The notes below the pieces were generated by a model, which searched no databases, was not told the origin of the DNA, and saw nothing but the letters and a program-made list of their open reading frames with translations. Below, piece after piece: positions 1 to 64,000 of a stretch of DNA of 64,000 nt. Numbering within the stretch: position 1 is the stretch's first letter; each line of letters begins with the position of its first letter. The DNA lies in contig NZ_JACHIF010000001.1 of the NCBI RefSeq assembly GCF_014203045.1, positions 1,116,001-1,180,000 on the forward strand, read 5' to 3'. This DNA comes from Prosthecobacter dejongeii (GTDB lineage Bacteria > Verrucomicrobiota > Verrucomicrobiia > Verrucomicrobiales > Verrucomicrobiaceae). The position numbers and the translations under genes were made by a program.

Positions 1-684
1 CGCTGGAGAGTCGCCTGGCTGGACCTCACACTTGGTGAAATCAATGCTTCGGCTGTTGATTCGGCAGGGGGTGCCAGTCTTAAAACGCTTCACCTCAAAG
101 CCGAGATGGAGGAGGCTGTCAGAGAGGGTGGAGGTGCTGTCGCCCATGCGTCCGCCGACCTGGTTTTGCAGCCCCACATGCAGCAGTCCACGCATAAAAG
201 TGCCTGAAGAAATGACGACGGCGGAGGCACGATAGACCATGCCGAGGCTGGTGCGGATGCCGACAACCACGTCATTTTCGACTAAAATCTCGGCCGCGTT
301 GCCCTGGTGCATGTCTAAGTTAGGCTGGTTTTCGATCAGCCATTTCATGCGAAACTGGTAAGCTTTCTTGTCGCACTGGGCGCGGGGGCTCTGCACCGAG
401 GGGCCTTTTCGGGCATTGAGCATGCGAAACTGAATGCCCGTAGCGTCTGTGTTCAGACCCATCACACCCCCAAGGGCATCAATCTCACGAACCACATGAC
501 CCTTGGCCAAACCGCCGATGGCGGGGTTGCAGGACATCTGGGAAATGGTATCCAGGTTCTGGGTGAGAATGGCCGTTTGGCAGCCCAATCGGGCAGCCGC
601 CATGGCGGCCTCTACCCCGGCATGGCCTGCTCCGCAGACGATGACATCGTAGTGTTTCGGGTAGGTGTAGAGGCTAGTGGACAT
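1..684 (-). CDS. mnmG: tRNA uridine-5-carboxymethylaminomethyl modification enzyme MnmG (GidA), N-terminal 228 residues
   Basis: MnmG is the FAD-dependent partner of MnmE that modifies U34 of certain tRNAs in the cytoplasm. Translating the reverse strand from the ATG at 684 gives MSTSLYTYPKHYDVIVCGAG, an N-terminal Rossmann motif GAGHAGVEAA, then the family signature SCNPAIGGLAKGH followed by VREIDALGG, then RMLNARKGP. These are diagnostic for MnmG. The frame stays open to base 1, so the gene is cut by the window edge; full-length MnmG has a little over 600 residues. No separate start competes. A parS-like palindrome lies 65 bases upstream. In many bacteria mnmG sits near the origin and the parAB genes, so this edge may be origin-proximal (inference). 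Confidence 0.96.
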   Translation of the reverse strand, partial: MSTSLYTYPKHYDVIVCGAGHAGVEAAMAAARLGCQTAILTQNLDTISQMSCNPAIGGLAKGHVVREIDALGGVMGLNTDATGIQFRMLNARKGPSVQSPRAQCDKKAYQFRMKWLIENQPNLDMHQGNAAEILVENDVVVGIRTSLGMVYRASAVVISSGTFMRGLLHVGLQNQVGGRMGDSTSTLSDSLLHLGFEVKRFKTGTPCRINSRSIDFTKCEVQPGDSPA

Positions 685-748
685 GATCAGAGAGGGGGGA
701 TGGCGCTGGTTGAAGTCGCTTTACCCGACCCTAGCACAACTCCAAAAT

Positions 749-764
749 TGTTCCATGTGGAACA
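749..764. promoter_or_regulatory. parS-like ParB-binding palindrome
   Basis: The 16-mer TGTTCCATGTGGAACA is a near-perfect inverted repeat, imperfect only at the centre. It differs from the widespread parS consensus TGTTTCACGTGAAACA at three positions, and from the symmetric variant TGTTCCACGTGGAACA at one. It lies just upstream of mnmG, a gene often found beside parAB and the origin. parS sites mark the origin domain for ParB loading. The central T instead of C may weaken binding. No parA or parB is visible in this window. Confidence 0.5.
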
Positions 765-777
765 AAAAGAGCTTGGG

Positions 778-1092
778 TTAGGAACTCTGGGCCATGGCTG
801 AGAGGAAGATAAGGCTCATCGGAACTGCGATCAAAAGGGCCAAAAGGACCATGGCTAAGGCGATGAAACCTTGGTAACGCCTCTCTTTTTGGCTCAATGC
901 GATGATGCTGTCCCGAGCAGCAAGCAGTAGATAAGCGACGTGAGTGAAAGCGATAGCCACGTATGAGACGAGGAAACATGACTGGCTGATACCACCGGCA
1001 ATTCCCAGTTTGGTTTTGAAAAGCGAAGCGAGTAGCAGTAAGGCAACTCCACTCAGTGGCTAAGTAAACCAAACTCGCAGCGTGGTCATCAT
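778..1092 (-). pseudogene. Small membrane protein gene interrupted by an in-frame TAG
   Basis: Reading the reverse strand from the tandem ATGs at 1087-1092 gives MMTTLRVWFT, a TAG at 1060-1062, then an uninterrupted hydrophobic frame (PLSGVALLLLASLFKTKLGI onward) to the stop at 778. The downstream part has about three predicted membrane segments separated by a short charged loop (SQKERRYQG). No ATG, GTG or TTG gives a full-length product after the TAG; the first ATG, at 960, would leave only 60 residues. One substitution (Gln or Trp codon to TAG) would explain it. I do not recognise the family. It could be a decaying gene, a sequencing error, or a short functional product from 960. It lies between mnmG and another broken gene. 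Confidence 0.45.
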
Positions 1093-1144
1093 CGCCCGTT
1101 CTGCGGGAAGGTTAGAAGGGTGGCATTCATCAGGGACTTTGATC

Positions 1145-1872
1145 TCAGAGAATCTGGCCTGAAATGGCGTCTGTTGCCAGGAAGGTTTTCAGGGCTTCGT
1201 TCGTCTCAGTAGGGGCCTCCGGCTGGGGGACAAACAGGGTGGAATTGATGATTCGGGGAGTGCCAGGGCTCGGGATGTTTAGCACTTCAGCTCCATGAAG
1301 GATGCCAAGACCGGGCAGGGGAGAGGATGCTGGAAGGGAGCTGTTGTTGACGATGACGATTCTATTCTGTCCATCGTCCCATTCGGGCAGTGCCTGGGTG
1401 TAGGGTTGTAGTGCCTCTCTTCCTTTTTGGGTGAACATGGGGTTTTGATGCTCCAAAAATTCGTGGGGTGATAGGCCCAGATCGGCGGCGCATCGTGAGT
1501 AATCTGAAATCAGAAAGCGGCTAGTGACGACACTGGGTTCATAACCGAGCATCAAAAAGGAGCAGGTTGGGCCACCGTCGAGATGGAGACGAGTGTTTTT
1601 CTTTTGATCAAAACGACCCGGGAATAGTAGGCCAGGGTTTGGCCATGGTCGGTTTGAAAGATGTTGGAGAGTTGTTCCTTTAGCCACACCATCGTCCGCC
1701 GGAGCTGAAAGGAATCCACCTGTCCAGACAGGCTGAGGCAGGCAAATCCGGGTTGGGTAAGATCCTGACGAAAGACTTTGGTCGCCACCCAATCTGGCAG
1801 GGTCGGGGACATATTTTCCTCTGCACCGATATGAATGTGGCAATCTTCAGGCTTCCAGAAAGCAGGCATCAT
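1145..1872 (-). pseudogene. Unrecognised protein gene split by a one-base frameshift
   Basis: Two overlapping reverse frames read as one protein. The first, from ATG 1872, begins MMPAFWKPEDCHIHIGAEEN and stops at 1552. The second continues with LMLGYEPSVVTSRFLISDYS and runs to 1145. The switch falls at a run of five A on the given strand (1554-1558; T on the coding strand). Adding one T joins VAQPAPF to LMLGYEP and gives about 242 residues without interruption. Both halves look like real protein sequence with no strong membrane segment. I do not recognise the family. Explanations are a pseudogene, an assembly error in the homopolymer, or slippage. The neighbouring 778-1092 frame is also broken. 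Confidence 0.5.
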
Positions 1873-1974
1873 CCATGCTACTTCGATGGAGTTAGCTGTC
1901 CAGGTTCTGTTGGCTTCATCGGACTCCTGACTTGCTTCCCCCTTTCACCCGGCTAGTATTCGGCTCCCTCAACT

Positions 1975-3051
1975 ATGGCCACTAAGACTGCTCCTTCCGC
2001 CAAATCTGCTGATGCTCCGATCAATGCCAAACTGACTGCGGCAGACAAGATTGAACTGTATCGCAAGATGGTGCGGGTGCGTCGCTTTGAGCAAGTTTCC
2101 CTGCAGCATTACCAGGCGGGTCGCATGGGTGGATTCCTTCACCTTTACATCGGCCAGGAATCGGTGGCGATTGGCTGCACTTCTTTGATGGGTGAAAACG
2201 ATCACGTCATCACGGCGTATCGCGATCACGCCCACGCCCTGGGAGTTGGGATGTCCATGAATGAGTGCATGGCAGAACTTTTCGGTAAGGCTACGGGTTG
2301 CTCGAAGGGCAAGGGTGGTTCGATGCATTATTTTGCGCCGGATAAAAATTACTGGGGCGGCCACGGCATTGTTGCTGGGCAGACACCTCTGGGCCTAGGT
2401 CTCGCCTATGGTCTGAAATATCGCGGCCTCAAAGGTGCCGCCATGTGCTTCTTGGGCGATGGTGCGGTGAACCAGGGTGCTTTCCATGAATCGCTGAACT
2501 TGGCGGCCCTTTGGGATCTACCTGTCATTTACGTCATCGAAAACAACGGTTACTCCATGGGCACCAGCCAGGAGCGTTCTTCGGCTTACAGCGAGAATCT
2601 CGCGAAGCGTGCGGAAGGTTACGGCATGGTCTGGGATTCGTTTGTGGGTGAAGATCTCTACGATGTGCGTGCTCACGTGCAGGTGGCGATTGATCGCGCT
2701 CACAACGAGAGCAAGCCGACGATGCTGGAAATCGCGACTTACCGTTGGGAAGGCCACTCCGTGGCGGATGCGAACAAGCTGAAGTACCGCACCAAGGAAG
2801 AAGTGGAGAAGTACCAGAAAGAGCACGACCCGATTCAGGTCTGGAAGCGCAACCTTCTGGAAGAAGGTGTGGCCACGGAAGACGAACTGAAGAAAATCGA
2901 TCGTGAAGCACAGGCGGAAGCAGAAGCTTCGGCGGACTTTGCCAAAACCAGTCCTTATCCAGAACCCGAGTCCATCTTTGAAGATGTCTATTGGGAAGTG
3001 GATAACAAGACGGAGGCTGGAGCCACGGGCCGCCACTTCTTCAACGATTGA
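1975..3051 (+). CDS. pdhA: Pyruvate dehydrogenase E1 component, alpha subunit
   Basis: E1 alpha, with E1 beta, decarboxylates pyruvate on thiamine diphosphate and passes the acetyl group to the E2 lipoyl domain. The 358-residue product has the expected length. The TPP-binding motif is visible as GDGAVNQGAFHESLNLAALW followed by VIYVIENNGYSMGTS. Upstream are GGFLHLYIGQES and the conserved block SKGKGGSMHYF with HGIVAGQ. A lysine- and alanine-rich N-terminal tail precedes the fold. The start at 1975 has no obvious Shine-Dalgarno sequence. No pdhB or E2 gene follows; the next gene is an unrelated oxidoreductase, so the partner subunits must be elsewhere. A related branched-chain E1 alpha is possible but less likely. 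Confidence 0.93.
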   Translation: MATKTAPSAKSADAPINAKLTAADKIELYRKMVRVRRFEQVSLQHYQAGRMGGFLHLYIGQESVAIGCTSLMGENDHVITAYRDHAHALGVGMSMNECMAELFGKATGCSKGKGGSMHYFAPDKNYWGGHGIVAGQTPLGLGLAYGLKYRGLKGAAMCFLGDGAVNQGAFHESLNLAALWDLPVIYVIENNGYSMGTSQERSSAYSENLAKRAEGYGMVWDSFVGEDLYDVRAHVQVAIDRAHNESKPTMLEIATYRWEGHSVADANKLKYRTKEEVEKYQKEHDPIQVWKRNLLEEGVATEDELKKIDREAQAEAEASADFAKTSPYPEPESIFEDVYWEVDNKTEAGATGRHFFND

Positions 3052-3236
3052 TATGTTTATAGTTAGGCCGATGGGGTGCTAAAGGATGCGCTTACTTTGG
3101 CCTTTGACATAAAAGTATCCGATTCGGACATCACGTCAGAAGAAAGGTTGCACCTTCCCTGTCGTATTGAGTAAGCTGTGATTTACCGCGACGTGCGGAG
3201 CGAATCCGCGTGCCCAAACCTAACCTTATCTTTGTC

Positions 3237-4781
3237 ATGAACTCAGCAAACACCAGCCGCCGCACGTTCCTGCGCGGCACCGTCGCCGGAGCCGCCGGCC
3301 TTGCCACTTTGCCCACTTGGGCGAAACCCATCGGTTCCAACGGTGAAGTCCGTGTGGCCGTCATCGGCTTTAAGTCCCGTGGTTCAGGCCACATCGGTAG
3401 CTTGTTGAAGATCCCAGGCGTGCGTCTGGTGGCTCTTTGTGATGTGGACAGTGAAGTGATGGCCAAGCAGGTGGCTGCCCTGGGCAAGCGTGAAACGCCG
3501 ATCAAGGTGAAGCAGTACAAAGACTTCCGTGAGTGCTGTGCAGATCCGGACATTGATGCCGTGACCATCGCGACACCGAACCATAGCCATACCTTGATTG
3601 CCCTCACAGCCATTGCCAATGGCAAGCATGTGTACGTGGAGAAGCCTGTTTCCCATAACATGTGGGAAGGACGCAAGCTGGTGGATGCCGCTGCCATCGC
3701 CGAGAAAAAAGGCCTGGTGGTTCAGCACGGCATGCAGCGCCGTTCCGACCTGGGTTGGGCTTCCGCCATGGAGTACGTCAAGAGCGGGCAGATCGGTAAA
3801 ACGACGCTGAGCCGCGGCATCAACTACAAGGCGCGCAAGAGCATCGGCAAGCTGGATGCACCGGTGCCAGCGAAGGACGTTTTTGCAGCAGGCACCTTCA
3901 AGGGTGTGGATGGCAAAGCCACGCAGGGTGAGCTGGATTACAAACTTTGGTCTGCACCACGGCCGATGCTGCCGGTGAATCGTTCCCAGTTCCACTATGA
4001 CTGGCACTGGCAGTGGGCTTATGGCAATGGTGACATTGGCAACCAAGGGCCACACCAGCTCGACGTAGCTCGCTGGGCTCTAGGCAATCCGGCCGTGCTG
4101 CCGAAGCGTGTGATGAGCTTTGGCGGTCGCTGGGGTTACGATGACGATGGCGAAACGGCGAACAACCAGATGGCCTTCTATGACTATGCTGAAGGCGCGC
4201 CTCTGCTGTTCGACAACCGTGGTCTGCCAATGAAGGACATGAACTGGGCCAAGGGCGCAGAACCGGTCTATCGCATCAATGGCAAAACCTCGGCTCCGCG
4301 TATCGGCAACGTCATCCATTGCGAAGGCGGTTTTATCGCTGAATCCAAGGCTTACGACAATGATGGCAAGGCGATCCATAAGTTTGAAAACTTCCAGGAC
4401 GGCCCGGACCACATGCTGAACTTCATCAACTCCGTCCGTGCGGGCAAGCTGACGAAGGATGTGCTGCACGTCTCCCACGGCTACCATGCGGCGGCCCTGG
4501 CGCAGATGGCCAACATCTCCTACCGCCTCGGCAAGCAGATCTCCAACGACGAGGTCAAAGAGCGCCTCAGCAACAGCAAGGCAGCTCAGGAAACCTTCGA
4601 TCACTTCGTGGAAAACCTGGTGGCCAACAAGATTGATATGAAGGCTGAGATGGCGCAGGTGGGCCCATGGCTGGACTTCGATCCTGTGGCTGAGAAATTC
4701 ACCGGTGAGTTCGCTGAAGAGGCGAACAAAATGACCAACGGCGATTATGCCGCAGGCTTTGAGTTGCCTGTGATCAGCTAA
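3237..4781 (+). CDS. TAT-exported Gfo/Idh/MocA family oxidoreductase
   Basis: This family uses NAD(P) to oxidise or reduce sugars and related polyols. The N-terminus MNSANTSRRTFLRGTVAG is a twin-arginine signal peptide, so the folded, cofactor-loaded protein is exported. The nucleotide-binding region follows (VRVAVIGFKSRGSGHIGSLL), then the family block KHVYVEKPVSHNMWEG, whose EKP lysine is catalytic in relatives. Length is 514 residues from ATG 3237. A GTG at 3210 in the same frame would add nine residues before the signal and is less likely. Such periplasmic oxidoreductases are abundant in Verrucomicrobia and Planctomycetes, and the substrate is unknown. The gene stands alone and ends in a strong terminator. 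Confidence 0.92.
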   Translation: MNSANTSRRTFLRGTVAGAAGLATLPTWAKPIGSNGEVRVAVIGFKSRGSGHIGSLLKIPGVRLVALCDVDSEVMAKQVAALGKRETPIKVKQYKDFRECCADPDIDAVTIATPNHSHTLIALTAIANGKHVYVEKPVSHNMWEGRKLVDAAAIAEKKGLVVQHGMQRRSDLGWASAMEYVKSGQIGKTTLSRGINYKARKSIGKLDAPVPAKDVFAAGTFKGVDGKATQGELDYKLWSAPRPMLPVNRSQFHYDWHWQWAYGNGDIGNQGPHQLDVARWALGNPAVLPKRVMSFGGRWGYDDDGETANNQMAFYDYAEGAPLLFDNRGLPMKDMNWAKGAEPVYRINGKTSAPRIGNVIHCEGGFIAESKAYDNDGKAIHKFENFQDGPDHMLNFINSVRAGKLTKDVLHVSHGYHAAALAQMANISYRLGKQISNDEVKERLSNSKAAQETFDHFVENLVANKIDMKAEMAQVGPWLDFDPVAEKFTGEFAEEANKMTNGDYAAGFELPVIS

Positions 4782-4803
4782 GTTTTACGGAGACATTCTT
4801 GAG

Positions 4804-4837
4804 AACGCGGAACCTGGAAACGGGTTCCGCGTTTTTT
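4804..4837 (+). terminator. Intrinsic terminator after the Gfo/Idh/MocA gene
   Basis: AACGCGGAACC (4804-4814) pairs perfectly with GGTTCCGCGTT (4823-4833) across an 8-base loop and is followed by a run of T to 4837. It starts 22 bases after the stop codon at 4781. Confidence 0.88.
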
Positions 4838-5246
4838 GTTAGGCGTGTGGGTGTGAGGTCCTCGCATCTTTCCCGGGCTGACGGCGAGACGCCGTCACAC
4901 CTTGAACCGTTCGTGGTCGTTTGTCTGAGACCAAGGGGAGCTTGCCAGGCTTGTATGGCGCGGGCAAGTGGGACGACGGGGATGGCTGGCATCCTTCCAG
5001 GATGCGACCCTGAGTGAAGGTGTTTTTTGGCCTAACCAGGGGTGCGTTCGCTAGGGCTCACGGACCCCTGGCTACCCGCTGCGATGCCTCCGGCATCGGG
5101 GGGGGAGAGTTGTGCAGGCATGGGGCTTTGTGTATCCCGGGAAAGACGGGTCATCCGGCGAAGGGGGTGGGTGAGCTACCGGGATGTTTTTTCGCCGGAC
5201 ACACCCGTCCTACCTATGGAAGGCCGGGCGAAGCGGAAGCTGGGGG
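4838..5246. other. Gene-free stretch rich in palindromes
   Basis: I see no convincing gene here. It holds several inverted repeats: an 8-base-pair hairpin TGACGGCG/CGCCGTCA at 4879-4897, a GATGCC/GGCATC palindrome near 5084-5098, and the longer dispersed element at 5144-5211. Short open frames on both strands lack coding character. The next genes are a reverse-strand secreted protein ending at 5247 and ruvA further right. Confidence 0.6.
5144..5211. repeat. REP-like dispersed inverted-repeat element, copy 1
   Basis: Left arm AGACGGGTCATCCGGCG (5144-5160) is complementary, with small mismatches, to right arm CGCCGGACACACCCGTCCT (5193-5211), enclosing about 32 bases. A second copy lies at 48817-48881. 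In that copy the arm bases change from GGGT/ACCC to GGAT/ATCC in both arms together, so pairing is kept. The element is intergenic in both places. Confidence 0.7.
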
Positions 5247-5855
5247 TTACTGGACGAAGCTGCCGACGACTTTGGGAGGGGTGTCTTTTCGGATGGCAAA
5301 GATCTCGGGGCTGGCGGCGCGGGGATCCGTGCGGAAACGTTCGGCGAGGTCAGGGGCGAATTCTTCGAGGGCTTCCGGTTTGGCGGGGAAGACGAAAAGG
5401 GAGTGACGATCTGGCAGGGCAACCCAGATTTCGGGTCCGAAGAGTTTTTCAAAAACGGCGGGCAGAGAAGGGGCGATGAGGAGGGAGGCGATGAGGGGCT
5501 GCTCGCTGCGATAGACGGCGTAAAGGACTTTGCCTTCGGGGTCTTTGATCAGGTCGGGTTTAAGGCTCGCCAGTCGTTTGTCGGCAACTTTTTTGGCGCG
5601 TTCGGCAAAGGTTTCGACGCTGATGCCAAGCTTTTTAAAGTCCTGGGCGGAGTAGGCGAGGATGCCGGGGACATCGGCCAATTCTTTGGCAGGGGTGAGG
5701 ACGGTGAGTTCGGCGTCTTGAGGGACGATGGAAAGGGGGCTGCGCATGACGATGGGCTCAGGCAGCAGGAGCAGCTCTTCCAGGCGGCGTTCGGGCGTCT
5801 GGGCCATGAGGAGGCTAGCCAGGAGGCAGAAAGCGGCGAGGAAGCGGAGTTTCAT
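5247..5855 (-). CDS. Secreted protein of unknown function
   Basis: The 202-residue product starts with a clear Sec signal peptide, MKLRFLAAFCLLASLLMAQT, with likely cleavage after MAQ or nearby. The mature part is mixed hydrophilic sequence, with ELTVLTPAKELADVPGILAY near the middle and a short hydrophobic patch LIASLLIAPSLPAVFEKLFG. I see no catalytic motif and do not recognise the family. The gene is divergent from ruvA, with 84 bases between start codons, and its 3' end faces the palindrome-rich gap. A forward frame that overlaps it antisense is an upstream extension of ruvA and not a real gene. Confidence 0.7.
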   Translation of the reverse strand: MKLRFLAAFCLLASLLMAQTPERRLEELLLLPEPIVMRSPLSIVPQDAELTVLTPAKELADVPGILAYSAQDFKKLGISVETFAERAKKVADKRLASLKPDLIKDPEGKVLYAVYRSEQPLIASLLIAPSLPAVFEKLFGPEIWVALPDRHSLFVFPAKPEALEEFAPDLAERFRTDPRAASPEIFAIRKDTPPKVVGSFVQ

Positions 5856-5939
5856 GAGGATTACTTGAGCATGGGTGGAGGGGTGGCGCTAGCAATCAAA
5901 GACCTTGCGCGTGGGGCGAGTCCCGGCTTCATGAGGAGC

Positions 5940-6548
5940 ATGATCGCCTTTCTCCGTGGCAAACTCGCTGAAGCCTACCCGCACCAAGCCATTGTGGATG
6001 TGGGCGGGGTGGGCTATGCGACGAACATTCCCCTAACCACCTTTGATAAACTGCCGCAGCAGGGTGGAGAAGTGCGGCTGCTGACGCATCACCACGTGAC
6101 GGAGCGTGAGCACACCTTGTTTGGTTTTTACACGGAGGATGAACGGGATCTCTTCCGTTTGCTGATTGATCGGGTGTCCGGGATCGGGCCGAAGATGGCG
6201 CTGTCGGTTCTGAGCGGGATGCCAGTGGCTGCATTTAAGGATGCGGTGATCCGCAATGACACAGCCGCACTGGCGCGGATCAAAGGGGTGGGTAAAAAGA
6301 CGGCGGAGCGGATCGTGCTAGAGCTGAAGGACAAGGTGGGCGTGGTGGATGCGTGGCAGGCGGCTGAGGTGGCGCGTGGTACGCATGATCCGAAACAGGC
6401 GGCGATCAGTGATGCGGTGCTGGGCCTGATCGCGCTGGGTTACAAGCAGAGCGAGGCGCAGAAGACGGTGAATGATCTGGTCAAAGCGAGCACGGAGCCT
6501 GTGCGCGCGGATAAGCTGATCCGTGAGGCGCTGCGGGCGATGCAGTAA
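5940..6548 (+). CDS. ruvA: Holliday junction branch migration complex subunit RuvA
   Basis: RuvA binds four-way DNA junctions and loads the RuvB motor during recombination. The 202-residue product starts MIAFLRGKLAEAYPHQAIVD, the typical RuvA N-terminus (OB domain I). It carries the helix-hairpin-helix motifs VSGIGPKMALSVLSG and IKGVGKKTAERIVLEL of domain II, and a C-terminal domain III (DAVLGLIALGYKQSEAQKTV). ATG 5940 was chosen because GAGGAG lies just upstream and the family begins MI; the in-frame ATG at 5931 is the alternative. The open frame extends much further upstream, but that part is antisense to the secreted-protein gene. ruvB and ruvC are not adjacent. Confidence 0.96.
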   Translation: MIAFLRGKLAEAYPHQAIVDVGGVGYATNIPLTTFDKLPQQGGEVRLLTHHHVTEREHTLFGFYTEDERDLFRLLIDRVSGIGPKMALSVLSGMPVAAFKDAVIRNDTAALARIKGVGKKTAERIVLELKDKVGVVDAWQAAEVARGTHDPKQAAISDAVLGLIALGYKQSEAQKTVNDLVKASTEPVRADKLIREALRAMQ

Positions 6549-6554
6549 GGGGCG

Positions 6555-7283
6555 TTACCAGCCGAAGATGATGGGGCCGGGAACGATCTTGACGCCGCCA
6601 CTACCGAGGGGATTACCCTTGGTTTCCTCGATGCTTTCGACGACGTTTTCTTTGAGGTTCACGCTCATGCTGCCAGTCTCGACCTTAATGTAAACGACGG
6701 TCTGGATGGGCCTGCCCAGGGCGTCTAGGCCAGTACTGTATTGGGGGATGCGGTCATAGACGACATACTCCAGCTTTTCTTCCCGGCCGCTGGCGCTGAG
6801 TTTGCTGGATTTGCGATTGGGCTTGCCCAGGCTGGCGTGGACTTCTTCGGCAGTCATGCCGAGGGCGATTTGTTTGGCAGCGATGAGGGCCTCCACTTCG
6901 GTCTGGCGTTGGTGGAGTTTTTTGAGGTTGGGGACCAGGTTCGGATCGGGGGAAAGGAGGTCGGCCATGCGCATCCAGCCGGAGACGTCTCCGTGGCGGG
7001 CGCGTCCGCGAATGCGGTAAGCGGTGTCTGAGAGCCCGACGAGCTTGACCAGGGTGCCAGGGGCCATGGAGCCGAGGGGTTGATCCATCTTCGACCGAGT
7101 GTAGATGGGGGACTCCTGGAGGACCTTGAGCGTCACGGGTTTTTTGAGCATGTCTTCCACGTCCATGGTGCCGGGCTCAGGCGCGAGGAGGGAGGATTTG
7201 CGCGAGCTGGAGAGCTGAGCGGAGGCCACGCTGCCGAGGGCGAGGAATCCAACGAGCACGACGAAAAGAGGGGCCTTTTTCAT
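6555..7283 (-). CDS. Secreted protein with SH3-like and SmpA/OmlA-like regions
   Basis: The 242-residue product begins with a signal peptide (MKKAPLFVVLVGFLALGSVA). Around residues 50-110 it has an SH3-like region (QPLGSMAPGTLVKLVGLSD then GDVSGWMRMADLL). The later part has GMTAEEVHASLGKPNRKSS, which resembles the start of SmpA/OmlA-like beta modules, where GMT-x-x-x-V-x-x-x-LG-x-P recurs. Such modules mediate envelope or cell-wall contacts, so an envelope role is inferred. An in-frame extension upstream to 7811 overlaps hemL antisense and is rejected. The 3' end lies six bases from the convergent ruvA stop. It diverges from hemL with 84 bases between starts. Confidence 0.75.
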   Translation of the reverse strand: MKKAPLFVVLVGFLALGSVASAQLSSSRKSSLLAPEPGTMDVEDMLKKPVTLKVLQESPIYTRSKMDQPLGSMAPGTLVKLVGLSDTAYRIRGRARHGDVSGWMRMADLLSPDPNLVPNLKKLHQRQTEVEALIAAKQIALGMTAEEVHASLGKPNRKSSKLSASGREEKLEYVVYDRIPQYSTGLDALGRPIQTVVYIKVETGSMSVNLKENVVESIEETKGNPLGSGGVKIVPGPIIFGW

Positions 7284-7367
7284 GACGGGAGCGAGACTAC
7301 CAAAGTCTGACGGGTTCAGGAAAGCTTTTGTTCGACGTGAGGGAGCTTTGGCGTATCCGTTTGCACA

Positions 7368-8654
7368 ATGCCTAACGGACCTCTTTCGACCAAGCTCTTC
7401 GAACTCGCTAAACAATACATTCCGGGGGGGGTGAACTCGCCGGTGCGTGCTTTTCGGAATGTGGGGGGAGATCCGTTTTTTGTGCGACGGGCCAAGGGCT
7501 GCCGGATCTGGGATGTGGATGGGCGGGAGATGATTGATTTTGTCGGCACATGGGGCCCGGCGATTTTGGGTCATGCGCCGGTTTCGGTGATTGAGGCGAT
7601 CCACACGGCGGCGAAAGATGGGGTGAGCTTTGGCATTCCGAATCCCTACGAGGTGGACATGGCGCGGACGATCTGTGAGTGGGTGCCTTCCGTGAAAAAG
7701 GTGCGTTTGGTGAGCAGCGGGACGGAAGCGACGATGTCGGCCATCCGCCTGGCGCGTGGTTTCACGGGGCGGTCGCGGCTGGTGAAGTTCGACGGCTGTT
7801 ATCATGGCCATTCAGACAGTCTGCTGGTGGCAGCGGGCAGCGGAGCGCTGACGCATGGGCACCCGGACAGTGCGGGTGTGCCGGCGGCCTTTGCGGAGCT
7901 GACCAGCGTGCTGCCTTTCAATGATGAAGCGGCGCTGGAAGAGCTTTTTGAGGCGAAGGGGCACGAGATCGCGGCGCTGATCGTGGAACCTTATCCGGCA
8001 AATGCGGGGCTGATTTTGCCCAAGCCGGGTTTCTTGCAAAAGCTGCGCGACATCACGACGAAGTACGGCGCGGTGCTGATCTTTGACGAAGTGATGACGG
8101 GCTTTCGCCTGGCAAAGGGCGGGGTGCAGGAGCTGGAGGGCATCACCCCAGATCTGACATGCTTTGGCAAGGTGATCGGCGGCGGCTTGCCAGTGGGTGC
8201 CTTCGGTGGGCGGGCGGACATCATGGATTACTTGGCACCGCTGGGGCCAGTGTACCAGGCTGGGACGCTGAGTGGCAATCCTTTGGCCATGGCGGCGGGC
8301 TTGGCGCAGTTGCGGGAGCTGGATCGTCAGCAGGGTTTTGCTTATCTGGAAGAAATCGGTCAGGTGATGGAAGAGGCCGTGCTGGACGTGCTGAAGCGTA
8401 AGGGCCTGGGCTACCGCTGGTATCGCAAGGGCAGCATGTTCTGTCTCTTTTTCACGGAGACGGAGGTGCATCATCTACAGGATGCGAAGACCGCTGACCT
8501 GGTGTCTTTCCGGAAGTTCTTCCACCACTGTCTGGACCACGGAGTGTACTTTGCCCCGAGCCAGTTTGAGACGGGATTCATCAGCATGGCACATGCAAAG
8601 GCAGACATGGAACGCACAGCGGAGGTGGCTGCGGCCGCGCTGAGTGCGCTGTGA
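7368..8654 (+). CDS. hemL: Glutamate-1-semialdehyde 2,1-aminomutase
   Basis: HemL is a PLP enzyme that converts glutamate-1-semialdehyde to 5-aminolevulinate in the C5 route to haem. The 428-residue product has the family length. It shows the N-terminal [11 protein letters not shown] block, the phosphate-binding [25 protein letters not shown], the cofactor aspartate in [12 protein letters not shown], and the PLP lysine in [16 protein letters not shown]. The ATG at 7368 starts [20 protein letters not shown]. It is a single gene followed 86 bases later by a methyltransferase. Confidence 0.97.
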
Positions 8655-8740
8655 GGAGGCGACTGTCATTTGCACGGAATAACAAGCGCACGGTTGCAGA
8701 AATGCGCTAAAGCAGTGGAGGACAGCCTGCCATCTCGCCC

Positions 8741-9526
8741 ATGAAATCTATTGTCGGTCAATGCCTCAAGAAGCTCCTTGCGACGCAGGGATACAGCCTC
8801 GTACCCACGAAGAAGTGGGAGGAGTACAAGAAGGTGTATGTGCGCGATAAGATCGGCGGTCCGGCCGCGAAGCATTTGGTGAAACTGCTGGATACTTACC
8901 CGGTGGATTGTGTCTTCGATGTGGGAGCGAATGACGGAGGTTTTGCGCAGATGATGCGGACGGAGGTGGGCTACCAGGGGTGGATCATTTCATTTGAGCC
9001 GCTGGTGGAGATCGCCGAAGAGCTGGCGAAGAAAGCGGCGGCTGACCCCAAGTGGGAAGTGATGACGGATGCGCTAGGCCGCGACATTGGGGAAAAGGAA
9101 TTTCACCAGATGGCGGGGGATGTTTTTAGCTCCTTTTATCTGCCGGATCCTTCGCAGCCCTCCAAGTACGCGGAGTCCAATAAGGTGCTTCGGAGCATGG
9201 CGGTGAAGGTGAACACGATCAATCACCTGTGGCCACAGATCCAGAAGCGGCTGGGTGTGAAGACGATGCTGCTGAAGATGGACACACAGGGTTTCGACTC
9301 GGAGGTCTTCGCCGGGGCCGACCGTTGTTTTGACGATATTCCTTTGGTGATGTCGGAGATTTCATTCATCCGGCTGTACAAAGAGGCACAGACCTTTCAG
9401 GAGTCTCTGGATACCTTTGCGGCGGCCGGGTATGTGCCAGCGATGCTCAATCCCATCAGCTACGATGACCGACAGGCGGCGATCGAAATGGATGCCATTT
9501 TGGTGCGGGCGAAGCGGCCTGCTTAA
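8741..9526 (+). CDS. FkbM family SAM-dependent methyltransferase
   Basis: FkbM-type enzymes usually O-methylate sugars or natural products. The 261-residue protein has the SAM motif VFDVGANDGGFAQMM near residue 65 and the later LLKMDTQGFDSEVFAGADR block that defines the family. The first 60 residues are basic and without motifs. It faces the three-gene glycan operon on the opposite strand, so it may methylate the sugar made or exported by that cluster (inference). Transcription ends at the hairpin at 9543-9564, which overlaps the flippase stop codon. Confidence 0.9.
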   Translation: MKSIVGQCLKKLLATQGYSLVPTKKWEEYKKVYVRDKIGGPAAKHLVKLLDTYPVDCVFDVGANDGGFAQMMRTEVGYQGWIISFEPLVEIAEELAKKAAADPKWEVMTDALGRDIGEKEFHQMAGDVFSSFYLPDPSQPSKYAESNKVLRSMAVKVNTINHLWPQIQKRLGVKTMLLKMDTQGFDSEVFAGADRCFDDIPLVMSEISFIRLYKEAQTFQESLDTFAAAGYVPAMLNPISYDDRQAAIEMDAILVRAKRPA

Positions 9527-9542
9527 AGGGGAGGCAGGCAGT

Positions 9543-9564
9543 GCTCTCTAGAGAGGGCTTTTTT
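9543..9564 (+). terminator. Terminator after the FkbM methyltransferase gene
   Basis: GCTCTC (9543-9548) pairs with GAGGGC (9553-9558), including one G-T pair, over a four-base loop and is followed by six T. It overlaps the end of the convergent flippase gene. Confidence 0.6.
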
Positions 9565-11116
9565 AGGCGAGCCGGAGCTTCTTTTTGAGGAGGGTCCAGG
9601 CCTCGTGGCGCTCGCTAGTCTGGAGGATAAACCAGGGCATGAGGAGGAGACAGACGAGGGTGTAGCCACTGCCTGCGAGGAAGAGGCTGCCATAGTCTGG
9701 CTGGACCCAGCGATGAAAGAGCCAAATGCCCAGCAAAGGCGGGATACTGCTGCGTAGGGAGGACAGGAGGAGATGCTTGAAGATGTATTCCGTAGCGGGA
9801 ACGTGGATGACCTTTGCCACCATGATGGGGAGGACGAACAAACGGGAGATAAGCATCTCCAGCGCGATAGCGCTCACCACGCCGTGAAGGCCCCAGACCA
9901 TGCCGAAGGCGATGCTGAGGACCGCACTGAAGCAGCCGCCGGCGATGGCCATCCAGGAGAGCCAGTGATTCTTATCCAGGGTATAGAGCAAATTGTGAGC
10001 GGGATACTGGGCGAAGTAGAGGAGGTAAGGACCCGCGACGATGTGCATGACATCGGTCGCGCCCCAGAGATTCGGCCCGACCCAGCGGTGAAAGAAAGGC
10101 GAGGCGAGCCAGCAGGCCCCGAGGACGGCAAAGGTGCTGAAGGAGGCGGCCCAGCGAGAGGAACGAATGAAGATGCTGCGCAGTCCTGCCTCATCTCCGG
10201 CCCCGTGAAGCTGGCTGAAAATGGAGATGACTGGCCCACCGAAGATGGCACCCACAGTGTCTTGGATGATGGTGATCAACCGCATGCCGATGGAATACAG
10301 CGGCACGGAAGCGAGGCCGCTGACGCGATCTACGACCATGGGGTTCAAATTCCCCCGGAGGGACTCGCCCACCATGAGGATGCTGATGGAGCGTGCGTAG
10401 CGTAGGAGATCACGCCGGAGGTCGCGCACTACGGCGGTGTCTGGGGGCGGCACGGTGGCGGGGATCAAGGGGGCGGCGAAGCGGGCGAGGCAGTAAAGTT
10501 CTACCCCCTCCATAACGATCTGGACGCAGGCGACGCCGATGATGGAGGGCCTTTTGGCCAGGAGCCAGATGAGCAAACCGGCCTGAAGGATGGAACGAAG
10601 GATGGAAGCCTGGGCGATGAGATCGTAGCGGCTATTGGCACGCAAAAACACGACTGGGAGCCGGAAACGAAAGCGCAGGACCAGCATCAGGCAGACGATC
10701 AAAAGGGCTAGCTCGAACTCGTGATGATGCGAGCCGGAAACGGTCAAACCTGCGACCAGGACGATGACCGGGGTGAGGACGAGCAAGACTGCTGCGATGA
10801 GGCGGAAGAACTGGCTGACGGTGGTAAAAATGAGTCCCTGCTGGTCCACATTCCCCACGCCCACGGCCATGCCGAGGAAGCGAGAGGCTGAAAACGTGAT
10901 GCCCATTTCCAGCAAGGCTCCATAACCTGAGATGGAGGTGACCAGGACCCACAGACCATAACCTTCGACGTTTAAAGCCTGGACCATCGCCGGGGTGAGG
11001 ACCAGGGTGACGGCTACCTTAAGGATTAAATCTAAAATATTAATCCCTGAACCACGGAACATACGGCTTTCTGAAAACCGTCTTTTTGGGGGGCTAGCGC
11101 TTGGTTCAGTGGGCAC
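9563..11116 (-). CDS. Polysaccharide flippase, Wzx/MATE-like (MOP superfamily)
   Basis: The 517-residue protein has the pattern of a 12-14 helix lipid-linked-oligosaccharide flippase, starting with GINILDLILKVAVTLVLTPA and GLWVLVTSISGYGALLEMG, and ending in a hydrophobic segment LVCLLLMPWFILQTS. It would move undecaprenyl-linked glycans across the inner membrane. The start is taken as GTG 11116, one base after the upstream stop codon, so translation is probably coupled; ATG at residue 19 (MFRGSGIN) is an alternative. It is the last gene of a three-gene operon. No glycosyltransferase gene is seen nearby, which is odd for a surface-glycan locus. Confidence 0.88.
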   Translation of the reverse strand: MPTEPSASPPKRRFSESRMFRGSGINILDLILKVAVTLVLTPAMVQALNVEGYGLWVLVTSISGYGALLEMGITFSASRFLGMAVGVGNVDQQGLIFTTVSQFFRLIAAVLLVLTPVIVLVAGLTVSGSHHHEFELALLIVCLMLVLRFRFRLPVVFLRANSRYDLIAQASILRSILQAGLLIWLLAKRPSIIGVACVQIVMEGVELYCLARFAAPLIPATVPPPDTAVVRDLRRDLLRYARSISILMVGESLRGNLNPMVVDRVSGLASVPLYSIGMRLITIIQDTVGAIFGGPVISIFSQLHGAGDEAGLRSIFIRSSRWAASFSTFAVLGACWLASPFFHRWVGPNLWGATDVMHIVAGPYLLYFAQYPAHNLLYTLDKNHWLSWMAIAGGCFSAVLSIAFGMVWGLHGVVSAIALEMLISRLFVLPIMVAKVIHVPATEYIFKHLLLSSLRSSIPPLLGIWLFHRWVQPDYGSLFLAGSGYTLVCLLLMPWFILQTSERHEAWTLLKKKLRLA

Positions 11117-11117
11117 G

Positions 11118-12320
11118 CTATGTCTTTGAGGGTGAGGGGGTAAGCCCCTTCATATCCTCTTCCATCGTGCAGGCATCAATGAGAAATTTGCAGGCCCAGT
11201 TAATTAACTGAAAGCGGCAGTAGTCTCCATTGACGGGGAAGGAACCTTTCACACCACCGCGCAGCATGCTAGGACCTTCAAGGTGAAGAGTCCTTCTAAC
11301 AAACTGATTCGCGCGACGTGCGGCCACTAGGTATTTCTCTTGTTTCGTAAACTGGTATAGCATGAACCAGCAGATGGCGGTCTGAGACAGACCGGTGAGA
11401 CAGACCCAGGAAACTGTGGGTTTCCACTGGGCATTGAGCATGCCGGGGAGGCTGCCTTCAGGGCTGAGGGCGGAAAGCAGGCCGTCGGCTGTTTGAATCG
11501 CCGCTTTTAACAGGGCGGGATCAGAAGAAAAGCGGTAGCCCTCGACGATGCCGCGAAGGGTGTAGGCCAGCGTGTGAGTGAGGGGAGAGGTATGGTCATT
11601 GCCCAGACCACAATCCTGGTACCAGCCGTTTTCGAGTTGGCGCGAAACGGCCCAGCGAATGTTGCGGAGGCCTGCCTCTCCAAAGGAGGCATCTCCAGAA
11701 ACGCGAGAGGCCTCCAGAAGTCCCCAAGCGACGTGGGTTTCCCAGACGTGGTCGCCAGGGGCGGCAAAGGGGTTGGGGTGGCGCCAGGCGCCGTCGGGGT
11801 CCTGCACCTCCATGAGCCACTGGGAAGTGCGTTTCATGGCGCTCAAATAAGGCTCGCCGAAGGTGGTGGCGGCGGCGGCAAGGCCTTGGAGGATTTGCCC
11901 GGTGTCAAAAACGACAGGCGCGATGACTTCAGCATGCATGTGGCTGCCGCGGAAGGCCCCGTTGGGCATCTGAATGGAAAGCAGCCAATCCATCATTTTT
12001 TTGGCCGCCTCATAGAGGTGAGGGCAGTTTTTCCGCCGGGCATGTTCCATCACGGTGGGAATGATGTAGCCGGTCGTTTCGGGGTAAGAGGCACTCCAAC
12101 CTTTGATGAAGCTGTAGTGGCGGGCGACGCCACCGTCCTGGGAGGCGGAGTTGCGTTGAGCTTCGAGAATCCAGTCTAGACAGGCGTCAATGGCGCGCTG
12201 GTTTCCTGGGTCCGAGAATAGTCCCTGAATGCTATCGCGCAGAGCTTCGCGCAGAGCTGGCCCTGGAACCAACCAGCGGGCGCTTCTTCTATAGATGAAT
12301 CGAACGGACTTTTTAAGCAC
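11118..12320 (-). CDS. Alpha/alpha-toroid (prenyltransferase-like) protein
   Basis: The 400-residue protein has repeats typical of alpha/alpha-barrel toroids: AAKKMMDWLLSIQMPNGAFR, TSQWLMEVQDPDGAWRHPNP and AVSRQLENGWYQDCGLGNDH. Each has a helix followed by G-A-W/F. This resembles polysaccharide-cluster proteins such as VpsJ and, more remotely, terpene cyclases or uronyl hydrolases. No signal peptide is evident and the basic N-terminus (KKSVRFIYRRSARW) suggests a cytoplasmic or membrane-bound site. It starts at a GTG inside the end of the upstream methyltransferase gene (8-base overlap) and is one base from the flippase. A role in building or modifying the exported glycan is inferred. Confidence 0.72.
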   Translation of the reverse strand: MLKKSVRFIYRRSARWLVPGPALREALRDSIQGLFSDPGNQRAIDACLDWILEAQRNSASQDGGVARHYSFIKGWSASYPETTGYIIPTVMEHARRKNCPHLYEAAKKMMDWLLSIQMPNGAFRGSHMHAEVIAPVVFDTGQILQGLAAAATTFGEPYLSAMKRTSQWLMEVQDPDGAWRHPNPFAAPGDHVWETHVAWGLLEASRVSGDASFGEAGLRNIRWAVSRQLENGWYQDCGLGNDHTSPLTHTLAYTLRGIVEGYRFSSDPALLKAAIQTADGLLSALSPEGSLPGMLNAQWKPTVSWVCLTGLSQTAICWFMLYQFTKQEKYLVAARRANQFVRRTLHLEGPSMLRGGVKGSFPVNGDYCRFQLINWACKFLIDACTMEEDMKGLTPSPSKT

Positions 12321-13722
12321 AGGGAGAGGCCTCGGTTGAAAGGGAGTCGCTAGGGAGGGATGCGGTGGGGTTTTTCTCGCCTATCCAGGCTAAGAAGAGA
12401 GCGTCATTTCCTGAGATCCCGCCGTGGTCTATCCGGTCAAGCACGTGGACGCGGAAGCCGTGATTCTGGATCCAGGAGGCCATTTTCTCTCGGTCGAACC
12501 ACTGTTCCCAATCGCAAATTTCCATAGCGCCCAGTTTTTGGACGTCTTTATCAAGGATCAGGAGCCGACCGCCGGGCCGGGTGATGCGAGCGAGCTCCTT
12601 CACACCAGCCTGGATGTTCACCGCGTGTTCAAGGGCCTCGACACAGAAGACCAAGTCGGCGACTTCGTCTGGCAGACCCGTATTGAGCAGCGTGCCTGCT
12701 TGAGCGTGGATAGAGTCGGGCAGTTCACCGAGCATGGTGGTCGAAAGATCCACGGCATATGCTTGGATGTGAGGATGCCTTTGCTGAAGGAGCTTGATGA
12801 AACGGCCTTTGCCACAGCCGATGTCTGCCACGACTTGGGGTTGATATTTGGCGACTAAATCATCCACAATGCGGAAGCGGCCATCCTCCGCCAGGATTTC
12901 TGTGGGAAAGCGAGGAGCAGTGGCCTCAAAGGTGCAGACCACGCGATCTCGCAAAGCTTCTAAAAACGTAAGGGCGGAAACTTGTAAGCTGAGACCCCTT
13001 GGTTTTCCGGAAAGTTTGAGAAAGGTCTTCCGATCACGCGATTTGAGGAAGGCGCGGTAGGCTTGCTCTCCGTGCTGGAGGTGACCTGCCTGGAACCAGG
13101 CCGACGCCATTTCCAGCAGCCCTGTGAGGCAAGGGGTGCTGGCCTGAAAAGTTTCAGGGAAAGAGCCATCGGGACGCTGATGTGTGGCCGCGAGATGCAG
13201 AAGTTGCTCGGCGGCTGCCTTTTCGCCACGGGCGAGCAGTCTTTTAATTCCGCGCGCCAAGGACAGGGACCGAATGTTTCCAGCCACCCAGCCAGACTGG
13301 AGAGAGGCTGCCAAGTCTGCATCGGCAGGTTGTCCAGGGACGGAGATTTGTGCCAAAATGGGTGACAGGCTCGGGACTTGCCGGATCAAGTCGGGGGTGA
13401 AAGCCAAACTCAACAGATCCCAATCGGGAATGAGATCTATTTGAAGACCTTCGGGTGTGAGGGCCGCCTGCAGTTGGCGGGCGTATTCCCTGGCTTTTTC
13501 ATGCTCTCCCCACCAGACTAGGAGGGGTATAAGGCGCAGAATCCAGATGATTTTAGCCATTGCAACCTTGTGCCTCCCAGCAGAGGCAGAAAGATCTTCA
13601 TGGATCACGGTGATCGCATCTGCAAAGACCTCCACGGAAGGCGTGCTTTTAGAGTAGCCGAGCCACCGTTTGGATCTTAATAGCTCAACCCAGTTGTTAA
13701 GCTTAAAATACTTAGCGATCAC
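12313..13722 (-). CDS. SAM-dependent methyltransferase with an N-terminal helical repeat domain
   Basis: The 469-residue product has two parts. Residues about 1-260 are helical and carry one toroid-like unit, HLAATHQRPDGSFPETFQAS, recalling the next gene. Residues about 280-450 are a class I methyltransferase with SAM motif VVADIGCGKGRFIKLLQQRH, LVFCVEALEHAVNI and RPGGRLLILDKD. It is the first gene of an overlapping operon with the toroid protein and the flippase, preceded by an AT-rich gap. The arrangement suggests methylation of a glycan or lipid intermediate. I do not know a named family with this exact architecture. Confidence 0.8.
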   Translation of the reverse strand: MIAKYFKLNNWVELLRSKRWLGYSKSTPSVEVFADAITVIHEDLSASAGRHKVAMAKIIWILRLIPLLVWWGEHEKAREYARQLQAALTPEGLQIDLIPDWDLLSLAFTPDLIRQVPSLSPILAQISVPGQPADADLAASLQSGWVAGNIRSLSLARGIKRLLARGEKAAAEQLLHLAATHQRPDGSFPETFQASTPCLTGLLEMASAWFQAGHLQHGEQAYRAFLKSRDRKTFLKLSGKPRGLSLQVSALTFLEALRDRVVCTFEATAPRFPTEILAEDGRFRIVDDLVAKYQPQVVADIGCGKGRFIKLLQQRHPHIQAYAVDLSTTMLGELPDSIHAQAGTLLNTGLPDEVADLVFCVEALEHAVNIQAGVKELARITRPGGRLLILDKDVQKLGAMEICDWEQWFDREKMASWIQNHGFRVHVLDRIDHGGISGNDALFLAWIGEKNPTASLPSDSLSTEASPCA

Positions 13723-14145
13723 GATTACTTAATTAATAGTATTAGCCTGTTTTACTGGGAAAATAACTCTAACTTTGTAGGTTAACGGAAAATATGGCAA
13801 TGTGCAAATCATAAAGATTCTCGAAAAAGGAAATCTTTAGCTTTCAAAATAAGTCGCAAGCAGTGACTGCCCTGGATGAGAGGTAGCGTAGAGTGATCGA
13901 AATACGAGTTTTCTTTATTAAGATCGTGAAATACAAAATGACCTCCAGCTTGCCGGAACGATTCGTTGCATATCACCCGTCATTTAGGGTCCAGAATTGG
14001 AAAATAGGGAACGTTTTTTGACCTCTATTCGGTCGGATCATAGGGGCTTGCCTTGCGGGTGTGTAGGGCAGCCAATCCACGTTGGAGGAACGTCATGCAG
14101 ACGAAGCTTTGCTTGCCTAGGGACTGAATAGGTCTTTGTTCCGGG
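13723..14145. other. AT-rich gap upstream of the glycan operon
   Basis: About 420 bases without a gene, visibly richer in A and T than its surroundings from roughly 13725 to 14035. It contains an inverted repeat AAAGATT/AATCTTT at 13813-13838 with A-rich sequence between. The promoter of the reverse-strand glycan operon should lie here, near 13725-13800, and that of the forward cupin gene at the right end. I could not place convincing -35 and -10 boxes. The base composition would fit acquired DNA or a strong upstream regulatory region. Confidence 0.5.
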
Positions 14146-14499
14146 ATGTCTTCTCCCCGCTATGCTGTTGCTCAGTTGGATGAAATTCCGCCTACTCCAT
14201 GCCCTTGCGGGCAGGCCCGGCGGGCTTTTAAAGAACCTTGGAATACACTGGCCACGGTGCACCTGACGGACATCCATGCGGATGCGAAGCTGCACTACCA
14301 CAAGAAGATGACGGAGATCTACATCGTCCTGGAAGGCGAGGGGTATCTGGAACTGGATGGTGAGCGCATCCCGCTGAAGCCGATGACCTCCGTGATGATC
14401 CGCCCGGGTTGTGTGCATCGGGCCGTGGGAAACCTGCGCATCATCAATGTGCCGATGCCGCCTTTTGACCCGGCTGATGAGTTCGAGGTGGAGGGTTAG
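14146..14499 (+). CDS. Cupin domain protein
   Basis: The 117-residue product is a single small beta-barrel. Cupin motif 1 is visible as LHYHKKMTEIYIVLEGEGYL (H-x-H with E and G) and motif 2 as MIRPGCVHRAVGNL. These would bind one metal. Such proteins act as mannose-6-phosphate-isomerase-like or sensor cupins; no substrate can be deduced. The N-terminus includes a CPCGQARRAF stretch with two cysteines. The gene stands alone between two gaps. Confidence 0.85.
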   Translation: MSSPRYAVAQLDEIPPTPCPCGQARRAFKEPWNTLATVHLTDIHADAKLHYHKKMTEIYIVLEGEGYLELDGERIPLKPMTSVMIRPGCVHRAVGNLRIINVPMPPFDPADEFEVEG

Positions 14500-14799
14500 A
14501 GTGTTTTAAATCGTGGTGTAGCCCTCCTTCGAAATTGAATTCCCAAATGGCGAAGGATGGATGGGCGATCAAGAACTCTTGGGGTCAGAGGTAGCAAGGT
14601 CGTTTGAGAGAAGAGGTCACCCTTTTGCGAACGAGGTTTTTTTCGTGTTGTGACCACCCCCTCACCTGGGCCTCATCCCCCAATTCTTGGGGGCGAGGGA
14701 AGCGCTTTTGGAAGCTCTGGATGAGAGAGCAAACGAGGTGTGCGAACGGCCCGGAAATTCACACGCCATAGATGAGCCACATCCTATTCTTAAACTGCT
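14500..14799. repeat. Gene-free stretch with a hairpin and a dispersed short repeat
   Basis: No gene is seen. CCCCCAA/TTGGGGG forms a perfect 7-base-pair hairpin at 14677-14693 between CCCCTCACCT and GCGAGGGA. The 17-mer TTTTGGAAGCTCTGGAT at 14706-14722 recurs exactly at 18728-18744. A related layout (CCCCTCACCT then GGCGAGGGA) appears at about 35660-35702. These look like members of one degenerate intergenic repeat family. Confidence 0.55.
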
Positions 14800-15399
14800 C
14801 TAACGGCGCAGGCCTTGGATGCGGGAGAGCATGTCCTCCAGCACAGGGGCCAGCTCCATTTTGACCTTGATGGGGGCATTGCGGAGGAAGAAGATGGGGT
14901 CTTCCTGAACCATGCTGTCCATGAACTCACGTTCTTCGGGGGAGAGTTTGTCGCCATCCTGGGCGGCACTGCGCTGGTTTTTCATGTCGCCGCGCATGCG
15001 GGTGGTGAGGCGTTTACGCTCTTCTTCGGGCAGGGCTTTGAGGCCGCGTTCCAGTCGGTCAAGGTAGGGGTCCACGGTGCGGTTGACGTATTCCTTTTGT
15101 TCCTCTTCGTTGAGGCTGGCAAAAAACTTATCCACCACCGGTTGGCTATCCTCACGCAGGCGTCGTTTGTAGGCAGCATCCAGCCGATTGAAATGGGTGA
15201 TGACACGGTCCAGGTGATGCTGGCGTGATTCGTGAGTGCCCTCCGCCTGGCCATTGAGCCAGGGGGTCTCCTCCATGAGGGCGGTGACTTTTTCTGGCCA
15301 GGAGACGAGATGATCCGTCTGGTGCATGACCCAGGCGACCGCGCTCCAGATGAAGGCCAGAGCGGCGGCAGCGATGAGCCAGATGCGCGAGCTTTTCAT
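14800..15399 (-). CDS. Membrane-anchored protein of unknown function, coupled to murJ
   Basis: The 199-residue product has one N-terminal membrane segment (WLIAAAALAFIWSAVAWVMH) followed by a long hydrophilic, helix-rich domain with many charged residues (LERGLKALPEEERKRLTTRM, DKLSPEEREFMDSMVQED). I see no catalytic motif. The ATG at 15399 overlaps the murJ stop codon in an ATGA arrangement, so the two are translationally coupled. A cell-envelope role with the lipid II flippase is a reasonable inference, but the protein is unrecognised. An in-frame extension to 15585 lies inside murJ and is rejected. Confidence 0.8.
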   Translation of the reverse strand: MKSSRIWLIAAAALAFIWSAVAWVMHQTDHLVSWPEKVTALMEETPWLNGQAEGTHESRQHHLDRVITHFNRLDAAYKRRLREDSQPVVDKFFASLNEEEQKEYVNRTVDPYLDRLERGLKALPEEERKRLTTRMRGDMKNQRSAAQDGDKLSPEEREFMDSMVQEDPIFFLRNAPIKVKMELAPVLEDMLSRIQGLRR

Positions 15400-17015
15400 G
15401 ATTTGCGGCGGAATCTCTTGGAAAGGATGCCGAGGAATTCGCCGGCTTCTTCCACGCGCAGTTTTTGCGTGATGAGGAAATACACCCCGCCGGCCAGAGC
15501 GATGGTGGCGCCGAGGCTGGCGATCTGCATGATGAAATTTTGAGTCGCCCAACTGGCGAGGAGGGTTTTTTGCCCGCCGATGCACACGGCAGCCATGCCA
15601 GCGATGCCTACCATGAGTTTCAGTAACGTCTGGCCGAGGGAGCGGCTTTCCAGGCCACTGGCAAAGCGACGCATGCAGAAGTAGAGCGTGCCGAAGTTCA
15701 CCGCCAGACCAATGGCTGTGGCCCAGGCGAGGGAGGTGTGGTCCCAGCCCAGAATGAAGACGCTGGTGTAGTTCAGCACCAGGTTCAGCACGATGATGCC
15801 GATGCTGATGAGCATGGGAATGAAACGTTTATCAATGGTGTAAAAGGCGGGCTGCAGGACCTTGATGGCTGAATAAAAGACCAGACCGAAGGCATAGGCC
15901 TGGAGGGGGCCGGCGGTATTGAGGACATCATTGGCGGTGAATTTGCCATGCTCAAAAAGGACGGAGATGATCGGCTGAGCCAGCAAGGAAAGGCCGACGG
16001 CGCAGGGCAGGGTGAGGAAAAGGACGAGGCGCAGACCTTTGGCCAAAGCCCCGCGAAAAGCTGGGGTCATGCCTTCTGTGGCGAGGCGTGAGAGCATGGG
16101 GAGGGTGACGGTGGCTACGGCTACCCCAAAGAGGCCTAACGGCAATTGTTGCAAACGCTGGGCATTGGCCAGCCAAGCTAGGGAAGATTCTTTGCCAGGG
16201 GTGTAGGAGGCAAAGATGGAGTTCAGCAGCACCGAAATCTGGGTGCCACTGGCAGCCAGCATGGAGGGCCACATGAGACGCAGCACATCCCGCACGCCAC
16301 TGTCCTTCCAGCCAAAGTCCAGGCCGAAACGGAAGCCTACGCGGTGCAGGGAAGGGAGCTGAACAAGCAACTGGAGAAACCCACCGATCAAGGTGCCGAA
16401 AGCAAAACCAGTGAGGCCTTTTTCAGTGATTTCACCATTGCGAAAACCGGGGTCAATGAGCCAGGCCAGGACCACCCCACCGACGATGCAGCCGAGATTG
16501 AAGAAGGCCGAGGCGACGGCAGGGATGAAGAAGACTTTTTTGGAGTTCAGCATGCCCATCACCAGCGCCGTGATGGAGACGATGGCGATGAAGGGGTACA
16601 TGATCTGGGCCAGCCAGGTGCCCAGGACTTTGGCCTCTTCCGAAAGACCGGGGGTGAGGATACGAAACAGAAAAGGGGCCAGGACCACGCCGGCGAGCGC
16701 TACCAGCGTCATAAAACAAGCCGCGAGGGAGAGCATCTTACGTCCGAGCACCCATGCGGCTTCATCCCCCTCATTCTTGATCTTTTTGGAGAACGTGGTG
16801 ACAAAGGCGGTGGAAAGCGCGCCTTCGGCAAAGAGATCTCGCAGCATGTTGGGCGTGCGAAAGGCGGCGGTGAAGATGCCGGTGAAGGCAGAGCCGAAGA
16901 GGCCATTGAGGAGCTGGTCTCTCACCAGTCCGAGCACACGGCTGCATAGGATGGCGATGGAAACGACGCTCGTGCTGCGTGCCTGGGAACCGTTGTCTTT
17001 CTTCTCTTCACTCAT
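15396..17015 (-). CDS. murJ: Lipid II flippase MurJ (MviN)
   Basis: MurJ flips lipid II across the inner membrane for peptidoglycan synthesis. The 539-residue product has the multi-helix MVF layout with STSVVSIAILCSRVLGLVRD, FRTPNMLRDLFAEGALSTAF (the FRxPNxLRxLFAEGAxSxAF signature) and MWPSMLAASGTQI. The start is set at ATG 17015 (MSEEKKDNGSQARST); an upstream in-frame codon at 17060 would add an arginine-rich tail and is less likely. The stop overlaps the next gene by four bases. A PBP1A-like gene lies about 15 kb away. Confidence 0.93.
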   Translation of the reverse strand: MSEEKKDNGSQARSTSVVSIAILCSRVLGLVRDQLLNGLFGSAFTGIFTAAFRTPNMLRDLFAEGALSTAFVTTFSKKIKNEGDEAAWVLGRKMLSLAACFMTLVALAGVVLAPFLFRILTPGLSEEAKVLGTWLAQIMYPFIAIVSITALVMGMLNSKKVFFIPAVASAFFNLGCIVGGVVLAWLIDPGFRNGEITEKGLTGFAFGTLIGGFLQLLVQLPSLHRVGFRFGLDFGWKDSGVRDVLRLMWPSMLAASGTQISVLLNSIFASYTPGKESSLAWLANAQRLQQLPLGLFGVAVATVTLPMLSRLATEGMTPAFRGALAKGLRLVLFLTLPCAVGLSLLAQPIISVLFEHGKFTANDVLNTAGPLQAYAFGLVFYSAIKVLQPAFYTIDKRFIPMLISIGIIVLNLVLNYTSVFILGWDHTSLAWATAIGLAVNFGTLYFCMRRFASGLESRSLGQTLLKLMVGIAGMAAVCIGGQKTLLASWATQNFIMQIASLGATIALAGGVYFLITQKLRVEEAGEFLGILSKRFRRKS

Positions 17016-17024
17016 GATGCAAAT

Positions 17025-17052
17025 GCGGCGGCACCTTCGTTGGCGCCGCCGC
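17025..17052. repeat. GC-rich inverted repeat between the sulfatase and murJ
   Basis: GCGGCGGC (17025-17032) pairs with GCCGCCGC (17045-17052) over 12 bases. It lies downstream of the reverse-strand sulfatase and just upstream of the murJ start. No run of T follows, so termination is uncertain; attenuation or mRNA processing is possible. Confidence 0.4.
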
Positions 17053-17081
17053 TCTGGCAATCACATTCCTGAGTGGGATGA

Positions 17082-18608
17082 TTACGGATCGGTGAGGTTG
17101 GGTGCCCACATGCCTGTTTCTTTGACGGTGGGGGTCACGCCATCGGCTGGAAAGGTGCTTTTGACGATGCCCGCGAGCTGGGTGGACAGCTCGGTGACAG
17201 TCGCTGCATGGTCGGGCTTTTCGGCGAGGTTGGTGAGCTCTTTGGGATCGGTGTCATGATCATAGAGTTCGCGGCCTTCTTTGCCCTCGGCCCACTCGGT
17301 GTAGCGCCAGCGTGGGGTGCGTAGGGAATAACCAAAGATGCGTTTGCCATTGTCCCCAGCCGCGGCGCTGGCTCCCATGCGCTTGAAGCCGCCACCGCGC
17401 ACCACTTGACTGATCACCCAGCCGCGGCCTTCAGCCTTGGGGTCCTTGAGCATGGGCACGAGGCTTTGTCCCTGGAGATTGGCGGGGGCCTTCACGCCGC
17501 AGAGTTCGGTGAGGGTGGGGTAGAGGTCAATTAGGCCTACGGGAGCCTGGGCGACTGCGCCTGGTGTGACGCCGGGGCCCGCCATGATGAGGGGCACGCG
17601 GGCGCTTTCTTCAAAGAGGCTCTGCTTCTGCCAGAGGCCGTGCTCACCCAGGTGATAACCGTGGTCACTGGTGAAGACGACGATGGTGTTTTCACTCAGG
17701 CCCAGGCGGTCTAGAGTATCCAACACAACACCGGCCTGGGCATCCATGAAGCTGATGCTGGCGAGGTAGGCCTGCACGGCCTGGCGGCGGAGGTCATCGG
17801 TGAGTTTGTCCTGCTCTTTTTTGTAGCTGCCCAGCGCGTGTTTGGGGAGGTCGGCCTGGTCTTCCTTCACCCCTTGGACCACGGGCATTTGATCCACGGG
17901 GTAACCTTCAAACCAAGCCTTGGGGGCAATGTAAGGGGTGTGGGGGCGGAAGAAACCGAGGGCGAGGAAAAAGGGCCGGGACTTGTCCTTGGCGCAGCGT
18001 TCCAGCACCCAGGCCGCTTCGCGGGCCATGAGGCCATCGGTGTGCTTTTCATCGGGATTCGGGGAGGCATACCAACTGAGGGTGCCGCCGTAGTTGCCGG
18101 GAATGAGGCTGAAAGTGTGGTCCATGTCCTCCATGCGGTCCGCGCCCGCCGGGTTGATCTCCATTTCCCAAGATCCGGGATCATCGTGGCCATTGGTGCC
18201 GATGGAGAGTGGGACGTTGTAGTGATACAGTTTGCCGATGCGGGCGGCGAAGTAGCCACTGAGGCGGAAGGCCTGGGAGAGACTCTGGTGATTTGGGATG
18301 GTCTGGCGGAAAACCTGGGCATTGGCGAGGATGCCGTTGCTGTTGGGGTAGAGACCGGTGAGCATCGAGTTTCGGCTCGGGCCGCAAAGGGGGAACTGAC
18401 AGGCAGCTTTTTCAAAGCGTACGCCGCGCGCGGCCAGTTTGTCCAAATTGGGCGTTTTGGCCAAGGGGTGACCATAGCTGCCGAGGCTGGTGTTCAGATC
18501 ATCGGCGATGATGAAGAGAACATTGGGCCGGGTCTTTTCCGCAGCAGGTGCGGGGGCTGAGCAGAATAGCCCGAAGAGAAGGGTGGGGAGGAGCAGGCGC
18601 GCGAACAT
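17082..18608 (-). CDS. Secreted sulfatase, iduronate-2-sulfatase-like
   Basis: The 508-residue protein has a signal peptide (MFARLLLPTLLFGLFCSAPA) and the S1 sulfatase fold. NVLFIIADDLNTSLGSYGHP supplies the metal-binding Asp pair. FPLCGPSRNSMLTG holds the C-x-P-S-R motif whose Cys is converted to formylglycine. VFTSDHGYHLGEHGLWQKQS carries the later D-H ligands. The overall pattern resembles iduronate-2-sulfatase-like members of the family. It would remove sulfate esters from polysaccharides outside the cytoplasm. No maturing enzyme is seen in the window. It is upstream of murJ on the same strand, separated by a GC-rich inverted repeat. Confidence 0.94.
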   Translation of the reverse strand: MFARLLLPTLLFGLFCSAPAPAAEKTRPNVLFIIADDLNTSLGSYGHPLAKTPNLDKLAARGVRFEKAACQFPLCGPSRNSMLTGLYPNSNGILANAQVFRQTIPNHQSLSQAFRLSGYFAARIGKLYHYNVPLSIGTNGHDDPGSWEMEINPAGADRMEDMDHTFSLIPGNYGGTLSWYASPNPDEKHTDGLMAREAAWVLERCAKDKSRPFFLALGFFRPHTPYIAPKAWFEGYPVDQMPVVQGVKEDQADLPKHALGSYKKEQDKLTDDLRRQAVQAYLASISFMDAQAGVVLDTLDRLGLSENTIVVFTSDHGYHLGEHGLWQKQSLFEESARVPLIMAGPGVTPGAVAQAPVGLIDLYPTLTELCGVKAPANLQGQSLVPMLKDPKAEGRGWVISQVVRGGGFKRMGASAAAGDNGKRIFGYSLRTPRWRYTEWAEGKEGRELYDHDTDPKELTNLAEKPDHAATVTELSTQLAGIVKSTFPADGVTPTVKETGMWAPNLTDP

Positions 18609-18727
18609 GGGATGTGGCGCTGAAACGATGGGAGGGGTGGGTTTCTCTCGGCGGTTTGTCGTGGAGGGACCTTGGGTAGAAAGATGGAGGGTAGGAAGAT
18701 TTTTTTTGAGCGGAGAGAGGGAATGCG

Positions 18728-18744
18728 TTTTGGAAGCTCTGGAT
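18728..18744. repeat. Dispersed 17-mer, second copy
   Basis: TTTTGGAAGCTCTGGAT here is identical to 14706-14722. Flanks are also similar: a GGGAA-x-GCG stretch before it and AGCAAGCGAGG after it (AGCAAACGAGG in the other copy). It lies in the 187-base gap between the sulfatase start and the kinase stop, where I see no gene. Confidence 0.6.
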
Positions 18745-18795
18745 ACGCGCTCGAACGAGCGTTGATTGAGAGCAAGCGAGGACAGCGCCCAGTCT

Positions 18796-21700
18796 TCACT
18801 CTCCTGTTATCTTGCTGCGGTAGCGCTGGGCTTCTGCGTGAGCACCAGGGTCTTTCTTTTGGGTCAGCGTATGGACGTAGTCGTCGAAGGATTCCTCCTC
18901 CTGGGGGGAAAGGGAACGGCTTTCAGGGTCGCTTAGCAGCCAGCGTGCCCAGCGTTGGGCGGTGGAGGAGGGAGATGATTTTTTGGGTATTTGGGCCAAG
19001 GCGTTGTGTACCTGGGCCAGCCCCAGGGTTTGGGCCTTGCCATCGTCGGAGAGACGGCGGCGGGCGAGGGCTTCGGCGAGGTCGAGAAACCAATGCGGCA
19101 GGGGCTCGGCCAGCTCAGGCATGGGGAGCGAGAACCAACCTTGATCCGCCATCAGGAAGACTATTTTTTTGGCATCGGCACTGACATGCACCTCGCTGAG
19201 GCCATGACCTTGGCGCAGGCCAGGGGTCAAGCCATCGCCTGTGCGGGCATCCCAGACGCGGATTTCTCCCTCATCGGTGACGGTGACGAGGAAGCGCCCA
19301 TCTTGGCTGAGGGCCAGGGCATTGACGAAGGATTCATGGCGGATGGCGATGCCCGTGGCCTTGCCGCTGCGGACGTCCCACAAGCGCACTTCTTGATCGC
19401 GGCCTGAGGTGGCGGCTAGTTGACCGTCTTCAGAAATGGCGACGGCACCGACGGCGGGTGGGTGGGTAAAAGCGGGGCCGAGCGGACGGAAGGCAGCCTT
19501 GACATCCCAGACGGAAACGTGGCCTGTGCCGTCGGCCGTGGCGAGGAAGGTTCCAGCACGATTCCAGCCCCGGGTGCTGGCTTCGCGGACATTCACGGGG
19601 GCATCTTTGGCTAGGGGTGGGGTTTCCAGGTAGGATTCATGCGCGCCTGCCAGATAGCGGCGGGTGGTCATGCGCTGGTGGATGCTCCACACCTGCACGC
19701 TGGGCTCATGCCTGGGGGCGACGATGAGCATGGAGCCATCGGGCGTGACGCTGATCTGGGCGATGCTGTGGCGCAGGCGATGCTGCACGCGCTCGCCCGT
19801 GACGGTGTTCCAGACCTGCATCTCACCATGGCGGGAGACACTGGTGACGAGGCCCTGAGCGAGTGCCTGGGAAGCGGTGAGGATTTCCCCATCGTGGGCC
19901 TGAGCGGGGGTGCGGGGCTGGCCTTTGGTCAAATCCCAGGCATGGAGGTAACCGCGACTGTCGCCCACCGTGAGCGTGGTGGCATCGGCATTCATGCTCA
20001 GGCACATCACAGAGGAGGGGTGGCCAAGGGGAGGGAGCAGTTCTGTCTCCGTGCGGAAATTTCCCACATGGACGGTGCCGGAGTGCAGGCCGACGGCGAT
20101 CATTTCTCGCTCGCGGTGGATGGCGAGAGAGGAGATGCCATCCCCGGTTTCAAAAGGGTCGCCAATGGTCTTGCCAGTACTGAGATCCCACACAACGGCC
20201 TGGCCTTTGACGTCGGGACTTTCCACGGCATGGGCGGCGGCTACGAGGGTACCTAGATAGTCTAAGGTGACCAGATGGACGGGGTAAGCGGCAGATTTCA
20301 GAACCCGGCCGGGGCGATCTAGCTGGCGCATGTCCCAGACCTGCAGGGTGCCATCTTCACCGCCTACGGCTAGCACCTGCCCATCTCCAGAGAGGGCCAT
20401 GCTGAGGACAGGCTCAGGCAGGGCGGGCTGAAGTGCTGTGTGACTGCCATCGCTCAGAGACCAGCGCTCCACCTGGCCATTGTCCAGGGCTAGGAGGGCC
20501 TGCTGCCCATCGGCCGAGATGGTGAGGCAGGTGGCGATGGTGTTCTTCGGCAGGGGATGGTCCCGTCGCTCATGCGTCGTGGTGTCCCAGATGCTGAGGA
20601 TGGACTTGGGGGTGCCCTGGCCGTTTTTGGGCGGCAGGGTGGAGACGGCCACGGCGCGGCCCGTCTGACGGCTGAGGGTGACCAGACGGGCCTCCTCTGC
20701 GCCTTCGGGAAGGGGCAGCTCTGGGGTGGTGGGGTGCAGCAGGTGCTTGTGCTGGAGGAGGCTGAGGAGGTTCGTTGCCGCGAGGCTGTTACCTGGATCT
20801 GTGCGCAGGGCACGGGTGAGCCAGGCGACGGATTCGGTGTAGTCGCGCCGCTCGGTGAGTTGGCGCGCCATGACTTCATCGGAGCGGGAGTATTCCTTTT
20901 TCAGGTTGCTGCCTGCTTCTTCGGCCGCTGCGCGGTTTTTTTCAGCTTCAAAGTAAAGAGCCGTGCTGGTGATACCGCCGGCGAGGATGGCCAGGGAGAT
21001 GGCCAAGGTGGCGGCGACGCCGACCTGATGCCGCCGTACAAACTTTCCGATCACGTACGCGCGGCTGGGGGGGCAGGCGTGCACGGGTTCATGGCGCAAG
21101 TAACGGCGCAGGTCATCGGCCAGATCGTCGGCATTGCCGTAGCGGCGGGCGGGGTCGCGTTCCAGAGCTTTGAGGATGATCCAGTCCAGGTCGCCTTTGA
21201 GCGAGGATTCGCGAGAGCTGGGTTTAGGAGGGTCGCGCTCCACCTGATCGCGTAGGATCTGGTGCAGGGGCTTCTGCGCGATGTCCATGGGGGTGACCAG
21301 GGCCTTGCCAGTGAGCAACTCCATGAGGATGGAGCCAAGGGCGTAAACGTCGGATCGCGTATCCACATGGGAGCTGCCGTGTTCGATCTGCTCCGGGCTG
21401 ATGTAACCGGGGGTGCCGACGAGCTGATCCATGCCGGTAGCGAGGGTCTGGCTGACGTCTTTTTGTTCTAGAACTTTGGCGATGCCGAAGTCAATGACCT
21501 TGGGAATGGGGGCTCCATTCTCCTCCATGACCATGACATTGGAGGGTTTTAGATCGCGGTGGATGATGCCCTTTTGGTGGGCGTGATTCACGGCCTGACA
21601 GACGGGGATGAAAAGCTCGAGCCTCTGGTGGAGGGTGAGGTTTTTCTTGCTGGCATAACTGGTGATGGAGCGTCCGCGAACCAACTCCATGACAAAGTAG

Positions 21701-22173
21701 GGCTGGCCGCGCTCGGTCTCGCCCGCATCCAGCACGCGGGCAATATTGGGGTGCTCCATCAGGGCCAGGGATTGCCGCTCGGTGTCAAAGCGGGCGATCA
21801 CCTGCTGGGTATCCATGCCAGCTTTGAGGATCTTGACCGCGACGAGGCGCTGGATGGGCTGCACTTGCTCGGCCTTGAAGACGAGGCCGAAGCCTCCCTC
21901 TCCTAGTTTTTCTAGCAGGCGGAACTTTCCTTCTAGCCACCCGTCGTTGTCCTTCAGGAGATCGGCAGAGCGGACGCCGCTGCCACGAGTGCGGGTGAGG
22001 GGGGCCTGGGTGAGGCTGCTGCGCTGGCCTTGGGTGATCAACGTCACATCCTCGGGCACGTCGCTGGCGCGCTCGGGGTTCTCAAAGGGGGATGGAGACG
22101 GTGGAGTCACGACAGGGAGCAAGTCAGCCTCAAGCACGCAGGAGGCCTGAGCGCAAGCAAACAACGGCCCCAT
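18796..22173 (-). CDS. Serine/threonine protein kinase fused to WD40 repeats
   Basis: The 1125-residue protein has a Hanks-type kinase domain at about residues 90-360: LGEGGFGLVFKAE (P-loop), VAVKILKAG (ATP lysine), IIHRDLKPSNVMV (catalytic loop), VIDFGIAKVL (DFG) and GTPGYISPEQ. One membrane segment follows (VGVAATLAISLAILAGGITS), then a short tetratricopeptide-like stretch. From about residue 480 to 1010 there are repeated WD units, e.g. HTALQPALPEPVLSMALSGD with LQVWDMR, and GQLAATSGRDQEVRLWDVRS. This puts the kinase inside and the propeller probably outside the membrane. Such fusions are common in Planctomycetes and Verrucomicrobia and probably sense an extracellular or envelope signal. 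Confidence 0.95.
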   Translation of the reverse strand: MGPLFACAQASCVLEADLLPVVTPPSPSPFENPERASDVPEDVTLITQGQRSSLTQAPLTRTRGSGVRSADLLKDNDGWLEGKFRLLEKLGEGGFGLVFKAEQVQPIQRLVAVKILKAGMDTQQVIARFDTERQSLALMEHPNIARVLDAGETERGQPYFVMELVRGRSITSYASKKNLTLHQRLELFIPVCQAVNHAHQKGIIHRDLKPSNVMVMEENGAPIPKVIDFGIAKVLEQKDVSQTLATGMDQLVGTPGYISPEQIEHGSSHVDTRSDVYALGSILMELLTGKALVTPMDIAQKPLHQILRDQVERDPPKPSSRESSLKGDLDWIILKALERDPARRYGNADDLADDLRRYLRHEPVHACPPSRAYVIGKFVRRHQVGVAATLAISLAILAGGITSTALYFEAEKNRAAAEEAGSNLKKEYSRSDEVMARQLTERRDYTESVAWLTRALRTDPGNSLAATNLLSLLQHKHLLHPTTPELPLPEGAEEARLVTLSRQTGRAVAVSTLPPKNGQGTPKSILSIWDTTTHERRDHPLPKNTIATCLTISADGQQALLALDNGQVERWSLSDGSHTALQPALPEPVLSMALSGDGQVLAVGGEDGTLQVWDMRQLDRPGRVLKSAAYPVHLVTLDYLGTLVAAAHAVESPDVKGQAVVWDLSTGKTIGDPFETGDGISSLAIHREREMIAVGLHSGTVHVGNFRTETELLPPLGHPSSVMCLSMNADATTLTVGDSRGYLHAWDLTKGQPRTPAQAHDGEILTASQALAQGLVTSVSRHGEMQVWNTVTGERVQHRLRHSIAQISVTPDGSMLIVAPRHEPSVQVWSIHQRMTTRRYLAGAHESYLETPPLAKDAPVNVREASTRGWNRAGTFLATADGTGHVSVWDVKAAFRPLGPAFTHPPAVGAVAISEDGQLAATSGRDQEVRLWDVRSGKATGIAIRHESFVNALALSQDGRFLVTVTDEGEIRVWDARTGDGLTPGLRQGHGLSEVHVSADAKKIVFLMADQGWFSLPMPELAEPLPHWFLDLAEALARRRLSDDGKAQTLGLAQVHNALAQIPKKSSPSSTAQRWARWLLSDPESRSLSPQEEESFDDYVHTLTQKKDPGAHAEAQRYRSKITGE

Positions 22174-22184
22174 ACTCCGCCGGG

Positions 22185-24044
22185 TCAGCGTGGGATCAAG
22201 GGCAGAGCTAGATACGAAGGATGTTCCGCATCGTGGTGAATGGAATTCACGGCGGATTGAGTGCGCCGATTTTCGTTCAGGGGTTCACCCGTGTTGGGGT
22301 TGATATCGAAGCGGGGGAAATTGCTGCTGCTGATGTCCACGCGGATGCGATGGCCCTTTTTGAAAACGTTGCTGGTGGGGTAGAGACGGAGAGTGATGGG
22401 GTAGATCTGACCGGGGGTCATGAGTTTCTCCTGTTTCAGGCTGTCGCGGAAGCGAGCGCGCAGAATGCCGTCTGTGATATTGAGGTCAAATCCACCGGGC
22501 CAGTCGGCACTGGCAGGGTAAACGTCCACCAGTTTGGCGGTGAAGTCGGTATCCACAGCCGAGGAGGAGACCCAGAGCTTCAGTTCGATTTCCCCGGTGA
22601 CTTCCACATCCTGCGTGAGGGGTTCGGTTTGAAAAACCAGCACGTCATTGCGGGCGGAGAGGGGCAGGGGCTTCAGCCAGTTCCATACATGCGAACCGCC
22701 TTTTTGATCCCAGGCCCCCTGGAGCATGATGCCGTCGCCGCTGGAGATATTCCCGCCGATCGTGGGCACGGGGTTTTGCGGATCGAAGACGTAGCTGGTG
22801 CTGGCTCGGGCCTGGGTGGGTCTCTCGGTCTGCAGGTGCCCACCGGTGGTGAGGTGATAGTTGGTTAGGCGTGCGCGGGCAGGTGGCCATGCGGTTTCAT
22901 CCCGCCACTGCCCACCGTGGTAAAGCAGGCCTTCGGGGGTTTTATGGCCATCGCCAGTGCCCATGACAAAGAGGCGCACCTGGGTGGTGAAGGGGGCGGC
23001 TTTGCCCACGGTGTTATCCATGCCCTTGAGGACGTGGTCATACCATTCCTTTCGCCAAGCCAGTTCATCGGCGATGGCGGCTTCGGGCCCAAAGTCCACC
23101 TGACCATGGCTGGACTTGGCCTGGGCCCCATGGATCCACGGGCCCATGATCATATACACGGGGCTCTTGAGCGTGCGGGTGAGAGCGGCGAAATTCGCAG
23201 TGGTGTTGCCAGCCCAGGAGTCATACCAACCACCGACGAGATACACGGGGATGTCTTTGTACTTGGCGGCGTTTTCCAGGATGTTGTTCTGGGCCCAGAA
23301 CTCGTCATTGGCCCCATGGCGCATGGCGTCCACCAGCCAGCTTTCATATTCGGGGGCTAGCTTCAGCGGCGTCATGCCGGGGCGCAGGGGCAGCAGTTTG
23401 AGGTAGTCATGGCGGTGGTCCACCATCTCCTTCAGCACCGCCGCTGTGGCGGGATCTTGTGAGGCGACGCTGCCTTTGGCGGCATTGAGGATGATCCAGT
23501 TCCAGAAACGCATCTCAAAGGCACCCGCGTTGCGCATGGACTGCACTCCGCAGTTGGACACGGCATCCACGGGAATGACGGTGGCCAGCTCAGGCGCGCC
23601 CTCCATGGCCATCGCGTGCTGGGTGCCGCCGACGTAGGAGGTGCCGATCATGCCGATTTTGCCATTGCTCCAGGGCTGCTGGCCGATCCATTTCGCGCAG
23701 TCCACGCCATCGCGCCCATCGTCCGTCATCCAGTGCCAGGTGCCCTCGCTGCCGTAGCGGCCACGGCAGTCCTGAGCGACAAAAACGTAGCCGTGCTGGG
23801 CATAGTATAGACCCAGCTTTTTCGCCCCATCCTTGTTGTAGGGCAGGCGTGTGAGGATGACCGGATAACGGCCTGGCTTTTCCACACCGCCCTCGGCAGG
23901 CAGGTAGAGATCGGTGGCCAGTTTGACGCCATCGCGCATGGCCACCTGGACATTCGTTTTCACTACGGGCTCCTCAGCTAAAAGGGAGGAGGTGAGCAGG
24001 CATAGGGTGAAGAGAAGACGGGGCAGGGCAGGGCACGAAAGCAT
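22185..24044 (-). CDS. Secreted CocE/NonD family hydrolase (X-Pro dipeptidyl-peptidase S15 type)
   Basis: The 619-residue protein carries a signal peptide (MLSCPALPRLLFTLCLLTSS). The alpha/beta-hydrolase domain shows VAQDCRGRYGSEGTWHWMTD and the nucleophile elbow GMIGTSYVGGTQ (G-x-S-Y-x-G). The C-terminal jelly-roll domain of the family is visible from about GEIELKLWVSSSAVDTDFTA to LRLYPTSNVFKKGHRIRVDI. It hydrolyses esters, amides or X-Pro peptides; the substrate is unknown. ATG 24044 is preferred over ATG 24071, since it begins the signal peptide. It ends 11 bases before the start of the kinase gene. Confidence 0.92.
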   Translation of the reverse strand: MLSCPALPRLLFTLCLLTSSLLAEEPVVKTNVQVAMRDGVKLATDLYLPAEGGVEKPGRYPVILTRLPYNKDGAKKLGLYYAQHGYVFVAQDCRGRYGSEGTWHWMTDDGRDGVDCAKWIGQQPWSNGKIGMIGTSYVGGTQHAMAMEGAPELATVIPVDAVSNCGVQSMRNAGAFEMRFWNWIILNAAKGSVASQDPATAAVLKEMVDHRHDYLKLLPLRPGMTPLKLAPEYESWLVDAMRHGANDEFWAQNNILENAAKYKDIPVYLVGGWYDSWAGNTTANFAALTRTLKSPVYMIMGPWIHGAQAKSSHGQVDFGPEAAIADELAWRKEWYDHVLKGMDNTVGKAAPFTTQVRLFVMGTGDGHKTPEGLLYHGGQWRDETAWPPARARLTNYHLTTGGHLQTERPTQARASTSYVFDPQNPVPTIGGNISSGDGIMLQGAWDQKGGSHVWNWLKPLPLSARNDVLVFQTEPLTQDVEVTGEIELKLWVSSSAVDTDFTAKLVDVYPASADWPGGFDLNITDGILRARFRDSLKQEKLMTPGQIYPITLRLYPTSNVFKKGHRIRVDISSSNFPRFDINPNTGEPLNENRRTQSAVNSIHHDAEHPSYLALPLIPR

Positions 24045-24159
24045 GACCCTCAAACTACGGTCTGACTCCACGCACTATTGTTCCGAAAGCCAACATCGGA
24101 GTGAAAGTATCGAAGTGTGTCATGAGTGTGAATCACTCGAAACACTCCGGATCTGCTTC

Positions 24160-25299
24160 TCAAAGTTTGCGCTTCGGAATCACGGTCGTGTCCAGCACCT
24201 CTCCTTGCATGTTTTTGAACTGCACCTGCATGGTCGGTTCTCCACGCTGAAAGGTGAGCAGGAGGTAATTGTCCTGCTGGGCAAAGAACTTGGATTGAGG
24301 GTCTTTGTACGGGCTGCCATCGCCTTTCAGGCAGGTGTTGAAGTAGGGCAGGCCACCCTTGAGTTCAGCGCGATCTGCGAAGTAACCAAAACCTGTGACA
24401 AGGGCACTGCCTTTAACGAATTCCTCATGCCACAGGCCCTTCGTCAGTCCCTGCACGGCAGTCTGTTTTTCATTCATGAGGGTGAAAACAAAACCCGCCT
24501 TGGTTTGCGCCATGAGATCCCGGTACTCAAGGAACTGGGCGGAGCTGGCATCATACGGGTGGCAGGTCTGCCAGGTCGTGCCGAAGTCCTGGATGTGGTT
24601 GAGGTCTAGGGCGATGAAACGGAGGTCAAAATCGGGCAGGTCAAAGTGCCACTTCCACTCATCACCGGGCAGCGCGAAGAACTCGCGGTAAGCGCTGGCC
24701 TCGATGTCATAGACGGCATGGGCGGGTGGCTTGGGGCCACGAGGGGTGATCTCGCGGTCGTGATTGCCGAGGATAGGGAGGAAAGGTAGGGAGCGAAAGA
24801 GGGCGGGCTGTTGATCTATCAAAGCGCTGAAGGCGCGGGTGCCTTCGCGGCCTTTTTCATGCAGGCTGGCCACGTTGTCGCCAGCACTTAAAAGCAAATG
24901 CGGGTCATCTCTGAGCACGGCACTGAAGTCTGTGACTTTGGAATAACCCCAGTCTGCCACGATGATGACACGGAGGGTGTCCTTCGAGTAGTTTTTGAAA
25001 GTGGCGACTCTGGAGACGTCATCTCCGCTGCGAACGCGGTAATGGCAGAGGCCCTCTTTGAAATCGAGGGGAATCTTGACGTGATGCAAGGTCACCTTGT
25101 CCTCAAGGATCACCTTTTGGCCGAGAGCGGAGGTGGGACCAAACTCGACCACGGAGTCTCCTGGGGCCTGCGTTTCCCAGTTGATGACCATTTGGTTAGG
25201 CTGATTTGACGGATGACTGAGCCAGATGCGCTCGATGGACCCGGCCTGCAGGCCGGAGGTGAAAAGGCTGAGGGAGGCAAGGGCGCGGAGAAGAGTCAT
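24160..25299 (-). CDS. Secreted metallophosphoesterase-fold protein with degenerate active site
   Basis: The 379-residue protein has a signal peptide and a purple-acid-phosphatase-like N-terminal fibronectin-type domain (NQMVINWETQAPGDSVVEFG). The phosphoesterase domain keeps motifs I-III: IIVADWGYS, LSAGDNVAS and ILGNHDRE. The C-terminal His ligands are missing. Where family members have a His before the last block, this one reads FTLMNEKQT. The GHxH block appears as GFGYFADRAE. Metal binding is therefore probably incomplete and activity lost or altered. It overlaps the ceramidase-like gene upstream by four bases (ATGA), so the two are coupled. Confidence 0.82.
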   Translation of the reverse strand: MTLLRALASLSLFTSGLQAGSIERIWLSHPSNQPNQMVINWETQAPGDSVVEFGPTSALGQKVILEDKVTLHHVKIPLDFKEGLCHYRVRSGDDVSRVATFKNYSKDTLRVIIVADWGYSKVTDFSAVLRDDPHLLLSAGDNVASLHEKGREGTRAFSALIDQQPALFRSLPFLPILGNHDREITPRGPKPPAHAVYDIEASAYREFFALPGDEWKWHFDLPDFDLRFIALDLNHIQDFGTTWQTCHPYDASSAQFLEYRDLMAQTKAGFVFTLMNEKQTAVQGLTKGLWHEEFVKGSALVTGFGYFADRAELKGGLPYFNTCLKGDGSPYKDPQSKFFAQQDNYLLLTFQRGEPTMQVQFKNMQGEVLDTTVIPKRKL

Positions 25300-26672
25300 G
25301 CAGGGGAAAGAAGCTGGCGGATGCCTGCGCTCATGAGATCATAGGTGGCGGGAGAGCCATTGGCCACGGAAACTTCGTAACCGCCCTGGGGGAAGGCTTC
25401 CTTCGTGGGGATGTACCATGCCCCACCGTCTCCGTATGCTGCCGTGGCGACAAAGCGCCCCGGCTGCATCTGCTGGGCGCGGAGTTGGTATTCCAAGAAG
25501 GACTCTGCGGGCAGGTGCAGCATGGAGATGTCATTCACATGCAGGGCGCTCAGGATGATGGGGGTGCCCTGGGTGATGCGCTCCATCCAGCCAAGGCGCA
25601 TGGCGGAACGGATGCGGTTGGCAGATGAGTTTTTGGCATCGGCCAGAGAGGCGCGCTCACCTTCTAGGGTGAAGACCGGATTGACGGCGGGGAGCAAGTC
25701 ATGGGTCTGCCATTTCACCTGAGTGATGGGTTGGGGTTTCAGGTTTTGTTCCGAAGCGACGATGCCTTCATAGATCCGCTGCGTGAGCTGGACCCGGGCC
25801 TCCGGTGTGCCATCGTTGTATTTGCCAGCGGCAATGTTTCCCGAAGCCCCGGTGAAATAGATGTGCGTGCAGTCAGGTTCCTCTTTCTGCCGTTGTTTGC
25901 GGGCGAGGCCCACGAAGTCACTGCTCACGTGCCCTTTGCCATAATGGCTCATGGGATGAGTGGCGTAGTAGTGGCAGGCCAGCACTTTTTTATCGCCATC
26001 GTAAAAAGCGACGGTCTTGAGCATCGGGTCAATGAGGCCCTCGGTAAGCGCGATCAATTCAGCATCTTTGCAGGCGCTGCCACGCATTTTGGAAACTTTG
26101 CCGTCAGGACCGATCGCTACCCGCCGGTTGGAGGCCACCTTGTCCACCTTTCCCTCACCTTGGGCGATGTGGGTGAGGGCCCGTGAGTGCGGCAGGGCGG
26201 CCTTCACAGCTTCACCAGCGCGTTTAAGGCAATCTTTAAAAAAGGGCAACTGTACCAGTGAGAGCCCTGCATTTTGTTGGGCGGCAAGTTCTTCCCCACG
26301 CAGGCACACAAAGGGCGCATCATGTTGATGCACGCATTGCACAGCTACCCTCTCAGGGGTGGTGCCTGCGGCCTGAGCCAGAGCAGTCCGCCAAGCTAGA
26401 TGGGCTTCATTCAACAGCCCCGTCCAGTCCACAGCACAGACGACAATCGGCTCCCCGGCACCGAGCAGGACGTAGCCGATGGCCTCCAGAGAATCTTCGC
26501 AGTCCACGACGGGCGTGATCCAGCCGCCACACAGTGGATGGCCTGCCGGCGGCGTGACATCGAAGCGGAATGGGGCGATGCGCAGCCCCGACGCTTTCTC
26601 CGCCGCAGCCAGCCAAGGGGTCGTGACGGCCAGTGAGGCTTGAAGGAGACGGCGGCGGGTGAAGGAATTCAT
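25296..26672 (-). CDS. Neutral/alkaline ceramidase-like secreted hydrolase
   Basis: The 458-residue protein starts MNSFTRRRLLQASLAVTTPW, a twin-arginine-like signal. The mature N-terminus LRIAPFRFDVTPPAGHPLCG and the block VQCVHQHDAPF are typical of the neutral/alkaline non-lysosomal ceramidase N-terminal family widespread in Planctomycetes and Verrucomicrobia, where H-x-H-x-x-P coordinates zinc. CHYYATHPMSHYGKGHVSSD and YFTGASGNIAAGKYND follow, matching other active-site segments. Real substrates in this group are unproven. It lies downstream of pyk, and its stop overlaps the start of the degenerate phosphoesterase gene. Confidence 0.85.
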   Translation of the reverse strand: MNSFTRRRLLQASLAVTTPWLAAAEKASGLRIAPFRFDVTPPAGHPLCGGWITPVVDCEDSLEAIGYVLLGAGEPIVVCAVDWTGLLNEAHLAWRTALAQAAGTTPERVAVQCVHQHDAPFVCLRGEELAAQQNAGLSLVQLPFFKDCLKRAGEAVKAALPHSRALTHIAQGEGKVDKVASNRRVAIGPDGKVSKMRGSACKDAELIALTEGLIDPMLKTVAFYDGDKKVLACHYYATHPMSHYGKGHVSSDFVGLARKQRQKEEPDCTHIYFTGASGNIAAGKYNDGTPEARVQLTQRIYEGIVASEQNLKPQPITQVKWQTHDLLPAVNPVFTLEGERASLADAKNSSANRIRSAMRLGWMERITQGTPIILSALHVNDISMLHLPAESFLEYQLRAQQMQPGRFVATAAYGDGGAWYIPTKEAFPQGGYEVSVANGSPATYDLMSAGIRQLLSPA

Positions 26673-26673
26673 G

Positions 26674-26703
26674 CGGGTGCCAAAATACGCTTCTGGGCAC
26701 CCG
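26674..26703. repeat. Perfect inverted repeat between pyk and the ceramidase-like gene
   Basis: CGGGTGCC (26674-26681) and GGCACCCG (26696-26703) form an 8-base-pair stem with a 14-base loop. It lies directly upstream of the ceramidase-like start codon and downstream of the pyk stop. There is no T run on the transcribed strand, so it may be an attenuator or RNA-processing site rather than a terminator. Confidence 0.45.
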
Positions 26704-26719
26704 TTTCTCCCAACGGATG

Positions 26720-28138
26720 CTACGCATCGCGCAGCAGGATGGCATCCACATTGATGCCGTCATAGAGCGCATCGCTGAGGATGACTAACGGGTCGCCCAC
26801 TTTGACGTAACCATGCTTCCGCAGCATCTCGATGGCGTCGCGGATGGCTTTCTCGGGATTGCCTTCTTCAAAAGCCAGCACAAAGGGCTGCACGCCGCGT
26901 GCGGTGACCAGGGTGCGGCTGACGTGGAGGTGCGGCGTGAAAGCAAAGATGGAGGCGAACTCCGGGCGTTGATGCGCCAGCAGGTGGGCCATGACACCAC
27001 GCAGGGTGAAGACCAGGAGTTTGGAATTTGGGATGCTATTGGCCAGCAGGATGGCGGCTTTGACGGTCTTGTGCTTATTGGTCTTCAGCGGTGCATCGCT
27101 GGCGAAACGGCCAGAGGGGTACTTTTGCTCAATGCGGCGGATGACGGTGTCCAGCACCTCCACGCATTTTTCGGGGTAGCGACCGACACTGGTCTCCCCG
27201 CTCAGCATCACGCAGTCCACTTGCTCGATAACGGCATTGAAGATGTCTGTTACCTCCGCACGGGTCGGCACGGGGTTTTCGATCATGCTTTCCAGCATCT
27301 GCGTAGCCACGATGACCTTGCGGCCATGGTAGGAGCAGCGCTCCACGATGTGGCGCTGGATCAGCGGCAGGTCTTCGATGGGGCATTCGCTGCCGAGATC
27401 GCCACGGGCCACCATGATGCCGCCGCTGGCCTCCACCAGGGTATCTATGTTTTGCAGGGCCTGCTGGTTTTCGATCTTGGCGATCACGCGTGCCTTGCTG
27501 CCTTTTTGCTCCAGCAGCAGTTGCAGGTGCTGAATGTGGGCGGGTTCGCGGGCAAAGCTGAGGGCAAAGTAGTCCACCCCGAGTTCACATCCCAGGTCCA
27601 GATCCGCGTAGTCCTTTTGAGTCAAAGGTGGCAGGCGCACAGGCACACCGGGGAGATTGATATGGCGGCGGGATTTCATCTCGCCCTTCGTGAGGACGGT
27701 GCCGATGACCCGCTTGTCACTGATTTCGGTGGCCTTGATCTGGATCATGCCGCCGTCCACCATGATGATGTCTCCCACCTTGAGGTCCTTGCCCAGCTCG
27801 GGATAGTTGACAGTGACGGAGAGGGGCACCGTAGCGGCCAAATCGGGCTTGCAGCGGAATTCCACCCAGTCACCCACCTGGAGCTGCCAGGGCTGCTCCA
27901 CATCCCCGGTGCGGATGCTGGGGCCAGTGAGGTCCATGAGGACGGAGATTTCTTTGGCCCCTTTGGCCGCAGCTTCGCGGATGCGGCCATAAACCATGCG
28001 CACCCAGTCGTGCGAGGCATGGCTCATGTTGAGGCGGAAGATATCCGCGCCCTTTTCCATGAGGTTAAGGATGACTTCAGCGGACTCGGTGGCAGGCCCG
28101 AGGGTGCAAAGGATCTTGGTTTTACGCATGTGCGGCAT
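26720..28138 (-). CDS. pyk: Pyruvate kinase
   Basis: Pyruvate kinase makes ATP and pyruvate from phosphoenolpyruvate at the end of glycolysis. The 472-residue product begins MPHMRKTKILCTLGPATESA and shows RLNMSHASHDWV, VDYFALSFAREP, the catalytic lysine region VIAKIENQQALQNIDTLVEA, MVARGDLGSE, VIVATQMLESMIENPVPTRA and CVMLSGETSVGRYPEKCVEV. The C-terminal domain is of normal size. ATG 28138 is preferred because the fold starts there; ATG 28129 and ATG 28165 are alternatives and none has a clear ribosome site. It follows dnaE on the same strand with a 137-base gap. Confidence 0.96.
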   Translation of the reverse strand: MPHMRKTKILCTLGPATESAEVILNLMEKGADIFRLNMSHASHDWVRMVYGRIREAAAKGAKEISVLMDLTGPSIRTGDVEQPWQLQVGDWVEFRCKPDLAATVPLSVTVNYPELGKDLKVGDIIMVDGGMIQIKATEISDKRVIGTVLTKGEMKSRRHINLPGVPVRLPPLTQKDYADLDLGCELGVDYFALSFAREPAHIQHLQLLLEQKGSKARVIAKIENQQALQNIDTLVEASGGIMVARGDLGSECPIEDLPLIQRHIVERCSYHGRKVIVATQMLESMIENPVPTRAEVTDIFNAVIEQVDCVMLSGETSVGRYPEKCVEVLDTVIRRIEQKYPSGRFASDAPLKTNKHKTVKAAILLANSIPNSKLLVFTLRGVMAHLLAHQRPEFASIFAFTPHLHVSRTLVTARGVQPFVLAFEEGNPEKAIRDAIEMLRKHGYVKVGDPLVILSDALYDGINVDAILLRDA

Positions 28139-28275
28139 GGTTGAAGGGGGGGCCGGGAGATTCAAGCGGCAATCCTGCCATGAAGCATGAGACAGGCCAT
28201 GGTTACGATGCAGTCAGCAAGACCTCAGATTGCCCAAGAATGGGGTCCCTCCGGCGATCATCCCTGCCTGTCCGA

Positions 28276-31869
<3,594 letters not shown>

Positions 31870-31921
31870 TGGCCTGCCTAGGGTAGCCAGAAGGACGCAC
31901 TTTTCTCTCCAAAAATGCACC

Positions 31922-31945
31922 GGGCTGGAGATTCATCTCCAGCCC
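31922..31945 (-). terminator. Hairpin after the PBP1A-like gene
   Basis: GGGCTGGAGA (31922-31931) and TCTCCAGCCC (31936-31945) form a perfect 10-base-pair stem with a four-base loop. On the reverse strand it follows the PBP stop at 31960 by 14 bases, and ATTTTT follows it a few bases later. It probably ends the PBP transcript before dnaE. Confidence 0.65.
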
Positions 31946-31959
31946 TGCTGCCAGCAGCC

Positions 31960-34485
31960 TCACAGCTCGATTTTCATGGCCGGTGGCGGCTTCAGTTTGA
32001 TGACGGGCTGTTCATCGGCATCTCCCTCATCCACGCCCACGGGGACGGCGCGCAGGATGGGGGTGCCATCGTCATTGACTGGACGGGCCCGCAGGATGGG
32101 CTTCTCCGCGTTGTAAGGATCGGCCCCGAGGATGATGGGGTCTTGGAGGTGGACGGCCTCGATGTTGGCAAACTTACCCGCCTGCGCGAGCAGGGCAGAG
32201 TCAGCCGTCTGGGTGATGGCCTGGTGAAAGGCCTGCAAGTCGGCTGGCAAGCCCTCCCCTGTGTGGACGGGGCAGGTGGTGTTAAAGCTGGTGCCGGGGC
32301 GCAGATACTCGGAGTAAGTGCTGCGGACGGAGCGCTCCACCCCATCTGGACCCTTGACCTTGTCATAGCAGAAGTCGGTCGCCCGTAGGCCACTGACGCG
32401 GCAGATCTCGATGCGCTCAGCAGACTCGGGTGGATTGATGTCCTGGGGGGCGCGGCCTTTCGTGGAGGCATTGATGATGTCTGTCCAAATGGGCAGCACG
32501 ATCTTGTTGGAGAAGGCTCCTGGGTAGATAGTCTTCTGCTTGTCAAAACCCACCCAGACACCGCAGGTGACGGCGGAGGTGTAACCGAGGAACCAGAGAT
32601 CCTTCGACTCATAATGCGTTCCTGTTTTACCACCTGCCGGGAAGTCTCCCAGTCCATATTCGATGGAGGGCGAACCCGTACCCCGGTGCAGGGCCTCGGA
32701 GAGGCAGGTATGCGTCTGGTAAGCGGCGATCTCGTCCATGGCACGAACGGGTTGCAGGGTTTTTTCGTCGAGCTGGAAGACCGTTTTGCCCCGGAAGTCC
32801 GTGATGCGCTGGATCAGGTGCTGCTTGGCCGGGCGCTTGCCCAGGGTGGGGAAGCAGGAGTAGGCCAGGCACATTTCATCCAGCTTGGATTCAGTGGCCC
32901 CGAGGAAGGTGGAGGGGAACTCGCGCAGCTCGGTACTGATGCCGGCGCGTTTGGTGAAGTCGCGGAAGTCCTGGCGGATGCGGCCACCCTCGAGGGCCAC
33001 TCGTTCGCCCAGGCGGACGGTGGCAGAGTTGTGGGAACCGACCAGGGCCTCGCGAGCGCTGATGGGGTTGCGGGACCATTTGGGATCATCCACTTCCATG
33101 CCCCACTCACCCAGAATCCCTGTCAGGCCGCCGATCATCACGCGGCGATTGTCCAGGGGCTCATCCGCCAGTGGGGTCATGGGAAAGTAACCTGGCTTTG
33201 AAAAAGCGGCGGCGTAAACAAAAGGGGTGAAGGCTGTGCCCACGGGGCGGACGCCGTCGGTAGCGCGGTTGTATTGGCTGTCAATGAAGTCACGGCCCCC
33301 CACCATGGCCAGGATGGAACCATCGCTGTTATCCATGACGATGGCGGCGCCCTGGAGGTATTCGGGCATGGGACGTTTCTCGTCTTGGCTCAGGGTGCCC
33401 TGATTTTTTTTCTTGAACCACTCGCCCAGGATGCCGCGGAACTGGGTGTAAGTCTGGTGAGCATAACCGTTGCGCGCTTCCACTTCAGCGAGGCGTTTTT
33501 TCATGGCGGTTTCCGCCGCCTTTTGCAGGTCTTTGTCAATGCTGGTGTAGATCTGGAATCCGCCGATGGAGGCGCGCTCTTCACCGACCAGAGAGACGAC
33601 TTCCTGCCGTACTTCGTCAAACACGTAGCTTAGCCTGGGATCACTGCTCTGGGGTGTGGTGACCATGGGCTTCAGCTTCAGGCGTTCGGCCTCGTCGCGT
33701 TGCAGGCTGCCTTCGATGACCATGCGCTCTAGGACGTAATTGCGCTCTTTGATGGCACGTTCAGGATGGCGGATGGGCTCGATGTTATTGGGGCTTTTGA
33801 TCAGGCCGGCGATGGTGGCGCATTCTTCGATGGCGAGGTCCTTGGCGTCTTTGCCAAAGTAGCCCTGGGCAGCAGCCTGGATGCCATAGAAGTTTTTGCC
33901 GAAGAAGATGCGGTTCAGATACAGTTCCAGGATCTCGCTCTTGGTGAACTTGCGCTCAATGCGCTGAGCCACAAAGGCTTCCATGATCTTGCGTTTGTAG
34001 CTCTTTTCCATCAGGCCAAAGGTCTGGCGGGCGAGCTGCTGGGTGATGGTGCTGGCACCTTGGGTGACTTCCCCGGCTTTGAAGTTGAGGTAAACGGCAC
34101 GCACAAGACCGATGTAGTCCACCCCATCATGCTGGAAGAAGCGGCTGTCTTCCTGGGCCGTCAGTGCATTGATGAAATCTTGGGGCACTTCCTTGATCGG
34201 TACGGGAGTGCGGTTTAGCACGTAGATGCGGGAGAGTTCCTCGCCATTGCGGTCATAGATGATGCTGGCAGCTTCCAGCTTGCGGATCTCTTCCAGGTCA
34301 TACTGCTCTGCCTTTTCACGGAGAGGGGCCACGACGACGGCATAGATGCCCAGCACTGCGACACTGGCGAGAATGATGAGCGCCATGAGGGCACTGAACC
34401 AGACACGCCGGTAGAAAGGGAGTTTCAGGCCGGACTCGCCGCGCCAGTTCGTCTGGGGTTTAGGTTCCAAATCTTTGCCGAACAT
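31960..34485 (-). CDS. Class A penicillin-binding protein (PBP1A-like) with a degenerate transpeptidase domain
   Basis: The 841-residue protein has one N-terminal membrane anchor (WFSALMALIILASVAVLGIY). The glycosyltransferase domain is intact: TAQEDSRFFQHDGVDYIGLV and QGASTITQQLARQTFG. The transpeptidase domain keeps SxN as SHN (Ser about 484) and KTG as GGKTGTHYES (Lys about 620). The catalytic SxxK motif is not conserved: the aligned segment reads RPVGTAFTPFVYAAAF, with Thr about 417 and Thr about 420 replacing Ser and Lys. E. coli PBP1a has GSNIKPF there. The protein probably polymerises glycan strands without crosslinking, or uses an unusual nucleophile. It is divergent from the MidA-like gene and lies upstream of dnaE. 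Confidence 0.93.
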   Translation of the reverse strand: MFGKDLEPKPQTNWRGESGLKLPFYRRVWFSALMALIILASVAVLGIYAVVVAPLREKAEQYDLEEIRKLEAASIIYDRNGEELSRIYVLNRTPVPIKEVPQDFINALTAQEDSRFFQHDGVDYIGLVRAVYLNFKAGEVTQGASTITQQLARQTFGLMEKSYKRKIMEAFVAQRIERKFTKSEILELYLNRIFFGKNFYGIQAAAQGYFGKDAKDLAIEECATIAGLIKSPNNIEPIRHPERAIKERNYVLERMVIEGSLQRDEAERLKLKPMVTTPQSSDPRLSYVFDEVRQEVVSLVGEERASIGGFQIYTSIDKDLQKAAETAMKKRLAEVEARNGYAHQTYTQFRGILGEWFKKKNQGTLSQDEKRPMPEYLQGAAIVMDNSDGSILAMVGGRDFIDSQYNRATDGVRPVGTAFTPFVYAAAFSKPGYFPMTPLADEPLDNRRVMIGGLTGILGEWGMEVDDPKWSRNPISAREALVGSHNSATVRLGERVALEGGRIRQDFRDFTKRAGISTELREFPSTFLGATESKLDEMCLAYSCFPTLGKRPAKQHLIQRITDFRGKTVFQLDEKTLQPVRAMDEIAAYQTHTCLSEALHRGTGSPSIEYGLGDFPAGGKTGTHYESKDLWFLGYTSAVTCGVWVGFDKQKTIYPGAFSNKIVLPIWTDIINASTKGRAPQDINPPESAERIEICRVSGLRATDFCYDKVKGPDGVERSVRSTYSEYLRPGTSFNTTCPVHTGEGLPADLQAFHQAITQTADSALLAQAGKFANIEAVHLQDPIILGADPYNAEKPILRARPVNDDGTPILRAVPVGVDEGDADEQPVIKLKPPPAMKIEL

Positions 34486-34555
34486 GAGGAGATGCCCTTG
34501 ATTGCAAGGGGTGGTAATCTAATGGCAGTGACGCCACCCCGCCACTTGTTTCCCA

Positions 34556-35620
34556 ATGACCCCGCTGACAAGCATTTTGCAAGACACTCTGGCCGCCTCG
34601 TCCGAGGCGCGGCTGACCTTTGCCGAAGTGATGCAGGCAGCGCTCTACCACCCGGAGCACGGGTACTATGGTCCTGGCCCGAGGCGCATTGGCCGCAGTG
34701 GAGATTTTTACACGGCTGTCTCCGTGGGGCCTCTGTACGGTCGCCTTTTGGGGAATTTGGCGCAGCAGGTGCAGGCAGAACTGGGAAACCCGGCGGATTT
34801 TGCCGTGATCGAACAGGCCGCGCACGATGGGCAACTGGCCGAGGATGTGTTGTCCACCACCGAGTTTTCCTACTGGATTGTCGAGCCGAATCCGCGCTAT
34901 GAAGCGGTGCAGCGGCAGCGGCTCGTGCCATTTGGCGAAAGGGTCCGTTGGGTCTCATCTCTCGCGGATTTGCCTGCTATCCCGGCCCTATTCCTCAGCA
35001 ATGAACTGCCGGATGCCATGCCCGTCCACCTCGTCCAGTGGGATGGCGAGGTATGGCAGGAACTCTGGGTGCAGGCGGAAGGGGCGGCTCTGACCTTTGT
35101 GCCGGGGCCACTTTCATCGGAGACACTGGCGGTGGAAAGTGCTCGGCTGCCATGTGACCTGCCTGTAGGCTACACCACCGAGGTGAATCTGGCGGCGCTG
35201 GCCTGGATGCAGGAAGTGGCGGAGGCTCCGTTTCACGGAGTGGTTTACATCGCCGATTATGGTTTTGACGACCAGGAGCTGTATGCTCCCGAGCGCACGA
35301 CGGGCACGCTGCGTCGCTACCAAAAACATCAGACGGATGATCGGGTGCTGGAAGACTTGGGCGAGTGTGATCTGACCACGCATGTCAATTTCAACCGCTT
35401 GAGTGAGGTGGCTGAATCGCGTGGGATGACAGTTCGAGATTATGAGCTGCAAGGTCGCTTCCTGGGCAAGCTGGGCCTGCCCGTGCTGGCCGCGCTGGAG
35501 GGCCGCATGGATGCTGCCACCAAGGCACTTTTGCGGCAGTATCATTCCCTGACGCACCCGGCCTTCATGGGGCGTTCGTTTCGCATCTTGAGCCTGAATA
35601 AAGGGGCTGGGGCGAGGTAG
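34556..35620 (+). CDS. MidA/NDUFAF7-type SAM-dependent methyltransferase (COG1565)
   Basis: The 354-residue product matches the family related to NDUFAF7, which methylates an arginine of complex I subunit NDUFS2 in mitochondria. Seen here are the N-terminal block YHPEHGYYGPGPRRIGRSGD followed by FYTAVSVGPLYGRLL, FAVIEQAAHDGQLAEDVL (a variant of the usual E-x-G-x-G SAM motif), LFLSNELPDAMPVHLV (the NEL-x-D-A motif) and VVYIADYGFD. The bacterial target is unproven. Interestingly nuoB and nuoC lie about 5 kb away, though no linkage is implied. It diverges from the PBP gene with 70 bases between starts. Confidence 0.88.
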   Translation: MTPLTSILQDTLAASSEARLTFAEVMQAALYHPEHGYYGPGPRRIGRSGDFYTAVSVGPLYGRLLGNLAQQVQAELGNPADFAVIEQAAHDGQLAEDVLSTTEFSYWIVEPNPRYEAVQRQRLVPFGERVRWVSSLADLPAIPALFLSNELPDAMPVHLVQWDGEVWQELWVQAEGAALTFVPGPLSSETLAVESARLPCDLPVGYTTEVNLAALAWMQEVAEAPFHGVVYIADYGFDDQELYAPERTTGTLRRYQKHQTDDRVLEDLGECDLTTHVNFNRLSEVAESRGMTVRDYELQGRFLGKLGLPVLAALEGRMDAATKALLRQYHSLTHPAFMGRSFRILSLNKGAGAR

Positions 35621-35803
35621 ATCACCTTTGTGTTTAGCGCATCCTAGACCACTCGATGGCCCCTCACCTCTGGCGCACTCCCTGTAAACGAGGCGAGGGA
35701 GGATGTTTTTTGGACTCCGTTCGTTAATGACTAATCGGCCTTGTTGGCTTGGTCACATCGAGTTCCCGATGCCAGCTCCGGTTTGGTTCAAGAGGAAAGA
35801 CGA

Positions 35804-36778
35804 CTACAAGCCTTTGACCTGCGTCTTCACGCGCACCAGGAACATGTCTGCGGTGACGTACATGACGTCTTTTTCGGGACCGCCCCAGGCGCAGTTGCCG
35901 GTGTTTTGGCCAGTAAGGATGGTGCCCAGGTGTTTGCCTTCAGGGCTGATGATCAGCACGCCGCCGGGGCCGGTGGTCCAGACGTTGCCCAGGGTATCCA
36001 CCTTCATGCCATCGCAACCGCCTTTCCGCTCAGCGGACTTCAGGGGATGAGCGTGGAAGAAGAGGCGCCCATTTTTCACACTGCCATCGGCCTGGAGATC
36101 ATAGGCCATGAGGCGGGTGTCATCCTTGTCGGAAACGGCGATGTAGAGGGTCTTTTCATCGGGGCTGAGGGCGATGCCATTCGGCCAGAGGATGTCCTGG
36201 ATGATGAGGCTGACTTTGCCATCGGTATCCAGGCGGTAGATGCCGTGATAGGGGGCATCCTGGGGGGTGCCTTTCTTCATGCCATAAGGAGGATCGGTGA
36301 AGAAAAGGCTGCCGCTTTTGGCGATGACGAGGTCATTGGGGCTGTTGAAACGTTTGCCCTCAAACTTGTCTGCCAGAGAGGTGAAACTGCCGTCTTTCTC
36401 CAGTCTTGCGATTCTGCGCTCGCCATGCTGACAGAGGATGAGGCTGCCCTTGGCATCCACCGCGAGGCCGTTGGAGCCCTGGCCATCGCCACTGAGGCTG
36501 CCGCTGGGTTTGAGGACGGTGGTAGCGCTGGCATCGCCTTCTTTCCAGCCGAAGACGGTGTTTTCGGGTACATCGGAAAAGAGGAGCTGGCCGTCTTTCC
36601 ACACGGGGCCTTCGGACCAGTTGAAACCTGTGGCCAATACTTCGATCTTTGCGTCTGGGGCGATGAGTTTATCCAGGGCAGGGTCTAGCCTCTCGATGCT
36701 GCCTTTGAACTCAGGCACGGGTTCAGCAGCGAAGGCAGCCGTGAGGCTCAAAAAGGGAAGCAGGAGGCATTTTTTCAT
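35804..36778 (-). CDS. Secreted SMP-30/gluconolactonase-like protein
   Basis: The 324-residue protein has a signal peptide (MKKCLLLPFLSLTAAFAAEP). It then has the six-bladed beta-propeller pattern of the SMP-30/gluconolactonase/LRE family: ATGFNWSEGPVWKDGQLLFS, GQGSNGLAVDAKGSLILCQH, RFNSPNDLVIAKSGSLFFTD with PPYG, and WPNGIALSPDEKTLYIAVSD. The N-P-N-D and later N-G-I-A-L-S metal-site motifs are intact. It probably hydrolyses a sugar lactone in the periplasm. An in-frame extension to 36898 overlaps the divergent amidohydrolase start and is rejected. Eighty-eight bases separate the two start codons. Confidence 0.92.
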   Translation of the reverse strand: MKKCLLLPFLSLTAAFAAEPVPEFKGSIERLDPALDKLIAPDAKIEVLATGFNWSEGPVWKDGQLLFSDVPENTVFGWKEGDASATTVLKPSGSLSGDGQGSNGLAVDAKGSLILCQHGERRIARLEKDGSFTSLADKFEGKRFNSPNDLVIAKSGSLFFTDPPYGMKKGTPQDAPYHGIYRLDTDGKVSLIIQDILWPNGIALSPDEKTLYIAVSDKDDTRLMAYDLQADGSVKNGRLFFHAHPLKSAERKGGCDGMKVDTLGNVWTTGPGGVLIISPEGKHLGTILTGQNTGNCAWGGPEKDVMYVTADMFLVRVKTQVKGL

Positions 36779-36866
36779 AGAAGGCGAAAGCCTAGCGTGC
36801 GGCGTCCTGTCTGGGCAAGCGTTCAGTTGTTCGCACGAATCTTCCACGGCCCATCGTTGGTAGCCC

Positions 36867-38567
36867 ATGCGATTCCTTGCCTGCTGCCTGTGCCTCACGG
36901 TTTCTCTTCACGCTGCTCCTGACCTGATTCTGCATCATGGCCGTGTCATCACGGTGGATGAAGCCTTTCGCTATGCCGAAGCGGTGGCTGTGGAGGCCGG
37001 GCGCATCGTCGCGGTGGGTGGCAATGACGAGGTGCTGGCGCTGAAGGGTGAAACGACGCAGCTCCTGGATCTGGGTGGCAAGAGCTTGCTGCCGGGTCTC
37101 ATGGATTCGCATGTGCATCCGGCTGCGGCGATGACGGAGTTTGACCACGAGATTCCGACCATGGAAACCATCGCCGAGGTGCTGACCTACATCCGCACGC
37201 GTGTGGCGGCCTCCCAGCCGGGCGACCTCATCGGCCTCCGGCAGATTTTCATCACGCGTTTGGAAGAGCGCCGTTACCCGACGCGGGCTGAACTGGACAA
37301 AGTAGCTCCAGAAAATCCCGTGGTCTTTTCCACCGGGCCAGATGCCATGTGCAACAGTCTGGCGCTGAAGCTGGGTAAGATTGATCGTGACTTCAAGCTG
37401 CCGGAGGGCCACCCCGGTAAGGTCGAGAAGGATGCCGCAGGCGAACCCACGGGCCTGCTGCGTGGCTTTGCGCCGACGATCAAAGCCCCGCGCAAAGAGA
37501 AGTCTCCCTCCGCTGAGGATACTCATCGGCGCACGCTCGAACTGTTCCGTGATTATGCCTCGGTGGGCCTAACCACGATTGCGGACCGAAACTCCAGCTC
37601 CAGCCTGCTTTCGCTCTACCAAAAGATGCGGGATCAAAAAGAGCTGCCTGTGCGGGTGCGTGTCTCCATGGGTCTGAATGCGATGAGTCTCTGGCCGGCG
37701 ATGGTGAAGTCCATGGAGGAGATCATCCAGCATCCACTGACGAAGCCGAATGTGGAGCTGCAAATCATTGGCACGAAGGTGTTTCTGGATGGCGGTATGC
37801 TGACGGGCAGCTCATTGATGAGCCAGCCCTGGGGCGTGAGTGAGGCCTATGGCATCAGCGATCCGACTTACCGCGGAGAGCAAAAGATCCCGACGGATCG
37901 CCTGCGCCAAATGGTGGCGAAGATCACCGGGGTGGGCCTGCAATTCACCGCGCATTCCGTCGGGGATGCTGCCGTGGCGATGCTGCTGGGCGTGTATGAA
38001 GACGCGGACCGTGATGGATCCATCCGTGGCAGCCGCAGCAGCGTCACGCATTGTAATTTCATGCAGCCTGAATCCATCGCTCTAGCGGCGAAGCTGGGCG
38101 TGTGTGTGGATTTGCAACCCATCTGGTTGCACATGGATGGCCGCACTTTGACGGGCCATTTTGGTGAGGAAAGGATGAAACATTTCCAGCCCTTGCGTGC
38201 CTGTTTTGATCAAAAGGTCATCGTCGGTGGTGGCAGTGACCACATGCAAAAGATCGGCTCCTTTCGCAGTGTGAACCCCTACAATCCTTGGCTGGGCATG
38301 TGGACGGCGGTCACGCGCCAAGCTCGCAAACTGGACCGTCCCGTGCACCTCGAAAATGCCCTCACACGGGAAGAGGCACTGCGCCTTTACACGACCAACA
38401 ATGCCTATCTGCTGAAGCTGGAGACAGAGACTGGCTCCATCAAAAAGGGCAGGCTGGCAGATCTGATCCTGGTGGATCGAGATCCGCTCACCTGCCCCCT
38501 TGAAGACCTCCCGCAGACGGTCGTTTTGAAAACTTGGTTAGGCGGGAAAGTGGTGTTTGAGAAGTAA
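36867..38567 (+). CDS. Secreted amidohydrolase family protein, YtcJ-like
   Basis: The 566-residue protein begins with a signal peptide (MRFLACCLCLTVSLHAAPDL), then the composite beta domain (LILHHGRVITVDEAFRYAEA) typical of amidohydrolase family 3. LLPGLMDSHVHPAAAMTEFD holds the H-x-H metal motif; FTAHSVGDAAV and VGGGSDHMQKIGSF later supply a His and an Asp. The C-terminus ends with LYTTNNAYLLKLETETGSIK and KGRLADLILVDRDPL, typical of the family. Substrate unknown. It is divergent from the SMP-30-like gene and convergent with the sialate esterase gene (17 bases between stops). Confidence 0.93.
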   Translation: MRFLACCLCLTVSLHAAPDLILHHGRVITVDEAFRYAEAVAVEAGRIVAVGGNDEVLALKGETTQLLDLGGKSLLPGLMDSHVHPAAAMTEFDHEIPTMETIAEVLTYIRTRVAASQPGDLIGLRQIFITRLEERRYPTRAELDKVAPENPVVFSTGPDAMCNSLALKLGKIDRDFKLPEGHPGKVEKDAAGEPTGLLRGFAPTIKAPRKEKSPSAEDTHRRTLELFRDYASVGLTTIADRNSSSSLLSLYQKMRDQKELPVRVRVSMGLNAMSLWPAMVKSMEEIIQHPLTKPNVELQIIGTKVFLDGGMLTGSSLMSQPWGVSEAYGISDPTYRGEQKIPTDRLRQMVAKITGVGLQFTAHSVGDAAVAMLLGVYEDADRDGSIRGSRSSVTHCNFMQPESIALAAKLGVCVDLQPIWLHMDGRTLTGHFGEERMKHFQPLRACFDQKVIVGGGSDHMQKIGSFRSVNPYNPWLGMWTAVTRQARKLDRPVHLENALTREEALRLYTTNNAYLLKLETETGSIKKGRLADLILVDRDPLTCPLEDLPQTVVLKTWLGGKVVFEK

Positions 38568-38584
38568 GCTCGTAGAGCCTGCTA

Positions 38585-40135
38585 TTATTCCTTCGGTTTC
38601 GTGGTCATCGGGAAGTCATCCGTGCGGAAGGGGGTCACAGGGAGACCTTCGACACTGAGGAGGTTGCACACGGGGTTGTTGGCCCAGGCATAACGGACGG
38701 CCACTGGCTTGGCTACTTCCGCGGCGGTCACTTCCACTTTGTCACCGCCCACGATTTTGGCGGTGGCCCACACCCACTTCTTGTCTTCGCCACAGATGGC
38801 AAAACCTTTGACCTCGCTCACGTCCACGGTGCGCAAGGTGGAGCCGAAGGTGTCCAGAGTGACGATGGCTTTGTTGCCTGCAATGGCCACGGATTTGTAT
38901 TCGGGGCTGCGGTAGGGCAGCTTGAAGCCGTAGTCCTTCACCAGAGCGTGGCGGGCGAGACGCTCGGCCACGTCACGTTTGTTTTTCGGGTGAATGTCGT
39001 TGGCTTCGCCGAGATCAATGATGACGGCCTGGCCACCGTTTTTGATGGCGTTCTGGGTCTTGGTCTGGCTTTCGCGCAGTTCAGCCCAGGCACTGTCGCC
39101 AGGGGTGGGTACTTCAGGCATGAAGTCAGCCAACTGCACCCAGTAGAAGGGGAAATCACCCTGTTTCCACTCTTTGCGCCAATGCTCAATCATGAACGGG
39201 AAGAGAGAGCCGTATTCATAGGCGCGTCCGGCATTGGACTCGCCCTGGTACCAGATAGCCCCTTTGATGCCATAGCCGATGGTGGGCAGCAGCACGCCGT
39301 TGTAGATGTTTCCAGGGCGGGCATTGCCCGTGAGCCAGCTTTGAGGGGAACTGGGCTGGCGAGGAATAGGTTGGCCAGCTTTTTTGGCTTCGTCGGCCTG
39401 GGTCTTCCATTTAGCCAGAGCCACTTCGTAATCCTTTTTGGCCTTCTCAGAGTTCATGGCGGCTTCCGTCTTCACGGTGTTTTCCATGAGGCCTTTGAAG
39501 CGTGCGTCTTTCTCCAATTCATCACGCCGTACCCAGGCTTCGGCAGCGCTGCCACCCCAGGCGTTGTTGATCAGGCCCACGGGCACATCCAGCATGCGAT
39601 GCAGGACGCGACCATAGAAATAACCGACCGCGCTGAACGGGCCCACGGTCTGTGGGGAGCACTCTACCCACTGGCCTTTGAAGTCCTGCTGGGGCTCTTG
39701 AGTGCCCACTTGTGGCACGGAGATGAGGCGGATGTTCGGGTATTTCGCCGTGGCGATTTCTAGGTCTGCATCCCAGGAGGCGTTCACGCTCCACTGCATG
39801 TTGGACTGGCCGGAGCAGATCCACACCTCACCCACGAGGACGTTTTTCAGCTCGCGGGTATTGGTGCCTTTGATGCCGAGGGTGGCAGGCTGCGCATTGG
39901 CAGGTACCGCATCCAGCTTCACGGTCCATTTGCCATCCGCGCCTGCTTTGGCGGTCTTGGTCTGGCCTGCAAAGGTCACGGTCACATCCGTGCCGGGCGT
40001 ATCCCAGCCCCAGATGGGGTTGGCCTGCTTTTGCTGCAGGACCATGTTATCGCCAATGATGGCGGGTAGTTTGATTTCCGCCCGAGCCGAAAAGGCCAAG
40101 GCAGCGAGGAGTGAGGTGAGTGCGAGTGTGCGCAT
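38585..40135 (-). CDS. Secreted sialate O-acetylesterase-like enzyme
   Basis: These enzymes remove acetyl groups from sialic acids or other acetylated glycans. The 516-residue product has a signal peptide (MRTLALTSLLAALAFSARAE) and the split SGNH hydrolase domain: EVWICSGQSNMQWSVNASWD supplies the Ser, NNAWGGSAAEAWV the Gly/Asn region, AIWYQGESNAGR the next block, and LGEANDIHPKNKRDVAERLA the D-x-x-H pair. An N-terminal beta domain (PIWGWDTPGTDVTVTFAGQT) precedes it. It fits a role in deacetylating host or algal glycans along with the sulfatases of the window. Confidence 0.94.
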   Translation of the reverse strand: MRTLALTSLLAALAFSARAEIKLPAIIGDNMVLQQKQANPIWGWDTPGTDVTVTFAGQTKTAKAGADGKWTVKLDAVPANAQPATLGIKGTNTRELKNVLVGEVWICSGQSNMQWSVNASWDADLEIATAKYPNIRLISVPQVGTQEPQQDFKGQWVECSPQTVGPFSAVGYFYGRVLHRMLDVPVGLINNAWGGSAAEAWVRRDELEKDARFKGLMENTVKTEAAMNSEKAKKDYEVALAKWKTQADEAKKAGQPIPRQPSSPQSWLTGNARPGNIYNGVLLPTIGYGIKGAIWYQGESNAGRAYEYGSLFPFMIEHWRKEWKQGDFPFYWVQLADFMPEVPTPGDSAWAELRESQTKTQNAIKNGGQAVIIDLGEANDIHPKNKRDVAERLARHALVKDYGFKLPYRSPEYKSVAIAGNKAIVTLDTFGSTLRTVDVSEVKGFAICGEDKKWVWATAKIVGGDKVEVTAAEVAKPVAVRYAWANNPVCNLLSVEGLPVTPFRTDDFPMTTKPKE

Positions 40136-40226
40136 GGATGGGATAAGAGAGCGTGTAGTACGTCATCTCCAAGATGAACCCTTCGTCGATCCGAAAATAA
40201 TGCATAGCCCTATGAAATAGGTTGCT

Positions 40227-40267
40227 GATGTAAAATTGACGGCTTTCAAAAAGGATGTATAATTGAC
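40227..40267 (+). promoter_or_regulatory. Near-consensus promoter with direct repeats for the toxin-antitoxin pair
   Basis: TTGACG (40236-40241) and TATAAT (40258-40263) are separated by 16 bases. The expected start of transcription is at or within a base or two of the antitoxin ATG at 40271, so the mRNA would be leaderless. The promoter sits inside two 14-base direct repeats, GATGTAAAATTGAC (40227-40240) and GATGTATAATTGAC (40254-40267), spaced 27 bases apart. These could be the operator for autorepression by the ribbon-helix-helix antitoxin. Confidence 0.72.
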
Positions 40268-40270
40268 ATC

Positions 40271-40528
40271 ATGACGCGTACGCAAATCCAGCTTCCCGAT
40301 GAGCTTTATCGCCGGGCCAAAGCTTTGGCAGAGCAGAAAGAGCTTTCTTTAGCCGAGATTGCTAGACGTGGAATTGAGCTGTTTTTAGCTCGGTTCCCAC
40401 AGCCGATAGCCGAGCCTCAAAAATGGGTTCTGCCCAAGGTATCTGCGGGTCGCGCCCTGGTTCCTCTGGACAAACTTAGAGACATTTCCAGTGAGGAAGA
40501 ATCCATGCGAGGTCTCGATCAGTCATGA
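40271..40528 (+). CDS. Ribbon-helix-helix antitoxin, VapB-type
   Basis: The 85-residue protein begins MTRTQIQLPDELYRRAKALA, a short beta strand (TQIQLP) followed by helices, as in ribbon-helix-helix DNA-binding antitoxins. The C-terminal part (RALVPLDKLRDISSEEESMR) is charged and likely wraps the toxin. It ends in a four-base ATGA overlap with the PIN toxin. Its promoter overlaps the start codon region, so it probably represses its own operon. No ribosome-binding site is needed if the mRNA is leaderless. Confidence 0.85.
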   Translation: MTRTQIQLPDELYRRAKALAEQKELSLAEIARRGIELFLARFPQPIAEPQKWVLPKVSAGRALVPLDKLRDISSEEESMRGLDQS

Positions 40529-40968
40529 TTGCTCTCGACACGAATATTTTGCTACCAGCTGTCAATCCAGACCACCCAGATCATGCGAAGGCGTTTTTGT
40601 TTGTGATGGGTTTACAAGATCGTGATGAGGTGGCTATCTCGGAGTTCGTTTTAGTCGAACTCTACGGATTGTTACGAAATCCAGTGGTGCTTCTCAAGCC
40701 TTTAGATGCTCCCGAAGCAGTGGCTGTTTGTGAGGCTTTTCGCTGTCACCCGCGATGGCAAATCTTGGGTTTTCCTCCGGACAGTAAGGTGTTTCATGAC
40801 CTTTATTGGCCGCACCTAAGAATGAAAAATTTTGCGCGACGAAAAGCTTTTGATTTGAGAATCGCGCTGTCGCTCACTCTTCAAGGAGTCACGGAGTTTG
40901 CTACCGTGAACTTGAAGGACTTTGAAGGGATGGGCTTTAAGCGCGTCTGGAATCCTCTCGAAGAATAA
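40525..40968 (+). CDS. PIN-domain toxin, VapC-type ribonuclease
   Basis: The 147-residue product is a PIN-domain nuclease. The first acidic residue is in MIALDTNILLPAVNPDHPDH, the second in EFVLVELYGLLRNP and later ones in FDLRIALSLTLQGVTEFATV and NLKDFEG, the usual pattern of four acidic residues around Mg2+. VapC toxins cleave tRNA or rRNA until neutralised by the antitoxin. It overlaps the antitoxin by four bases and ends 16 bases before the convergent nuoC stop. The pair sits where downstream nuo genes would be expected, which raises the question of an insertion. Confidence 0.9.
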   Translation: MIALDTNILLPAVNPDHPDHAKAFLFVMGLQDRDEVAISEFVLVELYGLLRNPVVLLKPLDAPEAVAVCEAFRCHPRWQILGFPPDSKVFHDLYWPHLRMKNFARRKAFDLRIALSLTLQGVTEFATVNLKDFEGMGFKRVWNPLEE

Positions 40969-40984
40969 CCAGGGCTGCCAAACA

Positions 40985-41554
40985 CTACTCCACCCGCTTT
41001 GCGCGCGGCTCGCGGGCCACGGTGTCTGGGGCACCTGCGCTGGTGACGAAGGGACCGTCTGCCATGGGGGCGATGCCAGTGAAGCCGACTTCGGGCATGT
41101 CGCTGGGTTTGCCGGCGAGGGGGAAGTCTTTGCGCAGGGGGAAGTAGGGGTAACCTTCCCACATGAGGATGCGGCGCAGATCGGGATGACCGGCGAATTT
41201 GATGCCCATCATGTCCCAGACTTCACGCTCATGCCAGTCGGCCGTGGGCCAGATGTCACTGACGGTGGCGGGTTCTTCTTCATCGGGGATCTGGGCCTTG
41301 ATGCGCAGGTGCTGGTGATGGCCGTAGCCATACACTTCATAGACCATTTCAAAACGCGGTTCCTGGCCCATGTGATCCAGGCTGGAGATGTCCACGAGGT
41401 AATCGAAGTTCAGCTCGTCACGGCAGTATTTGAGCAGCGATTTCACACTGGTCAAGGAAACTTGCAGGGTGTGCTCGCCCCGAAATTCGGTGGTGCTGAG
41501 GACGGCATCGCCGAATTTTTCCTTCAGGGCGGTGACCATTTGCGCGGCGTTCAT
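40985..41554 (-). CDS. nuoC: NADH-quinone oxidoreductase subunit C
   Basis: NuoC is a peripheral-arm subunit of respiratory complex I. The 189-residue product shows the full family signature WHEREVWDMMGIKFAGHPDL followed by RRILMWEGYPYFPLRKDFPL. It is not fused to NuoD. It follows nuoB with 54 bases between them, in the usual B-C order, but no nuoD follows: the next gene downstream is the convergent toxin. Confidence 0.95.
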   Translation of the reverse strand: MNAAQMVTALKEKFGDAVLSTTEFRGEHTLQVSLTSVKSLLKYCRDELNFDYLVDISSLDHMGQEPRFEMVYEVYGYGHHQHLRIKAQIPDEEEPATVSDIWPTADWHEREVWDMMGIKFAGHPDLRRILMWEGYPYFPLRKDFPLAGKPSDMPEVGFTGIAPMADGPFVTSAGAPDTVAREPRAKRVE

Positions 41555-41608
41555 GATGCGATTCGGTGCGGCTTGTTGTCCTTTTGACGATTTTTGACGG
41601 GCCTAAAA

Positions 41609-42139
41609 TTAGGACAGCTCGTTGATCAATTCCTGCTTCTGCTCGGAGATGGAGTGCTCGCCTTCGATTTTACGCTGCAAGCGCATCAGACCTTCCATGA
41701 GAGCTTCCGGGCGTGGAGGGCAGCCCGAGATGTACACGTCCACTGGGATCAGGTGATCAATGCCCTGAAGCACAGCGTAACTGCGATACATGCCACCGCT
41801 GGAGGCACAGGCACCCATGGCGATGCACCACTTGGGCTCCGGCATCTGGTCCCACACGCGTTTCACGGCCAGGGCCATTTTGTAAGTCACTGTGCCTGCG
41901 ACGATCATCACATCCGCCTGACGGGGGGAAAAGCGCATGACCTCCATGCCAAAGCGGCTGAGGTCATAACGGCTGCAAGCGGAGGCCATCATCTCGATGG
42001 CACAGCAGGCGAGGCCCATGGGCATCGGCCAGAGGGAGTTCTTGCGCATCCAGTTGACCGCAGAGTCCAGCTTGGTGACGACGACATTGCCCTCGATTTT
42101 GGAATCGTAGGAGGCTTCGGTTTCAGCAGGGGCGACCAT
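41609..42139 (-). CDS. nuoB: NADH-quinone oxidoreductase subunit B
   Basis: NuoB carries the N2 [4Fe-4S] cluster at the quinone end of complex I. The 176-residue product has the four Cys ligands in [38 protein letters not shown] and [34 protein letters not shown] is conserved. The N-terminal extension (about 35 residues) is slightly acidic. A CRP-type palindrome lies 64 bases upstream of its start. nuoA is not adjacent; the upstream gene is an unrelated lipoprotein. Confidence 0.96.
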
Positions 42140-42202
42140 GGCGTTGGAAAAAGAGGTTAACGATGGAAGAAATACGCCCCGGCTCCCCCCCCGGCAACCC
42201 GT

Positions 42203-42220
42203 TTGTGAAAGTTTTCACAA
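42203..42220. promoter_or_regulatory. CRP/FNR-family type palindrome upstream of nuoB
   Basis: TTGTGAAAGTTTTCACAA consists of 8-base inverted repeats with a two-base centre. It contains TGTGA-N6-TCACA, the E. coli CRP consensus core. Its centre is about 72 bases upstream of the nuoB start and downstream of the RlpA-like stop. A CRP/FNR-family regulator could therefore control the nuoBC pair. A hairpin role in the RNA is the other reading. Confidence 0.55.
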
Positions 42221-42245
42221 GCTCGGGCAGCCCGTGAAGTATCAT

Positions 42246-42863
42246 TTAGAAGGTCTTCAGACCAGGAGGGGTGCTGCTGGTTCCGTTAAATCCAGGTGCG
42301 TTAGGGGCACCGCCTGCGGGTTGCTGCACTTGGTAAGTGGCAGCGGGAGCTGAGTAAGAGGGGGTGGTGGGCTGCGGGGTGTAGCCCCCGTAGGCAGGCT
42401 GTGGCGAGTAAGATGGAGGTGCCGCAGGCCGTGGGGAGTAAGCGGGCTGCTGGGCATAGCCCCCATACTGTGGCTGGGCTGGGGCGCCGTAGTTTCCTCG
42501 AGCCACCGTTTGAGCCGTGACCTCCACCTGACCCATCTGCATGTAGGGGATGCCGATCTGCTGGGCAGCGGCGCTGGAGAGATTGATCACACGTCCCTGA
42601 TAATAGGGAAAGCGATCATTGACGGTGACATTCACCGTGCGGCCATTGAGCATGTTTTTCACCGTCACCACGGTGCCAAAGGGCAAGGTGGTGTGGGCAG
42701 CGGTGTAAGCTTGTGGATAATAGATCTCACCTGAAGAGGTAGGTCGTCCGGTGTATTGGTCTGCGACATAGGAGGCCCAGCCCTGCTCCCTGTGGGCAGG
42801 TGGACGTGAGGCGCAACTGACCAGGGCCAGCATGGAGAGACAGAGAAACCAGCGACAAAACAT
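42246..42863 (-). CDS. RlpA-like double-psi beta-barrel lipoprotein
   Basis: The 205-residue product has a lipoprotein signal with a lipobox LALVSCAS (Cys acylated). The double-psi beta-barrel follows: GWASYVADQYTGRPTSSGEI, AAHTTLPFGTVVTVKNMLNG, then NVTVNDRFPYYQGRVINLS. RlpA proteins cleave denuded glycan strands at the septum. The conserved Asp of VNDRFP is present. The C-terminal 80 residues are a Tyr/Pro/Gln/Ala-rich, low-complexity tail (PQPAYGGYTPQPTTPSYSAP), with no SPOR domain. ATG 42863 is preferred over ATG 42902 because of the lipobox distance. Confidence 0.88.
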   Translation of the reverse strand: MFCRWFLCLSMLALVSCASRPPAHREQGWASYVADQYTGRPTSSGEIYYPQAYTAAHTTLPFGTVVTVKNMLNGRTVNVTVNDRFPYYQGRVINLSSAAAQQIGIPYMQMGQVEVTAQTVARGNYGAPAQPQYGGYAQQPAYSPRPAAPPSYSPQPAYGGYTPQPTTPSYSAPAATYQVQQPAGGAPNAPGFNGTSSTPPGLKTF

Positions 42864-42935
42864 GCAGGCATGGTTTTTACACAAAGAAGTGCGCTTCGTC
42901 ACTCTTAGAAATTAAGAAAGCTTCGACAATGGGGT

Positions 42936-43640
42936 CTAGGAGGATGCGGGCGATAAGTTGTCAGCCATGGCCCACTCCGTGTGGGAGATGAAGGCACCCT
43001 CCTTCAAAAAACGCTCCACCGCCCGCAGCACCCGGGGCCGCCACATCATGAATGTGTGGTCTGCCTGCGTGACCATGAAATCTGCCTGCCCTGCAACCCA
43101 ACCCCCCGCGACGGTGACGATGCCATCGGACTCGGGGCCCAAGAGATCACGGAAAAGGGTAATCACAGGCTTATTTCCCATGATGATGCCGGTGCCGGGC
43201 GGCACGGCCCCAAGCCTGCGCGGAGTGCTTGTTTCATCCACCCCCAGCTCATGAATGACGGGGCCTAACAAACGACGCAACCAGGGCGACTCCCCCAGTT
43301 GCGCAAGCACCTCGCTGCCTTGATTCGGCGGGCCTAACATCACGGTGCGGCCGAGAGGGAAGGACGGGTCTCGGTTCTCTGCCCAGGCCCGGAACAGGAT
43401 ACCGCCCAGAGAGTGCGTGACAAAATGAACGCGCGTGCCCTTGGTCAGTCGCAGTTTAGCTAAAACAGGTTTTAACCATTGATCCACGGCTTTCTGCACT
43501 GTGACACGACGGGAGGGGTAGCTCACGCTGATGACCCTGTAACCCGCCCGCCATAACCAGAAACGCAACGCCAGCAGACTGCGAGGCGAACGCCCGAGCC
43601 CGTGGATCAAAACCACGATGTCGCGCTGGGTAGGTTTCAT
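42936..43640 (-). CDS. Lipase-like alpha/beta hydrolase
   Basis: The 234-residue protein starts DIVVLIHGLGRSPRSLLALR, with the oxyanion region HGLG. The nucleophile elbow is VHFVTHSLGGILFRA, a Ser in H-S-L-G-G. A likely acidic residue lies in GPESDGIVTV, and TQADHTFMMWRPRV provides the His. The layout resembles PGAP1-like or other cytoplasmic alpha/beta hydrolases. No signal peptide is evident. Substrate is unknown. Confidence 0.88.
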   Translation of the reverse strand: MKPTQRDIVVLIHGLGRSPRSLLALRFWLWRAGYRVISVSYPSRRVTVQKAVDQWLKPVLAKLRLTKGTRVHFVTHSLGGILFRAWAENRDPSFPLGRTVMLGPPNQGSEVLAQLGESPWLRRLLGPVIHELGVDETSTPRRLGAVPPGTGIIMGNKPVITLFRDLLGPESDGIVTVAGGWVAGQADFMVTQADHTFMMWRPRVLRAVERFLKEGAFISHTEWAMADNLSPASS

Positions 43641-43710
43641 AGGGTACTAATGCAGCGAGAACGTCTTTTGGTCAACTTTTGGCTGTGCAGGACAATCGGA
43701 GGTGGCCAGG

Positions 43711-43747
43711 GTCAAGAATCGTCAAACACCCAGCAAGAATGAGCAGC
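43711..43747. repeat. Dispersed 37-base repeat, copy 1
   Basis: This copy contains ATCGTCAAACACCCAGCAAG and then AATGAGCAGC. It matches 46575-46611 at nearly all positions (common core CACCCAGCAAGAAT). It lies 48 bases before the fucose-isomerase-like start. The second copy also precedes a gene, the FG-GAP one. Function unknown; a regulatory or mobile-element end is possible. Confidence 0.65.
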
Positions 43748-43795
43748 ACCGAGGCATTGCTTGAGGAGCTTGTTTTGGAAGATGCTTAAGAGATC

Positions 43796-45400
43796 ATGCC
43801 CAACCATCGCGCCATCCAGCTCGTCGCCAGCGGCGACCTCCGACTTTCCGCCAACCAAACCTGCTGGCCTGCCCAGAAGGCCATGGAAGACGCTTTGGCC
43901 AAAGCTCTTAAAGCCGAAGGTTATGAGGTCAAACGTGCTCATCCATACGATGCCAAGAAAAAGCACGGCTTCATCGCCAGTCAGCGTGAGGGGATCGAGG
44001 TCTTTCGCACGGTGGACCCAGATGCGCCCATCATCGTGGCAGAGGCGGTGTGGCAATATTCGCATCACGTGCTCGCGGGGCTTAGCACGCATCGCGGCCC
44101 CATCTTGACCGTGGCGAACTGGAGCGGCCAGTGGCCCGGCCTCGTGGGCCTGCTGAATCTGAATGCGTCGCTGACCAAGGCCGGCGTGACCTACTCCACG
44201 CTCTGGAGCGAGACCTTCACCGATGCCTATTTTAAAAATGGCCTGCGTGAATGGCTCGATACGGGTGCCGTGACGCATGACCAGTCCCATGTGCGCGATC
44301 TTTCCCTGCTGAAGCTGCCGCAGGAGGATGAAAGTCTGGGCCGGGATTTCGGGCGTCGTTTCCGCAATCACAAGGCGATTCTCGGCGTCTTCGATGAAGG
44401 CTGCATGGGCATGTACAATGCCATTATCCCGGACAATCTTTTTCACGCCACCGGCTGCTTTAAAGAAAGACTCAGCCAGTCCAGTCTCTATGCAGCCATG
44501 CAGACCGTGAGCGATGAGGATGCGGTGGAAGCCTATGCCTGGCTGAAGAAGAAGGGATTGCAAATGCAGTTAGGCCAAGATGAAGCCACGGAGCTCACCG
44601 AGGCGCAGATCCTCCTCCAGTGTAAAATGTACATCGCCGCCGTCCGCATGGCGGATGAATTTGGCTGCGACGCCATCGGCATCCAATACCAGCAGGGGCT
44701 GAAGGATCTCACGCCAGCCAGCGACCTCGTGGAGGGCATGCTTAACAACACAGACCGCCCACCCGTGCGCAGTGCCGATGGCAAACGTGTGCTTTTTGAA
44801 GGAGAGGCCTTGCCGCACTTCAATGAAGTGGACGAATGCGCAGGACTGGATGGTCTGGTGACCTATCGGCTGTGGCGCGAGCTCGGCTTTGCCCCTGAAA
44901 ACACCCTGCACGATCTCCGCTGGGGCCAGAAGTATAACAAAGATTATGTCTGGGTGCTCCTCATCAGCGGCGCGGCCCCTCCGGCCCACTTCATCGGCGG
45001 TTGGAAAGGGGCGAGCACGGAGCGCCAGCCGGCCATGTACTTCCGTCTCGGCGGCGGCACGATGAAGGGCATCAGCAAACCGGGCCACATCGTCTGGAGC
45101 CGCGTCTTCGTCATGGATGGCGCGCTGCATTGCGACATCGGTGTGGCCGAGGTGGTCAAACTTCCTGCCGAGGAAACCGAACGTCGTTGGCAGGAAACCA
45201 CCCCCCAGTGGCCCATCATGCACGCCGTGCTGAAAGGCGTTTCGCGAGATCAGATGATGGCCCGCCACAAGTCCAACCACATCCAGGTCGTGTACACCCC
45301 CAATGAAAAGCAGGCGCATCGTGCTGCCCGCATCAAGGCCGCTGCCATGAGTGAACTGGGCATCCACGTGTCTCTGTGTGGCGATGTGAAACTGGGGTGA
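43796..45400 (+). CDS. L-fucose/L-arabinose isomerase-like protein
   Basis: The 534-residue product resembles proteins of the L-fucose/L-arabinose isomerase fold common in Planctomycetes and Verrucomicrobia. Visible blocks are [79 protein letters not shown] and [18 protein letters not shown] Glu and an Asp from the core blocks would be metal ligands in the family. No signal peptide is seen, so it is cytoplasmic. The sugar substrate is unproven. A copy of the dispersed 37-base repeat lies just upstream. Confidence 0.72.
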
Positions 45401-45528
45401 GGGCGGTGAGGTGCTGCGGCCTTTGGATTGAGACCAGCTTCGTGCTAGTTTTTTTGGGGAAGAGATTCACTTCTTTTCGATGTGAGTCCTTCTCCTTAGA
45501 TCGCGTATGTTCTGGTCAATCAACGTGG

Positions 45529-45544
45529 TGGCGAGCTAAAGCTC
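45529..45544. repeat. Dispersed palindromic 16-mer, copy 1
   Basis: TGGCGAGCTAAAGCTC here is identical at 48949-48964, and in both places TACTTT follows 5-6 bases after it. GAGCTAAAGCTC is a near-palindrome. It lies in the 284-base gap after the fucose-isomerase-like gene, where I see no gene. Confidence 0.6.
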
Positions 45545-45684
45545 GGGAGTACTTTCTTGAGTCCCTCATGTAGAAAGTTCTTTCAGCTGTCACCAAAAAG
45601 CATCTCAAAGTGACCTGTGTGGCCTGCCGTTAAAGAAACGGTCTATTGAGGCTGTATTGAGGGAAGTTTTTCGTCGCTACCACT

Positions 45685-46554
45685 ATGAGACCTTCCTTCT
45701 TCCTCTGCCTGGCCAGTGCTTGGCTGCCATTGAGCACCTTTGCTCAGGACCTCAGTGCCTTGCGCTCGGCCCTGACTTTTCATGCGTCGTTTGATCAGGA
45801 TCTCCAGGCCGACTTCTCCAAGGGAGACAAACTCAGCTACGTGAAAAAGGGTAAGGAAATGGTAGCGGCGGTGCCGAATGAGGAGGCGAAGATCGCGCCC
45901 GGAGAGGGCAAGTTTGGTAACTCGCTGTGGTTCCCTAAAAAGGGACTGACAAGGCCTCAATACAAAGACGCAGGCGTGCTGGGTTACAATGGCCAAAGCT
46001 GGAGCAGCACGGTCTCCGTGTGGTTACGGCTGGATCCGGATAAAGACCTGGAGCCCGGTTATTGCGATCCCGTGCAGATTGTGGGAGACGATGGTAAAAA
46101 GGGCTTCATTTTTCTGGAGTGGTCGAAGGATGAAACCCCGCGCTATTTCCGCTACGCCATCCGACCCTTGTTTGAGATCTGGAACCCCACGAACATTCAG
46201 TGGGCAGACATCCCTTTCGATAAACGCCCCATGGTGCAGGTGGAGCGGGCACGCGCACCGTTTTCCCGCGAGGCCTGGACCCATGTGGTCTTCACAGTGG
46301 AAAACATCAATGACAAGACTCGCAAGCCCGCTGGACGCCTTTACATGAATGGCGAGCTGAAGGGCAGCATTGAAAACTGGGACCTCACCTTTGCTTGGGA
46401 CCCTGCCCAAGTCTGGCTGGTGCTGGGGGCCGCCTACGTGGGCCACATGGATGACCTGGCGGTCTTTAACCGGGCCCTGACGGAGGCCGAGGTCAGACAA
46501 CTGGGCAGCCTGAAAACGGGTGTGCGGGAACTGCATGCGTCTGGTCACAAGTGA
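45685..46554 (+). CDS. Secreted LamG (concanavalin A-like) domain protein
   Basis: The 289-residue protein has a signal peptide (MRPSFFLCLASAWLPLSTFA) and one laminin-G/concanavalin-A-like domain: SALTFHASFDQDLQADFSKG, NGQSWSSTVSVWLRLDPDKD, FSREAWTHVVFTVENINDKT, then GRLYMNGELKGS, and AYVGHMDDLAVFNRALTEAE at the end, the usual last strand. Such domains bind carbohydrates or proteins outside the cell. It lies between the fucose-isomerase-like gene and the FG-GAP gene on the same strand. Binding target unknown. Confidence 0.9.
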   Translation: MRPSFFLCLASAWLPLSTFAQDLSALRSALTFHASFDQDLQADFSKGDKLSYVKKGKEMVAAVPNEEAKIAPGEGKFGNSLWFPKKGLTRPQYKDAGVLGYNGQSWSSTVSVWLRLDPDKDLEPGYCDPVQIVGDDGKKGFIFLEWSKDETPRYFRYAIRPLFEIWNPTNIQWADIPFDKRPMVQVERARAPFSREAWTHVVFTVENINDKTRKPAGRLYMNGELKGSIENWDLTFAWDPAQVWLVLGAAYVGHMDDLAVFNRALTEAEVRQLGSLKTGVRELHASGHK

Positions 46555-46574
46555 GGCTCGCCAGAACTCTCCAA

Positions 46575-46611
46575 GTCAAACATCGTCAATCACCCAGCAA
46601 GAATCCGCAGC
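46575..46611. repeat. Dispersed 37-base repeat, copy 2
   Basis: Contains ATCGTCAATCACCCAGCAAG and AATCCGCAGC. It pairs with 43711-43747, differing at only a few positions. It lies between the LamG and FG-GAP genes, 73 bases before the FG-GAP start. Confidence 0.65.
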
Positions 46612-46684
46612 GGCAAAAGTTTGTGCTTTTGGGTAAACTCTCTCATGCTGCGGGTGGACTCCCTGTCTCCCCAACCGACCGACC

Positions 46685-48697
46685 ATGAAGCCTTCCCATT
46701 TCTGCCTCGTTGCGCTCACGGCGCTATTTTCCGGCCATGCTGCCGCGAATGATACGCTGACCCCGCTGAAGTATAACAACCCCGGCCTCGTGGTGGATCT
46801 GGGCGTGGGTCTGTGGGCCTGGCCGATGCCGATGGACTTCGATCGCGATGGCGACCTGGACTTGGTGGTGAACTGCCCGGACAAGCCTTACAACGGCATC
46901 TACTTCTTTGAAAATGCCACGGGTGACACGGCCAAAAACAAGATGCCCGTGTTTAAGCCTGGTGTCCGTTTCAGCAAAGGCGCGCAGAATGTCCAGGTCA
47001 GTTATGTGGATGGCAAGCCCGTGGTCATGACGCCAGGCATGGTGCATCCAGATTTCCTGAAAACGGGCATTGAGCAGGAGGTCAAACTCGGACCCGCAAA
47101 GAACATCCACATGAACAAAGTGCGCGCCAACATGTGGCGCAGCGTGGACTACGATGGCGATGGTCAGCAGGATCTCATCGTCGGTGTGGGGGACTGGACG
47201 GAGTATGGCTGGGACAATGCCTACGATGCCAATGGCCGCTGGATGAATGGGCCCATTCGCGGGTATGTTTACCTCCTGCGCAACACAGGCAGCAACGACA
47301 AGCCGACCTACGACAAAGCGAAGAAGGTCATGGCCACAGATCGTCCTGTGGAGACCTTCGGGTGGCCATCGCCGAACTTTGCCGATTTCGATGGCGATGG
47401 TGACTTGGACCTGCTGTGTGGTGAGTTCCTGGACGGCTTCACCTATTTTGAAAACACCGGCAGCCGCACCCAGCCGAAGTATGCGCTGAGCAAGCGCCTG
47501 AAAGCTGAGACAGGCAACTACCTGACCATGGACCTGGAGATGATCACCCCCACGGCCTTTGACTGGGACAAGGATGGCGACATGGACCTCATCGTGGGTG
47601 ATGAAGACGGTCGTGTGGCCCTGGTAGAAAACACAGGCAAACTGGCGGAAAAAGCCCCGGTCTTCAAAGAGCCCGTTTATTTCCAGCAGGAGGCGGATCA
47701 GATCAAATTTGGTGCCCTGGTGACGCCTGTCGGTTTTGACTGGGATGGCGATGGTGACATGGATCTCATTTGTGGTAACACCGCTGGTTATGTCGCCTTC
47801 ATTGAAAACCTCAGTGGCAAAAGTGTGGAGAAGCCGAAATGGGCAGCACCAGTGCGCCTAGAGGCTGAAGGCAAAGCGATTCGTCCGATGGCTGGCCCGA
47901 ATGGTTCCATTCAAGGCCCTTGCGAGGCAAAGTGGGGTTACACCACGCAGACTGTGGCGGACTGGGATGGTGATGGCCTGCCGGATCTCGTGCTGAACTC
48001 CATTTTGGGCAAAGTCGTGTGGTACAAAAACATCGGCACCCGTGCCAAACCGAAGCTGGGTGCAGCGCAGCCTGTGGATGTGGAGTGGAACGGCCCTCAG
48101 CCCCATCTCGCCTACGGCTGGCTCAAGCCCAAAGGCAAAGCCCTGCTGACGCAGTGGCGCACCACTCCGGTGGCGGTGGATTGGAACAAGGACGGCCTGA
48201 TGGACCTCGTCATGCTGGACCAGGAAGGTTACTTGGCCTTTTTTGAACGAGCCAAAAAAGACGGCAAGCTCATCCTCCAGCATCCGAAGCGCGTCTTCTG
48301 CGCGGACAAAGCGGCCCAGGCTCCCGGTGTGGTGGACAAGGCGCTGGCACATCTGAAAGTGCGCAATCCTGTGGAGATGAAGGCTGGTGAAGCTCTGCGC
48401 CTGAATGCAGGCATCGCTGGCAAAAGCGGTCGCCGTAAGATCTGCATCATGGACTGGGACAGCGATGGCAAGCTGGACATCCTGCTGAACTCCGCGAATG
48501 CCAACTTCATCCGCCAGACTTCCGGTGCCGACGGGAAGTGGTTCTTCGCTGACATGGGCCTGCTCTCCGATGCCAACATTGAAGGTCACGACGTGAGCCC
48601 TACGACGGTGGATTTTAATGACGACGGCATCCCTGACTTCGTCGGTGGTGCGGAAGACGGTCACCTCTACTACTTGCGGAATCCGAAGTCGAAGTAG
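46685..48697 (+). CDS. Secreted FG-GAP/VCBS repeat protein
   Basis: The 670-residue protein has a signal peptide (MKPSHFCLVALTALFSGHAA). About seven beta-propeller units follow, each with a D-x-D-x-D-G-x-x-D-L Ca2+-binding loop: FDRDGDLDLVVN, YDGDGQQDLIVG, FDGDGDLDLLCG, WDKDGDMDLIVG, WDGDGDMDLICG, WDGDGLPDLVLN, WDSDGKLDILLN and FNDDGIPDFVGG. Such proteins bind extracellular ligands or polysaccharide in Planctomycetes and Verrucomicrobia; no catalytic residue is seen. A hairpin lies 51 bases after the stop. Confidence 0.92.
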   Translation: MKPSHFCLVALTALFSGHAAANDTLTPLKYNNPGLVVDLGVGLWAWPMPMDFDRDGDLDLVVNCPDKPYNGIYFFENATGDTAKNKMPVFKPGVRFSKGAQNVQVSYVDGKPVVMTPGMVHPDFLKTGIEQEVKLGPAKNIHMNKVRANMWRSVDYDGDGQQDLIVGVGDWTEYGWDNAYDANGRWMNGPIRGYVYLLRNTGSNDKPTYDKAKKVMATDRPVETFGWPSPNFADFDGDGDLDLLCGEFLDGFTYFENTGSRTQPKYALSKRLKAETGNYLTMDLEMITPTAFDWDKDGDMDLIVGDEDGRVALVENTGKLAEKAPVFKEPVYFQQEADQIKFGALVTPVGFDWDGDGDMDLICGNTAGYVAFIENLSGKSVEKPKWAAPVRLEAEGKAIRPMAGPNGSIQGPCEAKWGYTTQTVADWDGDGLPDLVLNSILGKVVWYKNIGTRAKPKLGAAQPVDVEWNGPQPHLAYGWLKPKGKALLTQWRTTPVAVDWNKDGLMDLVMLDQEGYLAFFERAKKDGKLILQHPKRVFCADKAAQAPGVVDKALAHLKVRNPVEMKAGEALRLNAGIAGKSGRRKICIMDWDSDGKLDILLNSANANFIRQTSGADGKWFFADMGLLSDANIEGHDVSPTTVDFNDDGIPDFVGGAEDGHLYYLRNPKSK

Positions 48698-48747
48698 TGG
48701 GTTCGGCATCGTTTGTTAGGCGAGTTGGAGAGGGATCCCCCAAGGAG

Positions 48748-48766
48748 CGGCACTTGCCAAGTGCCG
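48748..48766 (+). terminator. Possible terminator hairpin after the FG-GAP gene
   Basis: CGGCACTTG (48748-48756) and CAAGTGCCG (48758-48766) are perfect inverted repeats 51 bases after the stop codon. Only TGTCTT follows, so evidence for intrinsic termination is weak. Confidence 0.35.
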
Positions 48767-48816
48767 TGTCTTGGAATGGAGGATGATGCTCGCTGGTGTT
48801 GCGGGGCCTCCCAGAA

Positions 48817-48881
48817 AGACGGATAATCCGGCGGTGGGGTGGGAGAGCTTTGGCATCTTCAGCGCCGGACACATCCGTCCT
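48817..48881. repeat. REP-like dispersed inverted-repeat element, copy 2
   Basis: Left arm AGACGGATAATCCGGCGG starts at 48817; right arm CGCCGGACACATCCGTCCT ends at 48881. The copy at 5144-5211 has GACGGGT and ACCCGTC; here these are GACGGAT and ATCCGTC, so the stem is kept by paired changes. Confidence 0.7.
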
Positions 48882-48948
48882 ACGATTGAATCCGTGCCAC
48901 TCGTGATTGGATCGGGTGCAGTAACGAATCGAATTTAATACGGAGCTT

Positions 48949-48964
48949 TGGCGAGCTAAAGCTC
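48949..48964. repeat. Dispersed palindromic 16-mer, copy 2
   Basis: TGGCGAGCTAAAGCTC, identical to 45529-45544. It stands 57 bases beyond the 3' end of the reverse-strand sulfatase gene. Confidence 0.6.
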
Positions 48965-49020
48965 TTGCTACTTTGGCTGCATCGAGCGTGTTGTTTTTAG
49001 TCGGAGGACTGGCTGAACGC

Positions 49021-50511
49021 TCAGCGTGGTCCAGGTACATTGATTTTGGCGGCTTCGCGGTCCCAGCCGGCGGGGGTGCCGCGATAGGAGGTATCGCGGC
49101 GTTTGTAGAGGGACTCGCCGGTTTCACGGTCGAACATGTCTTTGGAAACATCGGCAGGGGCGCTGTCGCCGGTCTGTTCGGTCCATTGGTCCAGAAGATT
49201 GGCTAAACGGGCTTTCACTGAGGCATAGTCGGGGTCGTCAGCGAGGTTGGAAAGTTGGTTAGGATCGGCTGCGGTCCGATAGAGTTCTTCCTTGGGACGT
49301 GGGGCCAGGAACACATCGACCTGGGCGGGGGTGAGCTGGCCAGCGTCGCGGGCTTGGCGCAGTTGCAGGTAGGATGGAGACCGCACGGAGTCTGCCGGGC
49401 CTTGCCAGGGCTCCTGGGGGCGGTTGTTGCGGATCAGAAGAAAACCTTCGGATCTCACCGCGCGGCCATGGGCGGCGTAGTCATGCCAGTTGTGTTCTGA
49501 AAAAGCATGCTGACGAACGATGGCTTCAGGCTTGGTCAGAACGGGAGCGAAGCTCACGCCCTGCATGCTGGGTGGGACGGGGACCTGGGCTAGGCCGAGC
49601 ATGGTGGGGGCTACGTCTATGGCGCTGACGAGGCTCTGGCTGGGGGTGCCAGGTTGGCCGATGCCAGCGGGCCATTGGGCAATGAAGGGCGTCTTCATGC
49701 CGGAGTCATGCAGGCGGGTTTTGGCACGGGGGAAGGCGCGGCCATTGTCCGCCATCATGAGCAGCAGGGTGTTGTCCAGCGCACCTTGTTTCTCCAGCTC
49801 CGCCACTACCTGACCCACGAAATAATCCAGCCGGGTGATCTCATTGTAGTAGGAGGCCAAGTCTTGCCGCGTCTCCGCATCGTCATTCAGGAAAGGCGGT
49901 ACGACGACCTTGGCAGGGTCATGTTTGGGACCGTAAAGATCTTCCTTCCAGTCCTTATCCGCATCCCAGTCCCGGTGGGCATCCAGGGAGGCGAACCAGC
50001 CAAAGATAGGTTTGTCCTTGGGGCGCTCTTGCAGGGTTTTCACCCAGGTGGCATGTCCGCCTTTGTTGCCGGGCTCATTTCCAGCCTCGACGAGATCGAA
50101 AGGCGGTGGCTGCGGTTTTTCACCCTCGGCAGGCTTGTCGGAGGTCATGTGATGTTTGCCCACCAGCGCGGTGTAATAACCAGCGTCTTTCAGCAAACGT
50201 GGGAACCACGGTAGGTGCGCGGCAATGGGCTGATGCAGCTCCGAAGCACGCCCGTTGTTGTGCGGGTAACGGCCCGTGATGACACTGGAGCGGCTGGGGC
50301 TGCAACTGCTGGCCGTGAGATACGCTTCATCAAAACGGCGTCCTTGCGCCGCCAGCTTGTCGAGGTTTGGCGTGCGGGCCGCGCTGTTGCCATAACAGCC
50401 TAGGTCATCCCAGCTCACATCATCTGCAATGATGAGGATGAGGTTAGGCCGTTCAGTGGCGCTAACCAATGATGTGAAAAGGAGCGTGAGGGAAAGAAGG
50501 GCGCGGAACAT
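49021..50511 (-). CDS. Secreted sulfatase
   Basis: The 496-residue protein has a signal peptide (MFRALLSLTLLFTSLVSATE) and S1-sulfatase motifs: NLILIIADDVSWDDLGCYGN, the formylglycine motif ASSCSPSRSSVITG, ALVGKHHMTSDK and LLMMADNGRAFPRAKTRLHD. It resembles N-sulphoglucosamine-sulphohydrolase/heparan-type bacterial sulfatases, which is an inference from layout. ATG 50511 begins the signal; an in-frame ATG at 50598 adds nothing recognisable. It shares the strand with the helicase upstream. Confidence 0.94.
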   Translation of the reverse strand: MFRALLSLTLLFTSLVSATERPNLILIIADDVSWDDLGCYGNSAARTPNLDKLAAQGRRFDEAYLTASSCSPSRSSVITGRYPHNNGRASELHQPIAAHLPWFPRLLKDAGYYTALVGKHHMTSDKPAEGEKPQPPPFDLVEAGNEPGNKGGHATWVKTLQERPKDKPIFGWFASLDAHRDWDADKDWKEDLYGPKHDPAKVVVPPFLNDDAETRQDLASYYNEITRLDYFVGQVVAELEKQGALDNTLLLMMADNGRAFPRAKTRLHDSGMKTPFIAQWPAGIGQPGTPSQSLVSAIDVAPTMLGLAQVPVPPSMQGVSFAPVLTKPEAIVRQHAFSEHNWHDYAAHGRAVRSEGFLLIRNNRPQEPWQGPADSVRSPSYLQLRQARDAGQLTPAQVDVFLAPRPKEELYRTAADPNQLSNLADDPDYASVKARLANLLDQWTEQTGDSAPADVSKDMFDRETGESLYKRRDTSYRGTPAGWDREAAKINVPGPR

Positions 50512-50598
50512 GGGAGGCGTCGATTCCCTGCTAACGTTGGGCAGCGACCTTTTATCCAGATTTCCAGCACATTTCTGCGAGGCACAAAAAATGCGCAC

Positions 50599-52614
50599 TC
50601 ACCCCACGATCTCTGTCGGGCAATCCGGCAGGCTGGCCATGAAGGCGCGGCCGTAGGGCTTAGTGAGAATACGGTTGTCGAGGATGACGACCATCCCCTT
50701 GTCCTGCTGCGTGCGAATAAGGCGACCCACGCCTTGGCGAAGCTTCAGGATGGCCTCCGGCACGCTGTACTCGCTGAAGCTGTTCAGGCCCTGCTCTTCC
50801 AAATACTCCAGGCGGGAGGCGGTGACGGGGTGATCTGGCACGGCAAAGGGCAGGCGGGTGATGATGACGTTGCTCAGGGCCTCGCCCGGGACATCCACCC
50901 CGGTCCAGAAGCTGTCTGTGCCGAAGAGAATGCTGTGCGTGTCTTTCTTGAACTCATGCAGCATCTGGTGCCGGGGCATGCCGCGCCCTTGAACGAGCAG
51001 ACGCCAGCCATGATCCAGGCAGAAGTCCTCGATGCGATCCGCCAGGGCGGTCATCTGGCTGTAGCTGGTGAAGAGCACAAAGGCGCGGCCTTTAGACAGG
51101 CCCAGGAAGTACTCGATCTGTTCGATCATCGCATCCTGGTATTCAGGCCGCCCGGGCTCGGGCATGCGCTTCACCAGGTAAAGCTTCATCTGCTTTTTGA
51201 AGTCGAACGGGCTCTCGATGGTGGCAGCTTGCGCTTTGTAGGCCCCCACGCGTTTGCGGAAGTAGTTCAGCTTCACATCATCGCCCACGCCCAGAGTGGC
51301 GCTGGTGAAAACACAGGCCTTGGTGCCGGTGAAGAAGATGCTTTCCAGCTTGGGCGCGACGTCAATCGGGGCGCTGTGAAAGGAGACGATCTTGTTGTCC
51401 CCACCGCTGCGTTCGGCCCAATAGACATGGCCTTCCTCACTCTGATCCAGAAAGGAACTGATGGCTAGGCGCAGGGCTCCGAGTCGTTTGGCGATGTCCA
51501 GCAGCTCTAGCTTTTGGCCTTCGCTTTTGGCAGCGTCTCCCGCCTTTTGGGCGATGCGCGCCACGCGTTGCAGGGGCAGGGAAAGGGTGTCCTCCACCAG
51601 CTCCGGCTCGCGCACGCGAAATTCCTTGGCGTAGGGGCCGCTGAACTTGCAGGCGTTTTCCGCCGTGCGGAAGAAACTTTCCACCATGCCTAGGCACTGG
51701 GATACCTCGCGAGTGCCGTCTTGCTCGCCCAGAGATTGGAAGAAGCCTTTGCGGGTCTTCGGATTGAAGAGACGGCCCAGCTCAAAACGAATGTTGGATT
51801 CGCTGACGTGGATGCCGAAGGCCTTCGCGGCGATGTTTTCGATCGTGTGGGCTTCGTCCAGAATGACGAAGTCACGCGGGAAGATGAAGTTGGTATCATC
51901 CGCCAGCGGGCCTTCTTCGGCGGAGGCCAGCAGGGTGAAAAAGAGCGTGTGGTTCAGCACCAGCACATCGGCCTCGGCCATGCGCCGGCGCACGTCCTGG
52001 TACACGCAGCCGCTGCCGGGTGGGCAGCGGCGGGGGGTGCAGGCATGGGGCTCACTGCACACCAGGGACCAAACGCGGGCCCCAGGGGTGAAGTCCATCT
52101 CACTCAGCGTGGCGGAGGGATTGTCGCGAAAGAAGTCTTCGATGAGCTGCAGCTCCGCCGTCTCGCTGCTGCTGAAGAGATCGCCACTGTGGGAGTAGGC
52201 GTTCTTCAGGCGGGTGGGGCAGAGGTAGTTGCTGCGGCCTTTCAGCAGCTCGGCATGGAAGGGGCCGAGGATCTTTTTGACGATCGGGATGTCCTTGTGG
52301 ATGAGCTGCTCCTGAAGGTTGATCGTGTGCGTGCAAATGATGGCCTTGCGCCCTTGCTCCAGGGCGTATTGGACGGCGGGAATGAGGTAGGCCAGGGATT
52401 TTCCGACGCCTGTGGCCGCCTCTACGACGAGAGGCTTGTTCTTCTCCAGCGCGCCCGCCACCAGTTGGGCCATGCGCTGCTGCTGGGGCCGGTATTCAAA
52501 CTGGGGGGAGAGGGCCAGCTTTCCCTCCGTGGAAAAGGCCAGGTACATCCTCTCCGCGAGCGTGGGCCCACCGAGAGCACCTTCAGAGGCCTCAAGAATA
52601 CTGATCATCTGCAC
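50599..52614 (-). CDS. DinG/XPD-type ATP-dependent DNA helicase
   Basis: The 671-residue superfamily 2 helicase has Walker A VVEAATGVGKSLAYLIPAVQ, DEAH box FVILDEAHTIENIA, and C-terminal motifs FGTDSFWTGVDVPGEALSNV and LRQGVGRLIRTQQDKGMVVI. Between them is an iron-sulfur cluster region with CSEPHACTPRRCPPGSGCVY plus an earlier Cys in NYLCPTRLKNA. It unwinds 5'-3' DNA in repair or R-loop removal. It could equally be annotated as a YoaA-like protein. The start MQMISILEASEGAL has no strong ribosome site; residues 1-20 are variable. Confidence 0.93.
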   Translation of the reverse strand: MQMISILEASEGALGGPTLAERMYLAFSTEGKLALSPQFEYRPQQQRMAQLVAGALEKNKPLVVEAATGVGKSLAYLIPAVQYALEQGRKAIICTHTINLQEQLIHKDIPIVKKILGPFHAELLKGRSNYLCPTRLKNAYSHSGDLFSSSETAELQLIEDFFRDNPSATLSEMDFTPGARVWSLVCSEPHACTPRRCPPGSGCVYQDVRRRMAEADVLVLNHTLFFTLLASAEEGPLADDTNFIFPRDFVILDEAHTIENIAAKAFGIHVSESNIRFELGRLFNPKTRKGFFQSLGEQDGTREVSQCLGMVESFFRTAENACKFSGPYAKEFRVREPELVEDTLSLPLQRVARIAQKAGDAAKSEGQKLELLDIAKRLGALRLAISSFLDQSEEGHVYWAERSGGDNKIVSFHSAPIDVAPKLESIFFTGTKACVFTSATLGVGDDVKLNYFRKRVGAYKAQAATIESPFDFKKQMKLYLVKRMPEPGRPEYQDAMIEQIEYFLGLSKGRAFVLFTSYSQMTALADRIEDFCLDHGWRLLVQGRGMPRHQMLHEFKKDTHSILFGTDSFWTGVDVPGEALSNVIITRLPFAVPDHPVTASRLEYLEEQGLNSFSEYSVPEAILKLRQGVGRLIRTQQDKGMVVILDNRILTKPYGRAFMASLPDCPTEIVG

Positions 52615-52675
52615 ATCATGCCGGGGGCGGCGGGTGGTGCAAGTGGGGAGGGTGATGATGTCACAGCAATCACTT

Positions 52676-53140
52676 CTACGGAGATGCAGCAGGCTGTTCT
52701 GAGTCTTGCACGGATTTTGAAATCTCCGATTGAAGCGCCTTCATTTTTTGCGCTAGCGGGCTGTCAAATTCTGTCCACCGAACTGTGCGGTGGATGTTTG
52801 CCCACATCAAAACGGTCGGGATCAGGACATAGAGGAGACGCCACTCCCACAAAACAAATCCAAGAGCAAAAAGAAGAATCGCCGGAAAGGCGAAGAAACC
52901 GATGCCGTAGAACAGCGAGCCAACGCTCAGCATTCCCACTTGGAAAAGCCCTTCCCAAAGTCCCTGCCAGGCTCGTAAGGCCGTCATGGTGCCGAGCATG
53001 GAACCGAGGAGGGTCGCCAAAACCACCAAAAACATGCGGCCGATCAACGTGTTGAAGGCATTAAGGAACGGACCATACGGGAAGTCACCAAAGCGGTTCA
53101 TGGAGCGTTTAGGATGGCGGCCTGCTTGGGTGGGGGCCAT
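52676..53140 (-). CDS. Integral membrane protein of unknown function
   Basis: The 154-residue product has three or four membrane segments: FLVVLATLLGSMLGTMTAL, LFQVGMLSVGSLFYGIGFFA, AILLFALGFVLWEWRLLYVL and an adjoining VLIPTVLMWANIHR. The C-terminal 35 residues are hydrophilic (DSPLAQKMKALQSEISKSVQ). The start could also be ATG at residue 14 (MNRFGDFPYGPF). No motif is recognised. It lies between the helicase and the M23 gene on the same strand. Confidence 0.75.
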   Translation of the reverse strand: MAPTQAGRHPKRSMNRFGDFPYGPFLNAFNTLIGRMFLVVLATLLGSMLGTMTALRAWQGLWEGLFQVGMLSVGSLFYGIGFFAFPAILLFALGFVLWEWRLLYVLIPTVLMWANIHRTVRWTEFDSPLAQKMKALQSEISKSVQDSEQPAASP

Positions 53141-53177
53141 TCCAAAAGAACCCTCATTTTATCAATAAACCGAATCT

Positions 53178-54173
53178 TTACAGCCCGATCAACAACTGCG
53201 CAAATTGCAGGCCGCTGGCGGTGATCTGGCCGCTGTTACTCACGAGACCGCGAGTGTTGTAGTAGTGAGGGATGGGGTCTTCTTTGACCCAGGAAACGAT
53301 GGGTTTCTGGACAGGCTGGTCAGCGGCCCGCACGCTGACAGGGAGACCCCAGCGGGTGCAGCGGATCTTCCAGGCGCTGACGGGGCCAGTGGGGATGTCC
53401 TTCAGCCATGGGTAACGCTGGAGGATGTCCATCGTGGCGGTGGCGGGAACGGTGAGCTCAAACCAGGCCTCACTCTGGCGGATGAAGCTGGAGAGAGATA
53501 GGTCAGGATTTTTGGCATGGGCCAGGTAAAGAGCCTGGAGATCCAGACCCAGGAGGTTCATGCCATTGTAGGGCCCGTGATGATTCGGGGTGCGAAAGTG
53601 GGTGGCGTGCCAGGTTTCAAAGGCGGGATTCAGCAGGATGTTTAACTCCACATGCAGGTGAGCTCGGCGCTGATCAATGCCGCTGCCGGTGTAGCCCATG
53701 CGGCCCAGGACGGTGCTGTGAGTCACCTTTTCCCCCACGGCCACGCTGGCGGAGGCGAGATGGGCGTAGAGGGAGTAAAAAGTGCCTTCTGGCAGATCAT
53801 GCTGCACCACGATGTAACGACCGTAATTGCTGAGGCCTGCACTGGCGGTGACGTAACTGACGGTGCCTGGGAGGATGGAGTGGATGTCATCCAGAGGATT
53901 GCCCTTGGCATCTCGCTGAGTGGGCTTGATGTCCATGCCTTCATGAAAACGGGCAAAGGCCACCCGCTGGCCGATGCGGCGCGCATCCCGCACAAAGCCG
54001 AATTGACCGCCTTCCCAGGGGGTGGATTTCACCCCCTCAAAGTCCCGATCCACAAACTGGAAGTACCCCGCCCCATCCCCGACTAGGAGGGCTCCATTGT
54101 CGGTCGGCAGTTTTAGGTCCAGTGCACTGGCACTGGTGACGGCCGCAAGGAAGAAGGCGAGGAAGCGAGACAT
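53178..54173 (-). CDS. Secreted M23-family metallopeptidase
   Basis: The 331-residue protein has a signal peptide (MSRFLAFFLAAVTSASALDL). The LytM/M23 zinc site is visible: ARFHEGMDIKPTQRD (H-x3-D) and RRAHLHVELNILL (H-x-H). Between them are PGTVSYVTASAGLSNYGRYI and LYAHLASASVAVGEKVTHST, the typical strands. All four metal and catalytic residues appear to be kept. It would cut peptidoglycan crosslinks or a related peptide. The C-terminal 100 residues (PVSAWKIRCTRWGLPVSVRA region) are not recognised. It follows mdh with an inverted repeat between them. Confidence 0.93.
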   Translation of the reverse strand: MSRFLAFFLAAVTSASALDLKLPTDNGALLVGDGAGYFQFVDRDFEGVKSTPWEGGQFGFVRDARRIGQRVAFARFHEGMDIKPTQRDAKGNPLDDIHSILPGTVSYVTASAGLSNYGRYIVVQHDLPEGTFYSLYAHLASASVAVGEKVTHSTVLGRMGYTGSGIDQRRAHLHVELNILLNPAFETWHATHFRTPNHHGPYNGMNLLGLDLQALYLAHAKNPDLSLSSFIRQSEAWFELTVPATATMDILQRYPWLKDIPTGPVSAWKIRCTRWGLPVSVRAADQPVQKPIVSWVKEDPIPHYYNTRGLVSNSGQITASGLQFAQLLIGL

Positions 54174-54196
54174 AAAAGGGGGAGGAGACCTGCCAT

Positions 54197-54257
54197 CCAA
54201 GATCGGGCCGGGGCCGGGAATGGACGTACCCATCCTCCAGGGGATGCCCGATCTTGG
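54197..54257. repeat. Long-stem inverted repeat between mdh and the M23 gene
   Basis: CCAAGATCGGGC (54197-54208) and GCCCGATCTTGG (54246-54257) are a perfect 12-base inverted repeat around 37 bases. It may mark RNA processing or a bound protein; no T run follows on the reverse strand. Confidence 0.5.
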
Positions 54258-54274
54258 AAAAGAATCGTGAAGAA

Positions 54275-55270
54275 TTAGATCAGGCCCAGCTCGGTCACCG
54301 CATCGCGCTCTTCACGCAGTTCGGTTTCCGTGGCTTTGATCTTGGCCTGGCTGAATTCATTGACGGGCACGCCCTGGACGACTTCCCACTTGTTGCCATC
54401 CGTGCGGATGGGGAAGGAGAACATGAGGCCTTTTTCGATGCCGTAGCTGCCATCGGAGCAGACGGCCACGCTGGTCCAGTCACCTTCAGGTGTGGGGCGG
54501 GTGAGGCTGTGAACGGTGTCGCAGGCGGCATTGGCAGCGGAAGCGGCGGAGGAAAGGCCACGTGCCTTGATGATGGCGGCCCCGCGCTGCTGCACCGTGC
54601 TGATGAATTCACCCTTCAGCCAGTCGTGGTCGCTGATGACGTCCGTGGCTGCTTTGCCCCCGATCTTAGCATTGAAGAAATCAGGATACTGGGTGGCGCT
54701 GTGGTTGCCCCAGATGGCCAGGTTAGAAACAGTGCTGTGATGCACACCGGCCTTAGCGGCGAGCTGGCTCTTGGCACGGTTTTCGTCCAGGCGGGTCATG
54801 GCAAACCAGCGGTCTGCGGGCACGCCCTTGGCGTTGTTCATGGCGATGAGGCAGTTCGTGTTGCACGGGTTGCCCACCACCAGGACACGCACATCACCAG
54901 CAGCGTTTTTCTCGATGGCTTTGCCCTGGCCGGTGAAGATGCCACCATTGATTTTCAGCAGGTCCTTGCGCTCCATCCCTGGGCCGCGTGGCACGGAGCC
55001 GACGAGGATGGCCCAGTTGACGCCCTGGAAGCCGACGTCCAGCTCGCAGGTGGGGGTGATGCTGTTGAGCAGGGGGAAAGCGCAGTCATCCAGTTCCATG
55101 CAGACGCCGTTGAGCGCGCTCAGGGCTTTCTCGTCATTGCGCTCGATCAGGCGGAGATTCACCGGCTGGTCAGCTCCAAAGAGGGCACCGGAAGCGATGC
55201 GGAAGAGGAGGGAATAACCGATCTGACCGGCGGCACCGGTGACTGCGACTGTGATGGGGGCTTTGCTCAT
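54275..55270 (-). CDS. mdh: Malate dehydrogenase
   Basis: Malate dehydrogenase oxidises malate to oxaloacetate in the TCA cycle. The 331-residue product starts [20 protein letters not shown] (Rossmann motif G-A-A-G-x-I-G), then [40 protein letters not shown], and the catalytic pair in [19 protein letters not shown] (Arg/Asp) and [18 protein letters not shown] (His). The layout is that of the MDH type that begins V-T-G-A-A-G, with NAD the likely cofactor. An in-frame extension to 55312 is not needed. It is the first gene of its strand block. Confidence 0.95.
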
Positions 55271-55514
55271 GGTAGGGAACTTGAACGATTCGCAGCGGAT
55301 GCCTCGGGGCAAGGGAAAAAGACACGCACGCTTGCGGCTGCGCTTGAAATGCTTGGTTGGTCCTTCGGGAGCTTTTTTGCCCCCGCTGACTTCAAATAAA
55401 GAAACCTCCTGTGATTTTCAGGGAAATCTTTATCCGAGGCGTTGCTTACGGTTTGACATCCATTTAGACAAACTCTACCCGCTCTTGCCTTGCTCTTAAA
55501 TCGTTCATCTAGCT

Positions 55515-56450
55515 ATGAAAATTGCGCTCCTTCCTTTTGCCTTACTGGCACTGTCCGTTTCATCCACTCGCGCGGCCGTTCCCGGCTCCGTAGCGAATGT
55601 GACGTTCGCCCTCACCCTGACCAATACGATCCCAGGCACGGTGGTCAAAGATAGCAAGGGCGTCCCAGTCAAATCACCTGGAACGACACCTGCTTATTCA
55701 AATCAGTGGGCTATTGCGAATGATGCCGCAAAGACAGTGGTGGCTAACTACGAGTACGTCTCTAAGATGAAAGTTACGAAATTCGGTAACAAAGAGCTTT
55801 TAACGGAGCTCGTGGAACGAGGAATTCTACCCGAATATGGCGACAGAGCTCCTTACATCGCCGGCTGGTCCATCGTCACCGCCAATGCGTCCGGTTACGA
55901 AAATGAGTTTGGCGAAGGGTTTCAGCAGTTTCCAAGTAAATTCTACGCCGTGCACAAAGCGGAAGGAGACATTGTGGATCTGAGCAACCACATTGATTAT
56001 AGCTTCGGTAGGGACTATGCTGAGAACGGCACCTACAAGAGCGTGGAGAAGTTTACCAATTACAACACTCCACAGCAGACCGTGACGCAATCCTTGACGA
56101 ATGCCTTCAATTGGAAGGAAACCATCTACTACGAGATCGATTTCTTGGGTTTTGATAGCGGCGCAACAGTCACTGCTTTGTTGGATGGATTTGAGTTCGC
56201 TGGCGTCTCTTCCATTGGCGTTAAACAGACCTCCATCGGGGTGGGATTGGATAAGATGGCTGTGTATGTGGACACGGCCGGCAAGACCTCAGGCATTTCG
56301 GGTGCAGGCCCGCGCATCGAAGAGGACGGTGAACGCGCTGTCGTTGAGGGCAGCATCAGTTTCTCCGCTGGCAAAGTGGAGGCGGATGTCACGGTCTATC
56401 CAAATATCCAAACGGCTCCGACGCCAGATCCAGTTGACCCACTGGAATAG
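55515..56450 (+). CDS. Secreted protein of an unrecognised family, paralogue A
   Basis: The 311-residue product has a signal peptide (MKIALLPFALLALSVSSTRA). It is clearly related to the protein at 57247: both start with a P-G-x-V-x-x-V-T strand, share a V-x-K-M-x-x-x-K-x-x-N-K-E block (YEYVSKMKVTKFGNKELLTE here), then I-x-G-W-S (IAGWSIVTA), and end in a similar strand (VVEGSISFSAGKVEADVTVY). No catalytic motif, lipobox or membrane anchor is seen. The tail is acidic and Pro-rich (APTPDPVDPLE). Function unknown; a beta-sandwich surface or secreted protein is likely. A strong terminator lies just after the gene. Confidence 0.82.
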   Translation: MKIALLPFALLALSVSSTRAAVPGSVANVTFALTLTNTIPGTVVKDSKGVPVKSPGTTPAYSNQWAIANDAAKTVVANYEYVSKMKVTKFGNKELLTELVERGILPEYGDRAPYIAGWSIVTANASGYENEFGEGFQQFPSKFYAVHKAEGDIVDLSNHIDYSFGRDYAENGTYKSVEKFTNYNTPQQTVTQSLTNAFNWKETIYYEIDFLGFDSGATVTALLDGFEFAGVSSIGVKQTSIGVGLDKMAVYVDTAGKTSGISGAGPRIEEDGERAVVEGSISFSAGKVEADVTVYPNIQTAPTPDPVDPLE

Positions 56451-56478
56451 TTCTTGGCATCCAGTCTTGAACAACGCA

Positions 56479-56511
56479 CGCCTTCGGTGAAGTTCACCGA
56501 AGGCGTTTTTT
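56479..56511 (+). terminator. Strong intrinsic terminator after paralogue A
   Basis: CGCCTTCGGTGA (56479-56490) pairs perfectly with TCACCGAAGGCG (56494-56505) over a three-base loop, followed by six T. Confidence 0.92.
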
Positions 56512-56542
56512 GTCGAAAGTGTCTCCAGTGATTGCAACAAAC

Positions 56543-57070
56543 ATGAAATCTTCTCTCGTTTGGCTTCTGGCCGCTGTGCTTGCAGTGGGCGTTTTGATGA
56601 TGGTCGCCTTCCAGGCAGGCGGCAGTCCTGAGAAGCCAGGAATAACCGGGCCAGCGAAGCCTCCTGCGAACGCATTGCCCGCAGCCGATCAAGCGGCGAA
56701 TAAGCCGGAACCCGTGACCGCACCCGTTTCGAAGCTCGTGCCAGACGATGCCCCTCGTGAAGTGCTTCTGGAGGCCATCAACGACGTGGCCACCACCTAT
56801 GACCCGGTGGAACTGCCCAAGATCAAACCCTACCTGCTCCACCCAGATGCCGAAGTGCGTAAAGCCGCTTTGGACGGCATGGTGGTGTTAGGCGATGCGG
56901 CGGCATCGCCTCTGTTGCGGGATGCGGCCCGGCAAGTCACCTCCAACAAAGAAGCCATCGAGATGATGCAGGCCGCCGAATACTTGGAGCTTCCTTCGGC
57001 GACCGGACTGCTCAAGAGCGGTGCCGCCAAACCCCAGGCCGGTCCCCGCAAAGGGGGACAGCCACGCTGA
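56543..57070 (+). CDS. Membrane-anchored protein with a HEAT-like repeat segment
   Basis: The 175-residue product starts MKSSLVWLLAAVLAVGVLMM, a signal or anchor. A Pro/Ala-rich linker (GPAKPPANALPAADQAANKP) leads to a helical region: YLLHPDAEVRKAALDGMVVL with ASPLLRDAARQV resembles HEAT-type repeats that bind proteins. The C-terminal 20 residues are basic (AAKPQAGPRKGGQPR). The start at ATG 56543 is preferred over ATG 56510, which lies in the terminator. It sits between the two paralogous secreted genes. I do not recognise the family. Confidence 0.7.
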   Translation: MKSSLVWLLAAVLAVGVLMMVAFQAGGSPEKPGITGPAKPPANALPAADQAANKPEPVTAPVSKLVPDDAPREVLLEAINDVATTYDPVELPKIKPYLLHPDAEVRKAALDGMVVLGDAAASPLLRDAARQVTSNKEAIEMMQAAEYLELPSATGLLKSGAAKPQAGPRKGGQPR

Positions 57071-57246
57071 TTTAGCTGCTCCACTAAGCGGATTTAGATG
57101 ATTCAGTCAGGCGCAGTATTTAAAATACGAATTTAATAGGTATGCTCATGTTTAAATCCATACGGCATGGAATGCGGCTAGTTTAAAATGCTGTTTGATC
57201 TCACTTGTGCTACCTTTATGAGTCACTGGTTGGCATACACGTCATT

Positions 57247-58188
57247 ATGAAAAAGTTAATCTCCACCTCCTCTTGGATCGCTTTGTTGGCGATCACAGTT
57301 TCTGCCAACGGCCAAGGCCCACTACCTGAAATTCCCGGTACGGTCTCGTCCGTCACGATAAGCCTGACGTTTACCACAACGGTGGATGGCACGGTGAAAA
57401 AGGACGAGGATACCGGCAGACCGCTCACGGGGACTGAAGCTGGTCCGACGGACTACAATTATTGGACAGTCGTGAAGAATGGAAAAAGGGTTGAACAAGC
57501 CGAAGAGGTTGTGACCAAGATGTTAACTTCCAAGTATTCCAATAAAGAATTCCTCTTGGATTTGAAGGACGCAAACGTGATCACCGACATCAAGGGCTGG
57601 AGCGTCACGAAAGTTCAGGCGACGATCGAAGGGCCTGAAGTCACGGCAGTGGGTCGAATTGTTAACGTGGAGAATGGCCCCGTTCGATTCTATCTCACTC
57701 ACAAGACGCTTCCTTCGATTCCAATTGATGAATACATCAGTATTCAGGGGTTAGAAGCCGAAACCGCGATAGCGCTGGCTTTGAATAGTAAGCGACTGGC
57801 CAAATACAATGCACAGGAAGTGCCCACGTCTGACGTCACGACTCACAATGTGAGCCTGAAAAGCATGGGTTTCGTGAGAATTTCCTTCAGCCAAACGGTG
57901 ACGGTGGGTGAAGAGGAAGGCCGCTTTCTAGACGAGCTTCAAGTAACTGGAGCATCCATGGGAGGCGAAAAGCTGGGTTTCTATGGGCCGGAAAAACGTC
58001 AGGTTTTGGTCCCGGCAGCCGGCAAGCTTGGGCCCGTGGTCGGCTTTTACCAGTATTATGATCCAATCGAACGTGATGGTTTTGTTTCAAGGGTCGAAGG
58101 CTCTGTTTCGCTGGGTGCAGGCGTGGTGAAAAACGTGGGCGTTTTCCCTGATGTTACCGTGGATCCAGATCCAGAAAACGTGCAGTAA
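57247..58188 (+). CDS. Secreted protein of an unrecognised family, paralogue B
   Basis: The 313-residue product has a signal peptide (MKKLISTSSWIALLAITVSA). It shares with paralogue A the start PEIPGTVSSVTISLTFTTTV, the block EEVVTKMLTSKYSNKEFLLD, KGWSVTKVQA and the end RVEGSVSLGAGVVKNVGVFP. The middle is divergent. No motif, lipobox or catalytic site is seen. The tail is acidic (VDPDPENVQ). ATG 57247 is preferred; an in-frame upstream start at 57205 would hide the signal. It ends just before a strong terminator. Confidence 0.8.
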   Translation: MKKLISTSSWIALLAITVSANGQGPLPEIPGTVSSVTISLTFTTTVDGTVKKDEDTGRPLTGTEAGPTDYNYWTVVKNGKRVEQAEEVVTKMLTSKYSNKEFLLDLKDANVITDIKGWSVTKVQATIEGPEVTAVGRIVNVENGPVRFYLTHKTLPSIPIDEYISIQGLEAETAIALALNSKRLAKYNAQEVPTSDVTTHNVSLKSMGFVRISFSQTVTVGEEEGRFLDELQVTGASMGGEKLGFYGPEKRQVLVPAAGKLGPVVGFYQYYDPIERDGFVSRVEGSVSLGAGVVKNVGVFPDVTVDPDPENVQ

Positions 58189-58216
58189 TTTCGATTTCAG
58201 CTTTGGCTTCTGAAGA

Positions 58217-58245
58217 GAGGCAGCGGGTAACCGCTGCCTCTTTTT
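58217..58245 (+). terminator. Strong intrinsic terminator after paralogue B
   Basis: GAGGCAGCGG (58217-58226) and CCGCTGCCTC (58231-58240) form a perfect 10-base-pair stem with loop GTAA, followed by five T. It overlaps the stop codon of the convergent AraC gene. Confidence 0.9.
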
Positions 58246-59044
58246 AGTTCTGATTGCGATAGCTGGAGGGCGTCTGGCCTGTGCGTTTACGAAAGTGCTG
58301 AGTGAAGGCACTTTGATCCGTGAAGCCGCAGCGGCAGGCGATTTCGGAAACGGAAAGGGCCGTGGTTTCCAGCAGGCGTGCAGCGGCGAGTACACGGGTC
58401 TTCAGGAGGAACTCCTGAGGCGAAAGGCCAAAAGTGGTCTGAAATCGGCGCTGCAGTTGCCGCAAGGACTGGCCGCAGGCACGGGCCACGTCTTCAATGA
58501 GCAGCGGCTTGCTGAAGTCCTGGCGGATCATTTCCACGGCCTGGGCCACGGTTTGGAAAACGGGCAGCCGCCGTTCGGCCTCATCGGGACGGCGTAGCAA
58601 TCCCATGACTCCTTGAATCTCGCCCTGAGTATCCAGCACCGGCAGTTTGGTCACCAGGAACCAGTCCGGCATGCCCTGGCGGTCCCACCACAGTTCGATG
58701 CGCTCGATGCTGGTGGCCTTCCCAGTGAGGAGTTGGTCGTCGTCATCCACATAAGCCTGTGCCATGCTGCCAGGGTTGAGGTCAAAGTCCGTCATGCCCA
58801 GGATCTCGCCTTCCTCGTGCATGGAGTAACGAAGCCGGAGGCCCTCGCTGGCAAACATGAGGTGGCCTTCTCGATTCTTGGCAAAGAAATAGACGCCGGG
58901 GATGTGGTCAAACAAGCGATGGAAGAGCGAGGTGGGGGCTAGCGTAGCCACCCAGCGGTCGCGCTCCTGCTGCCAGCGACGGACCACGCCCTGCGGCCGC
59001 TGGTGCAGCGTGCGCGGTTTGAGGAGAGTCGCATTTCGCATCAT
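58244..59044 (-). CDS. AraC-family transcriptional regulator with PAS-like sensor domain
   Basis: The 266-residue protein has an N-terminal PAS-like domain (FDHIPGVYFFAKNREGHLMF, GMTDFDLNPGSMAQAYVDDD, WFLVTKLPVLDTQGEIQGVM). Its C-terminus has the two helix-turn-helix units of AraC: LIEDVARACGQSLRQLQRRF and VSEIACRCGFTDQSAFTQHF, then FRKRTGQTPSSYR. It would bind near its own divergent promoter. The start is taken as ATG 59044; an extension to 59266 would overlap the neighbouring gene. It is divergent from the hexulose-phosphate-synthase-like gene with 54 bases between starts, and probably controls it. Confidence 0.92.
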   Translation of the reverse strand: MMRNATLLKPRTLHQRPQGVVRRWQQERDRWVATLAPTSLFHRLFDHIPGVYFFAKNREGHLMFASEGLRLRYSMHEEGEILGMTDFDLNPGSMAQAYVDDDDQLLTGKATSIERIELWWDRQGMPDWFLVTKLPVLDTQGEIQGVMGLLRRPDEAERRLPVFQTVAQAVEMIRQDFSKPLLIEDVARACGQSLRQLQRRFQTTFGLSPQEFLLKTRVLAAARLLETTALSVSEIACRCGFTDQSAFTQHFRKRTGQTPSSYRNQN

Positions 59045-59098
59045 CTTTGTCGTGACGATGATGCCAGGGTTTGTGTAAAGCTGCAATCCTCCAACCGC

Positions 59099-59794
59099 AT
59101 GAAACCCATCGTCCAGATTTCCCTCGACCTGACCAACATTGACGAAGCCCTCGAAACGGCGGCCTTGGCCATGCGAGCTGGGGTGGACTGGCTGGAGGCC
59201 GGCACACCCCTGATTTTGGCCGAGGGACTGCACGGGGTGCGGGCCCTGAGAAAAGCCTTCCCCCACACTCCCATCGTGGCGGATTTAAAGACCATGGATG
59301 GCGGCTACCTGGAGGCCGAAATGATGGCCAAGGCGGGTGCCACCCACGTGGTGGTCATGGCCCGGGCGCATGCGGAGACGATCAAATGCGTGGTGAAAGC
59401 CGGCGCGGATTTCGGCTGCAAAGTCATGGGGGATAACATGGTGTGCCCGGACATGGTGGAAGGGGCCAAGTTCCTCGAAGACCTGGGCTGCGACTACGTC
59501 ATCCATCACATCGGTTACGATGAGCGTCGCGGCATCGCCGCTGCGGGCCATCGCATGCCTAGCCCCATGGACCAACTGCGGGAGGTGGTGAATGCCGTCA
59601 AAATTCCCGTGCAAGCCGTCGGCGGGTTGAGCCTGGAGCAGGCCATCCAATGTCCGCAGTATGGGGCTCCGCTGGTGGTCCTGGGGGCACCCCTTACTAT
59701 TGATGCGGACTCTTTTAAAACGGCGGATGGCAACTTAGAAAGCTCCCTGCGCCTAATCTGCGAGGCCGTGCATGCGCAGACGGTGGTGCGGTAA
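59099..59794 (+). CDS. 3-Hexulose-6-phosphate synthase-like protein (OMPDC/HUMPS superfamily)
   Basis: The 231-residue TIM-barrel protein starts MKPIVQISLDLTNIDEALET with the first catalytic Asp. It has VADLKTMDGGYLEAEMMAKA, the D-x-K-x-x-D triad of this superfamily, then YVIHHIGYDERRG and VPVQAVGGLSL-like strands (IPVQAVGGLSLEQAI) for phosphate binding. Relatives make hexulose-6-phosphate from formaldehyde and ribulose-5-phosphate, or decarboxylate 3-keto-L-gulonate-6-phosphate. The ADLKTMD form is nearer to the synthase. No isomerase partner (hxlB) is beside it. It is divergent from the AraC gene and convergent with pdxA, eight bases away. Confidence 0.83.
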   Translation: MKPIVQISLDLTNIDEALETAALAMRAGVDWLEAGTPLILAEGLHGVRALRKAFPHTPIVADLKTMDGGYLEAEMMAKAGATHVVVMARAHAETIKCVVKAGADFGCKVMGDNMVCPDMVEGAKFLEDLGCDYVIHHIGYDERRGIAAAGHRMPSPMDQLREVVNAVKIPVQAVGGLSLEQAIQCPQYGAPLVVLGAPLTIDADSFKTADGNLESSLRLICEAVHAQTVVR

Positions 59795-59802
59795 AAAACG
59801 CT

Positions 59803-60798
59803 TCAGCTCGCCAGCTTCGCCGCCAGCCGCACCGCTTCGACAAGGCTCTGGCCGTTGGCTTTGCTCTGCCAGGCGATGTCGCAGGCCGTTCCGTGATCCA
59901 CACTGGTGCGCGGCACGGGCAGGCCCAGAGTGGTATTGACGGCCGAATCAAACGCCAGCGCTTTCAGGGGGATGAGTGCCTGGTCATGATACATGCAGAT
60001 GTAGGCATCCACCGTTTTGCGCTTGGCAGGAATGAAGGCGGTGTCGGGCGGCAGTGGCCCTTCGATGGTCATCCCCTTGGCACGGGCAGCGGCGATGGCG
60101 GGCTCGATGAGGTTTTCCTCCTCGCGCTGGCCAAAGAGACCATGCTCCCCGGCGTGTGGATTCAGCCCACAGACGGCCAACTTCGGTTTCCGGCCCAGGT
60201 GGCGCTGCACGGCGTCGCAGGTGAGTTCGATCACCTCCAAAATTCGAGCGGATGTCAGCGCGGGAACCACGTTCTGATAACCGATGTGGACGGTGACGAG
60301 GCTGCAAATCATGACCTCAGAAAAGAAGGCCATGCAGGAGCGGACGGCGTCCATTTTCTCGGCAAACATCTCGGTGTGTCCCGGATACATGATGCCCGCT
60401 GCTCGGAGAGCTTCTTTATTGATCGGGGCCGTGGCCACCGCGGCGACTTGGCCCGCCAGCGCCGCCTGGATGCTCTTCTCAATGTAAAGGTAACTGGCGG
60501 CTCCCGTGCGGGCACTGACGGTACCGGGGGTGAAATCGGCAGCATCAAACCCGAAGAGATCCAGCACCGCAGGTTCCTCCAGCGAGGTCGCTTTTTCCGC
60601 CCACTCGATCTCGGACAGGATGCGTTTCGGCGCGGGCAATCCCGTCTGGCGGGCGCAGCGGGCCAGCAGCCGGGCATCCCCAAAGATGACCGGGGTGGCG
60701 ACTTCGCGCACGGCTTCATTCGCCAGCAGTTGCAGGCAGATCTCAGGGCCGACCCCGGCAGGGTCGCCCATGGTGACAGCGATGATGGGTTTGGGCAT
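59803..60798 (-). CDS. pdxA: 4-Hydroxythreonine-4-phosphate dehydrogenase PdxA or PdxA2-like
   Basis: PdxA makes a precursor of vitamin B6; PdxA2 relatives oxidise D-threonate or D-erythronate 4-phosphate. The 331-residue product starts MPKPIIAVTMGDPAGVGPEI, with the family motif GDPAGVGPE. Metal ligands are seen in YPGHTEMFAEKM, ICMYHDQALIPLKAL (His-Asp) and VPRTSVDHGTACDIAW. ATAPINKEALRAAG is typical. It lies beside the hexulose-phosphate-synthase-like gene and the AraC regulator; a sugar-acid catabolic role is therefore possible. ATG 60798 is chosen; an in-frame extension to 60879 adds no homology. Confidence 0.9.
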   Translation of the reverse strand: MPKPIIAVTMGDPAGVGPEICLQLLANEAVREVATPVIFGDARLLARCARQTGLPAPKRILSEIEWAEKATSLEEPAVLDLFGFDAADFTPGTVSARTGAASYLYIEKSIQAALAGQVAAVATAPINKEALRAAGIMYPGHTEMFAEKMDAVRSCMAFFSEVMICSLVTVHIGYQNVVPALTSARILEVIELTCDAVQRHLGRKPKLAVCGLNPHAGEHGLFGQREEENLIEPAIAAARAKGMTIEGPLPPDTAFIPAKRKTVDAYICMYHDQALIPLKALAFDSAVNTTLGLPVPRTSVDHGTACDIAWQSKANGQSLVEAVRLAAKLAS

Positions 60799-60841
60799 GT
60801 GGACCCCAGCTATGGGGAGGTTCTGTGGCGTCGTCAATAGC

Positions 60842-62278
60842 TCAGCGTCGAATGGAATACCCAAAGCCGAGGCTTCCATTCACGATGTTTTCTCTGCTGA
60901 CCCCGGGGACATGGACGCGCAGGTATTCCACTTTGGCCAACTCAGGAGCTACCGTGACGCGAAGATGCCCCGAGCTGCCTAGAATGGTTCCCTGATAACC
61001 ATATTCCACCGCACTGCGTGTGCCACCACTCGGGTGTCCAGGCTGGGGAACTTCCTGGTAGATGATGCCATCCAATTCTTCTTTAGCGAAGAGATGGTCG
61101 TGACCATGAAAGACAATACGGACTTTGTTTTTCACCAGAAGCTGATGGATGGGCAAGGGCCAACCGGGACGATTTTTGGTGAAGCCTTCGCTCCTGTCAG
61201 CATTCAGGCCACCCCATTCCATGAATGGGGCCGTGGATGCTCCCCCTCGAACATCTCGACCCAAACCACCGACGAGATGATGAATGAACACAAACTTAAA
61301 AGGTGCTTGGCTTCTCTCCAGTGTTTGGGTGAGCCAATGGTATTGGTCTTCACCCAACGTCATGCTCCAGTTGTCCCCACCTTTCTTCTGCGTCGTTGAC
61401 CAAAATGGATCCAGGACAACCAAAAGAGCGCTACCCCATTCCCAGGCATAATAATTTTGCAGCAGGCCTGCATCTTCAAACTCCATTGCATTGCCGCTAT
61501 AAAACCCGCCGGGTTCCGGATTGGGAAAAAACTTTTTTCTCATGCCTAGAGACCACAAAGGCATGGAGTTTGGCTTTCCTGTAAGCCGTGTTCCTTGCTC
61601 ACCATCGTGATTTCCCAGCGTTAGCAAAATGGGAATGCTGTGAGCCATTTGGCCGATGTAAAATCGCTGGGCTCGGTATTGCGATTCCGCTCGGGTGTAG
61701 AAGCTGCCGAACTTGTCCACCATCGTGGTATCACCCAGATCAATCATGAAATCCGGGCGGTCTGCCAGGATGTTTTTAAGGGTTTGTTGATACACACGGA
61801 CATCCGTGCTCGTGTCTAAATGCGAGTCCGCCTGAATGGCAAAAGTGAATGGCGATGCTGGTGCTCGCTGCGTGTGAAAACTGCGAGGAACATCCTTGAT
61901 CCAATCTTGATCACCTCGACGATAAACAAGCTGATAGAAGTAAGGCGTATCAGCCTTGAGTCCGCTTAACAGAACATTGACTGGCGTGCCTGCGGGCAGT
62001 TTCAAAAGAGTCGTTTTTTGAAGCAATGAATCCTGCTTCTCGCCATAAGTAATGAAGGCTTCCATGGCTTCCCATGAGAGGATACTAACAGTGACGGAAT
62101 CTGCACTGGGTCTGCATAACCAAAGATTGAATAAATAAGAGGGCACGGTGGCGGGTTCCACCCCAGCGCCAGGACCGCCTTTTTTGGGCTTGTCCTCTTT
62201 CGAGGAGGGGCCAAAATCAGCCGCTGTTAATCCCAAAAGAACCAGTGAAGAAATCGAGAGGATCAAAGCTTTTTTCAT
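60842..62278 (-). CDS. Secreted calcineurin-like metallophosphoesterase
   Basis: The 478-residue protein has a signal peptide (MKKALILSISSLVLLGLTAA). A purple-acid-phosphatase-like N-terminal domain (ADSVTVSILSWEAMEAFITY) precedes the phosphoesterase domain. All metal motifs are present: FAIQADSHLDTS, IDLGDTTMVD, LTLGNHDGEQG, VFIHHLVGG and VFHGHDHLFAKEE. This contrasts with the degenerate relative at 24160. It probably removes phosphate from an extracellular substrate. It lies downstream of the sulfatase on the same strand with a 36-base gap, so both may be cotranscribed. Confidence 0.92.
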   Translation of the reverse strand: MKKALILSISSLVLLGLTAADFGPSSKEDKPKKGGPGAGVEPATVPSYLFNLWLCRPSADSVTVSILSWEAMEAFITYGEKQDSLLQKTTLLKLPAGTPVNVLLSGLKADTPYFYQLVYRRGDQDWIKDVPRSFHTQRAPASPFTFAIQADSHLDTSTDVRVYQQTLKNILADRPDFMIDLGDTTMVDKFGSFYTRAESQYRAQRFYIGQMAHSIPILLTLGNHDGEQGTRLTGKPNSMPLWSLGMRKKFFPNPEPGGFYSGNAMEFEDAGLLQNYYAWEWGSALLVVLDPFWSTTQKKGGDNWSMTLGEDQYHWLTQTLERSQAPFKFVFIHHLVGGLGRDVRGGASTAPFMEWGGLNADRSEGFTKNRPGWPLPIHQLLVKNKVRIVFHGHDHLFAKEELDGIIYQEVPQPGHPSGGTRSAVEYGYQGTILGSSGHLRVTVAPELAKVEYLRVHVPGVSRENIVNGSLGFGYSIRR

Positions 62279-62314
62279 CGACGGATTTTTAAATGAATGA
62301 GTGATAAAACCTTC

Positions 62315-63721
62315 CTAGAGGGTTGGTTTTCGCGGTCCCTTTTTGCGCCCGCCTTTTCCCACTTTTTGGTTAGACTGAGGTTCGGAGGTGGGGTCGAAGT
62401 GTGTATTCGGTGTAGGCAAGGCCGCTTTTACTTCGGAAAGGTAACGCTGGAGTTTAGTAGCCATCTCGTTGGCCAATTCTGGCATCGTTTGGGCGAGGTC
62501 GTTACGTTCGCCTAAATCCGCATCAAGATTAAAAAGGCGATTTTCACCCGTTTCATAAAAGTGCAGAAGTTTGAAACTGCCCGCTAAGATCGCGGAGTGA
62601 GGAGTGTCACCCTGATAATGGGGGAAATGGAAAACGAGGTCTTCTCGAAGCCGTTTGACCGGTTCGTTGGATCCATGCAGAAGGGCGGAAATGTCTCCGC
62701 CTTCGATGTTTTCTGGCAGTTTGCTGGTTACACCAGCCCAGCGGCAGAAGGTGGGTAATAAATCATATCCAACCACCCGTTGGTGGCACCAAGAATTCGG
62801 TTTGATACCGGGACCGCAGATGATAAGAGGCACACGGATACCCCCCTCCCAAACGCCCCCTTTACCCGCCATGAGTGGGCGTGGCCCGCCTCCGCCCCCG
62901 CCGTTATCCGACATGTAGATCACATAGGTTTTTTCGGTGAGGTGGAGCTTTTGCAGCGTCTCCAAAACACGACCCACGCCTGTATCCAAATCCGTCGTGA
63001 TCGCAGCACGTCCCGCATCTCGGTGCATACGCCCGGGTGTTTGTTGATCGTAAAACTCACGCGTTGCTCGCAGCGCATTCTCAGGCCGATGAAGGGCATG
63101 ATAAGACATCTGAATAAAAAACGGCCTTCCTGCTTCAACCTGCTTTTTCATAAACTGGGCTGCGCGGTCACCCATGCCAAAAATGTCCACAGGATTTGGG
63201 TCCACAAAACGATTCGCGTCCTCATTCCCGGTATCGCCATCGCTTTCATCATATCCATGTTCTTCGGGTCCACCCCCACCCAGATGCCACTTGCCATAAT
63301 GGGCCGTGGCGTAGCCTGCTGAGCGCAATAACTCTGCCACCGTCTTTTCGCCAAGTTGAATATTCTTGCGGGATTCTGCTTCGATCAAACGATGACCGTT
63401 TTCTGGCGGTGCTGCTTTAGTCCAGCGTAGCTGTGCAGGACTCTTACCTGTCTGCAAACTTATTCGCGTCGGGGAGCATACGGGTGCGGGTGCGTAAGCA
63501 GCACTGAAGCGCATCCCTTGATGAGCGAAATTTTCGAGATTGGGTGTTCGATAAAAGTCACTTTTAGAGTTGGGAACGTTTGGGTGCATTTGAACGGAGA
63601 GTCCCGTCCAGTCTTGGTCATCCGATAGCATCAATAGTATGTTAGGCTGTTTAACAGCAGTCTGTGAGGCGGCTGTGTTAACAAGCGTGAGACCTGCAAA
63701 AAGACAGAGTAATAATTTCAT
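62315..63721 (-). CDS. Secreted arylsulfatase-type sulfatase
   Basis: The 468-residue protein has a signal peptide (MKLLLCLFAGLTLVNTAASQ). The S1 sulfatase motifs are PNILLMLSDDQDWTGLSVQM, the formylglycine site PAPVCSPTRISLQTGKSPAQ, AHYGKWHLGGGGPEEHGYDE and VIYMSDNGGGGGGPRPLMAG. A C-terminal basic tail follows (NQKVGKGGRKKGPRKPTL). It would desulfate a carbohydrate outside the cytoplasm. Its start lies 14 bases from the end of the truncated gene upstream, so they are likely one operon with the phosphoesterase downstream. Confidence 0.94.
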   Translation of the reverse strand: MKLLLCLFAGLTLVNTAASQTAVKQPNILLMLSDDQDWTGLSVQMHPNVPNSKSDFYRTPNLENFAHQGMRFSAAYAPAPVCSPTRISLQTGKSPAQLRWTKAAPPENGHRLIEAESRKNIQLGEKTVAELLRSAGYATAHYGKWHLGGGGPEEHGYDESDGDTGNEDANRFVDPNPVDIFGMGDRAAQFMKKQVEAGRPFFIQMSYHALHRPENALRATREFYDQQTPGRMHRDAGRAAITTDLDTGVGRVLETLQKLHLTEKTYVIYMSDNGGGGGGPRPLMAGKGGVWEGGIRVPLIICGPGIKPNSWCHQRVVGYDLLPTFCRWAGVTSKLPENIEGGDISALLHGSNEPVKRLREDLVFHFPHYQGDTPHSAILAGSFKLLHFYETGENRLFNLDADLGERNDLAQTMPELANEMATKLQRYLSEVKAALPTPNTHFDPTSEPQSNQKVGKGGRKKGPRKPTL

Positions 63722-63735
63722 AGCCGGAGATTCGT

Positions 63736-64000
63736 CTAACGCTGAGGAGCGCCGGTGACATCGAGATCTGGTTGGGTATTCCAGCGTGGTTGCCATCCCG
63801 GTTTATCTATGCAAGTGCGAAAGATGACGGTGTTGTCTAGTGCGAGGTTTTGAGTCCAGATAAACTTGGCTCCGTCAAAGTCATGATCGAAATAGGGCTG
63901 CTTTGGGTCCACTTGTTCGACGCTGTATTCTTTGGCGTTAGCCCACTGACTGTCATCGAAGTCCACCGCCCACCAATTGTCTGGAAGTGCCACTTGTTGC
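63736..64000 (-). CDS. C-terminal fragment of an unidentified protein, cut by the right edge
   Basis: The frame is open from base 64000 and gives 87 residues ending in a normal stop: WWAVDFDDSQWANAKEYSVE, then FIWTQNLALDNTVIFRTCID and WNTQPDLDVTGAPQR. The D-F-D-D-S-x-W motif followed by a strand with I-W-T and D-N-T resembles galactose-binding or DUF-type beta-sandwich ends of secreted proteins; this is only an impression. An internal GTG at 63993 could act as a start but the frame continues upstream. It is 14 bases before the sulfatase gene on the same strand. Confidence 0.65.
   Translation of the reverse strand, partial: QQVALPDNWWAVDFDDSQWANAKEYSVEQVDPKQPYFDHDFDGAKFIWTQNLALDNTVIFRTCIDKPGWQPRWNTQPDLDVTGAPQR

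Follow-up and report, generated by a model that had tools for sequence, protein, structure and literature searches.

A class A penicillin-binding protein homologue with threonine at the catalytic serine position in a clade spanning two verrucomicrobial orders

The locus and its product

The window analyzed here is a stretch of 64,000 nucleotides from a Prosthecobacter dejongeii contig (NZ_JACHIF010000001.1, positions 1,116,001 to 1,180,000). Its minus strand carries a PBP1A-like gene whose reading frame, checked by translation from 34485 to 31960, is open over 841 residues (Table 1). The 841-residue protein displays the features of a class A penicillin-binding protein (PBP): a GT51 glycosyltransferase (GT) domain with the glutamates E112 and E169, a predicted transpeptidase (TP) fold, an SxN element (SHN) and a KTG element (KTGT). 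The role of E169 as the second catalytic glutamate is one that we take over from E. coli PBP1b. The EDxxFxxHxG motif of the GT domain and its catalytic glutamate are described in PMC12539705.

What the protein lacks is the SxxK element with its nucleophilic serine and general-base lysine; TAFT is found instead. In a phmmer comparison with solved structures, the counterparts of GTAFTPF, SHN and KTG in A. baumannii PBP1a were GSTIKPF (the SxxK segment), SRN and KTG, respectively. The alignment agrees with a preliminary description of the locus, which had placed GTAFTPF in the SxxK segment with threonine for both serine and lysine, and which had correctly given the codons as ACA (33237-33235, T417) and ACC (33228-33226, T420). 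Scanning the 841-residue protein revealed no second SxxK in the TP core that could replace TAFT. The sole two such motifs, at residues 18 and 315, lie before the core and recur in 22/154 and 21/154 orthologues, respectively. Pfam PF00905 (TP) scored 25.3 bits on the protein, barely above the cut-off of 22.1.

The gene is flanked by a divergently transcribed methyltransferase gene and, downstream, by a DNA polymerase III alpha-like gene that we take to be dnaE. With flanks of about 1.5 kb or less, tblastn matched the PF02636 methyltransferase at 28 of 30 loci in the family, at 9 of 30 in the second order considered below and at none of 15 in genus g12. Adjacency of dnaE was confined to close relatives, namely five of the 30 family loci (L014, L015, L017, L018 and L019) and L055. 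Neither neighbor is a functional hint toward cell wall synthesis.

Table 1. Features of the locus, in positions of the window.
Feature	Position	Strand	Description and basis
PBP1A-like gene, 841 aa	31960..34485	minus	N-terminal membrane helix (by inspection), GT51, TP-fold domain without SxxK, C-terminal tail; ORF and translation
GT51 transglycosylase domain, residues 81-255	33721..34245	minus	Pfam PF00912, 212 bits, E 4.9e-63
GT motif EDSRFFQHDG, catalytic Glu E112	34123..34152	minus	second catalytic Glu E169 at 33979-33981
TP-fold domain, catalytically degenerate (predicted), about residues 376-690	32416..33360	minus	AF2 model and VIA
GTAFTPF instead of GSxxKPF	33220..33240	minus	T417 (33235-33237) at the Ser position, T420 (33226-33228) at the Lys position
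Clade signature DNRRVMIGGLTGILGEWGME, residues 445-464	33094..33153	minus	replaces W-x-P-x-N segment; orthologue alignment
SHN at SxN position, residues 484-486	33028..33036	minus	translation and alignment to PBP structure
KTGT, residues 620-623	32617..32628	minus	translation and alignment to PBP structure
SAM-dependent methyltransferase, PF02636 (Methyltransf_28)	34556..35620	plus	divergent neighbor; Pfam E 1.3e-49
DNA polymerase III alpha-like gene	28276..31920	minus	downstream of PBP gene; ORF

Orthologues and their active-site columns

Within the family, all 68 genomes searched matched the 841-residue protein at E 4.1e-171 or better, the gene being broken by contig ends in a few of them. 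Each of the 189 genomes drawn from the order gave at least one match at 1e-90, and usually two, in a count that also includes an intact paralogue. In a second order of the class, which is presumably Chthoniobacterales, 53 of the 57 genomes drawn matched at 1e-90 and 49 at 3e-170 or better. Searches of the class and of the phylum returned matches in 135/335 genomes (at 1e-100) and 20/145 genomes (at 1e-90), respectively. We presume that the gut genus Akkermansia is among the carriers.

Orthologue sequences were read for some 120 genomes belonging to the first order and for 30 belonging to the second. The 204 protein matches comprised 186 distinct sequences, of which 172 were kept once proteins contained in others had been removed; 154 of these, the 841-residue protein included, fall into one clade with a support of 0.998, and 18 lie outside it. 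The 154 include the partial gene L055 and a gene split in two, whose halves (L061 and L062) are counted separately. In the same tree, 14 paralogues with an intact SxxK (14/14) form the sister clade with a support of 1.0. Both clades hold members of both orders, and the gene duplication therefore predates the split of the orders.

The P. dejongeii genome itself encodes one of these paralogues (L174; G000:C2:60242-62209), which is 38% identical to the 841-residue protein. It has the same GT51 and TP domains and differs in that GSTVKPF, SRN, KTGT and WSPQN are all intact, with a Pfam TP score of 99.8 bits as compared to 25.3. GSTVKPF and KTGT are present in the paralogue in 12/12 genomes of the genus, and in each of the 24 genomes for which both genes were read, a paralogue with intact SxxK is present.

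At the serine column (417), 151 of the 154 orthologues have threonine. The lysine column (420) is far more heterogeneous: T in 57, L in 41 (one of them SxxL), I in 24, K in 12 (ten TxxK and two SxxK), V in 8, F in 7, M in 3, and G and Q in one each, so that lysine is absent in 142/154, the 841-residue protein included. Outside the clade, SxxK is found in 18/18 tips. The TxxT pattern is thus not the conserved feature for which it might be taken from the P. dejongeii protein: the threonine at the serine position is conserved, whereas the lysine position varies freely. Parsimony counts within the clade reflect this difference, with 2 changes at column 417, 42 at column 420 and a median of 24 over 303 TP columns; roughly four TP columns in five change less often than column 420. 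Over the whole tree, the serine column requires three changes, one from Ser to Thr and two back. By parsimony, the Ser-to-Thr change appears to have happened once, after the old duplication, and to have been retained in nearly all members.

The remaining motifs are kept to different degrees. The preliminary description had noted that the GT motifs, SHN and KTG are all present; this holds for the 841-residue protein, but the SxN element is not conserved across the clade, with Ser and Asn both present in only 62/154. KTG is intact in 133/154. Of the 152 orthologues whose sequence covers the two GT catalytic glutamates, 151 have both; the remaining two of the 154 are N-terminally cut fragments. 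The full set of SxxK, SxN and KTG occurs in 2/154 clade members, and seven of the ten TxxK members also have SxN and KTG intact. Because of these TxxK members and the two with SxxK, some members of the clade may be active transpeptidases.

The two proteins with a full SxxK/SxN/KTG set inside the threonine clade, with residues aligned to 417-486, are L123 (genome G082) and L127 (G140), from one genus of the order. Both keep a version of the loop that characterizes the clade (GLLGEWAVE), and they represent either natural revertants or late retention. A separate observation concerns L102 (G025:C71:1253-3412), an additional diverged copy and the sole exception among the 152 with respect to the GT glutamates. 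It has L and S at these two positions and TxxV in place of SxxK, and is apparently a class A PBP homologue dead in both halves.

The threonine conserved at the serine column also bears on whether the window was misread or misassembled, for which we found no indication. It is shared by the nearest relative found, at 95% identity, and by a further 149 non-redundant orthologues. With threonine in 151/154 orthologues from many independent genomes, we regard an error as refuted and its probability as practically nil.

Selection, predicted fold and clade signature of the TP domain

We estimated dN/dS (omega) by the Nei-Gojobori method (NG86), YN00 being undefined for most pairs. Among six close genomes, the median omega of the TP domain was 0.041 (14/15 pairs usable), as compared to 0.071 for the GT domain of the same protein (15/15); the paralogue's TP domain gave 0.038 (13/15). 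The corresponding values for 12 more diverged genomes, in which synonymous sites are near saturation, were 0.150 (61/66 pairs), 0.105 (63/66) and 0.100 (58/66). As judged from these ratios, purifying selection on the TP domain is strong, and in the wider set it is weaker than on the intact paralogue.

For residues 280-720, an AF2 model was obtained from an alignment deepened with class A PBPs from a viral-contig collection (pLDDT 87.7, pTM 0.88); a full-length structure prediction on 22 sequences reached a mean pLDDT of only 48.9 and was set aside. No relative was found when the viral contigs were searched with the TP domain of the 841-residue protein itself. Comparison of the model by VIA aligned 346 residues to A. 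baumannii PBP1a (3ue1_B) with a Z score of 44.1 and an rmsd of 2.3, and the predicted fold is that of a normal class A TP domain. In the model, helix alpha-2, which is expected to begin at the catalytic serine, starts at residue 416. Thr417 may therefore be retained as a helix cap, a role that would explain its conservation without any chemistry.

These data speak to the view that the TP half is a decaying pseudo-domain free of selection and that only the GT half matters. Such decay would be in line with the loss of SxxK, the loss of SxN in most orthologues, a Pfam TP score of only 25.3 bits where the paralogue encoded in the same genome reaches 99.8, and an omega above that of the paralogue in the 12-genome set. 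It is, however, difficult to reconcile with an omega in close relatives that is about that of the intact paralogue, with the many TP columns that are nearly invariant over two orders, and with the normal predicted fold. On the grounds of conservation and selection we rejected pseudogene decay, which we consider very unlikely.

A further conserved feature of the clade lies just ahead of the SxN segment. Sequence comparison places a W-x-P-x-N segment at this position in ordinary class A PBPs; in the clade, it is replaced by a short insertion and a DN-x(5)-GG-x(2)-G-x-LGEWG-x-E stretch. Within the resulting signature G-x-L-G-E-W-G-x-E, E460 is present in 154/154 members and E464 in 153/154, the exception being one Asp; over the 154 tips this amounts to 0 and 1 parsimony changes, respectively. 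None of the 18 sequences outside the clade has both glutamates, and only two have the second. When the TP domain was divided into 32 fixed blocks of 10 residues, block 456-465 (GILGEWGMEV) was the slowest, with a mean of 10.6 parsimony changes as compared to 13.7 and 13.2 around SxxK and KTG. The signature loop is at the same time the least certain part of the AF2 model, residues 451-458 having a pLDDT below 50. Both the signature and the conservation throughout the clade go beyond what the preliminary description had read from a single protein.

We also searched the DNA of the phylum for the pattern G-x-L-G-E-W-G/A, which matched 66/387 genomes; a control read backwards matched 20. Ten pattern loci outside the class were translated, and none of the ten was in a PBP frame. 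Further matches outside the two orders lay in G207, G212, G275, G277, G463 and G488, and some genomes inside them had second matches. Within the order, G002, G135 and G158 gave no match. The DNA pattern is thus neither complete nor specific.

Proposed role and relation to known enzymes

We consider it likely, on the evidence of the sequences, that the class A PBP frame serves here as a monofunctional polymerase of peptidoglycan glycan, in which a dead TP module is kept for binding or regulation and other enzymes cross-link the product. Because the residues targeted by penicillin are lost and the seemingly inactive half is retained with a new signature, cross-linking of the sugar chains that the protein would make is probably left to another enzyme. 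In this mechanism, the GT domain would polymerize lipid II. The TP domain would be unable to form an acyl-enzyme and would therefore neither cross-link nor bind penicillin covalently. The retained fold would serve without catalysis, binding a ligand or partner, perhaps via the signature near the old cleft, and controlling or positioning the GT domain. Cross-linking of the glycan would fall to class B PBPs, L,D-transpeptidases or the intact paralogue.

Such separate transpeptidases are available, since the P. dejongeii genome (6.0 Mb) holds the intact paralogue, other TP proteins and 17 matches to YkuD (L,D-transpeptidase), presumably an unusually large set for one genome. There are eight TP-family and five GT51 matches in total. 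Four proteins combine GT51 and TP domains: the 841-residue protein, the intact paralogue, L006 and L007, the last of which also carries a BiPBP_C tail. The genome further contains one stand-alone GT51 match and three long TP proteins without a GT51 match. The preliminary description had suggested a glycan polymerase without transpeptidase activity that relies on a separate transpeptidase. With the GT glutamates kept in 151/152 orthologues, the acyl-enzyme residues gone and other transpeptidases encoded in the genome, this is the best-supported reading, yet overall it is only partly supported. Several observations count against it. The ten TxxK orthologues, seven of them with SxN and KTG, and the two with SxxK may include active members; a purely structural relic would not need the KTG element that 133/154 members keep; the omega of the TP domain in the wider set (0.150) exceeds that of the paralogue and of its own GT domain, although synonymous sites are near saturation there; the signature loop is the least certain part of the model; and in C. 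difficile, where a class A PBP was rendered TPase-dead, cells continued to divide but needed the TPase for growth (PMC12539705).

Two further explanations keep some chemistry in the TP domain. T417 might still act as a nucleophile and form an acyl-enzyme slowly, which would make the protein a weak or drug-tolerant transpeptidase. The near invariance of threonine at the serine column (151/154), the lysine kept in ten TxxK members, seven of them with SxN and KTG, and the retention of KTG in 133/154 would all fit such an enzyme. Yet lysine is lost in 142/154, and about four in five TP columns are less changeable than the one that held it; SxN survives in no more than 62/154, and a cap role at the start of helix alpha-2 would account for the conserved threonine. 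We therefore regard a threonine nucleophile as unlikely. Alternatively, the TP fold could house a new active site, with the nearly invariant T417, E460, E464 and K620 lying along the old cleft and directed at some other cell wall bond or substrate. After the duplication, in the ancestor of the two verrucomicrobial orders, the TP domain would then have turned into a site that binds or acts on nascent peptidoglycan independently of penicillin and is fused to its own polymerase. The fixation of E460 and E464 (0 and 1 changes over 154 tips), the slowest of the 32 blocks around them and the absence of the pair from all 18 non-clade sequences are what such a site would predict. Conserved loops rich in Gly often serve in binding or packing as well, however, and we know of no chemistry for a Thr/Glu/Glu/Lys set of this kind. 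A new active site is accordingly a rather unlikely reading.

If the protein is a polymerase with a non-catalytic TP module, it would be an instance from nature of a class A PBP whose halves were uncoupled before two orders split, as dated by the tree, and stayed so. It would make testable what else the TP domain of a class A PBP does apart from cross-linking. A further prediction is a moenomycin-sensitive polymerase that is insensitive to penicillin and should go on running while beta-lactams block the other PBPs. P. dejongeii may be tolerant to beta-lactams by other means too: L004 (G000:C13, 1435-2304, minus strand), a protein of 289 aa with STFK and KTG, matches PF00905, and in our view resembles a class D (OXA-type) beta-lactamase.

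Among proteins of known structure, A. baumannii PBP1a (3udf/3ue1) and the PBP1a of entry 4oon resemble the 841-residue protein in domain order, GT51, TP fold (Z 44.1 and 43.9) and the positions of SxN and KTG; they differ from it in having SxxK where it has TxxT, and W-x-P-x-N where it has GILGEWGxE and a short insertion. On the NCBIfam model PBP_1a_fam (TIGR02074) it scores 461 bits, below the cut-off of 508.75, whereas the intact paralogue lies above it with 524.1. Its predicted activity is that of the monofunctional glycosyltransferases (MtgA/MGT), GT51 polymerization without cross-linking. MGTs are without a TP domain; the 841-residue protein, in contrast, retains a conserved TP fold, and its score on the MGT model TIGR02070 (129.1 bits against a cut-off of 182.65) is close to that of the bifunctional paralogue (128.3). 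We infer from these comparisons a class A PBP homologue that would work like a monofunctional GT51 polymerase while standing outside the MGT family.

Laboratory mutants with an inactivated TPase offer a functional parallel, as they have a working GT part beside a dead TP part. PBP1B S510A of E. coli is described as TPase inactive and was employed for continued peptidoglycan/glycan synthesis (PMC8135044), and with C. difficile PBP1 S487A septum synthesis and division continue while growth needs the TPase (PMC12539705). Unlike these engineered point mutants, of which the C. difficile one did not support growth, the present case is natural, extends over a whole clade and comes with added conserved residues. 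Neither a natural, clade-wide class A PBP without SxxK nor a paper devoted to class A PBPs of Verrucomicrobia was found among the matches listed from the open-licence literature. In the parts available, PMC8406291 and PMC5814848 deal with class A PBPs that the PVC group has lost entirely and not with the loss of one half, and the latter counts Chlamydiae among the bacteria without class A PBPs. A class A PBP of solved structure, PDB entry 7u4h, is nevertheless labeled as Chlamydia trachomatis Pbp1a, an organism label that may be wrong.
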